A stretch of 64,000 bases of DNA, from assembly GCA_902806565.1 (NCBI GenBank), contig CADCXA010000034.1, positions 682,001 through 746,000 on the forward strand, given 5' to 3'. This document shows positions 1 through 64,000 of this stretch, one piece after another. A model generated the notes under the pieces. It searched no databases. It was not told the DNA's origin and saw only the letters and a list, made by a program, of their open reading frames with translations. The stretch comes from Hypoxylon rubiginosum (taxonomy: Eukaryota > Ascomycota > Sordariomycetes > Xylariales > Hypoxylaceae). Position numbers and translations under genes: made by a program. Within the stretch, counting starts at the first letter, position 1. Each line of letters opens with the position of its first letter.

Positions 1-1024
1 GCTGCTTGGGCGAGCAGCTGGTGGCCGAGACAGATGCCGAAAACCGGGGTTTTATTGGCCTTCATTGCTTTGGCAATATGCTCTACGGGTTCGTGCATGA
101 CGGCCGGATCGCCGGGTCCGTTTGAGATAAAAAGTCCATCATACTCGTCTCCAGCACCACTAGAGAAGTCATAGTTCCACGGGCACACAAGGACTTCGAC
201 GCCTCTGTTCAAAAAACATCTGAGTTGGTTGTTTTTCATACCAACGTCTAGGCAGAGCACTCGAAGAGGGCGTCCAGAGGGGTGCTTCAACGCCGATGAT
301 GGGGGCGGCTTATAAAGCTGAGGTTGTTTAATGGAGACTGCAAACCGATGAGCCTACAATCATCGGTATTTTTGCCCCTAGAAGTGTACTCACCTTCTGC
401 CACGAGGTTCTTCGTGTTAGGATTGACCCAGTCAATTGTATCGAAGTGCGGCTTCCAGTCCTTCTTCATGTGATGGCTTGCAGTGCCATTGGCACCATTT
501 GTTGTACCATTTAACAAGCCTTGCTTTTGCAACATCATTCGGCCTAGCATACTGCCCTCTTGTCGGATACGCTCCGTCAGGGCCCTTGTGTCGACGCCGT
601 ACATGGCGGGGACGCCTTGTTCTTTCAACCATGTTCCCAGAGAGGATGTCGCGAGGTAGTGGGAAAACTCTTCGCCGGCGTAAGAAGATACGACGAGACC
701 GGCGATGTGGATCTGGGACGATTCGAAATGTGCGGGGCGGTCGAGAAGCAGTTCGTCCATGGTCTCTCGAGAAGGTACGCCATAATTGCCCACGAGAGGG
801 AATGTGATTACGAGGATCTGTCCGCGGTACGAAGGGTCTGTTACCGACTCTGGGTATCCTACCATGCCAGTCTGGAAGACTAGTTCTCCGGCGATGCTCT
901 TTTTAGCACCAAAACTGTAGCCTTGATAGGATGAATGGTCCTGGAGATCGAGGCACATGAGGCCTTCATCCTCCGAGTTCACTAGCTGCGCAGAGGCAGG
1001 CTGATAATCGATAGGTGCCGCCAT
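1..1024 (-). CDS. pyrABCN: Multifunctional CPSase/ATCase (pyrimidine pathway), N-terminal part, cut by window edge
   Basis: The first enzyme of UMP synthesis makes carbamoyl phosphate from glutamine and then carbamoyl aspartate. Exons are 394-1024 and <1-337. The 56-bp intron (338-393) has a GTGAGT donor and a TTTGCAG acceptor, and the reading phase is kept. The ATG at 1024 is followed at once by the CPSase small-subunit fold (blocks GELVFQTGMVGYPESVTDPS and GVPAMYGVDTRALTERIR). Exon 2 carries the class I amidotransferase domain with NGPGDP and the nucleophile-elbow motif GICLGHQ, whose Cys codon is at about 30-32. The protein has no mitochondrial presequence and its start matches the fused pyrimidine enzyme better than arginine-specific Cpa1. 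The CPSase large chain, DHO-like and ATCase domains would lie left of the window, so the fusion itself is inferred. Confidence 0.88.
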
Positions 1025-2955
1025 GTTGAAGTGTGCTCGTTACGAGCTCGCGGGGTTGTCTAACCTAAACTCGACGAGGCTTTTTGAGAAATGGAGAGGG
1101 AGGAATGACGAGCTCTGAATAGAAGCAGCAGTTAGGAAGCTCACGAGTAGAGCTTGCCAAGGCCGCAAAGCAGTAGTCAAATCAGAATATCATAGCGTCA
1201 TAAGGTAAAAATGACAACCTTAGAATCGCACAAGAATTGTCCCTGCTAGATTTCGAGTGGTGAAGCTGAGAAGGAAATTTTTGCCTTGACCGAGAAAATA
1301 TCCATATGAAATAAATTTTTTTGAAATTTTTTTTTCTATGTTCGTCTCTTCTTTTCGTACTACTACAAGCTCCCGCTTCGTGTGGCTTGAAAGTTACCAA
1401 TTACAATGCAGTACGACGTAAGAAGCCCACATTGACATCTTGCGGGGTCCAATGGAACAGGGCTATCGAGAATCAAGCACTAGTAGACCAGGGTCTAGGC
1501 TATAAACATGGGAAAATCTTACTTTTTGCGGTGGCCCATGCAACCTAAAATCGATTTGTTACAGATTCTCAAGTACTGTGTACAAAAATAAACTCACCTA
1601 CTTTTCTTAAAGGGGCAGAAGGTATCATTGAAAAGGAACCTCCAAACCTCCAAACTTTGGTACGTCTAAGAGCATGTAGTGTTACTTGCACTTGATGACG
1701 GATTTTCAGAAGACTTGAAATTTCGCCTCAACGTCACTAAAACCGCGGTCAAATACTTGGTAGGTAGCTCCACGTTGTAACGTCAGGGCTCCTCTCTCCA
1801 ACGGCATTTTTTACTATATGTATATGTAAAAAATGATAACCCGAATGATGACCGAGAGGGCTAACGAGAGACATTTTTAACCGCCAACTTCGATTTCGCC
1901 CATCTGCGGAATTCTTGGCTATCAGTATGCTCAGTATTTTGTCGGTAATACGGAGATGAGTTGTTCTCAGGGTCGAGAAGTGCCTGTAAGACCACCCCTT
2001 ATATGTACATTTCTTCGCTTCAGCTGAGATCAAAGATGCGCCAAGCCCTGATATTAACAGCGCAAGTAGGGTAGTAGTGTAAAACCATTGGCCAGAGCAA
2101 TGTAACGGGTGTATTGAACTTTCAGGCAGCTTTTAGCAATTCAACCGGTATAATTCTAGAAGAATATTGGAGGTCCCTGAAATATTAGAGAAATCTTGCG
2201 TATTGGCCATGGAATTGCTGGCTCTATGGTGTAAGCCGCGTTGGAGGACGTGTACATGATTATGGTATCTTCGTAGATAGAGGGTAACTCGTTAGTGCAT
2301 CGTGGTTGATTAAGCTCATCACTTTCAGCTTCAGGTAGGTATACATACATAGTAGTCTAAGGGCTGATGAAAGGCTGATGGAAAATTAATCCATATCTTT
2401 CTTGAAGTCCCCTTTTAGCCACTAAACAGCTTCATCTATCATTGCTGCAGCTAGGAGATGTATTCTTTTCAACTACATCTATGTAGGTAACCTAGTACCT
2501 GGTTTCTCGGCCACATCTACGATATAGGTATTGGCTTCTAAGTTGTTAGCACACGTGCCAGATCCCTTCTCTGTTCATGTGCTTCGTTCTCTACCCTGAG
2601 TTAGAAAGTTTAAGGTATTAGATATTGTACCAGTAGTTAGTAAGGAAACAGTTACTCCAAAAACATTGTTCTCGTCTTGGCGGAAGATAGGTTGTACTTT
2701 AGTTTTCTAACTTTTCTTTGGCCAGGTCTAATTTCTCCTGATTAGCAGACATGCATGGAGTAGAACGAGATTGAGGGACAAAGATTAAATTACATAGGTA
2801 GGTGGCATAGTTATTTGAGCCAGACTGAGCCAGGAGACTGTCAGCCACATTAGGACGTAAAATATGTCTCATATTTTTCTAGGATATATTGACTACCTAC
2901 CTAGGTATCCAGATACTTGGAAAGCTTGTTGTGTGTATAAGAGAAACGATGCAAG
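1025..2955. other. Intergenic, upstream of pyrABCN
   Basis: The first few hundred bases should hold the pyrABCN promoter and 5' leader. No clear gene was found: short open frames around 1320-1550 and 1750-2030 have no recognisable motif or splice-linked continuation. The stretch is moderately AT-rich, with short palindromic ACCTAGGT-type words near 2900. Confidence 0.6.
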
Positions 2956-3212
2956 TGTCGGGACCATGGCCCTCGTTGGGCTACGGGCCTGTTGGTCACC
3001 CTTAGGGGCCAGATATGAGTCACGGAGCCCTCACGGCCATGATAGGGGCTAAGGGGCCTGGATAGGGGTTACAGGCTTATGGGTATAAAGGAAGGGATAG
3101 GCCTCTTTGTCCTGACCTCCTGCATATACATGAGACTTGGTAGCCCCCTAGGTTCGTAGCTCTTCGTGCCACAACATAGTTGTTTCCTTATCGCATGGTT
3201 GGCTTCGTGACA
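2956..3212 (+). mobile_element. Solo LTR of a retrotransposon, with 5-bp target duplication
   Basis: The 257-bp unit begins TGTCGGGACC and ends TTCGTGACA, giving the TG..CA ends and TGTC/GACA short inverted termini expected of an LTR. It is bracketed by a perfect 5-bp direct duplication, GCAAG at 2951-2955 and GCAAG at 3213-3217. A TATAAAG box at 3084-3090 suggests transcription on the plus strand. No internal retrotransposon sequence adjoins it, so it is best read as the product of LTR-LTR recombination. Its base composition is ordinary, unlike the RIP-mutated block 430 bp further on, and its sequence is unrelated to that block's LTRs as far as can be seen. A 5-bp duplication fits Gypsy or Copia families; which one cannot be decided here. 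Confidence 0.8.
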
Positions 3213-3217
3213 GCAAG

Positions 3218-3639
3218 CCCACCAGTTTAACGACCGCCGGAGCAAGAACGAAGCTTTGGTGAAAGACGAGGATTAGAGTACAGACATATCGTAGCTTAAA
3301 AATATTTCATACTTACCTCCTTGGTACTTAACAACTACTTGACGTGTTAAGATTTGATACTATACAATCATCGATGAGATATACCTAGAAAAATATAGGA
3401 TCCCGAGTTTAAGCTCAATGGAACTGTTGGTTTCTTTCGAAGCTGATGGCGCTTCTGTTGACGAAATTTGAATTCAGTACTAGTCTTCATATATGCTTCC
3501 ATTGTATGGGCGGCTATATATCTCGACTCGACGTGCCAAACTCGCTTTTATACTAGACTTTTATAATACGACGTCGTGAGAGGTCATCACGCTATACTAG
3601 CCATACTCACCGCTTAAGACTGATGAAACTCGTTAAGGA
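3218..3639. other. Intergenic between solo LTR and AT-rich block
   Basis: About 420 bp of ordinary composition grading into AT-rich sequence. No gene, repeat or RNA was recognised. Confidence 0.6.
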
Positions 3640-4432
3640 TACATATAAAAGTTAAGCAACTATATTAATAGGGATTTGTAATCTGTTAAAAGCCTTAAAG
3701 AAGTTTTAAGTAAAACTTTAAATAAAACTTTAAGTAAGCTTTAAATAAGTTTTATATATAAGTAATTTTTTTAATAACTTTTTTAATAATTTTTTTAGTA
3801 ACTTTTTTAGTAAGTTTATTACTTAAAAAATATCTTATATAAGGCTTATTTTAATTATAAAGTTTAATAAAATTTATTTTTATAATAAAAACTAATAAAA
3901 AATTAAATATTATTAAATTAATTATTATTTTAAATAATAAACCTTATATAATAAAATAACAGTAGTTTTTTATATATATATTTAATTATAATTTTATAAT
4001 TAAATGGTAAAAATTATTATATATATATTTAAATTTTATATATATATTTAAAATAATATATTTTTTATATTTAATAAATATATTTAATTTAATTATAATT
4101 AAATAATAATATAAATATATATTAAAATAATATAATTATTTAATTTTTAATTTTTATTATAAAATTATTTAAGTAATTTTATAATTTTATATAAACCTTA
4201 TTTAAAAATTATAACCCTTATAAAAATTATAAGTTTTATTTTAAAATAAATTTTTTAAAACTTTTTTTAAAACTTTTTAATTTTTATATAAAATTTATTT
4301 ATTAATAAATAAAAATTATATAATATAAACTTATATATTTATAAGTTTTATATAAAACTTAATTAAAGTTTTTAATAAATTATAAATTTTTTTTAATATA
4401 TTTTAAAATAAAATATTTAATATAAGTTATTA

Positions 4433-4760
4433 TTAATATTATATAATTTAATTTAAATAACTTATTAAATTAAAAAAACCTATAATTATAAATCTTAATA
4501 AATTTATATTTTATATATTAATATATAAGTTAATTAAAATTAAATAAATAAAAATAACTTAAATTAAAATAATAAAATTAATATATATTAATTAAATATT
4601 TAAAATAATAATAAAATAAAAATTAAATAATAATTTTAAAATATAAATAAGGCCTTAAATTTTTATTAAAATTAAAAAAAATTAAGAACCTTAAAATTTA
4701 TAAAAATTATTATATTAAATTAAAATTATTTTAAGTTTTTAATATAAATTTTTATTATAA
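4433..4760. repeat. Left LTR of the RIP-mutated retrotransposon
   Basis: It matches 11075-11402 base for base except at 13 sites: 4475, 4479, 4480, 4494, 4529, 4558, 4598, 4627, 4630, 4653, 4654, 4686 and 4690. All 13 are transitions (C/T or A/G), with no transversion or indel. The two copies were therefore identical at insertion and have diverged only through the mutation class RIP produces. The ends cannot be set to the exact base because TG..CA would now read TA..TA. Confidence 0.88.
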
Positions 4761-7700
4761 ATAATTTTTATTTTTTTTTAAAATTATATTAAACTTAAAT
4801 AATTAATAAAAATTTTTAAAATATTAAATATTTTAAAACTTTTTTACTTTAAATTAATTATTTTATAAATTTTTTTAATAATTTAAATTTTTTTTTTTAA
4901 CTAATAATATTTTTTTATTATTATTAAAAAATATTTTTTTTAAAATAACTTATATTATTATTTTAATATAATTTTTTTATAATTTAATATTATTATTATT
5001 TTTATTAATAATTTTATTATATTTTACTTTAAAATTATTAAATTAAAAAAAACTTATTTTATTTCTTAAAAAATTTAAATTTAAAATCTTTTAATTAATT
5101 AACTTTTTATATAAATAATATTAATAAAAATTTCTTTTATTTTTTTTTTATTAAAAATTTAAAAGATTTTTTATTAGATTTAATATTTTTTTTATTATTT
5201 AAAAATTTATTAAAATAAAAATAATATCTTAGTTTAAAAGCCTAGCTTTTATATTTTATTAATTTTAAAATTATAAATTAATTATAAGAAATATTTTTAA
5301 TTTTATTATATTTAATATTATTATTATTAATTTTTTAAAATAAATTTTATAATTTTATATTTAAATATAAAACTTTTATAATATTATTTAAATTTTAATT
5401 ATTTAAATAAATATTACTTATTAAAAGAATTAAAAAATTTATAAAAATTATAATATTTTTTATATAATTTATAATATTATTATTTAAATATATAATATAA
5501 AAATTAAAATATTAATTATTTAAATTATTAGTTTTAAATATTAAGTTAAATAATTTAATTAAATATTTTTATAATAAATTTAAAGAATTATTATTAAATT
5601 TATAAATAATAATATTATATAATAAGTTATAATTAATAAATTAATTTAAATTACTTAAAAATAATATTTAGTTTTAAAATTATTATATATTAATTTTAAT
5701 ATTTATAAGAAAATTTAAAATAAAATTATTAAATAAGTTATTATTAAAAATTTATAAATTAATAAATTATTTATTTAAAAATATATTAACTTAGTTTAAT
5801 TAAATTAAACTTTTTAAAAATAGTTATTAAATTTTTAAGTATATATAAAAATTATTTTTATTAAGTTTATTAAATAATTAATTATTAATTAATTAATTAA
5901 TATATAATTAATATTTAAAAATATAAAAAAATAAATTATATTTAATTTTAATTTTTAATAATTAACTTAAATTAATATTATTTTTAATATTTATTTTTTA
6001 TTTATATATTTTAATTTAAAAATAAAAATAAGGAATTAATTATTTATTTAAATTTTATAAATTAACTAAGTTAAAAAAATTATTATTAATACTTAAATTT
6101 AATTTAATTTTATATAAATTAGATTTTTTATATTTAAAAAAAATAAAAAAAATAATTTATTATTTTTTTTTAATAATTTTAATAATAACCCGGATAATTT
6201 TAATAATAAAAAAAATAAACTATTATTAAAATCTTTATAAAGGCTATTATTTTTTTATATTTTATATATTAAATTAACTTTTTTAATTATATTAAAAAAT
6301 AAATTAATTTAAACGTTTAAATAATTAATTTATTTTATTTTTATTATTATTAATTTTATATATTTTAATAAGTTTATTATTTATAATAATAAGGACTTTT
6401 TTAAGTTTTAATTTTAATATTTAAAAATAAAATTATATATAAAAATATATATAAAAAGTTTTTTAAAAAACTATTATTATATTAATTAAATAAAGTTTTT
6501 ATTAATAAAAAAAACCTAAATATAATATTAATAAAAACTATAAATAATAAAATAAATAAAACTTATAAACTTTTAAATAAGTTATAAATTTACTTTAAAA
6601 AAACATTTTAAAGATTTTTTAAAAAAATATTATAATTTAAAAAAAATATTTAAATTTAAATATTATAAAAATATAATTTAATATTTTATTAAAATATTAA
6701 ATTTAAATAAGTTAATTTAATAATTTAAAATTATTTTTTAAAATTATATTATTAAAACCTTATTAAATAAAATTACTAAATTAATATATTTTTATTAAAA
6801 AGGTTTTTTAAATAGTAATAAAAAATTTATTAATATTATTTAAAAAGTTAAATAAATTTATAAAAACATGTTTATAAATTTTAATATATTAAAAAAAAAA
6901 AATTTAATTTAATAATAAAATAATTAAAATTAAATTATTAATTTTATAGTAAAAACGATTATTTTAAACTTAATTAAAATTAATCTTTAAAAAAATAAAA
7001 TTAATAAATAAATAATAATTAATTTAATTTTAAAAATAAATATTAAGTTTTTAATAAAAAAGTTTTATAAGAAATTAATTAAATAGATATTAACTAATAT
7101 AAAAAAATAAATACTTATATTAATATTATAAAAAAAATAATTATAATATTTTATTTTATTTTATAAAAAAGAATATTAATAAAAAAAAATTATTTATAAT
7201 TTTAAAAAAAATTATTTTTATAAAATATAAGTTTAATAATAATATAACACTAACTTTTATATTTATAAAAAAAATAAAAATTAATTTAATTTTAATAAAG
7301 CTTTTTTTTTTAAAAAATTATTAAAAAAAAAGATTTTAACTTAAATTTTTAAATAGTTATTTTATTATATTAATAAAAAATTAATAACTTAATAATAAAT
7401 TTATTTTAATTAAAATATAAAAATTATAATAAATTTTATTTATTAGATAATTAAAATTAAAAAAAATATATAAAATTATAAAAAATATTAATAAGTTTTT
7501 ATATTTTTTTTTAATATATTAAATTATAAATTATAAAGGGTTTTTAACTTTTAATAAATTAATTTTTAAATTATATTTTAAAAGTTAATTTATTTATAAA
7601 ATAATATTTATTTATAATAATAAAAAATATTAAATAAAAATGTTTATAAATATAAAAAATAATATATTAATTATATTTTTTTTTAAAATATATTAATAGA

Positions 7701-10700
7701 AAATTTCTATTTATAAATAATAATATTTATAATTTATAGTAAATTTTAATGTTTTAATATTTAAATAAGGAGAAAAATTTTATTTAAAAGTTTTTATATT
7801 TTAATATTAAAAAAATTATTTTATTTATTTTAACTTTAAATTTATTAATTTAAATAAAAAATATAATATTATTTTATTTTAATAATAGTTTAAATAATAT
7901 TAATTAGCTTATTTTTTTTTTTAGATTTAAAAAATTTAATTTATTTTTAAATATTATAAAAAGAATTATATTAATAAAATTTTAATAAACTTATTAGTGT
8001 TTTTTTTTATTTTAATTATAATTTAAATAAATATTTAAAAAATATTTAAAAATATTTTTAAGAAATTCTAAAAATTTTATTTAATTATAATTTAAAAAGT
8101 AAAATAATAATTTTTTAATTATTAACCTTAAAATTATATTATAGATTTTTATAAAAAAAAAGTATTTTTTTAAAAACCTTTTTATATTATAAGTAAAAAA
8201 AAATTATTTACTTTAAAGTTTTAATTAAAAAAAATAATTAATATAAAAAAAATTAAAAAATTTATTTTATTATATATTATTTTAATAATATTTATTAAAA
8301 AAATAAATTTAAAAGATTTATTATAATTTATTATTAATTATTAAAGATTTAATATTATTATTATATTAATTTATTATTTAATTTTTTTAATTATAAAACT
8401 TTAAATATAATTTAAAATTATTAAATTTTTTATTAAAATTAACTTTAAATTTAAATTTAATTTTATATAAATTAAGAAAAAAAATAAATAAAAAATAGTT
8501 TTTAAATATAAATATAATTTATATAAATATTTAATAATGTTTTTTAAACTTATTAATACCCTAGTAATTTTTTAAGTTATAATAAATAATATTTTTTAAG
8601 ATTTAATTAATATTAATATATTTATTTATTTTAATAATATTTTTATTTATAAAGATATTTAAAAGAAATATAATATTTTAATAAAAAAAGTTTTTAAATA
8701 ATTAATAAAATATTATTTAACGGTATTATTAAAAAAATATTTTTAAAAAGTTTAAAAAGTTAAATTTTTAAAATATATTATTAAAATTAATAATATATTA
8801 ATAAGTTTAAATAAAATTAAAAGTATTTAAAAGTAGGAAAATTTAATTAGTTTTAAAAAATATTAGTAATTTATAAGATTTATAAATTTTTATTAACGTT
8901 TTATTTATAATTTTTTAATAATAATTAAACCTTTAATAAATATTAATAAAAAAGATAAAAAAAATTAAAAATAAATAAAATTAATATTAATTATTTTTAA
9001 GATATTAAAAAATTAATTTATAATTATTTTAATTTTTATTTATTTTAATTTAAATTTAATTATTTATATTAAAATAAATGTTTTAGATTTTATAATAAAA
9101 TTAATTTTATTTTAAAAAAATAAAATTAGGAAATTTTATTTTATAATGTTTTATTTTTAAAAATTAAATTTAATTAAAATAAACTATAAAATTTATAATA
9201 AAAAATTATTAAATATTATTAATTTTTTTAAGAAATAAAAATAATATTTTAAAAAAGTATATTATTAAATTAAAATTTATTTTAATTATTAAAATCTTTT
9301 TTATTTTATTATTATTAAAATGTTAAATTAAAAATAAATTTAATAAGTTTAATAGTTTATTTTATATTAATTTATTATTAATTATTAATTAAAATATTTA
9401 AATAAAAAAACCGATATTTTATTTAAATTATTATAATATTATTTTAAAAAAAAAAAACTAAAAATTAATTAATTATTTTAATTTTATAAGAAAAATATTT
9501 TTTATATTTATAAGGAATTATATTTATTATTTTAATTATTATTTTATTTATATTAAAGTGATTTTATAGTTTTAAAATATTATAATAATTATTAAAATTT
9601 ATAAAGAATTTTAAAAAAGTTATATTAAAAAATCCTGTTTATTTAAAATAAAAAAACTAATTAAAAAAAATATAAAAATATAAAATAATTTATTTTATTA
9701 TAAAAACCGTTTATAAATATTAATAATTTTATAATAAAAAATTATAAAATTTAAATATAATATATATATTACTAGTTATATAAAAATAAATAAAATTATA
9801 AAATTAATTACTTATAATTTCTAGTAGTTTAATTTAAAAAATATAATTAAAAAATATATTAAAAAATATTTAAAATATTAAAAAAATAAAATTTTAAAAT
9901 ATATATTTTATAATTTTTTTTAGTTTATAAAACTTTATTATAAATTTTAATATATTATTATAATAAATTTTATTATAAATTTATTATTATTAAATAAATA
10001 TAATTTTATATAAATAATAATAAATTTTTTTATAAAAATAACTTACTTTATTTTTTTTAAAATAAAAGAAAAGAAAATTAATAATTTTATTAAAATTTTT
10101 ATTAAAAAATATTAAAAATTATATAATATATTATTAAATATTATTTTTAATAAAAACTTTAAATTTATAATATATTTATAAAAAGATTTTTTTAAATTAA
10201 TAAATATTAAATTTTATATAAATATAGCTTTTTATTTTTAAATTAATAGTTAAATTAAATAACTTAATTAAACTTTTAAAACTTATTTATAATTATTTAT
10301 TAATTATAAAATAAATAATTAAAAAAACTTATTTTTTATAATTAAATTTATTTATAATAATATAGTTTTATTTTTTTTTTATATAATATTTTTTTATATT
10401 AATTATAAATATTATTTTATAATATATAATTTTTTATTTAAAATATTTAAAAATTTAAAAAATTAATTTTATTTTTATTAAATAACTTAAATTTAAAAAA
10501 ATACCTGAAAATATTTTAAGTAAAATTAATAATAAATAAAGATTTAAATAAATAAAAAATATATTAAAAATTTTAAATATATTAAAAAATAATTAATTAT
10601 ATTAAATATTAAAAATATAAAAATAAAAAAACTTATAAAAAAGCTAGATTAAAAGATATTAAAGTTTTTTAAAATTTAAAAAGTAATTTTTTTAATTATT

Positions 10701-11074
10701 ATAAAGCTTATATTTTTTAAAAATTAAAAAATTTATAATTTATTTTATATTTTTTTTATTAAATTTTATTATATTAATAATTAAATATTATTTAACTTTA
10801 ATTAAGTTTTATAAAAAGTAGTTTTAATTAAAATAAAAAATTATTAAATAAAAAAAATAAAAAACTTTATAAAAAACTTAAAAAAAATAAAATATTTAAT
10901 TAAATAAAAAAAATAATTTATTAAAAAATATTAAACTTAAAAATCTTATAATTATTTATTTAATAAAAAAGTTAAATATTTTATTAAGAACTTTTATTAA
11001 TAATAATTAAAAAAATTTATAGATTTTTATATTTATAAAATAATATTTTAAAATAAAACTTAAAAAAAAAAATT

Positions 11075-11402
11075 TTAATATTATATAATTTAATTTAAAT
11101 AACTTATTAAATTAAAGAAATTTATAATTATAAATTTTAATAAATTTATATTTTATATATTAATATATAAATTAATTAAAATTAAATAAATAAAAATAAT
11201 TTAAATTAAAATAATAAAATTAATATATATTAATTAAATGTTTAAAATAATAATAAAATAAAAATTAAGTAGTAATTTTAAAATATAAATAAGGTTTTAA
11301 ATTTTTATTAAAATTAAAAAAAATTAAAAACTTTAAAATTTATAAAAATTATTATATTAAATTAAAATTATTTTAAGTTTTTAATATAAATTTTTATTAT
11401 AA
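11075..11402. repeat. Right LTR of the RIP-mutated retrotransposon
   Basis: This is the direct repeat of 4433-4760 (about 96 percent identical, all differences transitions). Its right end is the right border of the AT-rich block; normal base composition resumes within some 20 bases. Confidence 0.88.
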
Positions 11403-13533
11403 TTAGTATATTTAAACTTAAGGTATTAACACTGGAAATAATAATAAAGCTTTAAAGCGATGTTAAATAACTGAAAAAAGTTAAATTTTATAGGAATTTG
11501 CAATTAAGTGGTGGAAATGAAAGTATATGCTCAAATTTGGTGGCAAGGGTAGAGACGGGTGTGAGTAATTGTCCACTATCAACGCCAACAGGCGGCTAGA
11601 TATCTTTACAACGTGATAGGCTATTAGTGAAGCCATAGCTTCTGATGCCGCCTCTAGTCTCATGTAGGCTGCAAGCCTTATTTTATATTGCGAAAACCGC
11701 CTTACTTTCATCCCTTGTGTATCCTTTTTTGGTGTGATACATACATGGATCTACTTGTATGAGGGAGGTATGTATAAGATGTCTAAATGAGGATTGCATC
11801 TTTTCCGTCTCGAGCCCGTAAAATAATAGAACTGACTTTAAACCTGAGAACTATTCATATGTAACATTGAGTCTTTTATTTACCACATATGTGCGGTTCC
11901 ACGTTCTCCAGACTATCAACCTTTGAAGAAACGTGGGGTAAAGATACAGAGGCCCAGATGCAAGGGAACATGTTCGTCATGTGCCACTGCCGCTACCGGC
12001 TATTTCAAGCCAGATCAATGCAACCCTGGAATTGGACCAATCAGAGAGGATCATCTCGAACATGCTAAAGAAGCGGTCAATACTATCGACTGAACGAACT
12101 CGGAGGGAAACGTCTCTTCTCGGCGAGATTCAGTGATGCAAGATGATACAGCACGCGTGTTTTTTTTTTTTTTTGTATGTGTGTACTTACCAGCGAGAAC
12201 ATGTAGTTGGAGCAGAGGTTTTGGCTCCTTCACACGGTCCTCGCCGACAAGATAATATGAACGGAGACGCCGTTGTTGTGTAAGCTATTAGACACATATC
12301 TAGTAGACTAGGACGCCACAAATATTCGTGAGGACTCACTACCATCCAATAACACGAGCTTGTGGCCGAGGGATGCATTTTCTGTGCCGGACTAAAACAG
12401 TACGTAAGCTAGCTGGCTAATATTGTGATGGTGGGGGACGGTGGTATCGTTGTCGATCAACGTGGTGAAGGTCCTCACCTCGATGGTTGGGAGCAGTAAA
12501 AACCAATCAGTTGACCATTGCCAGTTACAGGCGGACCTGTACATAGTATGCGGGATGCCTCTTCGGTTCGTCATGCAGGGAACGTACATGGATGCATGCA
12601 CACATAAGGTAAGCCCACTGGCGGATTTATGCGTGCGGGTTGCAGTAAGCAAGTCCGGGAAAGATAGCGAGGGCCCTGATCGGGAATATACCTGTGTGAG
12701 ATATAAAATATAAGATAAATGATGTCGGACAGCATGCGAGATTGAATGGTAATTGGAGCTGAATGTTGAGCGGTGTGAAAGATATGAAAGATATACGCAG
12801 ATGCGAAAGGGAGAGTGGCAGAGTGGCAGAGTGGCTCGGATGTGACCAATAATCAGCCATTATGGTGGCGTAAAATTCTCAAAGTAGTAATTTTATAGGC
12901 GAGGTTCAGGGATGACCAGTGAGGTCGTTATGCAGAGTACATCATCTATCATCCCATGATGCAACCTTGGAACCTGCAGCTGCACTGGGCCTGCAGAGCT
13001 AAAAGCTGAGGAGGCAGTGAGAGAGGTGAGGTTAGGTAAGTTTAGGTAAGGTCTATCTGTATCTGTCTATGCGGTGCTGTATCACTTGCATTTCGATAAC
13101 TATTTTTTTTTGTTCCTTCTGTTCTCATCTCCATTAAATCGATACCTACCCAGTAAAATCCACCCCCTTTTCAAAGCCGCATCTCTCAGAACGGTATAGA
13201 CTGACTCTTGTCGTCATGGAATTCCTTGCTACCTACTCTGCAACCTCTCTGCCTCTTTCGAAAAATAAAAATTCGGCATTCTGCGCCACCTACCAAGATA
13301 TCACGTACACACTGACCGCTGGTTACACCTGACTGCATAGACGTCTAGAAGTGGGTGTGTTATAAGTCATTCGCAATCGTGATGGTGTGTGCTCTTATAT
13401 ACATGCATGTTAGTATACAAATACGCAAGAACTAAGGGACGGTTCCACTCGAACTAGGTCCTTTTTCGCATCCCTGCTTCTTGTATTGTATTGAAATTTC
13501 CGGTACGGTTTCCCCACGGATAGTAGATTTACT
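11403..13533. other. Intergenic between AT-rich block and yvc1
   Basis: Ordinary composition with several short frames, none convincing. Splice-like signals on the minus strand (GTAAGT at about 12189, GTAGTGAGT at about 12340, GTGAGG at about 12480) border short protein-like pieces, but they do not join in one phase into a recognisable product. They may be a decayed gene. A 16-base T-run lies at about 12159-12174. Confidence 0.5.
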
Positions 13534-13622
13534 AGGTGCTAGGTGCTAGGTGCTAAGTAGGTGCGAGGTTGCGAGGTGCGAGGTTGCTAGACTAGGATAC
13601 TAAGATACTAGGATACTAGGAT
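13534..13622. repeat. Short irregular tandem repeats upstream of yvc1
   Basis: Degenerate tandem words follow one another: GCTAGGTGCTAGGTGCTAAG, then variants of GCGAGGTT, then GATACTAGGATACTAGGA. This looks like replication slippage in a promoter-proximal or leader region about 250-340 bp ahead of the channel's ATG. No regulatory function can be assigned. Confidence 0.6.
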
Positions 13623-13874
13623 TCTTCAATGTCAATGCTAACGAGGCTAGTCTAACATCTTCGTAACGCCCCCATCGTCGGTTTCTTCTTCTCTTCTTTC
13701 TTTGTCCCTCTGTCTGTGTTTTCGCACTCTACGGTCAACCCAACTCGTACGCCCCGTGACGCGCACATGAAAAACAAGCGAGGCTAGCTATTGTACTCGG
13801 GTCTCTTTCTAATTCCTCGATGCCTTTATATCTTTCTTAGCCGCTGGCGCGGAGGTTTGGGGGAACTGGAGTCG

Positions 13875-16800
13875 ATGGCGACGATGTTTCCTATGAAGGA
13901 GACGCTTTCTTCGATCCTGCGACCGAGACAGGCCACTCGGCGCGTCGACATGGCGCGTACTTTCGACTCGGACCCCAATACACCCTCACCTGGTCCAGCG
14001 AATCGCAATTATGGCGGCCAGCGACACGCCACTGCCGATTTCACCGAGGCGGACGATGACGAAGATGAAGACGAGTTCGATCTAGACGATGGTCCATCCG
14101 CACCTCGAATACCTCGGCCCTTTCAAGAGACAAATGCTCGTAGAAGTTCTACTTCTCTAATGCCTCTATTCTCTGCCAGCTATCTTGGTAAGCATATGAT
14201 CGCTTTGCAGCGAATGCATAGAACTAGGATGGGCACTTACGGTCGAACTAGATTCCCTGCCGATTTACAATGTTGTTCATGCTATCCGAATCCTCGTCCA
14301 GACCCGAACCGAGACCACGCTCACCTGGGACCAAATCCGATCCCCTCAGGTGTCTCAATTCCTCGTAAAGCCTATGCAGCAGCAAATTCGAACACAACAT
14401 TTCAGTCGTGTAACCCTGTACGCCCTCATGGCGAACTGCCTGCAGTTTGCGAAGGAGGGACAGCTATTTCCCGGTAACGCAGGCACAAGTGTCACACGGG
14501 CGAGGGTTTGCGAGCTTCTTGCCTTAAAATTGTTGAAAGAATATTCCACGAGGGAGCTTATCGACGCATTGTCTTACGACTTTTATCCACTTCAAGGCGC
14601 TCCCGAGACGCCGTCTAGCTCGAATACAAGGGCACCTGACGGCAAAGGCCGTCCGACTGCAGCTCGATCTTCAACCCTCGAGGTGGCCATCCGTGCTTCC
14701 GCCAAACATTTTCTGGCACATCCACTTGTGGTCCAGCAGCTCGAAGCCATCTGGAATGGTGCGATTAGCTTCTATTCGTCACAAGACAATCTCCATCGCG
14801 CCCGGGCGACGCCTACAGGTTCCAGCGAAAATGCTCGAAATGGTCCAGCTAATGCTAGGACACCGCTTCTCGGTCACCAACCCACCAAAGAACAGCAGTC
14901 TCACCTACCGCTACATGCAATGCCTATTCGACGAACCGTCAATCTGTATGACCCGCGCCAAGCCAGCCCCCTGAAGCTATCTCGACTCCGTGTTCCGCGA
15001 TATAGACAGTTCTTGTCAACATGTTCTCTGTTCATCCTGATATGCCTGTTTCTCGCTGTCTTGATAGAGCGTTCTAGTCGTATCACCGAGCTAGAGTTAA
15101 TTTTCTGGTTCTGGAGTGCTGGTTTCATGCTCGACGAGGTAGTTGGCTTTAATGAACAGGGCTTCTCGCTATATATCATGAGCTTCTGGAACATATTCGA
15201 CCTCGGGATTCTGCTATTGCTCATCATCTACTACTGCATGAGAGTCTATGGAGTCTTCCTCGTCGATCCTCATCACTGGAATGAGATGGCATACGATGTA
15301 CTCGCAGCAAATGCAATTCTTCTGTTACCTCGCATTTTTAGTGTGTTAGATCACTACCGATACTTTTCTCAGCTCCTGATCGCCTTTCGGCTCATGGCTG
15401 TGGATCTTGCAGCAGTATTCGTTCTTGTGCTAATCAGCTGTTCTGGGTTCTTTGTGTTCTTCACACTTTCAAGGAATCAGAACGACGCTGCCGAAGTGGC
15501 CTACAAGATCTTTCAGATCCTTATGGGCTTTACACCAGCAGCTTGGGACGTGTAAGTTCCAGGTACCCTATACTATCTGATATATTCAACTAACTTCGGC
15601 TACTAGGTGGCCCGAGTATACATACTTAGGGAGAACTCTCCTAGTCTTCTTCCTAATTATATGTCATTTTCTCGTCGTGTAAGTTTGTCCTTAGCGCTAG
15701 GGACGTCATCATCTAACACGTACCAGGACTATACTGATTACCGTTCTCACTAACTCTTTCATGGCGATTGCCTCGAATGCGAACGAGGAGCACCAGTAAG
15801 TGACTCTCCCGATCCCCAATCGTCAATATCTCTAACGCTGGTTCTAGGTTCTTGTTTGCAATCAACACAATATCTATGGTGAAGAATGACGCGCTATTCT
15901 CTTACATTGCGCCGGGAAATATCTTCGCCTGGATGCTGATGCCGTTTCGATACGTCATGCCGATCAGACAATTTGTGATATTGAATCGTACGGTTATCAA
16001 GCTTACTCATTTTCCCCTCCTGTTCTGCATATTCTTCTACGAGAAATACTTTCTAGCCTCCTCCATCTATGAGCCAACCGATCTAGTTGATAACCAAGGG
16101 CGTCACCCGACCAGAGCAATATCATTTATGGACCCTGCTAGCAGAGGAACCGCGCTCTTCAGCCCAAATTTGCGGACACGCGAGGAGTCTGTTGCCGGCT
16201 TTCAAAAAGATCGTGCTCTTGATGAGGTCTTCCGCCGGCCGCCCGATGCTAGCACCATACGGAGCCAGAGGAGGCAAGAACGGAGGAAGACACAGACAGC
16301 AGTTCGGAACTGGATGGATCAGAACGACGAAATGAGTGAGCGCATATCGCAATGGCCTACAATCGACAGTCGCCCGAGCTTTTCACAGCGACGAATGAGC
16401 ATGAGTCGTGACTTTCCTAAGAGGTTCAGGCACGTATCCGATGTTCGATCTACAGCAAGTGACCCAGCCGACTTGTTATCGAGTAGTGTACTCCCGGTCT
16501 CAAATAGGAGAGAACTGAACGGTCAAATCATTGAACAACAGGTGCGATACAGGGATCAAGCAGAGGCAGACGGAGACGATGAATTCGTTACGAATGACGA
16601 GGAGGAAGAGGATGACACGGCAGTCGCGAATCGCCGTGCCAGCCAAGCAGACGGCCAAGAGCAGGAGGACTACTTTACGACGCCTCAATTGAGGCGTGGA
16701 ACGTTGGCACCATCTTCTGTAGGCTCTTCCTCGCATCACCAACCCACGGCAACCGTGTCACCTAGAGTTGGCAATCTATTTCGCCGCCAAGGTCTTCACA

Positions 16801-17588
16801 GCCGTACACTCTCTACCAACACGATCCTCTACGCTCCGCAGGGCCCTATCCGTCATGGAGCTAGCCCGTCCTCGATCTCAGAAGAACCGTCAGGAGCTCG
16901 TTCCCGGCCGCGGACGAGCCGGCTAGCTACGGCGGTAGAGTCTTCCGAGCCGACCGGCAAAAAATCACCACGGAAGGTGCAAAATGGATACAGTCTCGTA
17001 GCCCGACCTCGAGCAATCCCCATGAAATCAGCACCGAGCCGTTCAGCCCTTCTCGCCGCTATCCCAAGAGCTCGACGACTCTCATCAGTCGATGTGGACA
17101 TCAATTCTGACATGGGCCTTGATGCTCATAATGACTTTGGTGCTGTACCATCATCCTTTGCAACGCAAATGGCTATGGCCACGGGCCAACTGAAAGCGTT
17201 GAGCCGAGGCGTCCGAGATCGCGAGGATGCGGACAGGATGAGCCGATTAGTCCTAGCCAGAATGAAGACTTTGGAAGAAAGCTTTGCCGACGTTGTCAAG
17301 GAGATGCGGGTCTTGAGGAGCACAGCGCCAACAGCGCAGAATTCGGGGGACGACGGTAGCTGGAGGACTGCTACGAGCAGTGAGATACCAAGTACTAAGA
17401 AGAGATGGGAGAAGACGATGAAGAGCGAGAGAAGTCGACCGGGAAGCGCTAAGGAGCACAAGGTTGGCTTGGGTACGGCCACCCCGAGGAGTCAGGTAAA
17501 TAAGGGGAAGGGCAAGGCGGTCACAACATCTGACAGTGATAGTGAGCCGGAAAGACGAGGTTTGACGAGAACGGGAAGTTCGGTTTGA
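13875..17588 (+). CDS. yvc1: YVC1-type TRP (TRPY) vacuolar cation channel
   Basis: The product is a vacuolar-membrane cation channel that releases stored calcium on osmotic and mechanical stress in yeast. Exons are 13875-14187, 14252-15551, 15607-15678, 15727-15795 and 15848-17588; all four introns are 52-64 bp and phases join to 1,164 residues. The first ATG in the frame is at 13875. Residues 1-110 are acidic and disordered (DEADDDEDEDEFDLDD-like). A cytosolic region leads to hydrophobic segments from about residue 358 (FLSTCSLFILICLFLAVLIE) through SFWNIFDLGILLLLIIYY and DLAAVFVLVLISCSGFFVFF. The pore region GFTPAAWDVWPEY spans the second intron, and the last helix (LLVFFLIICHFLVV) spans the third. 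A basic, serine-rich cytosolic tail of about 500 residues follows. The length suits filamentous-fungal homologues, which are longer than the 675-residue yeast protein. Confidence 0.92.
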
Positions 17589-18237
17589 AACTTTTTCTCT
17601 ACCTATCTGACGTGGTTGGGTCTGGAAGAAAACGATGTTGTCTCGGCAAAGGGGTCATGCATTCTGGCGTTTTTCGGTTTGCTTCAAGGTCTATATGGCG
17701 GGCTTATAAGATAGGCGGATCGGAGAGGATATACCTAGGTACCTAGAGACAACGTGCCTGATGTGGCATACGAACGCCGTCTTGGCAACTTGTAATATTA
17801 GGACGGAACTGGGTCGTGTATATACAGCTTATTAGAGCTGGTCACCACTGTCGATAATAACAAAAACGCAGTGCAAAGATTTGCTTTGTAACAGTTTTCT
17901 TTTATTCTTGTTTATACCGTTTGCTGCCCCCTTACCTATCGCATATCCAAAACCCCAATCATGTAATGACACGAAAACGCCGTCATAGTATCCATCTCGT
18001 ACGTAACTAGATACAAACAAGCATACGCCAAACTACGAAGCCGATATATCCATATTCCTTTTACCATCTCGTAAAACGTGGATAGGTAGGTTGGCCGACC
18101 CGACATAGCAATCGGTGTACAGACAAGGAGTCTAGTCTTCCCGCGGCGTGGCTAGACGGCACCGACACGCCCGTCTTCCCCTCCCAAACCTTGTCCATTC
18201 CATATCTTTTTTGCTCCTCGCCCGAGTTGAGCACTGT
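17589..18237. other. Convergent 3' region of yvc1 and a small membrane-protein gene
   Basis: This holds the 3' untranslated regions of the two convergent genes. An ACCTAGGTA word lies at 17733-17741. No further gene was recognised. Confidence 0.6.
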
Positions 18238-18519
18238 TCAGATGCCACCGCCGCTCCGGTCGACGCTGACGTATAGGTTGGGATTCTCGGGCGAGTTCTT
18301 CTGGAGCCGCTCGTTCCGCTTCAGGGAGGACCGCTTGTACTGCACGGTGACTAGGACGCCCGTGGCTACGACGGCGGCTAGAGCGAAGCCGGGATGGCGG
18401 GTGCTGTTCGGGAAAGGGGTTGTTAGTTTGGGTGGGTTGTCGTTTATATATAAATGTTCGGAAGGTGAAAATGTGGACTGGATGACTTACACCCCACTAA
18501 GACGACCGCCGGTGGCCAT
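18238..18519 (-). CDS. Small single-pass membrane protein, 64 residues, unknown function
   Basis: Two exons, 18491-18519 and 18238-18403, are joined over an 87-bp intron with a GTAAGT donor and a GAACAG acceptor, and the phase is kept. The ATG at 18519 starts MATGGRLSGVTRHPG. A hydrophobic stretch GFALAAVVATGVLVTVQY (about residues 15-32) is followed by a basic segment KRSSLKRNERLQ and the ending YVSVDRSGGGI. This looks like one N-terminal transmembrane helix with a positively charged tail, as in small mitochondrial or ER membrane proteins. I do not recognise the family. Clean splice sites, an intact short second exon and a non-repetitive, protein-like sequence argue for a real gene. An overlapping plus-strand frame is its shadow. 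Confidence 0.68.
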
Positions 18520-19461
18520 TCGAGAGGAGGCTCGAGTTTGGTCCATAGTGTTCCAATTGTTGGGTTTATATATGTATGGGTTTGGTTATACGTGCAATGC
18601 CTCCTGTATTGTGTCTACCTAGGTAGCTTTCTTCGCAGGTCCGACGTTGGGCGTGTGGTGTGTTCCCTTTGGCTTTATGGAAGATTTACAAAAACAAACC
18701 AACGAGAAATCAGATAAGAGCTTCATCCACCGCCTTGGGAGATTTGAATGTCCGAAATGTGAGTCTGATGGTCTTTTAATAAAGGGGTTACGGGATCTTC
18801 TATTAGCACGTAGCACAAGGGTCGAATAATAGCGATTTCATTTAGACGGGGAAGGTTTGGAATATAGAAAGAGAGCCGGGAGGACGGGTCATATATGTAT
18901 GTCAAGCTTCCGGCTGACCGCCTCATAACCTACCTATGTAGCTACCTTTACTACACCGGGGTAGCTACGTGTGTACCCCAACCAAGAACAGGTAGACCGA
19001 TAAGATCATCTCCAGTTTTATGTCATACAAAGGGGGGGAGACTTGGTGGTAGACGGTTCTAGATTCCCCAGATTTCCGGGTAGAGTGGGCAGATGCTAAT
19101 GAGGTCGATCGTGCGATTGGTATGCAAAACGAAAACTTTAAGGGAAGCTTGTGGATAAGGGGACTTAAAAGAAAACATTGGGGCTGCCTTTTCGGCCGGA
19201 TCAGGATAAGGGGCACGCGAGCCGGATTTGGGGTTTACACATACCAGGTAGTAGGTAAGAAGTCTGGAAGTAAGGAGGCGAAAGGAGGTAGGTACATACG
19301 TACTATGTAGGTATGTAGGTAAGAGGCAAGGGGCAAGGGGGGAATTCCCGGAAACCTACCTTACTATGTAAGCTGCGCTGCATTAGCGAAGAGGAACGAA
19401 GGCATCGGGAGTCGGATTGCTTGGGTTTATTAGGAAGCGGGGGAAAGCGGGGGTCTGGTCA
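18520..19461. other. Intergenic up to the DNA transposon
   Basis: The start should be the promoter of the small membrane-protein gene. An ACCTAGGTA word lies at 18617-18625, and purine-rich AGGTAGGTA runs lie around 19285-19345. No gene was recognised. Confidence 0.55.
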
Positions 19462-19495
19462 CCCACAGGGCTCTAATGGAAATAACTCGAATTTT
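19462..19495 (+). repeat. Left terminal inverted repeat of the DNA transposon
   Basis: 34 bp, the inverted counterpart of 24169-24202, with 30 of 34 positions identical. It opens with CCCACAGGG. Confidence 0.88.
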
Positions 19496-19951
19496 AATAC
19501 GTAAACGCCCGTGTGGGGTTGTAGATGCCACTAAGGCTATAAGGGGTTAGGTATTATCGAATAAGCAGGTGATTACATAATGGAGCAGGGGTGCAGACCT
19601 AAAAACCCCTCATTTTGCTGAGTAATAAAGAAAATTTTCTCCGTACAACCAACAAACAACAAAGGTGAGTAATTTATAATTTTAAACACTCTTTTATAAC
19701 AAAACTTTTATCTAGCAATATTACAACCAAATTATTTGTAATCTCCTCAATCTAACAAATCTAATGATTATACTTTTGGTATATAAGATTTGCAAAGATA
19801 CACGGTTATACAGGCTTGTACGACCTTGTACAGGTTTGCTTTAACGAGATGTCAATCAAACAATCTTCAAAAGGCTTGCCAAGGTGACGTTAGGTTATTT
19901 CAAGCTAGCGTAAGACTAATAATATCTTTTATAACCTACTAGGCAGTACGA
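19496..19951. other. Left subterminal and promoter region of the transposon
   Basis: Non-coding, AT-rich, with repeats of a CTTGTAC word (for example GGCTTGTACGACCTTGTACA near 19813). These could be transposase-binding sites or promoter elements for the first gene. Confidence 0.5.
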
Positions 19952-20808
19952 ATGATCCACCACTATAATCTTCGCAGCAAACCAAGTTCAGAAAGGTATG
20001 TATACCGAGGTTATTGCTTTGAAATTAAGCTAACAGAGTGAAACAGGTTTGAACAAGCTCAAACGACCATGTCAGATGACGTACTACCCTTGAGCAACTG
20101 GATTTGGGCGGGCACAGCACTCGAAAAGCCTCGTCAAGACTTTGATAACAACGATAGTTTGCAACTTACGAGTCATGCAGTTGATCAACTACGTTCGGCC
20201 GAGTATAACGACGTACGAGAGCTTATTGAGGCTGTCCCGGTTTGTATATATTTGCCTATGGTTCGTAAAATAAGAGCTAACCTCCTACAGGTTTTGCCAC
20301 GTTTAATTAAGCTCAAAGAGCTTCGAGAAAATGGACGAAAAGTTACTCCAAAGCTTAAACTCGACCGCCAGCAAAAGATGTCGGCTATCGCGGCCTTTAT
20401 AACGATCCCACAAGCAAATACAGAGTCCTGCCAGCAGTGTAAAAACAAGAAGTCACGTGGTCCTTGCTCCGAGTGTGTGGCAGGAGGGGGTCACGTGTTT
20501 AACGGGGCTTGTACAAACTGTCAATTCTCGAGTACGGCGTCTGCTTGCTCGTTTTATATTGGTAGGTTTATTACAAGCTTGTACAAGTTAAATCATGTCT
20601 AACCAAACCAGCTGCTACTGGCAAGAGTCGAAAACGGGCTAGGAAGGGCTCCTCCGAGGGAGATGAAGACGGACGCAACTTTGACCTTACCACGGAGATC
20701 CTTAAGCAACGGTCGACAGCAGAGCTGGAGATTTGGATGGGGCTGATTAAGGAAGAGATCGAGTTCCGTGAGGTCGCGATTGGTCGTGCCCACTTGCGCC
20801 GGGCCTAG
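19952..20808 (+). CDS. Transposon-borne cysteine-rich protein (DUF3716-like)
   Basis: Four exons, 19952-19995, 20047-20239, 20291-20561 and 20612-20808, join in phase to 234 residues. The second intron is exactly 51 bp, so it is invisible in a frame scan, but it has a GCTAAC branch and a CTACAG end. The middle is basic and helical. From about residue 126 the cysteine pattern runs CQQCKNKKSRGPCSEC, then FNGACTNC and a final ACSF. This resembles the fungal C-rich domain I know as DUF3716 (motif GACANC), found in many uncharacterised fungal proteins. The C-terminus is basic (GKSRKRARKG), then a charged helix. A nucleic-acid-binding accessory or regulatory protein of the element is plausible but not shown. 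Confidence 0.72.
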
Positions 20809-21124
20809 CCAAGTTTGTAGGGCTTGTAACAAGGCGTTTTTGGTGGATATAATGGTATTTTATGAGGGTTTAGCCGAGGCAAACAAGGGCACAAATGGAC
20901 AAAAATGGGAGGTTATATGGGGATCAGGTGTTAGTTTGCTTTAGTTCTCCTTAATTGCGACTAGCTTGTACTAGCTTGTTTGACTACGTTCAAACTTGCT
21001 TAGCCTGAAATCTGGACTATTTTTGTTTTTAAAGGCCTGTCTGTCCTTTGTTTATTTTATAACATTTCCCCTTTTTCACATAATCTTCATTGTGCTTGCT
21101 CGAGTCTCTACGAGCTTGTATATA

Positions 21125-22927
21125 ATGGTACGACCAATAATTGGCCTTGAGCTTCACCGCGATTTTATTATCAAACAATACCAAGACCAAGTTACGGCAC
21201 AAACAATTTGCGACGAGCTTTTAGAAGCCCACGGGACCCAAGTAACAACTCGAACCCTACGCAACAGGCTGAGACAATGGGGTATTCAATCTAATCGAGT
21301 CAAAACGACCAAATCCGAGGCTTTGTCAGCTCGTCTACGTGAGCTCTTTTTTGAATTGGGATTAGACGACCAACAACTCCACCAACGGCTACTCGATGAA
21401 GGCTTCACTATATCCCATACAGGAGTTAAAACCCTTCGACGTTCCCTCAATATCTATCGACGATTAAACCCCGATACCTTTGGCGACCGTATACAAGAGC
21501 TACGAGAGTTCTTCGAAGACGAGCGTTATACCGACAATATTGTAAGACGTATGGGCTGTCGGATGTTATACGTACATATGCGTCAAAGACAGATAAATGT
21601 ATCGCGAACACCTATGTTTGCTGTATTCTCAAGTCTGTACTCGAAGGAGATTAAACAACGAACACGCAAGCTTAATCGACGCCGTGGTGGCTGGACTACA
21701 CCCGGGCCGAACTACACCTGGTCTGTAGACGCCTACTGCAAACTTGAGCCCTACGGATTCGAGGTTTATGCCGGTATTGACGCCTACGCGCGATATATCA
21801 CGTGGTTTTATTGTGGTGTATCAGCTCGTACAGCCCGATCCGTCTTCACTCAATACGTGGATGTTGTGGGACAATGGGGATATATACCCCTAGTTATTCG
21901 TTCAGATCGAGGCAATGAACTAGGACTCATGACCGCTGCTCATTATTATTTGTCACAGGATACACAAGCAAGCAGGCACCCCCGAGTATATCCCACAAAC
22001 CACCTCAGCCCTGCGCAGACTCGTACAAGCTCGAACAATCCTACACCAGCGTTAGACGAGCAAACAAATCTACATACTTTTGCCGACAATATATATTTGT
22101 CGTCACACTCACCTGGACAAATTCGAATCGATCAGATACCCGCTGGTCCACTACGACTTCGTGATTGCTTGTCATACGGCAAGAGCACAGCTAACCAGAG
22201 GATCGAGAGCTGGTGGTCGAGGCTTTGTGATGGTCGGTCTATTTTTTGGCGTGTAAGTTCACTTATAACAAACCTTTCTTGTCCTTTGCAAGCCAGCCTT
22301 GGCCTGAGCAAACCTGTACTAACTTGTTCAAAGGAGTACTTCGGCAACCTGGCTTCTCAGCGGTTGTGGGAGCGATACTGTCTACCGGACGAGATTGCGT
22401 TGCTGTATGTTTATATGCCTATAATTCGATACGAGCTTGCTCAGTTTGTTCGAGTCTGGAATGCCCATTACATACGTAAGCAATCTAATCGGCCTCATGT
22501 CGTACACGGCAAACCTTGGGTGTTATATAACATGTCCGATCCAAATAAGGCAGTCGATTGCCGTGTTCCATTAAATAGGGACAAGTGGGATAAACTTCAC
22601 GCTCTATCTCAATTGGATAATATCGACCTCGATCAATACCTACCCGCGGATACTATGGATGTTTGCAAAGGCATTTTGGACGAGATAGGTGGTATACCAG
22701 ATCGATTCGAGGAGGGCTGTGAGGATACACCATATATACAGCAATACTTTCATCTACGACAAGGCTTAAACAAGCACATATCCCTAGGAAGAGAGCCTCA
22801 AGTATCGAAGCTTGCTCGAACGGACGGCGGTTGGGAGCACTTTCAAACACTTATGCAAGAAGCAAACATTGACTTAGAAGAGCTAACAGAAATAACATCA
22901 GACGACGAGGTTGACGATAGGGCTTAG
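21125..22927 (+). CDS. DDE transposase with integrase core domain
   Basis: The ATG at 21125 starts MVRPIIGLELHRDF. Residues about 1-55 look like a helix-turn-helix DNA-binding region. The catalytic core follows: first Asp in YTWSVDAYCKLEPY (D202), second Asp in LVIRSDRGNE (D261) and Glu in STANQRIESWW (E361 if unspliced). An in-frame intron at 22253-22333 (GTAAGT donor, CTAACTTGTTCAAAG end, 81 bp) is very likely. A second, 21986-22135 (150 bp), is possible and would shorten the D-to-E spacing from 99 to 49 residues, nearer the rve-fold norm; the product would then be 523 residues. The acidic C-terminus ends ITSDDEVDDRA. This is the enzyme that would cut and join the element's ends. All three catalytic residues are present. 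Confidence 0.85.
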   Translation: MVRPIIGLELHRDFIIKQYQDQVTAQTICDELLEAHGTQVTTRTLRNRLRQWGIQSNRVKTTKSEALSARLRELFFELGLDDQQLHQRLLDEGFTISHTGVKTLRRSLNIYRRLNPDTFGDRIQELREFFEDERYTDNIVRRMGCRMLYVHMRQRQINVSRTPMFAVFSSLYSKEIKQRTRKLNRRRGGWTTPGPNYTWSVDAYCKLEPYGFEVYAGIDAYARYITWFYCGVSARTARSVFTQYVDVVGQWGYIPLVIRSDRGNELGLMTAAHYYLSQDTQASRHPRVYPTNHLSPAQTRTSSNNPTPALDEQTNLHTFADNIYLSSHSPGQIRIDQIPAGPLRLRDCLSYGKSTANQRIESWWSRLCDGRSIFWRVSSLITNLSCPLQASLGLSKPVLTCSKEYFGNLASQRLWERYCLPDEIALLYVYMPIIRYELAQFVRVWNAHYIRKQSNRPHVVHGKPWVLYNMSDPNKAVDCRVPLNRDKWDKLHALSQLDNIDLDQYLPADTMDVCKGILDEIGGIPDRFEEGCEDTPYIQQYFHLRQGLNKHISLGREPQVSKLARTDGGWEHFQTLMQEANIDLEELTEITSDDEVDDRA

Positions 22928-22951
22928 GGTGGTTTGCGCAAACCCGTACAA

Positions 22952-23965
22952 TCAAGCCTCTTTCTCGTACTCCTCCGTTCGAACTCGTTTGCGACTGGTG
23001 GCCCGAGTCCCATACGTTGAGGGCGCTGCCAGATTGCCTTGGCCTCGGGGAGTCGGCTCACGTTTAATCTCAGTATCCTCCTCCTTGATCTCCTCCTTTT
23101 TCACCTTAATCTCCTTTGTTTGAGCCCTTCCTTGCCTTGGCTTTCTTGCTGTTTTGCCTGTTTGCCCCTGCTCAAGACCAGGCTGAGCTGTCTTTTTTCG
23201 TCCTACAGCGTTGTTTTTTTTGGCAAGCACCTGTTCAAGGTCTGGGAGGTCGCTCTCATCCCCGCTAAGCTGGTCATCCTTGTCCAAGCCTGTTAGGTCT
23301 GCTACGACCTTGTTCGAGTACAGATTGAGATAGTGGGACTCGTCGTTACCCCCCCCTACTTTGATTGAGTATTCGGCAAGTACAGTTGCAATTGTACAGG
23401 GTTGATTGTGGTCGAGGCTCAGTGTAGCGGCCTGTTTGCCATTGCCTAGGGTGACAGCACCCACAAACCTCCACTCCTTCTCACTGTGCCGAGTCTGGCC
23501 AAACTTGTCGAGCAAGAAATTGATGAGTTCTTTGCAGTTGTCATACGTTGGAGTGTTTATGAGCATTTTTGTGGCTTGCCCAACCTCGATTCGAGCAAGC
23601 TTTACCAGTTGCGTCTCTGGATGACCGTGTAAAAGTATACGGTGAGAGTCTCCGAGGTATAAATATATACCAATCTTCGCCGTAATGGGCTTAACAGGTT
23701 TGCGGTCGCGTGTTGCGCTTGTCTCTCGAGCGTCCTTGGACATCTCGTAGCATGCCTTGAACCCAAGTGATTGGCTCGAGTTTGGGACAATCAACGCCGG
23801 GGTAGTGCGAGATAGCTGACTATTGGGAATGTTTGTTGTCGTTTGTACGCGCTCGGGGGAGTCCGTAGTGAGGTCGATGACGGCATGCCCGGATGCGTTT
23901 GCAGGTAACTCCCTATGACAAGCTCCGCAAGTAAGACAGTGACCTGGTGGTGCTGGGTGACTCAT
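22952..23965 (-). CDS. Third gene of the DNA transposon, unknown function
   Basis: A single-exon frame of 337 residues from the ATG at 23965 (MSHPAPPGHCLTCGACHREL). The start has a CxxCGxC-like cysteine cluster. A central globular part (about residues 110-240) includes the block IGIYLYLGDSHRILLHGHPE. The C-terminal third is lysine/glutamate-rich and repetitive (VKKEEIKEEDTEIKREPT) with nuclear-localisation-like basic runs. Its stop is 24 bp from the transposase stop, in convergent orientation, inside the inverted repeats, so it belongs to the element. I do not recognise the family. It may help the transposase bind DNA or target chromatin; that is speculation from its composition. Confidence 0.7.
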   Translation of the reverse strand: MSHPAPPGHCLTCGACHRELPANASGHAVIDLTTDSPERVQTTTNIPNSQLSRTTPALIVPNSSQSLGFKACYEMSKDARETSATRDRKPVKPITAKIGIYLYLGDSHRILLHGHPETQLVKLARIEVGQATKMLINTPTYDNCKELINFLLDKFGQTRHSEKEWRFVGAVTLGNGKQAATLSLDHNQPCTIATVLAEYSIKVGGGNDESHYLNLYSNKVVADLTGLDKDDQLSGDESDLPDLEQVLAKKNNAVGRKKTAQPGLEQGQTGKTARKPRQGRAQTKEIKVKKEEIKEEDTEIKREPTPRGQGNLAAPSTYGTRATSRKRVRTEEYEKEA

Positions 23966-24168
23966 TGTGAATGATAGTTTTGCTTCAAAAAAGTGTTGAT
24001 AAATCTGTAGAAGCTTGTACAAGTAAAAATAGGATTGTGTGGGCTTTTATAAGCGAGTATGTACGTTTAATTGTAAGCTCAGGTTTGTTTAATCCCTAAT
24101 ATCACCTTATGAAATATGTGCATTTAAAGTGTACTACTTTTCATACTATGGGCGTGGGTGTATAAGTA

Positions 24169-24202
24169 AAAATTCGAGTTATTTCCGTTAAACCCCTGTG
24201 GG
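24169..24202 (-). repeat. Right terminal inverted repeat of the DNA transposon
   Basis: 34 bp, the inverted counterpart of 19462-19495. It ends CCCTGTGGG on the plus strand. Confidence 0.88.
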
Positions 24203-25020
24203 ACACCGTACGGGGGGTAGCCGAAACCCAAACAGCCCTGGCAGCCCAAACTTCAGTGTCTAAGTGTTAGTACATATATAAAAAAAAGACACACAAGACA
24301 CACAAACCCCTGTTTAGGTGATACCATTTGCATAGTAATGAAAACAAAACAAAAATACGGATTGTTAGAATTGTCAGACAGCAGACAGATATTAGACCAG
24401 GTTGGATGATTCACCAAAATGCATCATCGGTTTTCCGCATCGAAAAACAAAGAAAAAAGAGTCACAGAACCTACATCACCCAGGCTCACAGGCTCGTAAG
24501 CTCGCTCGATCCTGACTAGGATCATACCAGCCAATGACGAGCAGAGCGACGACAATGTGCCTCCCATCCTACCATCGTGGCTGAAGAGGCGCAGTGACAA
24601 CAGCGTACCTAAGGCTCCAGATAGGTACTGAGTAGGCTGGTAGGCCAGATAGATGATAGGCACGCCCAGGTCTGATTTGCCACCCCGTACCAAATACCGA
24701 GATACATGCAACCTATCTATGCAAATCTATGCAATCTATGCAAGGTTGCAAGTTGGATATATGCGCGTTTGCATGTGAGGCACCGCGCCCGCATCAGTCA
24801 GAATCAGAATGATTGAAGGCAGCAGTTGGCTTCAGCCTTGTCGTCCCTTCAACCTCTCTCCTTCTGCCTGCTATAGGCATCTTTTTCTATTTTCAAATAA
24901 TCTAGCTTCAACCGTCTTTGTCTCATTCAACTACTATTCACGCAGCTAGTCATCCTTCTCGAGATCAGCTTGAATTCACAGTCCGTGTCTACATTAAAAA
25001 CAGATAACCTTCCGTTGGCC
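24203..25020. other. Intergenic between transposon and BTB-like gene
   Basis: No gene was recognised. The last 200 bases are CT-rich (CTTCAACCTCTCTCCTTCTG near 24847) as in many fungal core promoters and should be the promoter and leader of the next gene. Confidence 0.55.
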
Positions 25021-27649
25021 ATGATCTCGCAACTCGTTGCCGAGGAGATGGCAAACGAACCTCCGCCTCCTCCTTCGCCCTCTCGACGTCCTCGGGGTGC
25101 CTTGATCGATGCCGCCATCGCCCAGATGATGAAGGAGCAACCCAGTCAAAGCGACAGCAGCTATAATGCCGAGCGACGGGAGCAAGCTGACCTCTACAGA
25201 CTCAGTCGTCCTAACTTTGAATGTGGCGAGGGAGACACACTGGTCATCGTCAACTTCCCCCCGGGTTATCGAAACTGTTTTTGGGATGAGGTAAGCAACA
25301 CTTGGATATATTCAAGACCCCTTCGTCCATACCTTCATCACTGTATAGCTGTGGCCTACGTATACAAGTTTATAGGGCCGCTGTTGGCTTGCGATCGGAG
25401 TTGCCTAGAAATAGGGACGCCTGTATATTGGATTGATAGCTCTCATCACACCTAACTAGATAACTAACAAGTCTTTTAGTGGTCCTCGAAGCGCTTCTCC
25501 GTCCATTCTGAAAAACTTCTTGCTACCGGCTCCAAGGTCTTCGCAGATTTACTATCACCAAAACAGCAAGCTCGTTCCCGGAAGAGGCTGGAACATGACG
25601 CCGCGCCTCTTACCCACAAGTATGTGGTTGATCTCACTCCTTCGATCGAGGGAGACGAGCTGGCTGCTCAGCTCATGCAATTATCTCTACCCTCGGGCGT
25701 TAGAGATTGGTGGACGTCCAAGGAGAGGCTCGGTATATCGCCCTACCTTGTTTCGGGACACGACGACTTCTGCCCTTACCACCACGACGTACCCATCGAC
25801 TGCGTAAGGTCAGAAAAAAGTGTTGAGTTCGTATACAGCGGTCCGCGAGACCAACATCTCCCGAACCTCGACCTTAGCGATGTCGAAACACCAGACTCTC
25901 GGATTATGGATGACTACTGTCCTATCCGCCACCGCGCCAACATTGTTCGCCTTCTCTTGGCCATCGAGGGTCATGAGCTCGTACTTAATTCTGCGTCACG
26001 GGTCTACACCTTAGCGGGCGTTGCTAATATCTTAGACTGCGCTGGTGTCGTTGTAAGTGAACACCCCCATGCGGCAACTTGATAGGTCTCCTGATTATGG
26101 CTAACGTCGTCCATAGCGGGACCCCGTGTGTAGTTGGCTCATGGCGGATCCTAACAACGAGTTTATCGACATCAATACCGAGGTCGCATTTAAAATCGGG
26201 ACGACATTGAAGTCGACAAACGTGACTCGAGCCGCATTTCGCGTCCTCGTAGTCGAAAAGGCCCTGGATAATCTTGCCGTAGCACCCGAGGAGCGAGGAG
26301 CCCAACACACGATTTTCGGACGCCCTCGCGCCGATCTACCCGACGACCTGCAGACTCTCGTTCAGTACGCAGCACACAAGCTGGCCGACCGTGTCCAACA
26401 GACGCACGCACGACTGAGCTCAGATCAGTTTTACGAGTTCTTCCCGGTAGGAGAGCAGCAAAGACTGATGCAGGTCGGTGATATCGTCAAAACCGCCCTT
26501 TCTGCCATCCCCAGCCCGAGCGCCGGCCAGCCACCTTCAACACGAGATGCCGTGCGCGCCGCCCAACTAAACAAACTACTCGACCTCCACACGACCCTCT
26601 CCGAGAAGCTGCTAAGCTATAAAAACTACATCCTCCGCAAGGCGGAGGTCGGCCCGCCCTCAAACAACCAGCAGCGAGACTTCGACCGCGACCGGCGGTG
26701 CTATGTCCCGCGCACGGCCTGGAACCCCACCTCCTTACTATACAGCGGCTTCACCGCCACCCAGCGCCTACTGACCCCGTGCTTCTGGGACTGGCTGTCC
26801 GACGACGCCGAGGACGCGCACGGGACGCACAAGCCGAGCGAATTCCTGTCCGTCCTCGTGAGCGCCTTCAACGACAAGGTCGAGGAGGCCGCCTACCTCC
26901 TCCGCTTCGACGGCGACTTCTCCTTCGCCAACCCGAGCGGCCTGCTCCATTTCAACCTGCAGCAGTTCCGCCACGAGTTCAGCGCCGCCATGGACAGGCT
27001 GCGCGGGACCTGGACCCGGCCCTCCCTCGAGGCCCCGCTCCACCGCACGAACCATCTAGCGCTGGGCCTGTCCGACGACGAGTTCCAGTTCCTGCCCCTC
27101 TGGGCCGGCGGCCTCGACGACGGCACCGGCGGCGTCTTCGAGCCCGCCGTCCCCGACGCCGAGCTCGGCCCCATCGGCCCCGGGCCCGCCTACCACACCG
27201 GCGACACCGTGGCCACCGACGACGACGCCTCGAGCGTCGGACGCCCGTCGGACGACGCGGCGCCGAGCCGCCGCGCTAGCACCGCGACCCTGACGGCCGG
27301 GCGCTCGATAGCCGCCGTGCCGTCGAATATCACACATACTACTGCTACTACTACTGCTACCGCTACCAGCACGGCCCCGCAGCAGCACGACGACGATGAC
27401 GACGACGCGGTATCGGCGTCGGTGTCGTCTGTCGGCGGAAGTTTCCGCCACGTCGCCTCTGCGCCCTCGGCTACTTCGACTTCGACTGACGTGGTGATGG
27501 TGTCGATGCCCTCGGCGTCGCCGTCGGCGGCGTCGGCAGCGTCCACGGCCACGATGAGCGAGAGCGACGAGTCCTTCGAGGACGTCGATATGTTCTACGA
27601 CAGCGACGAGGTAGACGAAGACGCGTGGTCGCAGGTGGAGGAGCCGTAA
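25021..27649 (+). CDS. BTB-like domain protein with acidic low-complexity tail, fungal, unknown role
   Basis: Three exons, 25021-25290, 25480-26052 and 26117-27649, all phase 0, join to 791 residues (GTAAGC and GTAAGT donors, TTTTAG and CATAG acceptors). The first ATG in the frame is at 25021 (MISQLVAEEM), followed by a proline run. Residues about 65-120 resemble the BTB/POZ beginning: GDTLVIVNFPPG, then across the first junction WSSKRFSVHSEKLLATGS and FADLLSP. Many fungal proteins share this arrangement (sheet, then F-x-V-H, then S-x-x-F-x-x-L-L). A second conserved block is RANIVRLLLAIEGHELV. The last 170 residues are Thr/Ser/Asp-rich with a run of seven acidic residues, and are GC-rich. 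It may be a protein-interaction factor; no enzymatic motif is seen. Confidence 0.75.
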
Positions 27650-28897
27650 AGACTATGACTTTACTTTGCAACGACCCCCCTTTTTTTGAGTGGGTCAAAC
27701 CCCGTGAGACCCCCCCCCTTCGTATCGTTCATTAGCGACGAACGGGAAGGGACGAAAGACTCGGGGCTTTTGTAAAAGAGGGCACACGAAAAGGTGGGCT
27801 GGCTCTCTATAGCAGTTTGATATCAGGATGGGAAACTGTGATTTTACGAATAATAACGAGTTAGAGATGGTAGGATCACTTGGGTTTAGGCAGGAGGCAT
27901 GTTCAATCATACATCATCACCCGGCACGTTCCGGTCAATGTAGATGTAAGCACCGAGACGTAGCATAGACGTCTTCTTGACTTGCTAATTCATTTTGGGG
28001 CAACCTTTTCGGGGTGTTAATACCCAAAAAGGGAGCCTTGCGTTTTGACGTGTGCCAAAATCTTTTCTTCCCCACCACCTCCCCCCTTTTCTTTTCGTCC
28101 GCGATAAGCCAAGGGTGAGAATATCTACCAAGTAAGGAATCACTGATGGACATGAGGCTGCATAGAGATGGTGACATTGGATTACAGGTTCTAGCGAGGT
28201 CTACGCGGTAAAGTCATATGTATGTCTATCGGTCCGGGTATCACACCTACCTACTAGAAACGTCTTGAGTACCTACAAAGTCTCCACTACTGTACTATTA
28301 CAACGATTGACCAATTCACCATCAGGGCAGAGCGGTCAACTGGGACCTAATCATTTCATATCCCTCCCAAAGCATGCTCTATGGGCAGGAAACGATAGCA
28401 CTTGGTCAGAGATGGTCAAAATTTCTTCATTTCGCCCCGGACAAGACGCATCCCGTAGGGTTCAAAGCTGTGTTGACTAGCGCACTGAGCACTAATATAA
28501 TAACAAGCAACAAGCGCATCTATTTCTGATACGGAAGGCCAGATCATGGTATCATCGCAAATGAGAAAAGAGAACAAAAAAAAAAGCAAGTCCGTACATT
28601 TCATGCTACCGCGCATTTCCCTTTGTTTTCCGTTAGGCAACTGGTCATGTTAAAATCGCCCGAATCTCAGATGCCTTGACCACCTTGCCCTCCAAACGCC
28701 GACTTCCATGCTTCTTGAATTATCAATATGCCACGCCATGCAATGATGCAACCCGCCCTCTCCCTTAGCCCGTCCTCTATGTTGCTGGGATCGTTGCCCA
28801 AGTCAAAAAGCATAACGGCGTAGGGTATAAGCATCACAATTGAGAAATTAGGCGTAGACCGCGAAAACCTCCGCTGTCAATGAGAATGTTTCTATCA
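27650..28897. other. Convergent 3' region between BTB-like gene and scc2
   Basis: About 1.25 kb with 3' untranslated regions of both convergent genes. No gene, RNA or repeat was recognised. Confidence 0.55.
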
Positions 28898-31800
28898 TCA
28901 GATCCATTCCATGTCGCCGTTGAGGTCTGTCTCCACCACCTCCGTACTTTGTTTTCTGGGTCGTCCTCGGGCCCTTGGTCTAGAATTAGATCGTGCTCGC
29001 TTCTTTCGCCCACCGGGAACGCCTCCCGCCTTTCTTTTGCGGCCACGCTGGTCCGGCTCCGTTGCGTTTTCGTCATCCTCGGCGTCCGGGGATGTTGGTT
29101 CCCCTTCCAAGTCAAACTCTTCCCCTTCGTCTGGGACCTTGACTTCATTATCCACGTTCAAGAGTTCCACAAACGCACGACACTGCTCCGTCATGCGCTC
29201 GGGTGTGTCCAGAGCAGACATGATTCGGGAGATATCGTCCCAAAACTTGTCTCCGACAATGCCCTGGACCTTGACGGGAGCCTTAGTAAGATCTTTTGTG
29301 GCCCCTTTACCCTTGTTACTCTCGCGACGGTTGGAACTAAGTCCATATAATCGACGTAAGTACGTGCGAGCCTCCCAGAGAGCAAGAAGGATAATGGAAC
29401 CAGCCGCTAATTGGAAGAGCCGCTGCGCATCTACTGTAGGCGGCGTGGGGGCTGCAGGTTGTCCCTCGCCATCAACGGGTTGCTGAGAAGCTGAGAGCTG
29501 ATCCATGCGTACTTGGAAGATTTCGGACTCGATAGATTGGGCGATGCCAGACCCGGTTCCAGTTACCAGTTTTTCCATGGCGGTAATCGTTGCTTGCAGC
29601 TCTCCAACTGTAACGAATTCAAAGAAAGCAAGATTCTCAATTATAAAGCGAGAGAATGCGACGTGTGACAATACCGTGGTCTGGTCTGTGCTAGACTTTG
29701 CCAGATCAAAGTCTACCTGCCCAACAAGCTTCTCAAGGAATCTGGCTCGGTTCTTTGATTTGCTAATTTTTAGCACTTCCATGAGTAGATGGAGTTTCGA
29801 CGTGAAAGGATGCTCAGTTGCGCCTCGAGGATCTTTGACTACATCGCGCTGGTATTGAAACGCTGATTGTATGGCTTTTGCATACTCTCTCTCAAGCACA
29901 CTCTCGTATTTTTCGTGAAGTGCCCTGTGCTCATGGTAGGCGAGCTCGGAGATTTTAGGAACTGGGCAAGTCTCAAGCGTGATAAGGGTGACGCCAGTCT
30001 CCTTTGGATGTACTAGACCCTGTCGGTTGATACTTGCTAATACTTCCATGGCGAGGAAAGCGTGATCATCGTGGGTTGCGAGGGTAATACGGGTGATGTC
30101 TTTGAGAAACCGTTGAGTTGTAGCGCTTGCCACATCATCGAAGCTAGTGCTTCCCATGACCTTCAAGTCTTTCTTGGCAGATTCCTTGCTGTTAGCCGTT
30201 GAGGCCGCTTGTTCAGACCGCTGCTCCTCGGCTAAGAGAAACTCCCTAAAAGATCGAAGGATCATCGACTCCAAGACCGGTATGCGTTCGTCGAAGGCCT
30301 GTTGGAATGTTGTGTAGACATTAGCAGACACATAATTCCTAGGGTTGGATTGGCAGACAAGCCCGATGGCATCCAATGCTGGCCGCCGCACATCTGCCGG
30401 TTGGGAGGGGGTTGCAAAGGGAACAAGAACGTCAACCATGAGCTTTGACACAGAGCCTTTCCACTTTGGGAGGTTAGGTTCGGACTTGAAGCGTTCTTCG
30501 TGGCTGTCCAAGTTGCAATGTTTACCAACCATCCCCACGATAAGGGAATACCGATCAAACTGCCTGATTTTGGTCCGATCGAGCTGGCCTCTTCCACTCA
30601 TCAGCCGAATCGCCTTGAGGCAAGATAGAGCAAGGCGAGCAAGAGGTTCCGATGTCTGAAGAAGTTCACTAATAATCCACAGACATGCCACAACATCGTC
30701 AAGGAGTGCTCTCGTAACCTTAGAAGTAGCAGGCATAAGAACCTTGCGGATATCGGCAAGGAATTTCGAATGTACGCTAGAGACTTGCGGGAGCACACGA
30801 CGATATATGACAACGACGGCCCTCGAAACTGCCAAGTCCTCACTCGTACTGACGCTAGCAATATGAGGCTCTAACTGTCTGATCTGCTCAAACGTGAATA
30901 GCTTGGGGTCGGCTTTCGCAAATATCATCAAGACTTGGAAGGCGTCCCTGCTTGACGGAATTGACGGATCGTCCGACTCGGGGCTGCCAATGAGATCAAC
31001 GAGATTTACGACTAGCCTCGCGCAGACTCTCGAGTTCGCTTCGGCAAGTTTGGAATCAGGTGAGAGTATTGTCTGAAAGACCTTGTCGAGAACGAGGGCG
31101 GTATTTCCTTGCTTGACGGTCTGTACCATAAGAGCGACATGGTCAGTTAGAGATTGCTTAAAGGCGATGGAGTCGTCGTCTTTGTAGAACGGAGATATCC
31201 AGACTTCTTCGATCATCTGTCTCGCAAGCTCCCGTACATTTTCGTCCGGATCCTGCGTACGATGTAGCAGTCCGTTTGCAATGGTGCTCCGGACTGCCTT
31301 GCTATCGTTGCCAAGGTAGATATCCTTAGCTAGCTTCATAGCCCTTTTTCTCACACCTATTCCGGAATCGATGAATCTTTGGATGACTGTAGGCGTCATT
31401 TTCTCCTCCAGCCTGGGGCGCATGCTCATACACTTGCCTATAAGGCCCAGTGCAGAATCACGCACCTGGGGCGAGGAGTCATTGGAACACTGGAGAATGA
31501 GCTGAATGAAGACGCTGTCGCCGTCTAGAATAGTTGGGTCTGTGTCTAGGACCAGGTTGATACTCTTGAGACTGCGACTGCGTACAGTGGCCTGATCTGT
31601 GGTCATGGATCCCATAAGTATGTTGAGAATATTCTTGAACGAACTACAGAAGTTAGACCGGAGCAAGATGATCGAGTGAGAAAGCTTCGCGTGACTAGAC
31701 ACCACCGATTTGAAGCTATATTCCCGAGACAGCCATTTTGGGTCCTCGATCATGTTGCGAAGACGAAATGCGATTCTCCCAAACTCCGAATCTCGCTCTT

Positions 31801-34800
31801 CCGAATCCTCGCTTGCACCGGCATCGTAGCCAAGGCTGACTTGCGATCCCCAGTCCGTGATTAGATACGAGATGGCGCCTTGAAGGTAAGGGTCGTCACC
31901 CAAGTGATCCTGTAAGTATTCTAGAACAACGCGATACGGTCCTAGCCAGCTCACCGTCTTTTCCATTGACATGTTGCCCTCGAGAACGTTGAGGGTTAGG
32001 TCGGCCAGCCACCGTCCTAGTTCGTCAGAGTCGCTCCCATCAAAATTGGTGGCGGTCTTCCGAACGTGTGATCGCAATTTAGAAATGGCTGCGGCCATAA
32101 CACCAAGGAGTTCTAGAGCCATGTTCCTCGCCGGAGCCGCATTCTTGTCGCCATCCATTTGCTGAAACATCATGTACATAGTGAGCCGAAGTAGTAGTTC
32201 GGCCGCGGGCCAGTCTGGTGAATCTAAGCAAGTTGTAAAATCTTCGATAAACAAGTCCAGGAGGTTTCGATACGGCGTATCGCCAGACTTGGTTGATTTC
32301 AATGCCCGTCTCACTATGAAATTGACAACGTAAGTAGCGTTGCGATAAGCGCCATCAGCGAGCGTTTTGGCCAGAGCCTGCAGCTCTTGGATAGCTGTTG
32401 GGTGCTGCGCCGCAGCATGGTCCTCCGTTCTGATAGTGTAAGACGTTTCCGTCTTGTCATTGATGCCGTCAGTCGAAGCAGTATAGTTGCCGCTCCCATC
32501 ATCTCCCGCTATAGTCTCTATCATCCGGCCACGATTTTTCTCTTTTCGATCATCTACCTTCCCGGCGCTTGCTTGGATCAGTCGCATAATCAGTGCTGAA
32601 ACGGGCTGGATACTTTTGCCTTCTGAAAGCTTAAACTGCCTGGCACTTTGCTTGCCGATCGGTAACTTCTCGAGAGACGTTAGGATTTCGTTGAAGATGC
32701 CTTCTCTCTGGGCAGGATTCATTAGGAATATCTGTGACAATACATTCATAGCGATGAGTCGCAGTGCATCAAACTTTTGAAGACCAACGACCGATTCTCT
32801 CTCCACGTGTGCGTTCTCAACAAAGATGAGACGTGACGACACATACTCAAGAGTATTAACCACGGTCTCAGAAAGGTCTATGCTGACTATCAGATCTGAC
32901 ATGAGGGAGAAGACCTTCTGGCAGGTAGCGAAAAGAGTACTGATGACCTTTTTGTGCGTCGTAAGAAGGCGGAATAAATTTCCCGTAGGGCCGGTGCTCC
33001 GCAACTCAGCTATAGGGATGATGATGTCTCCCATCACATTCCTAAAGAGATTCAGGCCGTGTTGGATTACATCCTCGGAGTACAACTGCTTCTCTTCTCG
33101 GCCACCACACATGATCCGGAGCGACGTCCGGGCAGCTTTGAGGCCCATCTCGATAGCATGAAGTTGCTGAACCCAGAATCCAACCTCAGTTTCGCCCCAA
33201 GTCTCGTCTATCTTGAAATCAAGGGTATCGGCGTGCTTTAAAGAGCCCTCGCTTAAGCTTTGAATTCGAAGAAGGTCATCTACGGGTGCTTGGCGGAAAC
33301 ATCCGAGGCTAATGGCTCTGCTTATTTGCCTTTGGGCTTTATCATGCGCCGTTATCGTCATGGTAGGTTCTTGGTCGTTTGTTACGGTGACCAGATTTGA
33401 TGCGGCGCTGTGCTCATTCGATAGGTAATCCTCGGCGTTGAATATCTCCTGAAAACATCTACGCAGGTCCGCAAAAGCGGCACTGGCAAGTTCACGCTGG
33501 TTGAGCTCGCCGCCGAGTGGATCTTCAAATTCGTCATGAGAATCATGCTTCCTCTTTGAGGATAAATGCGTCGGGGTATCAGGTGAATCGGGCACTATAG
33601 CAAACTCATTCTTATCGAAGCTCGCCGCAGGCAATTCGACCGTAATAATACTTGATTTAGGGGGGTTTGGTATTGGCGTAGACTGGTCATGCTGTGGTAG
33701 GTGAGATAGCTGTTTGGGAGCTTCTGACGCCTCACTCTTCAATACAGCCATCTGTGTCGGCTGTGGTGCTTCGGGCTGTATATTAGTCGCCGATGGAGTA
33801 TGTACATGGGAAAGCTGTGAGACTGGGATATCGGGTGCTTTGGGTGTCACCATTAGGTCTGCAAGCGAGACTGTCTGAGATTGGATTTCGGTTGCCGGAG
33901 ATGGTGACAGAGCAGAAGGCATTTTCGACGAGTATATAGAGGCCGCCACATCTAGTTCTTTTCTTGAGGGAAGATGAATCTCAATTCGAGACTTATTGTT
34001 GGCAACAGCTTGCAAATTTGAAGTAGCAGGATTGTGCTTGACCACCTTATGTGGTTCCTGTCTCCGCGCCTTGGGGGACGACCTCTTGGTAACCCGGGGC
34101 GACATATTGGTGCCGTTGGGGGTTGAAGCGTTTGTAGCCTCGGGTGTAGAACAACGGAAAGCTATAGCGGTATTGTCATAAACCATCCTGGCAAACGGTG
34201 AGATGCCATCGGCAAGACTTTTCGACCTATTGGCTGGCGAGGTGGTTTTCGGCGTGGTCTTAAATTTGCTATTGCGCTTTTCTGTTAGTGGCTGCTGCGC
34301 GTAGCCGTCAGGATGCCCGGAGCTAAGGGTTGAGGGCCAAGGGTTAAGGGATAGTAATGAGGCAACAGAGATGCTCACAATTGTGTTATCTTGTCGGCCT
34401 TGAGGAGATGTTGCACGAACTCGAGGCTACCTTCAACCCGTTTGGAGAGGGTTGAATTCTCGGCTTCCTTATTTAGGGCATCGTAATCTTCCCTAGAGAC
34501 GAAACCGGCAAGGGAGGGCGCAAGAGGACCGGAGCCGATGGTGGGATTAGTGATTATATCTGGACAGGTTTTTAAGTTCTCGTTAGGCTCAAGTTCATAT
34601 TCAAGTAAAAGTTACGCGGAGAAGGAACGAGTCTGGACGTAGCATGCGCCTAAGAGCAAGGCAGCAATTGGCAAGTGCGCATAATCACAAAATCACAAAA
34701 CCGCAACTCTAATTGCAATTGCGCAAGACGGGTAAGAAGTAAGGGCCGGCGGCAGGTGAACAGTAAATGGTGAATAGTGAATGGTGTATGGTGTATGGTG

Positions 34801-34918
34801 TATGGTGTATGGTGAATCAACCCACTTACCTGGCTCGAAAGGAAAGACCGAGGTGAAAGGCGTATAGGGTAGGGCCTCGTTTAACGTGAATGGTTTCGAA
34901 CTTTCCTGCTGCTGCTGC

Positions 34919-34950
<32 letters not shown>

Positions 34951-35100
34951 CTGCTGTTGTTGCTGCTGTTGTTGCTGCTGCTGATGCAGATAGGCACCGG
35001 GACTGGCTTGCGGATAGACTTGCGGATAGGCTTGTGGATAGGACTGCTGGTCGAAATGGGGCGCGATGCCATTCGGATCTCGAGATTGTGAATTCGCCAT
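28898..35100 (-). CDS. scc2: Cohesin loader Scc2/Mis4 (NIPBL homologue)
   Basis: With Scc4 the protein loads cohesin on chromosomes. Exons are 34830-35100, 34379-34559 and 28898-34268, joining in phase to 1,940 residues. The long third exon alone would start at a GTG; the true start is the ATG at 35100 in a CACCATGG context. Exon 1 holds a 26-glutamine run and the block LNEALPYTPFTSVFPFEP, which continues in exon 2 as DIITNPTIG; I recall a similar opening in fungal Scc2. The exon 2/3 junction gives TQFKFK. Intron 2 (110 bp) has a CACTAACAG branch region. The HEAT-repeat body includes FTFEQIRQLEPHIASVSTSE, RFIIENLAFFEFVTVGELQ and a basic C-terminal tail (GRKRKAGGVPGGRKKRARS). The length is normal for fungal Scc2. 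Confidence 0.9.
34783..34810. repeat. GGTGTAT heptamer repeats in scc2 intron 1
   Basis: Four perfect tandem copies of the 7-mer GGTGTAT are flanked by degenerate GGTGAAT copies (34768-34817), all inside the 270-bp first intron (34560-34829). This is slippage-type repeat DNA. Confidence 0.8.
34906..34983. repeat. CAG/CAA repeat encoding 26 glutamines
   Basis: 26 codons of mixed CAG and CAA on the minus strand, in exon 1 of scc2. The mixture of two codons suggests the tract is kept at protein level rather than being a fresh expansion. Confidence 0.85.
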
Positions 35101-35944
35101 GGTGATTGAAACAGGACCGTGTCCCTTGTCCCCTGTCTCTTGTCTCTTATTCCCTTTTCCTATACTTTTGTTTTTATTCACGTCGATCGCTCACACTCCT
35201 CAGTTTCCCACTGCTCTCAAGTTGATATCCTATCCTACCTCATTGCGGATCACCTTCTCGGTGAAGAATGAAGTGGAAGCACGAGTCGTGCCATGCGTTA
35301 GGTAGTGATACGAGGCGAGCCTGTCTGCGATATCGAGGATTAATGCAATGGCGTGAAGATCTATTTGTATGTAAGTACCAAACAGCTTACGAGTAAAAAG
35401 GGCTTTGTGAATTGAAGTTAGGAAAAAAAGGTACAAGCTCGAACAGCCTGACAGCCAGCCTTGCGCAACGCGGAGGCTTTATTTGGTTAGCAGATTAAGC
35501 AGGTTAAGCAGGTTAGGTAATGGCTTTTAACAGGCTTAGGCTTAGGCTTATAGCGTAACGGTCAGACGGTATGTAATGCTGTAATGCCCGACTTATCCAA
35601 AACCGGGGACCCGCCTCACTCTACCACGCTACTACGTCGCCATGGGCCACGCCTCCAAATTCCTATGGGGTTTCCAACTGCACACAGCAAAACAGCTCAC
35701 GCACATGGCAACATGTATCGATATCAGTGGATACCAGTGGATTATCAGTTATCGATATTATCATAACGTTATCTAGGTGGATCCCTATGCATGCGACCAC
35801 TCTCTACATATGTACATCTCAATGCTCTCATTCTTATAGGCAATGTACCTATGTATCTAAATGAAGTGTTTTTCCTCTTCAATTTTTTTTTACCAATTAC
35901 TTTTTACCCGACCCAAAGACAAAAGAAAAAGGACGGAAGAAACA
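35101..35944. other. Divergent promoter region of scc2 and rpa12
   Basis: About 840 bp between two divergently transcribed genes. A 15-base word GTACAAGCTCGAACA at 35431-35445 also occurs inside the DNA transposon (22023-22037). Short AGGCTTAGGCTTA and AAGCAGGTTAAGCAGGTTA repeats lie around 35490-35555. No gene was recognised. Confidence 0.55.
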
Positions 35945-36490
35945 ATGGCAGCTATAGGCTCATTAGTCTTCTGTACAGACTGCGGGAATCTTCTGCCCGT
36001 GTCTAAAGGCAATGTCAAGAACATCTTACATTGCGAATGCTGCGGCGCCGAAAATAGAGGTTAGATCTACGCATCACACATCGCACATCGCATTCCATGC
36101 CTCGAAGCACCCTTTTCCTTTCCCATACCAACCAATGCCCCATGCCCCAAGTCTTACTAACAGGGTAACTATAGATACGGCATCTAAGACAATCGTTACC
36201 CAAAGCAAACCATCCGACTTCCCTTCTTTGCTTCGACAAAAACTGTCAATCGTCCAGTCCGTCGAGCGCCACAAGGTCCAGACCGAAGCTGTTGTGAACG
36301 AAACATGCGAGAAGTGCGGTCGAACCGAAGTCAGATACTCGGCAGTGCAACTCCGCAGCGCCGATGAAGGCAGCACCATTTTCTACACTTGCGATTGCGG
36401 CCACAAGTATGTTGTACTGCTCTTTTTAATTATAAGAAACCAGCCGTAGCTAATCCCAAATATCCGACCAGATGGAACACCAACAATTGA
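35945..36490 (+). CDS. rpa12: RNA polymerase I subunit Rpa12 (TFIIS-like zinc ribbon)
   Basis: This subunit of the rRNA-making polymerase is needed for transcript cleavage and termination. Exons 35945-36059, 36175-36406 and 36472-36490 join to 121 residues, the usual length. The N-terminal zinc ribbon is FCTDCGNLLP with CECCGAENR. The C-terminal ribbon is CEKCGRTEVRYSAVQLRSAD with the catalytic Asp-Glu pair in SADEGSTIFYTC, then CDCGHKW. The last exon is only 19 bp and supplies the ending WNTNN after a CGACCAG acceptor. The first donor is GTTAGA, slightly off consensus, but the joined sequence AENRDTASK is in phase and family-like. Confidence 0.93.
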
Positions 36491-36654
36491 GCCGATTTAT
36501 CAGAGATGGTCCTACACAGCAGCTTCACCTAGTAACTAACTAACACTGGACTGGGTGGTAGTGGCAATGGTGGATAAGATATGGAATAAAATCAAGCGAA
36601 TTACTTTTTTATACCCTACAGGCAACCCAGATGAAACGCCGATCTATGCCCTAT

Positions 36655-37722
36655 CTAAACCGCTACCTTTGGCCCCTCAGGAATGAGTGCATACTCTGCT
36701 TGATTTGATTGCTCATAGTCGGCCATATCTAAGGCGACAATGATGCTCTCGCGTACAACCTTTTCCTCGTCGTGAAGGAACCGCTTCAGGATGTCCTCGA
36801 CGCCCTCCTCCTCGCCGAGGCTCCCCAGCGCTTCCGCTGCTTCGTGTCGAACCATACTCGCTTCTTGGAGGTTGCTCAGCGCGGAGGTGAGAGCTGGGAT
36901 CGAGGCTGGATGAGAAAGCTGCCCAAAGACAAAGGCAATTTCGTGACGGAATAGGGCTGACGAGTCTGCGAAACCTTTGGCTAAAGCGTGGACGGCAGGG
37001 ACTGCCGTCGGAAGGTCTGGCGGCGAAGCGAGGTCGCGGAGTGCGAACATAGCGCGGTATCTAAGGAAGAGAGGGAGGTTCGCGTCCATCAACGTCTTCT
37101 CTAGATCTTCGACTGTCTGCTCGGAGTCGGGCATGGGAGGAGCTGGGTCCACGGAAGCGAAATCACTGTTTTCTCTTAGTCAGAGCGTACGAATGCCACG
37201 TAGTTATACTACATATGTAGTTACTAGTTACTAGTAAATAGGATGTGCGCACCTTTGATGTAACTTCTCGGCTTTCCGCTGCGCGGAGTTCTCCCACTCG
37301 ATTCTGTCGATGGCGATCTCACAGGTTTCTTTTACAACCACCTCCTCCCCTTCACGATCTCGGAACTTACGCAGAATGTCCAAGTTCCCATCATTGCCTA
37401 GAGCTCCCAGGGCCTCTGCGGCTTCGTGTCGGCACATGGGGTCTTCTTGCACATCTGCCAGGACTTTCTCGAGGTAGGGGACGGCAGCCAGGTTCGCGGA
37501 CTGGCCGAGGCAGTAGGCCAACTCATGTTTGAGAAGCGCGGAGGGCGACGTAAAGGCAGCCGCGATAGCATCTATAGCTTCGAGAGCTCGATCACCCGTT
37601 TCATGTCGGGCCAGGTGTTTGAGGGAGAAGAGGGCGCGGAATCGGACAGGTAGCGGGGTAGCTTCAGAGCAGAGGGAGTCGCGGAGGTTTGCGATCGTGG
37701 AGTTGTCTGTGTCGGACGCCAT
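36655..37722 (-). CDS. lia1: Deoxyhypusine hydroxylase (HEAT-repeat di-iron enzyme)
   Basis: It hydroxylates deoxyhypusine on eIF5A, the last step of hypusine formation. Exons 37253-37722 and 36655-37165 join over an 87-bp intron (GTGCGC donor, AAACAG acceptor) to 326 residues. The protein has two symmetrical halves of HEAT repeats. The four His-Glu metal-binding pairs are all present: LLKHELAY (H66/E67), MCRHEAAE (H99/E100), LFRHEIAF (H231/E232) and MVRHEAAE (H264/E265). The ATG at 37722 starts MASDTDNST; an open frame continues upstream but has no ATG of family-like sequence. The stop is 164 bp from the rpa12 stop, in convergent orientation. Confidence 0.95.
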
Positions 37723-38042
37723 AGCAAGCGCAGATGTCGGAATTCTTTTAATCGACCGTCGCCTTCGTTGTCGCCCAATTTGGCTTTCCGTCCGCCTCAG
37801 CAAGAAGAATACCTGCCTTGCGACAAAAAAAATTTGGGGAATGGCTCCCACTTTGTTATCGAGTTGCAAGATAACGCAAGTCGCCCCTCTATCGACCCCT
37901 CTGCCCTTTGATGAGTTCTCCGGTCCCGATTTTTTAATTATCATGGGGCGGTTAAAGGTCGGCGAAGTAATAAATCAGGTATATATTTGTAAAGGCTGAG
38001 TCGCCCATCAGTCAGATCTGTCACCCACACACGACTGCTAAT
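37723..38042. other. Promoter region of lia1 and upstream flank of tRNA-Gln
   Basis: About 320 bp with no gene. An open minus-strand frame continues the lia1 frame but lacks conserved sequence. Confidence 0.55.
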
Positions 38043-38114
38043 GGTTTCCTGGTGTAATGGCTAGCACTGCGGATTCTGATTCCGCCAATCTGGGTTCGAT
38101 TCCCAGGGAGACCT
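38043..38114 (+). tRNA. trnQ(CTG): tRNA-Gln, anticodon CTG
   Basis: A 72-nt cloverleaf without intron. The acceptor stem pairs GGTTTCC with GGAGACC. The D stem is GTGT/GCAC, the anticodon stem GCGGA/TCCGC encloses the loop TTCTGAT with anticodon CTG, and the T arm is CTGGG-TTCGATT-CCCAG. The discriminator base is T. It reads CAG codons. Confidence 0.97.
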
Positions 38115-38117
38115 AAA

Positions 38118-38121
38118 TTTT
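38118..38121 (+). terminator. RNA polymerase III termination T-run
   Basis: TTTT begins 4 nt after the tRNA-Gln 3' end, with a stronger 8-T run at about 38144-38151 as a back-up. Confidence 0.7.
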
Positions 38122-38653
38122 AGCTATCTTGTTTCCTTCATTCTTTTTTTTCATTTCACTTCCTTCTAAGCAACCAGGTAGGTAACCTTTCAACCCGCGT
38201 ACCATTTCGGGTACAAAGGAATAAATAATAAGGCAGGTACTAGGTGTGTGTTGAAAATAACTTTCGGTCTAATACGCTAGTCTGTAGATATCTTGCCGTG
38301 TCATATATCATATTTACGTATCTCCCGTACTACTGCACTTATGCGTAACCGTAAATAGGTACTGCGCTAAAAAGGCGAACTCCGCAACCCCGTCATACGG
38401 TGAGTCTTCTCACGTAAACAACGTGATTACAATTACAACTCACTGGATAGATCGAGAACAAGTCCCATTTTCAAGTTGAAATCCGATTCTGGTAGACTTA
38501 GGACTTAGGCTTCATGCTCTCATCTCACTCGCGATTCTCCATAAGGACATGCAAAATGGCTTTACATTCTGCAAATGTAAACAGCAAGCTTATCTGTGCG
38601 TAACACCGCTTCATCCAGCATCCAGATGATAACTAGTTCGAATAACTCACTAT
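38122..38653. other. Intergenic upstream of pdx3
   Basis: About 530 bp with the pdx3 promoter. A short upstream ATG frame at about 38555 (MALHSANVNSK, 14 codons) could be an upstream ORF; its role is unknown. Confidence 0.5.
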
Positions 38654-39382
38654 ATGACTTATGACTTAGTTGCACCAGCGGGTCAAGAAGCTCACGGGCA
38701 GGCAGAGCAATTTACTAAGGGCGTACTGACTCGCCCGGATCTCGACCCGACCTCTCCTATCCGTCAATTTCATAAATGGTTTGCTACGGCACAGCAGTCC
38801 GGCCTTGTTGCACACCCCGAGACGTGTTGCCTGTCGACTGCCTCGCTACCTTCCGGCCGCGTGTCCTCGCGCATGGTCTACCTCAAGGAGCTCGACGCCC
38901 AAGGCTTCGTCATTTACAGCAACTTCGGCACAAGTAAAAAGTCCCAGGACCTCGCCACAAATCCGTGGGCCAGTCTTACCTTTTGGTGGGAGGACCTGGA
39001 GCGACAGGTGAGGGTGGAGGGTCAGGCTAGCAGGCTCACCCGCGAGGAGAGCCAGAAATATTTCGACACGAGAGTCCGTGGCAGCCGGATTGGCGCTTGG
39101 TCGAGTCGTCAGAGCCAGGTCTTGAGGCCGGCTGAGGAGGATGCTGAGGGAAAAGACGACGGACGAAAGATGCTCGATGAGTGGGTCAAGGAGGCTGAGA
39201 AGCGGTTTGAAGAGGAAGAGAACATCCCGGTTCCCGAGTTCTGGGGCGGCTTAAGAATAATACCAGAATCGGTGGAGTTTTGGCAAGGTCGGCCGAGCCG
39301 GTTGCATGATCGATTCGTTTACCAGAAGACATCTGCAGAGGGAGGCGTACATAAATGGAACCTCGAGAGGCTAAGCCCATAG
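38654..39382 (+). CDS. pdx3: Pyridoxamine 5'-phosphate oxidase
   Basis: An FMN enzyme that makes pyridoxal 5'-phosphate from pyridoxine or pyridoxamine phosphate. Single exon, 242 residues. The N-terminal part (LTRPDLDPTSPIRQFHKWF) is followed by the FMN-binding core (SGRVSSRMVYLKELDAQGFV, then YSNFGTSKKSQDL) and RQVRVEGQASRLTREES. The family signature near the C-terminus is complete: VEFWQGRPSRLHDRF, then the ending WNLERLSP. An insert of about 25 charged residues (PAEEDAEGKDDGRKMLDEW) sits before IPVPEFWGG, as in other filamentous fungi. The ATG at 38654 gives a family-like beginning; another in-frame ATG is not needed. Confidence 0.95.
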   Translation: MTYDLVAPAGQEAHGQAEQFTKGVLTRPDLDPTSPIRQFHKWFATAQQSGLVAHPETCCLSTASLPSGRVSSRMVYLKELDAQGFVIYSNFGTSKKSQDLATNPWASLTFWWEDLERQVRVEGQASRLTREESQKYFDTRVRGSRIGAWSSRQSQVLRPAEEDAEGKDDGRKMLDEWVKEAEKRFEEEENIPVPEFWGGLRIIPESVEFWQGRPSRLHDRFVYQKTSAEGGVHKWNLERLSP

Positions 39383-41775
39383 ATGTCACTAGTGCATCTC
39401 GATCTCGATTCACGGTCGACATGCTCTCAACGTCAAGCCAAAGAAACCGGAAACAAATCTGGAAAGGTGTTGAGGATGGATGGTCCATGTTGTTATTCCA
39501 TTGCCTCTCTGTGTTTCAGTTTCTTGGGTTCCTTGTTTCTACTCCTGCCCAACTACCTCATTAGCAGCGCCTCTTTTTCCAATCGCCAGCTAATCAAAAT
39601 CGCAGTCAGACTGAGGCTAGCAACTGACGCGTATAGTTGCCGCCTTGGCCCGAGGCCCCCCTTAACTATGTTTCCCTATTGGGAGAGTTGTCATTCACAT
39701 CAGCATGCAATATATGTCTTGAATATAACCATTTCAAAGATACTTGTATGTATGCTACTACCGCATCTCCGATCCCTGCTAGGTGAGTTGAGCTGCCGTG
39801 CTCGCACTTTATTGCTCAGCGAGAACCGGCTCTCAGTACAGTTACACAGATTTATCGTAGTAGTTCGTATACGTGTGCCAGCATGTCCACGCTAAACTCG
39901 GTATTTTTATCGACTCCATTTCGTTGACAATCCTTTAATTTGTCAGCTATCTTTGCTATAACAGTCCCTGCTCTAAATAAGATTCCTTCAATACACAAAT
40001 GTGCAAGAACTCGGTGATACGCAACGGCCGATAGTGGGCATTCTCAGCTCGATATATTTTTGACCGAGCTGGACCATACATCTATCCCTTCCTAAAATTA
40101 CGTTCTATTTAGACATAATTAAAGAAGTCGAAGCTGCTCATCCTGCATCCTGCAACTAACTCATCCCCTAAGCCGGGACGGGATGTTGGATAGGCATTTT
40201 CTTTTGAATCCTCCAACTACTGGCGCCTCAATTAATGGTGGCGTTGTATAGTTCGCATTGCTGTTCTGACTCAAGCCTCAATGCTGCCGATTGAAGGCTA
40301 CGAGGCGGTTTCGGACTACTAGGTCATCGAGATCTTAGATACAGAGAACCGGCTTGCCCTTCAGCATGACCCAAGCGCCATGATTTTGCCAATTAACTCA
40401 TGATCTGAAGGTGATAGACTACCTGACGAGACCTGCCAGTGAGATTCGCCATGTAAGGGAATACAGAACTTACCGAGGTATATGGATTCCTAGCCAACTT
40501 CGACAAGGTACACCATTGCGCCGTCGACATACGATTGACAAGTTAGACAGATGAGAGGAGTCCTTGATGCTTAACCTTATAATTGTGACTAACAGACGTA
40601 CTAAATTCCAAAAGGATAGCTCCAACGCAAGATATTTACCTAGGTACATATTAAAGCCAGTAGGTGCGCCAAGGGATGCAAGACGGGCGAGAAGTGGTAC
40701 AGATTTCCGTCTACACCATGTGGCTTGAAGATTGGTAGCTATACACACACCTTGATTGCCTTGATTGCGGCCAGGACGAACCGTTTAGGTTTCAGGTTGT
40801 CCAATAGACAGTGGCAATAGGAAGTCTGCTTCCTGTCAAGCCTTATTTAGAAACAACAGCACGACTATCTCTCATAGATCCCGCATACGCGGGATCTTAT
40901 ATTGTAGCCAAGATTATGCCCGTGAATCACACAACAGTGGGCACTCCTCCCAGCCTAGCAACTATAACCATTGGGCCCCTCGACCAAGACCTATACCACG
41001 AGTTGGAACAGCCACCTCCAAGTGAACCGCGTTTGTGTAACTTAGCGGCCAGAGGCTGGCGCACACGCCGCCCGGAATGGCCCAGTACACTGGTGCCCAT
41101 GACGTCGCTACAAGCCTCCCAGCGATAGCTATGAAAGCTATTTCCCGAATGTTTGGATGGCATGCAGTTCGGTAATAGATTCCATGCATATTGTGCGATT
41201 ATCAAGTAGTTCCCCGTCGTCGTACGACCTGCCAGAGGGTGTCTTGCGAAGATATATATGGCTTACCAAGGGCCTAGGATATGTGACGACATCTCACTGG
41301 GCGTAGGAGGTTAGGCAATTGGTTGACCTGTACGATTTTACCTTATTTTCAAACATTATATCAACTCAATAGTCACTATACTATTATATCATCTTCTCGG
41401 CTCACCGACATTAGTCACTAACACATCAAGGTAGACGTCACCGCAAGCTACAGCCCCCTATTAGAGTATGAGACTGATTAGTATAAGGGTTATTCTGCCA
41501 ATAAAATTGGCCCTCTCTATACTTATCGTTCCTCTTTATTCCATTACCACATAACTATCGCCGACTACCTACTAGTTAGCGAAAGGGCTCATTTGTAACC
41601 TCACCAAAATTACAACTTAGCCCCTAAATCGGATTCCAGGGTGTTAAGCGAATTACAGGGGGGATCGGTTCCTCTGGCCAGTCAGCTATAACCTCGGCCG
41701 AGAATACCTACCTAAGTAACTGCAGCGTGCCCTAATCATTGGTGTATCGACCTGTATACATAGCTAGGATCCGCT
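39383..41775. other. Gene-poor stretch of about 2.4 kb
   Basis: No intact gene was found. A perfect hairpin lies at 40876-40897 (9-bp arms AGATCCCGC/GCGGGATCT, loop ATAC). An ACCTAGGTA word lies at 40638-40646. On the minus strand between about 40250 and 40750, protein-like pieces (for example WVMLKGKPVL and DLDDLVVRNRLVAFNRQH) are interrupted by stops, which suggests a decayed gene. The last 200 bases should hold the bZIP gene promoter. Confidence 0.5.
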
Positions 41776-42696
41776 ATGCCATCATCTGACAGGACGGATC
41801 TCAAACGCATTAGGGACAACCAGAGGAGGTCTCGTGCTCGGCGAAGACAATACATCCAGGAGCTCGAGGTGCAAATAGAATCTTACAGGACACGAGGAAT
41901 TGAGGTCACCGCCGAGATTCAGCGAGCTGCCCAAAGAGTCGCGGAACAGAATAAGAAGATGCGGGCACTTCTCAACAGTCTTAGCTTCAGCAACGAGAGG
42001 ATCAGCTACTTCCTCCGAACCGGCAATCTTAACCTCGGTCCCGTTGAAACTACCCCTGGTATAGATCTCCTGTGTGACCATGAGGGTGCGGCTGCGGCTT
42101 TGGAGCTCCTTTTGACACCTCATCGACCCACGAGCCTCGACTCTGGATCCTATGTCACAGCTTCCTCGACGCCAAGAGCCGTCGCGGATAACAGCGCGCA
42201 TAATGGCATAGCCAGCCTCTTACCAGAGATTCCCGCTGTTGAGCCTGCCGAGCAGGTTCAACTCTCGAGCAACCTAACATTTCCGGTACCGAGTACTTGC
42301 GGTTTTAGCATTCGAGGGATTTCTCACACCTCGCTATCCCGTATGCTTCCAAGTGAACTGGCACCGCATCCACCAGCTCTGGTTGAACCGTCCGACGAGA
42401 AACAGCCTACGAAGGACTTCCAATACGACGGAAGTTTGACCTATCAGTGTGACACGCCTTATGGATACGATTTAAGCGACGAAGATACCATGTCTTACTC
42501 AAGTCTATCTTTTAGCCCTGAGAGTACAGGCTCTGTTTCGGCTGGGAGTATGGCATCGTACAACTCTCGAATCCAAAGCTACGAGCAGCTTGAATACGCT
42601 TCGACTGTGCCATGCGCCGACGGTGACATACGTGACGATGCGATCTCCTTCGACATCTCCCCAAATTCAGGCGGCAGGGTACCTGTTTGGGCCTAG
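41776..42696 (+). CDS. bZIP transcription factor
   Basis: Single exon, 306 residues. The basic region lies at the very N-terminus, LKRIRDNQRRSRARRRQYIQ, with the invariant N-x7-R pair (N15 and R23). A coiled-coil helix follows (to about residue 65), but its heptad positions carry few leucines, so the zipper is weak, as in several small fungal bZIP regulators. The rest is acidic and Ser/Thr/Pro-rich and probably disordered, with possible activation segments (YDLSDEDTMSYSSLSFSP). It probably binds DNA as a dimer in the nucleus. Nearby genes give no hint of its targets. Confidence 0.88.
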   Translation: MPSSDRTDLKRIRDNQRRSRARRRQYIQELEVQIESYRTRGIEVTAEIQRAAQRVAEQNKKMRALLNSLSFSNERISYFLRTGNLNLGPVETTPGIDLLCDHEGAAAALELLLTPHRPTSLDSGSYVTASSTPRAVADNSAHNGIASLLPEIPAVEPAEQVQLSSNLTFPVPSTCGFSIRGISHTSLSRMLPSELAPHPPALVEPSDEKQPTKDFQYDGSLTYQCDTPYGYDLSDEDTMSYSSLSFSPESTGSVSAGSMASYNSRIQSYEQLEYASTVPCADGDIRDDAISFDISPNSGGRVPVWA

Positions 42697-43404
42697 GAGT
42701 GGGTGGAAACACTTGGTAAGTATCTCTTTATAGGAGAAAGGAAGAGCATAGAACCTTCTAAGAGCAATACTCCAACAGTGGTTTATTTAGATTGCTCATT
42801 AAGTCTCTAGCATTCGCATTCCAGAGCTTTCGTCTACCAACACCCGCATTTGGCACTTGACTTCTTGAGACACTATGGTTCTTTGTCTTGCAATTTCTCA
42901 GACAGCTTGTCTGCAAGCAACATGAACGCGAAAGCGAACACTACTACTGCGACTATGGCTGTTTTCAGCGTGAGACCGGGTAGGATCTGGATTGCACAAA
43001 GCTGGATGTCAAGTCTTTGTCCGAAGTTCCTGTTATTTTACGATTGGTAATTAGCACGTCAGATAGATTTTATACCTTTCTAGAACTCAAAGCAATTTTC
43101 CTTATCAAATTGTAGAGAATAGTTGTGTCGCGAATCATTATTTCCTGAGTGATCCGAGATATCTTCACTGGCGATTGCATCGGCTATCACACCGTAACGA
43201 CACCCCTAGAGACGGGAAACTAAGGAGGCCACTCTCGTTCTCGAAAACAACCGCGTGCCGAGTAATCGCGGCGTGAATGCACACTAGCAGCGTCTCCCAT
43301 TGCACACTTCTGGCCCAGGAGGCTTCTCTTCGCAATCCCGTTTCAGCCCGGGGCGTACACAGAACAGGGCACTTGTCCCGCACCGCAACATACCCAGGTA
43401 CACA
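42697..43404. other. Intergenic downstream of the bZIP gene
   Basis: About 700 bp. No gene was recognised; the end should hold the promoter of the large low-complexity gene. Confidence 0.55.
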
Positions 43405-46400
43405 ATGAGCGAATACAACAAGCGTTATGGTGAGAGGGCCGAGTACGGAAGCAGTGTAAGTAACCTATTTCATGACATGGAAGATGTCGTAAGTGCTCTC
43501 GGCGTACACCCGCGCCGTGGCCAGTTTGATTTCGGACCTCTTTAACACCGTGAATATAGAAAATCACCAACCGGTCAACCAAAACTCGGACGAAGCGCGT
43601 CAGGAAACCCTTTAAGGCGACTGCCGTTGATATGCCAGGGTATACTCCAATGATAGAGGCAGGCGACGACGTAGAATCTGATGCCTTCCCACGTCTCCCA
43701 CGTGCCATGGCTGCCATAACCCAACCAGTCTGGAGAAATCGTACCAAGACTCCCTCGAGGAAATTGCCACCCCCCAAGACCCCCAAGAGCGACCCAATCG
43801 AGACTGCGCGTCAACTTTTTATGAGTGTCATAGGCACTGGCACTGGCACTGGCCGGGGCTGGAAACAACCCAAACCCACCCCAAGCAAGTCCAAGCAGAC
43901 GCCGACTCCGGCCACTACTCAAACAAGTGCTGCTCAGGGCGCCTCCCAGCCGGTCACTGCTCCGGCCACTTCTCAGCCGGACATAGCTCCCTCTGGCGTG
44001 AGATACGCAACTGTCAAATCCGAGTTTAAACTACTTGAAATGTTGGAGTGGAATGTAGAAAATCCGGAAGGAAATTATTTCGACCCGGGTAATCCAGGCG
44101 ACCGTTTTAGACGTGTGCTCGGCATAGATGTCCCAGGGCAGCCACCCGGTCTTCCCTTCTTCACGGCTTCCGGACCTATATTTGGGAATACTGATGAGCA
44201 GCCTACTACAACTCCATCGAATACCGGACCACCACCGCAGCAGCAGCAGCCTGCTCAGGGGTCCGCACCGCCGCCTCCACAGCAGACTTCGCCGCAGGAG
44301 GCAGAGGACGAGGAAGAAAACGAGGAAAAAAACGAGGGAGAAAACAAGGAAGAAATTGAGGAAGAAAACGAGGTTTGGGACGATCCCTGGTTCGGAGAGC
44401 ACCGAGAGATGCTCCACGTCAACTCAGCATTTCAGAAGGTCGTCAGAGACTGCGAGGAATACTTCACGAAAACCGGAGGTTTCAATGGCACGCAGGAGGA
44501 GTTGCAGCAAGGGCGTAAGTTCCTCGCGGACGGACTCGCCGCGGTCGGCCTCGGAGCCGTGGCGTACCGGTTCAGGAAAGTGAATGGTGATTTCAGATCT
44601 ACAGCTGGTGAGAGAAAAAGATGGCCCCTCTATCCGACCCTTGTGATTCCGCATCCGGAAGGTTGGGCGCCTTATGAATTGTTCATGCACCCCGGCTGGG
44701 ACGATATCAAACGGATGTGCAATGGTGGTGTTGCTCCATGGGAAACCCGAACGAGACCAGCCAGTCACACATTCGTAAGGCTGGCAGGTGGCGGTGGCGC
44801 TCTTACGGAGTACTGTGGAGACAGCAACGGTGACGTCGATATCGACGACGATAATGACGACGGTAACGACGACGACAACACGCCTTTTGGAAATCTTCGA
44901 GGTGGCGCTGCTACGGACCCTAGCGAGACCCGAGCCATGAAGCTGGAGGATCGGAGCGGCATCCGGTTCTCCAAGCCAAGAAGGGAATGGGGGTTTCTCA
45001 GGAAAAATACAGATATGGAGGTGTCGCAGCTGCCTGACTCTATCGAAGAGCTTCCTAGAAAGGGGCCTTTGATGTATCCCGACGTGGACATGGACGACGA
45101 GTTGAGAGATAGTCACCGACAAGATTTTAAGGGCCTCCTGGAAATTTTCACTCCCATGTATGAAAAGGCCAAGTCGAATGATGTCGATGACCTCCGTCAG
45201 CAGCTCGAGAATACTAGGACCTCGACAGATGCAGCCATGCTTGAAATCCAAACCTTCAAAGTGAGCTACATCAGATTGAATGAAGAGAATGGGGCCCGAT
45301 TTCAATTTACTGGCAAGTCGAAAGGGAGCGAGGCATTTGGCGAGGTGCTGCACTATGCATTCTCCTTGAGAATGTGGCGCATCATCCGGCTCCTCATCAC
45401 GAGGCAGCTTTTTGAGTTGGACGACATCAACATCGTGCCACTGCTGCAGGAGGAGAAGCATTTCCTCCAAGCATTGAGATCCCACGAGAACATCTGGGAG
45501 GAGTACGACTCTTTCCGCCGCTGGAATTGGTTGTCGAACTTAGACGCCATACAGAGAGCCGAGGATCGGATCCAATTACGGAAAGACCTGCAAGATTTTT
45601 GGCAAGGTAAGATTGATGAAATCGACGGCGTGAGCGCGGTGCTCCAGAAAAACGGCGCGGAGGCGTACGACGGACTTGGACAGGAGTTGTTCAAAGGCAA
45701 AACTCTGTCGATGCGTCTGGGCACCAAAGATGCTCAGAAGGACGCTCAGGCTAAGGCTAAGGAGACTAAGGCTAAGGAGACTAAGGCTAAGGAGACTAAG
45801 GCTAAGGAGACTAAGGCTAAGGAGACTAAGGCCAAGGAGGCCAAGGAGAAGGAGGCCAAGGCTAAGGGTGCGAAGGAGGAGGAGGCCAAGGATAAGGAGA
45901 CCAAGGATAAGGGTGCGAAGGAGGAGGCCAAGGATAAGGAGACCAAGGATAAGGGTGCGAAGGAGGACCTTAAGCATTTAAGAAACTCGATGCTCGAATG
46001 GCTTCACAAAACCCGCGCCGCGTATGCGGAGGCCATGGCCAAGTTACAGGGCGAAAATGAAGCTCTCGATGCTGGCGACCCTGCAGACCGCGGGGCTATC
46101 CAGATAAACAACGTCGACATTATGGCCAAGAACCAAATACTGTGGGCGTTGGACGTGGAGATCGAGAACGTCTTTACCGACGACCCGCTCGGAAAAGACC
46201 ATATAGGCCAGGGGACGGAAACGAAATGGAGCTTGCCGCCACCTCGCGAGGTCTACAAGAACACCAAGGAGATCGAGGGTAGAAAGAAGCTGCCTACCAA
46301 CGTCACAAGCCTGTATCCCAGTCAGCTTACCGGCAACCGCCCGCAACCAAGGCTGAGCAAGATCATCGTAGGTGGACCTCCCAACATGGGTAGGGATCTT

Positions 46401-48353
46401 CCCGAGTCTACGGGTAGTATGCCAGTTAATCTATTCGGCGGACATGGCAAGGCGCACCCACAGCCAGCCGCACCACCTGCACCGAAGCCAACTTTCCCTG
46501 AGTCGAAGCCAACTGCCCCTGGATCGAAGTCACCATTTGGAAAGAAGCCACCCGCACCACCTTCACCGAAGCCAACTGCACCTGGATCGCAGTCGTCCCT
46601 ATTTGGAAAGAAGCCACCCGCACCTGGATCGACGCCATCTTCACTTATAACGGGACCACGTGTTCCGAAAAGCTCCAGAAAATGGACATTGTCCGAACTG
46701 ATTGAGAAACAGGGCATGGTTGCGTGGATAGATAGCGTGTTGTCTCCGATAGGCCGCGAGTACACTGAGGAAGAATTAGAGGCCGGCTACTTCGAAGCCG
46801 TTCATGCTGCGGCCAAAAATGAGGTTGGGGATGTCCAGGTGAACATGGCGCAGTTTGAGAACGACGCCATGAAGACGTTCCTAACCGACCCCGTCACGCT
46901 GCTCCGGAACATGGTCGACAAGAAAGACCCGGAAGACCTGATCGCGCAGAGATGGTCGAACATGTTCGGCCAGGCGTGGAAGTATTACGGGTTCGACAAG
47001 AACAAGGAGATCCCGAGGGTGTCGAACTGGGAGTGGCCCGATTTCGAGTATCTGTCGGTGAATGCCGAGAGTACATTCAGGACGAGGGCGGGTCCGAAAA
47101 ATGTGGCCGGCCAGTGGAGAGAGTACGCGGATGCGCTCGTGACCGCGCAGGCGAGAGAGCTGCGCCAAAACGGCATCCCATGGTCCGTGCAGGTTGTGAA
47201 GGACGGATCGAGGTACATGTCTTTCAAGAAGGGAGACTACAAGCCGAGCTTCCACCTCGAGTGGTACGTCTATTCGTGGGCCAGGTTATTCTTGGGGAAT
47301 ATAGAGACACGTGCGGGGAAGGGCCTGAAGGCGACTCCCGGACAGAAAAGCTATCCTCACGCATGGACCGTTGAGGAACTACAATCGATAACCTTTGAGC
47401 AGTATCGCGACACGCTGCCAATAAACCTACGGGATGATGAGGATTCTGTCCGGAGAACCTTTGATATCATCAAAGCGAACGTGGGCTCGCTCCTGAGACA
47501 ATATAAGAAGAACCAAGGCCCTCCTCCTGCTACCCCCAGCAAGAGCCAAGGCAGCAAGGTCTGGCCGGTGCTGCAGCCGAACTTCGGCGAGCCGGTGCAG
47601 TGGGCCCCGCCGCCGGACTCCAAGCAGCTGCGCCAGTGGAGCCTGGAGGACCTGCAGACCATCACGTTCGACCAGTTCTTCGAGTCCCTGCCGCCGGCGC
47701 ATCAGGCCGACAGGGCGGCGGCCCAGCAGAGCTTCAAGACGATCCAGGACGCGGTGGAGATGCTGGACGCCGCCGGGGGAAAAGGGAAAAAGGGGGATAA
47801 GAAGAAGAAGAAGAAGGAGGAGGAGGAGGAGAAAGGAATAGGGCACCCCAAGAACTGGACCTGGGCCCAGTGGGCCGAGCGCGACTACGACGGGTACTTC
47901 GCGGCGCTGACCCCGGCGGAGCGGAAGGACCCGCTGCAGGCGCTGCGGGACCACGCCGACTGGCGGCGCGCGGCGCTGCAGCTGTCGCTGCAGGGCGGCC
48001 ACAAGACCGGCGTCAAGACCTCATCTAAGAAGCGGGGCGCCGGCGCGGCGGGGCTGGACGGGGGCGGGGGCGGCGGGGGCGGCGGCGACGGCCCGCCCAG
48101 CAAGAAGAAGAAGAAGACGACGACGAAGGCGACGAAGGCCCCGGCCAAGAAGCAAGGCGGAAAATCAAAATCAGAGCTCGACGGCTGGGAGGACCTGCAG
48201 TACCTCCTGACCGTCTTCTACTTGACGGACCTGTCCAGCCACGTCCTGAACCAGGCCGACCCGCGCCGGTTCCCGCTGGCGGTAGACCCCAGCAGAGGTC
48301 GCACGCACTTCCCCGTACCGTACAGGGATGAAGTCGGAAGTCTTAGTCTTTAA
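43405..48353 (+). CDS. Large low-complexity protein with W-x-x-x-[EQ]-[LW] modules, unknown function
   Basis: A first exon 43405-43455 (MSEYNKRYGERAEYGSS) joins in phase over a 104-bp intron (GTAAGT donor, AATATAG acceptor) to 43560-48353, giving 1,614 residues. Without exon 1 the frame has only an internal ATG at 43632. The order along the protein is: basic N-terminus; Pro/Thr/Gln-rich part; an acidic Glu/Asn run (44300-44370); a mostly globular middle; a Lys/Glu/Thr/Ala repeat tract (45756-45960); a proline linker with repeated PxPKPTAPGS units; then about four related modules beginning WTLSELIE, WTVEELQSITFEQYRDTLP, WSLEDLQTITFDQFFESLP and WTWAQWAERDYDGYFAAL; and a lysine- and glycine-rich end. 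I recognise no family. It could be a nuclear or scaffold-type protein. Confidence 0.7.
45756..45830. repeat. Five perfect copies of a 15-bp coding repeat
   Basis: GCTAAGGAGACTAAG is repeated five times without change (encoding A-K-E-T-K). Degenerate copies (AKEAKEKEAKAKGAKEEE and similar) continue to about 45960. The perfect copies imply recent slippage, so allele length probably varies. Confidence 0.85.
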
Positions 48354-49068
48354 TAGGCGTACCCGAAAAGGGGGGGAGCCGTGCCATTTGTCCCAGCTAC
48401 TGAGAAGTCGAGAGGCGCCCCCGCCCCCCCCCGCCCCCCCCTCCCGAGGGATAGAGCTGATGCGTTGCATTACGTCCATGCTCAGGTGGGAGGTAGGAGG
48501 TAGGCGGGTAACTTTACCTGGGTTATCTACGTCGGGAATGATTTGTGAGGCAAAATGGGGAGCATGCAGTTCGGAAATGCTCGAAAGACTGGACGGAAAG
48601 GGGGGCGTATGGAGTTGAAAGGCAGAAGACGAAGGACGGGGGACGGGGGGGTTCCTCTGGATATGTGTCGACTTGACATGCCAGAGTCAGAAGGCCGGGA
48701 GAATAGGGGGTAGCGGCATATGTTGTGCGAACTGCACTTACGCCTACTTGGTAGATTTTATTTTTTTCCCCTTTGTTTTTTTTGTTGGCGAATACAAACT
48801 CCGGCATTCCTACTCGATCTACTACTTCAGTCCTTGTCCCTTCTGCATCGAGAATGTAATTATCGTAGAGTAGGTGGTATTACGTAGGAATAACATACCA
48901 ACTACCTGTGTCTTGACTCCTGTCGTATCGAATCAGCAGCGTACCTCGTCATGCGGTGATGGATTCGGAACCACCATTCTCTCTTCCCCCCTATGTCTCC
49001 GGAACTCCACCAGGTATCATAAAGCTCGTAATATACAATGTCACCTAACCTAACGTGCTAGGAGCATG
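48354..49068. other. Convergent 3' region
   Basis: About 715 bp with C-rich and G-rich runs (48418-48442 and around 48635-48650). No gene was recognised. Confidence 0.55.
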
Positions 49069-50551
49069 CTATAGGAAGTAATCGGCCACGGGTTTCTTGG
49101 CAGGCATGCCCCGAGAATCTTGTGGCGCTGCTTGGAAGACGCGGTACCTCCTTGCAGGACCGCTCTTAAGCCTCTTCTCGCTCTCCATCATGACGCCCTC
49201 AACCCCGCCGCCGCCATCACTCCGGCCCACGTCGCCGTTGCTGCGCGCGAAGAAGCTTTCCCCGGTGGGATCCTCGGATAGTTCTAGCACGGCTGCCACG
49301 TTGCCACATCGATAACAGTAGTTTGGTGCTGACCAGACCGTAACTATACTGGCATCGAACATTTCCTTGAAGCCTTCCATGACGAGTTGGTGGGCGCGCG
49401 CAATAAGCGAAAGGTCGTTTTTATGATTAAACACCTTGACAATATCCGCGCCGAACAGGAAGCCTGCGCCGCGTGGTGATAAACCCCAGCCGTCGATCTC
49501 GTCCGGGTCGGACCATAGGAGGTCGCACATGGCCCCCTCGTGGGGAACTTCTTGCTTGCGGTCTAAAAGGCGGATTTTATCCACCGTATCGATGAGCGGC
49601 GACAAGCCTCCATGTACACATAACACAGCGCCGGTCGGATTTCCGATGGTGCCCCCACTGGCAGAGGATGCGCCGGTCCCTGGAGGACCCGTCTTGGGCT
49701 GAATTCCATTTGGACTCTTCCGTTCGCGTTCTACCGGCTGATCACCATTTTGTCTCGGAAAGCGGCTCATGATGTCACCGTCTGCATTGCAGACCTCGAT
49801 CTCTATATCTTGGTCGGCATAATCCTCGCTCGGAGTCATATCGTTGGGGGGTGAGAGGGTGTTCGACGCGTTGAGGACTATAGCGCCAAGAGCAAGGTAG
49901 TCGAAGATATCGCAGCAGTATCTCCAAACATTAGCGCTTCCGTACTTTCGTAGACATTCATCGTAGAAACCGTAGACAGTTGTTATTTGGCGCGATTCGT
50001 GATTACCCCTAATAAGGGTCATGCGATCAGGATATCGGACTTTAAGGCAGAGGAGTAGGAGAAAGGACTCCAAAGAGTAAAAGCCGCGGTCAACAAAGTC
50101 GCCTATGTGAGTAGATCTAGTCAGCGATCCCTTTCTATGGTATGAGGATGGTGCGTATGCGTGGGAATGGTACGCGTAGAAGGCATACCCATGAAGAGAT
50201 AATTCGTGTCCGGCGGATCACCTCCAACGCGAAACAGCTCCATCAAGTCGTGGAACTGACCATGAATATCGCCGCATATCTGCAGGTTGATTAGTACTTC
50301 CGCATTCCACCATTGCTTAATATTCAGGATCCCGTACCGTTACCGGAGCCGCGACTGTGACGACATTGCCCTCCTCAATCAGAAGTTCTCGAGCCTTGTG
50401 ACAGAGCTCCCTCACTTGCGGTTCGGGTATCGGACGACATGCTCGTAGCTGGGCGATCGCTCTAGCAATTCGGAATTAGTAAGTAAGCAGATTGAATTTC
50501 ACTCGGTGTCCGAGTTTCGTCGTAAGTAACCTACTTGTCGAGGTCGCTCAT
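49069..50551 (-). CDS. pph3: PP4-type serine/threonine phosphatase catalytic subunit
   Basis: Exons 50535-50551, 50338-50461, 50189-50279, 50102-50279-independent last exon 49069-50102 join in phase to 421 residues; the introns are 73, 58 and 86 bp. The start is the ATG at 50551 (MSDLDK), typical of PP4. All metal-site motifs of the PPP family are present: [39 protein letters not shown] and RAHQLVMEG. The C-terminus PVADYFL carries the Leu that is carboxymethylated in PP2A-like enzymes and matches animal PP4 exactly. Compared with the 307-residue animal enzyme there is an insert of roughly 90-100 residues between LGAIV and AVLCVHGG, and a second near the C-terminus. I recall similar inserts in other filamentous fungi. 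In yeast Pph3 reverses DNA-damage phosphorylation. Confidence 0.92.
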
Positions 50552-51395
50552 GGTTGCGACGGATGTAAAACAAGAGGCTGGACTAGTGGCCTAAGGTTAC
50601 TGCGATAACTGGCACCGGGCCTGAGATTAGTCTTGGGACTCCGACTATAGGTTTCATATCATGATTCTTGGTGAATTCAATATAAAAGGTTAGTTGATAC
50701 GAATCGGGTGCTTGGGTGCAAATCACAAAGATGCTTGTTCTCTGAGTTTGTCGCAGTTGGCCGGTTGAGCTCGTCGCGTGCGGGATGGAGGATGTGCAAA
50801 ACGGTGGTATCCAAAAAAAGAAGTGCAACTAACTGGGCGTCCAGGCGTCAGGGCGTTCGGGGGCGTGCATCGGGACTTACCTCTTATTGAAGTCATTTTT
50901 AGTGGGCCTTGATCCGCCATTTCCATCCCTTGCTGCCCTTGTCAACTAATAAACGTCTGGTCCAAGCATTTGAGGCTTAGAGGATCTCCATTACCTTATC
51001 AATACATATGCATGTACTTAGATCGATATGTAAATATCCGTATCCCACTTCTGCCAGCATATTCTCGGTCTCAAACGATAACGCGCGATAAGAATCTGCA
51101 AATCAGGTCAATTGGATTAGACTTGGTATTCGCTTTCAATACTGATGTTACTGCCGCTATTGCCTCTACCTCTTCGGATAGCACCGACCTAGCAACAACA
51201 TCATCAATCCGTACATTTAGACATTTCGCACACTCCAATCGTCATGTGGCGGGAACCTACAGGCATATCATAAGTATGTATCCCTTTCAATTGCTTCAAT
51301 TGGTAGAGTTCCATTCCATGTTACTACATAGTTTTAACACCTCAGCTGCAGCTTTCTCACGAAAACCTCTCCTCCCCTCCTCACATACGCGCATC
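50552..51395. other. Divergent intergenic region
   Basis: About 840 bp between pph3 and a small plus-strand gene. It holds both promoters; nothing else was recognised. Confidence 0.55.
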
Positions 51396-51797
51396 ATGCC
51401 GCCGCATCTGCATCCGCGGTCGCGGATGACGTCTTCGCTATTCGCTACCACCGTGGCCGTGTGCTTCTTCGTCGTGGCCCTCCCGCACGCGCTCCCCTGT
51501 CCCGCGCCGCGGGTAGCATATGCCGACTCCGAGAAGGCCGCAGACGGAACGAAGCGGCGCCGGCGGAGGAGGCCCGAACCGGCTGTCGTGAAGGATGGTA
51601 TCGCCCAATTCGAAAGCTCCAACGAGGACTTCGAAAGAATAGCGGCCCAGACGAGCGGGACTACCGCCGCCAGAGCGAGGAGGGATCGAGAATGTCCCGT
51701 ACCGAAACCTAGAGGCGTCATTGGCGAGTTGATGGGATTTAACAAGTCGCAAGACGAAGTTAGTAAAAAAGAAAAGGGGCCCCGTGACGGTGTATAG
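51396..51797 (+). CDS. Small membrane-anchored protein, 133 residues, unknown function
   Basis: From the ATG at 51396 the protein has a short basic start (MPPHLHPRSRM), one hydrophobic segment LFATTVAVCFFVVALPHAL (about residues 15-33), the motif PCPAPR and an arginine run KRRRRRRPEP. A charged helical part and the closing block CPVPKPRGVIGELMGF follow. The second in-frame ATG at 51426 could also serve. The plan suits a small inner-membrane mitochondrial or secretory-membrane protein with a soluble C-terminal domain. I do not recognise the family by name. The final conserved-looking block and the two Cys-Pro motifs argue that it is a real gene. Confidence 0.68.
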   Translation: MPPHLHPRSRMTSSLFATTVAVCFFVVALPHALPCPAPRVAYADSEKAADGTKRRRRRRPEPAVVKDGIAQFESSNEDFERIAAQTSGTTAARARRDRECPVPKPRGVIGELMGFNKSQDEVSKKEKGPRDGV

Positions 51798-52558
51798 AAC
51801 AGCATTATGCTGGAGGGCTGCTGTTAGCAACGAGCTGCAACGTATTATACCGAATAGGCAGTGCGCCTATCACCTGAGATATAAAAAATATTGTATATTT
51901 TATATCACTCTGGAAGAGTAATTGATATCTATAATTCAGAGCTGAGTCATGCCTTGACCCAACTCGCTTATGAGGACTCGAACAAAGTTTACGATTGGTT
52001 TGCCTCGTAATGTTTTGCATGACATGATTAGACTGAGCAAGACTTGACAAAGACAGAGCAATCATCTTGCGAAAAGCGGCTAGTATAAATGCTCGAAACA
52101 CAAATCAACTTTTATTGGGCCATTAACCGATACCGAGTATTCGGCAGCTTTGGTGACTCCTAAAAACTCCTTTCGTATTCCCCGTTTGGACCATCGTGGA
52201 GTTGATAGCCATGAAGACCGAACCATTCCATCGTAATGACGAAGTATATCCACCCCACATCATTTGCTCGAGCCTTTTTCGACCGTCCCGATCCGATGGG
52301 CCACCGACGGGCCACCGCAGAGAGCTAGCTTTATCGTCCCAACGTCGACTAATGATTAGAGAAGCTATAGACCAATCCGAATCCGAATAGCTGTGCCTCT
52401 GCGCCCCCTATCTCTGGTCTCCCGGAATTAAGAAATAGACTAGGCCTAAGGAAAGTCGTGACTAAATAGTGTTACAGTAGAGGAGGAACCAATTGTGGAA
52501 AGGTATCGCTGAACACGTACAAAAGAAAGAGAAAAACATCTAACGATGTTTGGGTTCC
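51798..52558. other. Convergent 3' region of the small membrane gene and areB
   Basis: About 760 bp. No gene or repeat was recognised. Confidence 0.55.
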
Positions 52559-54768
52559 TCAGGAGGCCGACTGCGGCGTAGGAACCTCAGTCTCTTCTTC
52601 GGTTTTCGCATCGTCGAGCCTAGGTTTCTTTGCGTGGCGTTCCGATTCCTCATCCTCCATCTTCGTCTTGAGTTCTTGGTTCTCCTGTTCCATCTCATCA
52701 AGTCGTCGCTTAAGGATGTTCTCTCGTCTGTGGCTGTCTTCTAGCTGTCGCTGGATCTCCTCGCGCTGCACGCGTTCCTGAGCCGCCTCCTTCGCTGAGT
52801 TCTCGGCAGAATGGCGATAGTTGTCGGCGGTCTGCATGTCCTGTTCCAATTGCTGCAATCGGCCTCGGTATAGTTCGACAACAAGCTCCAGTTCGCTAAC
52901 GCGTGTCTTCAGGCTCGAGTTGGCGGCAATCAGTTGCTCATGAGTCTGCGGGACCTCTAGTTGTTGCTGATCGCCGTTGAGAGGGGATTGTGGGTGACCA
53001 GGGGAGCCGCCGGGGACTGGGTACTGAGGTAGGCCATCCGACTGGAAATGATCCATAGCTTGGAAGGCAGTCAGATGAGGATCATATAAAGATGGAGTCG
53101 CGGTGCGCGACACGGGCGAGTCTGTACCATGACCGTGTCCGTTGGTTGCCTTCTGCTGCGTCGCGCGAACAGCCGCAAGGGCAGCGGCGGTGGCATTATC
53201 GTGATTCTGGAAGTTGTTGCCGTTGGTACTGGCGGCCGCAGGGAGACTCTGCTGTAAGGAGCTGTAAACATCATGACGCATAGTCGGGGGTTGAAAGGAG
53301 CATTCCTTACCCTTTTCTTAACCTGCATGTCAGGTCGCATTGTCTTGACGCGATTTCGGCTCTTGATAACGTCGGTCTTCAATGATATCGGACGTGCACG
53401 GCCGTGCAGCTTCAGGAATAGGCCGCAGGCATTGCATAGGACGGAACCTGATTCGTCGCGACGCCATAGCGGCGTGGTTGAAGTGCCGCAGTTCTGACAG
53501 GTGGGCTGCGTAGAAGAGTTTTCATTGTTAGCCGCTGCGGCTGCTGTAGGATGTGAGGCCATCATTTTGAATTCAATTCAAGCAATCTCAGATACGTGAT
53601 AAGTGGTTGGATGAAAGGTGCTGGCGATGGGAGACTGGGAGAGATATCGATAGGGAATGGGTATAGATAGAGAGATTGATAAAATTGATAGACGGGAAGA
53701 TTGAAGAATTTCCAGAAAGTGGGTGCTGATAAGGTCGCGACCAATCACGGCTAGGCACGGGCCATGCTCTTATGCTAGGAGGCCAATGATTTGCTGGAAG
53801 CCCCATGCACAGAAGGGGGGAAATTTCCACCATGGGCAGCATGGTTGGAACTGCCATGGAAACTTTCGGTACAGCGCAAAGGTACAGCGTCGTCTTGTCC
53901 TACATCAAATAGAAGCATTCAAGTGTAGAGAACAACAGCAGTTTCACGTTGACAATCCATCCCTATCCCACTCACTCGCTCACTCGTGATAATCCCCAGA
54001 TGAAACGAAGAAAGGAAAGGGAATATTGAAAAGAGATAAGAAAGACGGGGGAGGGGAGGAAAGAAAGAAAACCTCAGACTCACCAAATGGCCCGACGGTG
54101 TCGGCGCATGCGCCGCAGGAGAGGAATTCATGGGCGGTGCTGGTGCATTCGTAGCTCTGATGACGAGATTCTCCATGTTAGTCAATGTTTGAAATTGAAG
54201 ATTGATGCTAATGGATTGCATTTGTGAGTTTTCAGGATCCGATCAGACAGAAGGTAGATGGAAATGCGACAGTGGTTTTAGGGTAAACCCGAGAAATCTA
54301 AGGGCAACTGGCAATGGGCAACGGGCAACGGGCAACGGGCAACGGGCAACGGGCAACGGGCAACGGGCAACAGGTAACTCCCAGATCGCATTCAAAATAA
54401 TTGGAATAATTGGGTCCGTCGCTCCTTCCTCCTCTCGCCTGTTGAAGCGGTATTCACTGGAAGGAAGTCGCAGTCGAAGTCGCAGTCGCAGTCGCGACTT
54501 GGGAAGGCGCAAACTTTTTATTACCTCCAAAGTTGCTTCCTTCCTCCCTCAAATACCCATGCGATCGGACCTCTTGTGCTTGTGTTTGCTCGGGTACCTA
54601 ATGTACTCACCTGAGCTGTGGTGAACTGGTTGCCGACTCTCCAGCTGCTAGAGCAGAAACGCCAGGAAGCTGTGCCACTGATGCCGCCGCGGAGGAAGTC
54701 GAACTCGGACGCGATATTGGCTCGAGGGTGACAGGTAAGGACGGCACCGCGACCGTCCCCTCTTCCAT
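52559..54768 (-). CDS. areB: AreB-like GATA transcription factor with C-terminal coiled coil
   Basis: This type of factor modulates nitrogen regulation alongside AreA. Exons 54611-54768, 54084-54207, 53311-53505 and 52559-53251 join in phase to 389 residues. The zinc finger is C-x2-C-x17-C-x2-C ([16 protein letters not shown], then [15 protein letters not shown]), followed by [20 protein letters not shown]. Exon 4 holds a Gln/Asn-rich linker and a long coiled coil (about 110 residues, [20 protein letters not shown] onwards), the feature that separates AreB/Asd-4 from other GATA factors. The start is uncertain: I chose the ATG at 54768 ([11 protein letters not shown]), but the frame is open further upstream without an ATG, so another exon may exist. 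A second start inside intron 2 (53565) is discussed under findings. Confidence 0.85.
54302..54378. repeat. GGGCAAC heptamer minisatellite in areB intron 1
   Basis: Eleven 7-bp units, eight of them perfect GGGCAAC and three degenerate at the edges, lie inside the 403-bp intron 54208-54610. The spacing has no unique spacers, so it is not CRISPR-like. Confidence 0.9.
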
Positions 54769-56703
54769 GACTGATCGAATAGATGGTAGTGCCGGTGATG
54801 CTGTACGTGTCGGTATTGGTGAGCCGATTGGCGGTAGACTACCCTCTGCCTGCAACAATGCGACTGTAGGGGACGCCGTGGTGAGTGAATGACAACGTCC
54901 CGAGAAGACTCGGAACTGGCGACTGCGACTGCGACTGCGACTGCGACTGCGACTGCGGGTGTGGACGAGTCGAGGATAGATGCGAAGTATTGGTCGGCTC
55001 AATTAACAATGGAGCAGCGGTAGTGGCAGCGACCCGGTCGAGTCACCAACGCTCCAAGTTGTATAATAAAGAAAAAGAGTCGGTATTTGTGGTGCGGATT
55101 TGTTGCGGATTTGTTGTGGATTTGTTGATAGGTAGATTTGGACTACAAAGCCAAAAGCCCGCCGTGCAACCGGTGAAGAGTTGAAGGGTTAAATCGGGAT
55201 AAACCGATTGGCAAACAGAAGGAGTGGCAGAAAGAATGTGAACGCTAAATCGATTCGTAAAATTCGTCTCGTAGGTAAACCTTAGGTACTAAAAGAATTG
55301 GACAACAGGAGAAAGTAGAAGTTATGTGAGATTGGCACGCGCAGTGGGATTATTCGGATTATTAGACTTGCATTTTGTAGGACAGACACGTAGGTATCGA
55401 TTTCAAGAAGGAAAAAAAAATTTGATTGTCCTCTTTACATTTCAAGGTACAACCCTACTGGTTTTGCTAAGGCAGGTACATACTCCTCCTTGCATCTGCT
55501 TGCTTTTTCCTTACGTTTACTTACACACATACTCGATCCTTATTTGCTTGGCGACGGGAGCACTGTACTTAATCTGGACCGCTAAATATTTCAAGATCAT
55601 CCGCATTCTAATTGGCTGACCTCCCCTGCTTCTTCGGTTTATGAGATTAGGGATCACTAGCAGGCTTAGGTCCTGATATCAATTCGGCAAGGGAGCGACG
55701 AGGACAATTCGTGTTGGTCCGTTCATTTGAATACAATTTAGTTAGTCCTATGTTCCTATGTATGTTCCTATGTAAGTAATCCTTCGTAAAAATCCGATAC
55801 CTGGAAACTGATTGGTGCTGTACCTTACATGGGGAGTTTTAGTGCCGTATGATCAATAGTATCGATAAATAGCCCTATGGTTATTTAAAAGCGAGGCAAG
55901 CTGAACCAGCTGATAGATAAGATGAGAGCCCCTATTGCAACTTTCAATGGTAGGAAACCTTTCGAAGGGGCTAACAAAAACCAGATGGTTTGCTATGTAT
56001 ACCTACCTACCTACCTAGATAAAATATTTGCATAATGAGAAAGTTTTTAAGAAAACAAGCCTAGACCTAAGTCAAAGGATAACCTTTTACCCCTATTTAT
56101 CATCTCTATCACTCACTTATGTATAAACTCTTAAGCAGGTTATGTATACAATTTTACGCGACTAGCGTTGTTGGTTCTTATTTTATGTAGGCACAGCAAT
56201 GATTTTGATATCTAGGTACATAGGTACCTAAGCAAATGCAACACTGTAAAAGGTTAGGTACGTTTAAGAACAAGTTGCATTCAACCGACTGGCGAGGAGG
56301 GTAAACCATAACTAGAGGGCATTAACGATGGAGTATAATTCGCTTCATACTAGGAATTAAAACTTGAGACTTTGAAGAAAAGAGGGGAACGAAGCAATGC
56401 CACCCTACCTCCTGAGCTTCTGTCAGTGTTGGAGAAGCGGACTACCGGGGTTTTATTCGCTACCTGCAGTCAGCAGCTCAGCCAGGCTACCTAGACCCTT
56501 GTCCAGACCCTTGACAATCGCTGAGGCGTTGACGAGCAGACGAGCACCTGTGTAAGTAAGGTACTTACATGTAGGTAGATATACGAGTATAAGTATCGCT
56601 CATAGCTTCCGTGATAATTTTCAATCCGGATGAATTTCTTGACCTGATCGAAGTATTCTTTCTATTTTGTCAGATCCTAAACCTCTGCTAAATTTCATTC
56701 ATC
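54769..56703. other. Long intergenic stretch upstream of areB
   Basis: About 1.9 kb with the areB leader and promoter on one side and the promoter of the next gene on the other. It has short repeated CTAC and ACCTAGGT-like words (TACCTACCTACCTACCTAG at about 56000-56019). An open frame at 55326-55619 lacks any family signal. No RNA gene was seen. Confidence 0.5.
54913..54957. repeat. GACTGC hexamer repeat upstream of areB
   Basis: About seven tandem copies of GACTGC lie 145 bp ahead of the chosen areB start. A similar GTCGCA hexamer run lies at about 54469-54495 in intron 1. If transcribed and translated the first would read Arg-Ser repeats; no ATG precedes it, so it is more likely leader DNA. 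Confidence 0.8.
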
Positions 56704-57582
56704 ATGGACAATTCTAGTCTTCAGCAGACCATCGCAAGTATCGTCAGGGTATCTGAGATTGCCCGTAGGGACATGTTCGAACCCGAAGCTATGCGTGGAA
56801 ACGATAATACCCTCTGGCAGACCATGGGCAGTTGCATCCGAGCCCTAAGCCGCCGATATGTTGTATCAGACCACCCCATACAGTTCTTCGAGGCCGAAAT
56901 CCACGACGCGTGGTACCTATTCACCCGAGCGAGCTCCAGTATCGACGCAGACCATCCAGCCCAGGACCGGTTGGTTCGACTTATCCTGTGGGCGCGAGAA
57001 CTCGGCGTTCTCCATAGGATGGCGAATGGCGGAGAGTCTCAAGACGCAGTTACGAGCCAGGGTCGCATTTGGTCCGACCTCCCGTTCTTCGTCCCAGACG
57101 TCCAGGATGTTTGGAAGAAGACGATGAGTCCGACTGTCCCTACCGCTCATCGTTATAATCTTGCCGCAGGCATTGCTCGACTGGCTAGCCTTAGACTCTG
57201 CGATGATGCATTCGCGGAGTGCGGCTTGGAGATTATGAAGGATGCCCTTGAGACGCCACAGGAACTCTCGTCATCAGCATGCCTTCTCCTCTTTGGGCTG
57301 GCACACGTCTGGTTGCGCTATGCTGGCGATCAAGTTCTGCTCCTTAGTCTTGCGCACTTGCCAGTGCATGGTGGATGGGAATCTGAAGCGAGTGCGCGAC
57401 CAATTGGTCCATTAGCTCAAGATGCCGGTATTGATGAAGAAGGGTTTAGCAAAGCTAGATTTGTCTTCTGGAAGGAGAGGCTGATTGTGTTGAGAATGGA
57501 GCCTGCGGATGAGATAGAGGTCATCTCCCAGTGCGCAAGTATGATCACTTTTATCTGGGAGGCCTATTTTGGTTCATCCTAG
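56704..57582 (+). CDS. Fungal protein of unknown function (possibly DUF3632-type)
   Basis: Single exon, 292 residues, from the ATG at 56704 (ATCATGG context). The sequence is well mixed and helical: DRLVRLILWARELGVLHRM, then GRIWSDLPFFVPDVQDVW, a run of helices (YNLAAGIARLASLRLCDD), and an ending RFVFWKERLIVLRMEPADE. The GRIWSDLPF block within an all-helical protein resembles fungal proteins carrying DUF3632 as I remember them, but I cannot confirm this. No signal peptide, membrane helix or catalytic motif is visible. The gene stands alone between long intergenic regions. Confidence 0.72.
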   Translation: MDNSSLQQTIASIVRVSEIARRDMFEPEAMRGNDNTLWQTMGSCIRALSRRYVVSDHPIQFFEAEIHDAWYLFTRASSSIDADHPAQDRLVRLILWARELGVLHRMANGGESQDAVTSQGRIWSDLPFFVPDVQDVWKKTMSPTVPTAHRYNLAAGIARLASLRLCDDAFAECGLEIMKDALETPQELSSSACLLLFGLAHVWLRYAGDQVLLLSLAHLPVHGGWESEASARPIGPLAQDAGIDEEGFSKARFVFWKERLIVLRMEPADEIEVISQCASMITFIWEAYFGSS

Positions 57583-57882
57583 TTGGGTGCTTTATAGAAC
57601 TCCAAGCAGTGTTGTAGTATGGTTTCACTAAGAATGAGATTCTTGATCATATCTAAGAGATGCCAAGTGACAAGTGATTACCTTTATCGAGGTAGCTGAT
57701 GCTCGCCCTAAAGCTCAGCCGCAGTGTGCATTACATAAGCGGCGCTACCAGGTAGAGGGGCTAGGTGCAGACTCCACTGAAAAGTTTCGGCTGCCGACAT
57801 CTCAAGAAAAACAAGTTCCTACCTAATCTTCACTTTGGCCCGTCCGAACCTTCAAACCTAGTCAGTTCATTCAAACGCCAAA
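57583..57882. other. Promoter region of krr1
   Basis: 300 bp, CT- and A-rich near its end. No gene was recognised. Confidence 0.5.
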
Positions 57883-59035
<1,153 letters not shown>

Positions 59036-59559
59036 TTGCTCCAAACAGGCCTCATACATTCCATATTGGCTTCGCCTTCTCTTAAACTTCCACGATACCC
59101 ATGATATAATCAAAGTGCGTCAAATGCTCTAATTATTTGTGTCCAAGTGATAGTTTAGTCTCGTGCTTACAACACGGGGCATAGCTCTCAAAGGCAAAAA
59201 TAATGTAGCATGGCTTCGTCTAAGCCTGGTGTTCTAGATCACGTTTAGCTTATCGAATGATTATATTCCGAGAGAATAAGTGGGTAGCTAAAGAATAGCA
59301 GAAGAAATCAAGGCGGATCAAAAATACACCTCTATAATATCGATACCTACTGATCTGCGTACCTAGGTAGGTAGGCAGTTTTACATCAAGACTTATCAAT
59401 GGCATAGTACTTTACGGCAGCAGTGTGGTTCAGAATTGCAATGTATATAGCGGACGCATGAAACCGCAAGGACGCCTAAAACGCCGGTATGCTAGTTCGT
59501 ATCCTCATTGGTATCTTCTCTAGCATAATTAACTCATCAATCGCCTCCGAAATTCTTCT
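59036..59559. other. Convergent 3' region of krr1 and enp1
   Basis: About 520 bp with 3' untranslated regions and an ACCTAGGTA word at 59361-59369. No gene was recognised. Confidence 0.6.
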
Positions 59560-61060
59560 TCACCCATCAATTGCCATGGTGTCATCCCCGTCGAACGCCG
59601 CATCCGGCTGCTCGGCTAGGACTCCCCGCCCGCGTCCGGCCAGCAATTCCCTGCGTATCTCCGGTCCGATCGTGTGGTGTCCGTGGGTCAGCAGAAGATC
59701 CAGGAGGGCTTCCCTCTGGTCCTCGGTTATCTCGTTGCGGTACCTCTGCGCGAATACCAGGAGGCACTGGTGCCAGATGACCGGGAGCTTGGCCCGGGTG
59801 GCGGCCCGTTCCCCACCAATGTCCATGGCGTCGCCTTCCCGGATCGACGCGGGGTCCACGCTCCGGAAGCGCAGAAAGTGGAACACGAGGGAGTCGATGA
59901 CCTGGTAGGGGAGGGCGTACTTCTTCTCGAGCAGCGTCTTGATGAACACGTTCGTGGCGCCTCCGCCCTCGGTCCCTGCGGACGCCTCTCGCGCCGCAAT
60001 CTCGCACAAGCCCTTGATAGCCGCGCCGGAATGGAGAACCGGTACGGAGACTCTGGCTAGGACGGCCGAGATGATGTGGGCTTCTCTCAGAGTACAAGTG
60101 CCGCTCTCCACTAGTGGGAAGAGGAATCCCTTGAACCACGCCGCCGGCTTGTATAGGGCTTTCTTCAGCGCATTGAATAGATGTACGTTCAACTTCTTCG
60201 TCTCGTGGATGTCCTCCCGTACGCGATCAAGTAAAATCATCTCCACAAATCTTCGGACAACAACTGGGTTACTGGAAACGAATATCTTGGTGGCCTCATA
60301 GCATGCATTGGGAGTCCATTGGTCAGGCTTAGTGAGCTCGATTATATCCTCCCAATGCGGTACCGTAGGCAGAATCTTGAAGGGTTTCGGTAGCTTGCCG
60401 GACTTGTATCGCGATAGTATCATGCCGATCCTATACACCTGTCAGCACGAGCCCCTGCGTCGTCAAAAGCTGGATAATATACTTTGTGTATACCTCCACG
60501 ACCTTCGGTGACAGTTCATAGTCTTCATCCACAGGCGCCAATTCCTGCTCTCCGTCCTGACCAGATTCGTGCTGCGCGATCCGTGCTAGAATCAAGTCGG
60601 CCAAATTTGTTCCCGAGCCTTGCTCCTCGGCGGGCGCTTGTCCTCCCCAGCCATGTGTCAATAAGGGATCCTCGTCGGTAGGCAAAAACTTGTTGAACGT
60701 ATCCAAGTCCTCCGGCTCGATCTCAATCTCCTCTACGATCTCATCCTCGTCGCCCCATACTTCTTCGTCCTCGAAAGCACCGTCTTCCTCCTCGTCAAAC
60801 CGCGAGTCGAAGCCGAATGCATTGGACTCTGACGGTGGTCGCGGCGGCGCAACGTCAATCTCTTCTGCTAGCTCCCGTCCAATTTTCAGGATCTTCTTGG
60901 ACGCCTTAGAGTCTATGTAACCCTCTTGATCCTCGTCTACATCTTTGGATTTCCTCTTGGGGGCTTTTGCGCGGAGGGGCCCCGTAGCTAAGAGGTCATC
61001 CTCAAGGGGATTATGCCGCCGTGATTGGCGCATAGCGGTCGGCGTGGTTGCTTTTGGCAT
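59560..61060 (-). CDS. enp1: Bystin/Enp1, 40S ribosome biogenesis factor
   Basis: It is part of the 90S and late pre-40S particles and is needed for 18S maturation. Exons 60483-61060 and 59560-60430 join over a 52-bp intron at VVEVYTKIGMILSRYKSGK, giving 482 residues, the usual length. The N-terminal third is basic then acidic (EDLDTFNKFLPTDEDPLL). The bystin domain follows: KLPKPFKILPTVPHWEDII, then VRRFVEMILLDRVREDIHET, LNVHLFNALKKALYKPAAWF, and LPVIWHQCLLVFAQRYRNEI. The ATG at 61060 starts MPKATTPTAMRQSRRHNPLE. It is convergent with krr1, another 40S factor. Confidence 0.95.
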
Positions 61061-61664
61061 ATCGTGAACGAGTTGGTTGGTTTGTCGACTCGTGAATGTG
61101 CAATTGAAGTATCACGACGTGGGGCACACACATTGAATGAATTTCTTTTTTGGAATTTCAAAAATTTTGAGGGGTGGGGCGGAAATTATTCCGCCAAGTG
61201 AGCTAGTTCCATGAGGCTTAAGCTGAGGTACCGTACCACAGTACGTACTTGCGGAATCATGCATAAACCGGTACATACATACATTAAACAAATATCATCC
61301 CGAAATAACAAGTAATTAACCGACAATATTGCTTGCAGATCTAAATTATTCTTAATTATTTATAACGAACCTAGACTCACAATAGGAGACTTGCGAGGAG
61401 AACTAAGAGAGTATACAAAGCTCGGTAGCTGCATGGTACCTTAAACAAATGCATTTACCGGGATTAATGCACATGATAGCAGGGGGGCCCCTCCGAGTCG
61501 AACGTCATTCTATGTAAGCCCCTCCAAAGAGCTATCAAATCTACTGCAAAATTTCTTCGCCGCATTTTATAATCGTCTACCTCCAGCTCTATATCTTGAC
61601 TCAGAACCTTACTAGTAAAGGAAAATACATCTCCTCTCTTTTACTTGACAGATTCTTCAGTAAG
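61061..61664. other. Divergent promoter region of enp1 and hgh1
   Basis: About 600 bp. No gene was recognised. Confidence 0.55.
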
Positions 61665-62966
61665 ATGCCTACGGAACTAGAGGAAGTACGGCTATTAACC
61701 TCGATTATATGCCTACGTTCTTGCTAATAATTAACTAGCTAGTCGGTTTCATTGCCGACCCTAGGCCAGATATCCGAGTCCTTTCAACAAAGCATCTACT
61801 CCCCTTCTCAACATCCGAGACCGCCATCTTTAAAGTAGATGACTTAAAGCCTGTTAAAAATTTGAAGTTATTAATAAAGGATCATCCGGTATGGTGCCTC
61901 TTTTAAAGTATAGATAGAGATCAAGACTAGGCACTAATGAAAAGCAGGACATTGCCGAACATGTCATAAGTCTCTTGATCAACCTCTCAGCTGATCAGGT
62001 GATCTTAGAAAGCCTGGCAACGGACGAAAAGTTTTTGAACGAAGTCCTCAGACAGATTGTTGTTAGTAGATAATATGATACAACCCAACCGCCGCGGTTT
62101 AGATCCTGGCTGATCAACTATCACTGAACTAATGCATGCGTTAGATCCCAACCGAGCCTAATGCGAATCTCCTGTCTATGCTGCTGGCAAACCTTGCAAA
62201 ATGGGATTCTTTAAAGAGGATCTTGGACAAGAAGCAGCAGGCGCCAGACGAACTAGGTTCACATGATGTGGTCATGAACCAGCTGGTCGATCTTTTCGTC
62301 AAAGGTGCAGACGGAGCGTATAACAAGAACGCCGACTTTGACCATCTCGCCTACCTGTTCGCTGATCTTACAAAGCATGCCGAGATCCGCCATTACTTCG
62401 TACGGAAGCAAGAGTATGACGGGATCGTGCCTCTCACAAAGCTCAAAGTCTTTACCGAGTACAAGTCGGACGTCAGACGGAAAGGGGTTGCTTCCACTAT
62501 CAAGAATGTGGCCTTTGATATACCCTCACATCCGCTATTCCTGTCAGAGGACGACATCGATATCCTACCATATATCTTGTTGCCGATAATGGGGAACGAG
62601 GAGTATGACGAGGAAGAGATGATGTCGATGCTTCCTGATCTTCAGCTACTCCCTCCTGATAAGCAGCGCGACGCCGATCCAAACATCATCCAAACGCATG
62701 TCGAGACCCTGTTGCTTTTGTCGAGCACTAGGGAAGGTAGAGAGCAAATGCGGAATGTCAAGGTGTACCCAATCATTCGGGAAACTCACCTGCGGGTTGA
62801 TAGTGAAGGCGTTCGAGATGCCTGCGAGCGGCTAGTCCAGGTACTGATGCGAGATGAGGCGGACCCAGACAAGGCGGATCCAGAAAAGGCGGGCCGCGTC
62901 AAGGAAATTGAAGATGGCGACCACGACGGCAGCGAAGACGACGATGACCAAATTATTGAGGTTTAA
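61665..62966 (+). CDS. hgh1: Hgh1, chaperone for eEF2 folding
   Basis: An armadillo-repeat protein that in yeast helps the TRiC/CCT chaperonin fold elongation factor 2. Exons 61665-61685, 61739-61888, 61948-62061 and 62145-62966, all phase 0, join to 368 residues. The start is MPTELEELVGFIADPRPDIR. Conserved pieces are AEHVISLLINLSADQ, LLSMLLANLAKWDSLKRIL, FDHLAYLFADLTKHAEIR, and the C-terminal family block KGVASTIKNVAFDIPSH with LPYILLPIMGNEEYDEEE. An acidic tail ends DDDDQIIEV. Each of the three introns is under 90 bp. Confidence 0.94.
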
Positions 62967-64000
62967 ATCGCGCAAAGTGTGTCATTTTCCCGCAAACTAT
63001 TAGGTAAAGCTGTCGCGTACCCGCTACGAGTTGATGGAGCCCATGGGGGTTTCGTTCCGAGCTGTTTCAACGATTTGAAAACGATTACCGAGGAACATAT
63101 GCAAGCGACTCGCCCATATTAGAAGAAAATCCTCGAAGACGCTCCCGCCGCATCGGAGCTGTGATATACATAGCTGTAAGGCTTGCTACAAGATTTAATA
63201 TATCCTGAAACTGGGTACTGTGGCTGGTTTGGGAGGATACCATATAACTATTGCCCACACGAAGGGCTCTATTGCATCAGCCAAGGCAAATCGCGCAGTT
63301 CTCGTCGTCATATTTGATCCTTAGGAATTGTCAATCCCATAATAAATAGGCTACCCGAACGGGTGCAGCCTCTACGTGCCTAAACAAAGGTCTCACCAAA
63401 ATCGCAACCGAGAACATCCTAAAGAGAGGCGACTAACACGTGGGAAATGGTGAAGGAAGCTCTAGACACCTCGTTAGCGAATTTGTGGGCTGAGATCCAA
63501 CATCTAGGCCAGAACATGGCACGTTAAACGTCGTTAGCTTTTCTTCATAACTCCAGTGGGTAGGCAAAACCAACTCGTGATCAAGCATATCCAAAGGTGC
63601 CATTTAATTTATTATCGACACCGAGGACTCGGGATCAACGAAAGCCTGCTTCACTAATAACTCGTGATTGGGCAATACGACTGAACTCAGCTCCTGAAAC
63701 TCGCCGTCTACCTGCCCAAGAGGGAACCATTTCCATCAGGTTGCCTAAGAGAGCTCAAGGCTTGAGGAGCGTGGACAAATACTCCCACCTGATTGGCCGG
63801 TGTCCAACCTGCCACTAGAATTTGCAGAACTGTTTTTTTTTTATCAGATGTTGCTGAAGACTGATATTATTTTAGCTAATAGTTATACGATCTATATGCG
63901 GTTTGGAGCAAGCTCGGTCAAACCCGGTACCTGCTCGTCTGGAGATTTCGGTCTGTTACCAATTGAGAATTTCTATACAAAACTCCTTATACGCTGGATC
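62967..64000. other. Gene-free right end of the window
   Basis: About 1 kb after hgh1. The short frame at 63597-63818 has no family signal. A neighbouring gene may begin beyond the window edge. Confidence 0.5.

Follow-up and report, generated by a model that had tools for sequence, protein, structure and literature searches.

In the portions of the literature available to us, IS3EU transposons are described with target-site duplications of usually 6 bp and with TA..TA termini that are always found in complete elements, whereas the termini of GingerRoot elements are mostly TA..TA and occasionally TG..CA (PMC10045372). The excerpted description of TET-carrying IS3EU elements from rust fungi gives terminal inverted repeats (TIRs) of more than 30 bp, TAYGG..CCRTA ends and an alpha-kinase gene (PMC12730594). 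Styx from Zymoseptoria is outlined as an element with four ORFs, a 36-bp TIR and 6-bp duplications, the transposase of which was linked to IS3EU by its authors (PMC10853768), and the part of the report seen on Colletotrichum lupini mentions IS3EU content (PMC11645255). VANC21 is described, again in excerpt, as binding YAGTATTAY motifs that are dense in VANDAL21 (PMC5735166).

Here we describe an element in a 64,000-nucleotide stretch of DNA from Hypoxylon rubiginosum, referred to as the window. We consider it to be a TIR DNA transposon of the IS3EU/GingerRoot type, autonomous and active in recent times, which moves by cut-and-paste with a 6-bp stagger, a reading to which we assign a probability of about 0.92.

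Results

Ends and target-site duplications

The element and its flanking duplications occupy the following positions in the window:

19448..19453, no strand: left target-site duplication, CGGGGG
19454..24210, plus strand: whole element, 4757 bp, TCTGGTCACCCACAGGG...CCCTGTGGGACACCGTA; an identical copy with different flanks on C51, 6-bp duplications at exactly these ends and the same ends in derivatives
19454..19495, plus strand: left TIR, 42 bp, 35 of 42 positions identical to the right TIR; also in derivatives
24169..24210, minus strand: right TIR, 42 bp; also in derivatives
24211..24216, no strand: right target-site duplication, CGGGGG

The outermost bases of the element are TCTGGTCA at the left end and ACACCGTA at the right. 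Its ends were placed at 19454 and 24210 because 6-bp duplications adjoin them in both intact copies and in most derivatives; the duplicated bases on either side are CGGGGG for the window copy and CACATC for the C51 copy. The ends at 19462 and 24202 given in the initial annotation are thus each 8 bp too short. The same annotation was right about the presence of TIRs and about an 18-base core common to both ends, which is GGAAATAACTCGAATTTT, but not about a TIR length of 34 bp, as the repeats are imperfect and extend over 42 bp with 7 mismatches.

Both ends were examined in 14 copies (2 intact, 1 mutated by repeat-induced point mutation (RIP) and 11 derivatives), and 8 of them have perfect 6-bp duplications. 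The duplications of 4 further copies (L040, L042, L043 and L048) differ by C/T or G/A only, and 2 copies have none, namely L041 and L037, the latter with its right end mutated away. When the truncated C25 copy is included, 11 of 15 copies have TCTGG at the left end, and the remaining 4 have RIP-mutated forms with TT. The right end is CCGTA in 12 of the 14 copies, RIP-mutated in one and lost in another.

Copies in the genome

Copies were sought at the DNA level in the genome to which the window belongs (48.3 Mb, 70 contigs), and all counts are lower bounds. Besides the window copy, the genome contains at least one intact full-length copy, one RIP-mutated full-length copy, one truncated copy, 11 non-autonomous derivatives and one old relic of a DUF3716 gene; the search also gave end-only matches as well as matches at C6 and C56. 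Further copies with the same TIRs, the check proposed in the initial annotation, are therefore present (C51, C6 and the derivatives). The two observations that it had named as contrary to a transposon, a lack of any other copy and a joint occurrence of the three genes at conserved non-repetitive positions, were not made.

The copy at C51:197347-202087 is identical to the window copy over 19462-24202 (4741 bp). In the same orientation, both copies run on to TCTGGTCA/ACACCGTA and then diverge, and a comparison of 1.5 kb of flank per side gave only chance-level matches of 11-13 bp. The match at C6 is a third full-length copy, which shows the reach of RIP: over 4757 aligned positions it has 1 inserted base and 3 transversions, together with 1965 C-to-T or G-to-A changes, and 1966 of 2158 C/G positions are altered (91%). 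The C/G changes occur in all dinucleotide contexts (83-100%) and have lowered the GC content from 45% to about 5%. They represent RIP that has come close to saturation, on a copy with hardly any other differences. An interpretation of the C6 copy as a divergent second family, with protein identities of 31-36%, was dropped after base-by-base comparison had revealed the same element with C-to-T/G-to-A changes. The C25 copy is a truncated relative with 95% identity over about 1.27 kb, and the C56 match is the decayed old relic of a DUF3716 gene. Intact copies of the element number only two.

Among the at least 11 derivatives, eight measure 813-843 bp, while three of 1131, 1749 and 3016 bp contain extra internal sequence. 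In L037, L039, L040 and L043, which have mutated ends, one boundary was taken from the alignment instead of an exact match. In the clean derivative L046, the sequence in common with the element is confined to the outermost 64 bp at the left end and 63 bp at the right; across the derivatives the matched ends span about 53-64 bp on the left and 62-97 bp on the right, some mutated ends being without a match. RIP was heavy in 8 of the 11 derivatives (GC 4-13%), and the other 3 are clean (GC 37%). Because an identical copy lies at an unrelated locus with its own duplication, and because a RIP-mutated copy and derivatives exist, we regard the element as young and repeatedly mobilised.

No long open frame extends across the insertion point in the window. 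Six flanking frames were scanned; five match core-type genes, namely a TRPY1/YVC1-type channel, a Scc2/Nipped-B-like cohesin loader, a calcineurin-like phosphatase, KRR1 and a DUF383/DUF384 protein, and one is without a match.

Coding capacity

Three genes were modelled from reading frame and alignment:

20069-20239, 20291-20561 and 20612-20808, plus strand: DUF3716 gene, 212 aa, three exons; PF12511 match with E 1.7e-7; exon joins from frame and the P0017 alignment
21125-22252 and 22334-22927 (gene 21125..22927), plus strand: transposase gene, 573 aa; D202, D261 and E361; Clr5 helix-turn-helix (HTH) at residues 9-55
22952..23965, minus strand: convergent gene ORF3, one exon, 337 aa; frame uninterrupted in both full copies; C terminus rich in Lys/Glu; one VIDLT and three psi-K-x-E motifs

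The layout first proposed, with two plus-strand genes (DUF3716 and transposase) and a convergent one (ORF3), holds. The description of all three as open genes applies to ORF3, which is a single open frame, but not to the DUF3716 gene, which is read with two introns, or the transposase gene, which is read with one. Profile searches, alignment and modelling agree with the earlier naming of a cysteine-rich DUF3716-like protein (PF12511, E value as listed), of a transposase with a complete D-D-E set, now assigned to D202/D261/E361, and of an rve-type core, for which both a Pfam rva_4 match and a predicted integrase fold were obtained. The convergent lysine/glutamate-rich protein of unknown family is likewise present as a frame, and its profile search gave no family above the cut-off.

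The transposase matches PF24764 (rva_4) with E 4.8e-19 and PF14420 (Clr5) with E 3.1e-6. The D, D and E residues are invariant across 45 aligned sequences, and D261 and E361 are spaced by 99 residues, with a long insertion before the catalytic E. An AF2 model has a mean pLDDT of 82, and its fold search matched integrase-type folds. According to this predicted model and the alignment, the protein has the RNase-H fold with D, D and E that marks retroviral-integrase-type DDE transposases. No zinc-binding integrase (HHCC) domain was found among the Pfam matches at E<=1, and the N terminus was modelled as helical. When PDB was searched with a profile built from 15 aligned transposase sequences, the matches were weak (E 0.11 or worse), and several were to HTH domains. 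The best-named homologues are from Xylaria, Fusarium and Colletotrichum and, like RIP and the introns, point to a filamentous ascomycete as the host.

P0017, a gene model of Seiridium cupressi, has a DUF3716 region followed by an rva_4 transposase; such a joint model was found for 1 of 45 homologues. The DUF3716 protein of the element is homologous to P0017 over residues 8-193 of 212 with 27% identity, and because of this coverage the homology exceeds the short Pfam domain. Intron 1 of the DUF3716 gene matches a gap in the P0017 alignment. In the C25 copy, the DUF3716 frame and splice signals are intact, and divergence from the element is 13/636 in coding and 43/672 in noncoding positions (Fisher p 1e-4). 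The values of pN 0.016 and pS 0.034 derive from 8 and 5 changes only. In this small sample, the pattern points to purifying selection on the DUF3716 gene. The genome contains 16 DUF3716 matches, 3 inside and 13 outside element copies, and since 13 of the 16 lie outside, the domain is not element-specific. The portions of the open-access literature covered by our search do not mention DUF3716; the identifier PF12511 does occur there, in one paper.

For ORF3, no relatives were found at E<=1e-3 with the whole protein or at E<=5 with residues 70-240. These searches covered annotated proteins having exact 5-residue words in common with ORF3, and the term orphan is thus provisional. Pfam gave weak matches to RA and DUF3181 below the cut-off, the sequence search against PDB returned nothing usable (best E 0.09), and a single-sequence model was too poor for use (mean pLDDT 40). 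The VIDLT motif and the three psi-K-x-E motifs, which we take to be SUMO-related, suggest a link to SUMO as a lead only, such motifs arising readily in a Lys/Glu-rich protein. In the titles and abstract beginnings that were searched, no recognised equivalent was found among fungal transposons for SUMO or accessory proteins or for sequence-specific anti-silencing.

A dispersed palindromic motif

Short words around GCTTGTAC are over-represented in the element and led to the following feature:

19807..24021, no strand: dispersed palindromic motif TGTACAAGCTTGTACA at <=3 mismatches, site starts 19807, 19817, 20570, 21107, 21817, 22022, 22315 and 24006; counts compared with shuffles

The 16-bp palindrome TGTACAAGCTTGTACA has 8 sites at <=3 mismatches, whereas 200 dinucleotide shuffles gave 0.035 on average and 2 at most; the other 59 kb of the window contain 1 site. 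Since the motif was derived from the element itself, fairer controls were run. In a best-seed control, the element reached 14 (10-mers, 1 mismatch) and 18 (12-mers, 2 mismatches), while the highest counts among 40 shuffles were 7 and 8; it was exceeded by 4 (10-mers) and 5 (12-mers) of 12 other window segments of equal length, the seeds of which are A/T runs or short-period repeats. When the motif was learnt on the left 1.65 kb and counted in the rest, the top four seeds had 17-26 matches (<=2 mismatches), while shuffles had means of about 3 and maxima of 8-12 and reached the observed counts in 0 of 200 cases. Across the genome, the motif occurs at <=2 mismatches in 25 places compared with 15 for a reversed control, and 8 of the 25 are inside element copies; its frequency in the rest of the genome is close to background.

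Among 20 gaps between successive sites (<=5 mismatches), 7 measure exactly 10 bp, or roughly one turn of the helix. The motif overlaps itself at 10 bp, and a control in which the nine best sites were kept and the rest shuffled gave a mean of 1.4 and a maximum of 4 in 500 runs. Twelve of 30 half-sites fall within exons, and the other 18 are intronic or noncoding; 16 lie upstream of DUF3716 (6), in intron 2 (3), in the gap between DUF3716 and transposase (4) or near the right end (3). Clean derivatives have 2-4 half-sites (<=2 mismatches) in about 0.8 kb, and the C56 relic retains a site at a position aligning with intron 2. ACTCGAA, a word from the TIR core, occurs a further 5 times inside the element, where scaling from the remaining window sequence would give 0.47; it was the most extreme among the 12 TIR 7-mers examined. 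The palindromes look like putative sites for a dimeric protein.

Discussion

The three-gene cut-and-paste DNA transposon proposed in the initial annotation is supported by copies that lie at independent loci and have 6-bp duplications, by the rva_4 core and by the predicted integrase fold. Cut-and-paste transposition is the best reading of the observed copies, ends and duplications taken together with a predicted fold and a conserved triad. We propose that the 573-aa transposase would bind the 42-bp TIRs via its N-terminal helix-turn-helix region, cut both element ends with its RNase-H-fold D202/D261/E361 active site and join the ends to the target strands with a 6-bp stagger, by which 6-bp duplications would arise. 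Derivatives keeping only the ends, mostly of about 0.8 kb, would be moved in trans by the same protein. For the cysteine-rich DUF3716 protein, the most likely role is that of a DNA-binding partner, either a regulator or a transpososome cofactor, and it would be the best candidate binder of the dispersed palindromes. Three features make it the likeliest such partner: its cysteine pattern is conserved, it is paired with a transposase in another genus, and it appears to be constrained. ORF3 probably has an accessory function in the nucleus. We infer TIR binding and the roles of both accessory proteins from sequence. For the accessory roles, this means domain names, motif statistics and a single case of gene pairing.

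One could instead consider a cluster of domesticated host genes flanked by inverted repeats that arose by chance, as C1 of the same genome has a single divergent transposase-like gene; within 9 kb of this C1 transposase, neither TIRs nor a DUF3716 or ORF3 partner were recognised. For the present locus, this explanation is refuted by the identical copy elsewhere, the 6-bp duplications, the mutated third copy and the same-ended derivatives, and we give it practically no weight. Another view would make the element a plain member of the IS3EU superfamily, its 5' terminus having drifted from TA to TC, which carries DUF3716 and ORF3 as passengers that contribute nothing to transposition. The 6-bp duplications, the CCGTA 3' end, the long TIRs and the rve-type core match published IS3EU elements, and the rust elements and Styx are likewise multi-gene. 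However, a random passenger would not be expected to appear constrained and to be paired with a transposase in another genus, as DUF3716 is, and drift fits poorly with the left ends: because 11 of 15 copies carry TCTGG and the other 4 carry RIP-mutated forms of it, TC is a fixed feature of the element family. We regard the passenger and drift view as rather unlikely.

The palindromes allow more than one explanation within our preferred reading of an autonomous transposon. They may serve transposition or expression, either as internal transposase or DUF3716 sites aiding transpososome assembly or as autoregulatory operators near promoters, a tentative proposal that fits the concentration of 16 of 30 half-sites upstream of DUF3716, in intron 2, between the genes and near the right end, as well as the internal recurrence of ACTCGAA (5 vs 0.47). 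The 12 half-sites in exons fit it less well, and the clean derivatives did transpose with few sites, which makes the sites seemingly dispensable in cis for mobility. Alternatively, DUF3716 and/or ORF3 might constitute an element-encoded anti-silencing system acting via the palindromes, like VANC in Arabidopsis VANDAL elements. The motif is dense in the element and near background elsewhere in the genome, as reported for VANC21 targets, and two full copies and three derivatives are clean despite heavy host RIP of element copies. VANC motifs, however, have one orientation and are mainly noncoding, whereas the present ones are palindromic with 12 of 30 half-sites in exons; clean copies may be too young to have met RIP, and the three clean derivatives have few sites (2-4 half-sites in about 0.8 kb). 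Moreover, the RIP-saturated full-length copy had identical sites before mutation, yet was unprotected. An anti-silencing system of this kind appears improbable. Its most specific form, in which DUF3716 (or ORF3) would be a dimeric DNA-binding factor on 10-bp-phased palindromes that shields or activates the element's own copies against host silencing, is a speculation that we hold to be doubtful; if true, it would be a fungal counterpart of VANC with an independent origin within an integrase-type transposon.

For a fungal IS3EU-like element, the locus supplies exact ends, duplications, gene models and graded copies (intact, RIP-saturated and non-autonomous). This makes it a candidate for testing the function of accessory genes in IS3EU-like transposons, and DUF3716, a Pfam family of unknown function, gains a testable setting.

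Compared with known systems, the transposase is related to the DDE enzymes of retroviral integrase, TnsB, IstA and MuA by fold only, and differs by its N-terminal HTH region and the long insertion before the catalytic E. For the motif, VANC21 is the nearest parallel in function, although VANDAL elements belong to another transposon superfamily, MULE. As far as the excerpted descriptions go, the present element resembles VANDAL/VANC in having a dense, element-specific short motif and non-transposase genes, and differs in that VANC motifs form one-orientation, mainly noncoding arrays to which protein binding was shown, while the motif here is known from sequence. Styx, likened here by description and not by sequence, is also fungal, multi-gene, exposed to RIP and recently active, with 6-bp duplications and a 36-bp TIR; in the part of its report available it differs by its 7.9 kb and its GATA, CCHC and DUF3577 partners. 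With IS3EU/GingerRoot elements, the present element shares 6-bp duplications, a TIR of more than 30 bp, a CCGTA end that fits CCRTA and an integrase-type DDE core without HHCC. Its 5' end is TCTGG and not TAYGG, and it does not have TA..TA termini. Measured against the TAYGG..CCRTA ends, which apply to the rust families only, the 42-bp TIR fits at the right end (CCGTA) and is off at 2 of 5 bases at the left. By comparison with published descriptions, the element is thus IS3EU-like rather than strict IS3EU, with 5' TC instead of TA. The kinship with IS3EU first suggested is supported by the duplications, the rva_4 core and the predicted fold, and strict membership fails at the 5' terminal dinucleotide. 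The gene content, which the initial annotation considered unusual, differs in its DUF3716 and orphan proteins from the TET and alpha-kinase genes in the excerpted description of the rust elements, but multi-gene fungal IS3EU-type elements are already in print, and according to these partial accounts fungal members can carry extra genes, as the present element does.

RIP and end structure in copies of the element

The full-length copy of the element on contig C6 was compared with it base by base.

L048 558-5315 (C6:456557-461314, approximate), minus strand: full-length element copy

In this copy, 1966 of 2158 C/G positions are altered, nearly all of them by repeat-induced point mutation (RIP) and in every dinucleotide context, while just three transversions and one inserted base account for the remaining differences from the element. 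RIP has thus come close to saturation within a very short divergence. Within the window, a block of about 7 kb (4001-11200) has a GC content of 3-5% and is probably a further RIP-saturated repeat.

Some RIP-mutated derivatives (L036, L038 and L042) have an overall GC content of 6-12%, and their terminal 20 bp are unmutated or barely mutated at both ends, as if RIP faded toward the repeat edges. Another derivative differs in its right end.

L045 1081-1895: derivative

Its right terminal 8 bp are kept and are followed inward by the sequence of the left end (GAGCCCTGTGGG), as if one TIR had been partially copied onto the other.

On contig C25 there is a truncated derivative whose left end is preserved and whose DUF3716 gene is intact.

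L044 1469-2766 (C25:2051268-2052565): left end and DUF3716 gene

A right end was searched for and not found in this derivative, which is without the transposase. Compared with the element, its coding divergence is about three times lower than its noncoding divergence.

Relatives outside the element

A divergent transposase-like gene with the integrase core domain rva_4 lies on contig C1.

L073 3128-4836 (C1 about 78.6-80.3 kb): rva_4 transposase-like gene, exons open

Neither TIRs nor a DUF3716 or ORF3 partner were recognised within 9 kb of this gene, which is either a relic or a domesticated gene. DUF3716 matches occur at 16 places in the whole genome, and the 13 located outside element copies are all stop-free within the match.
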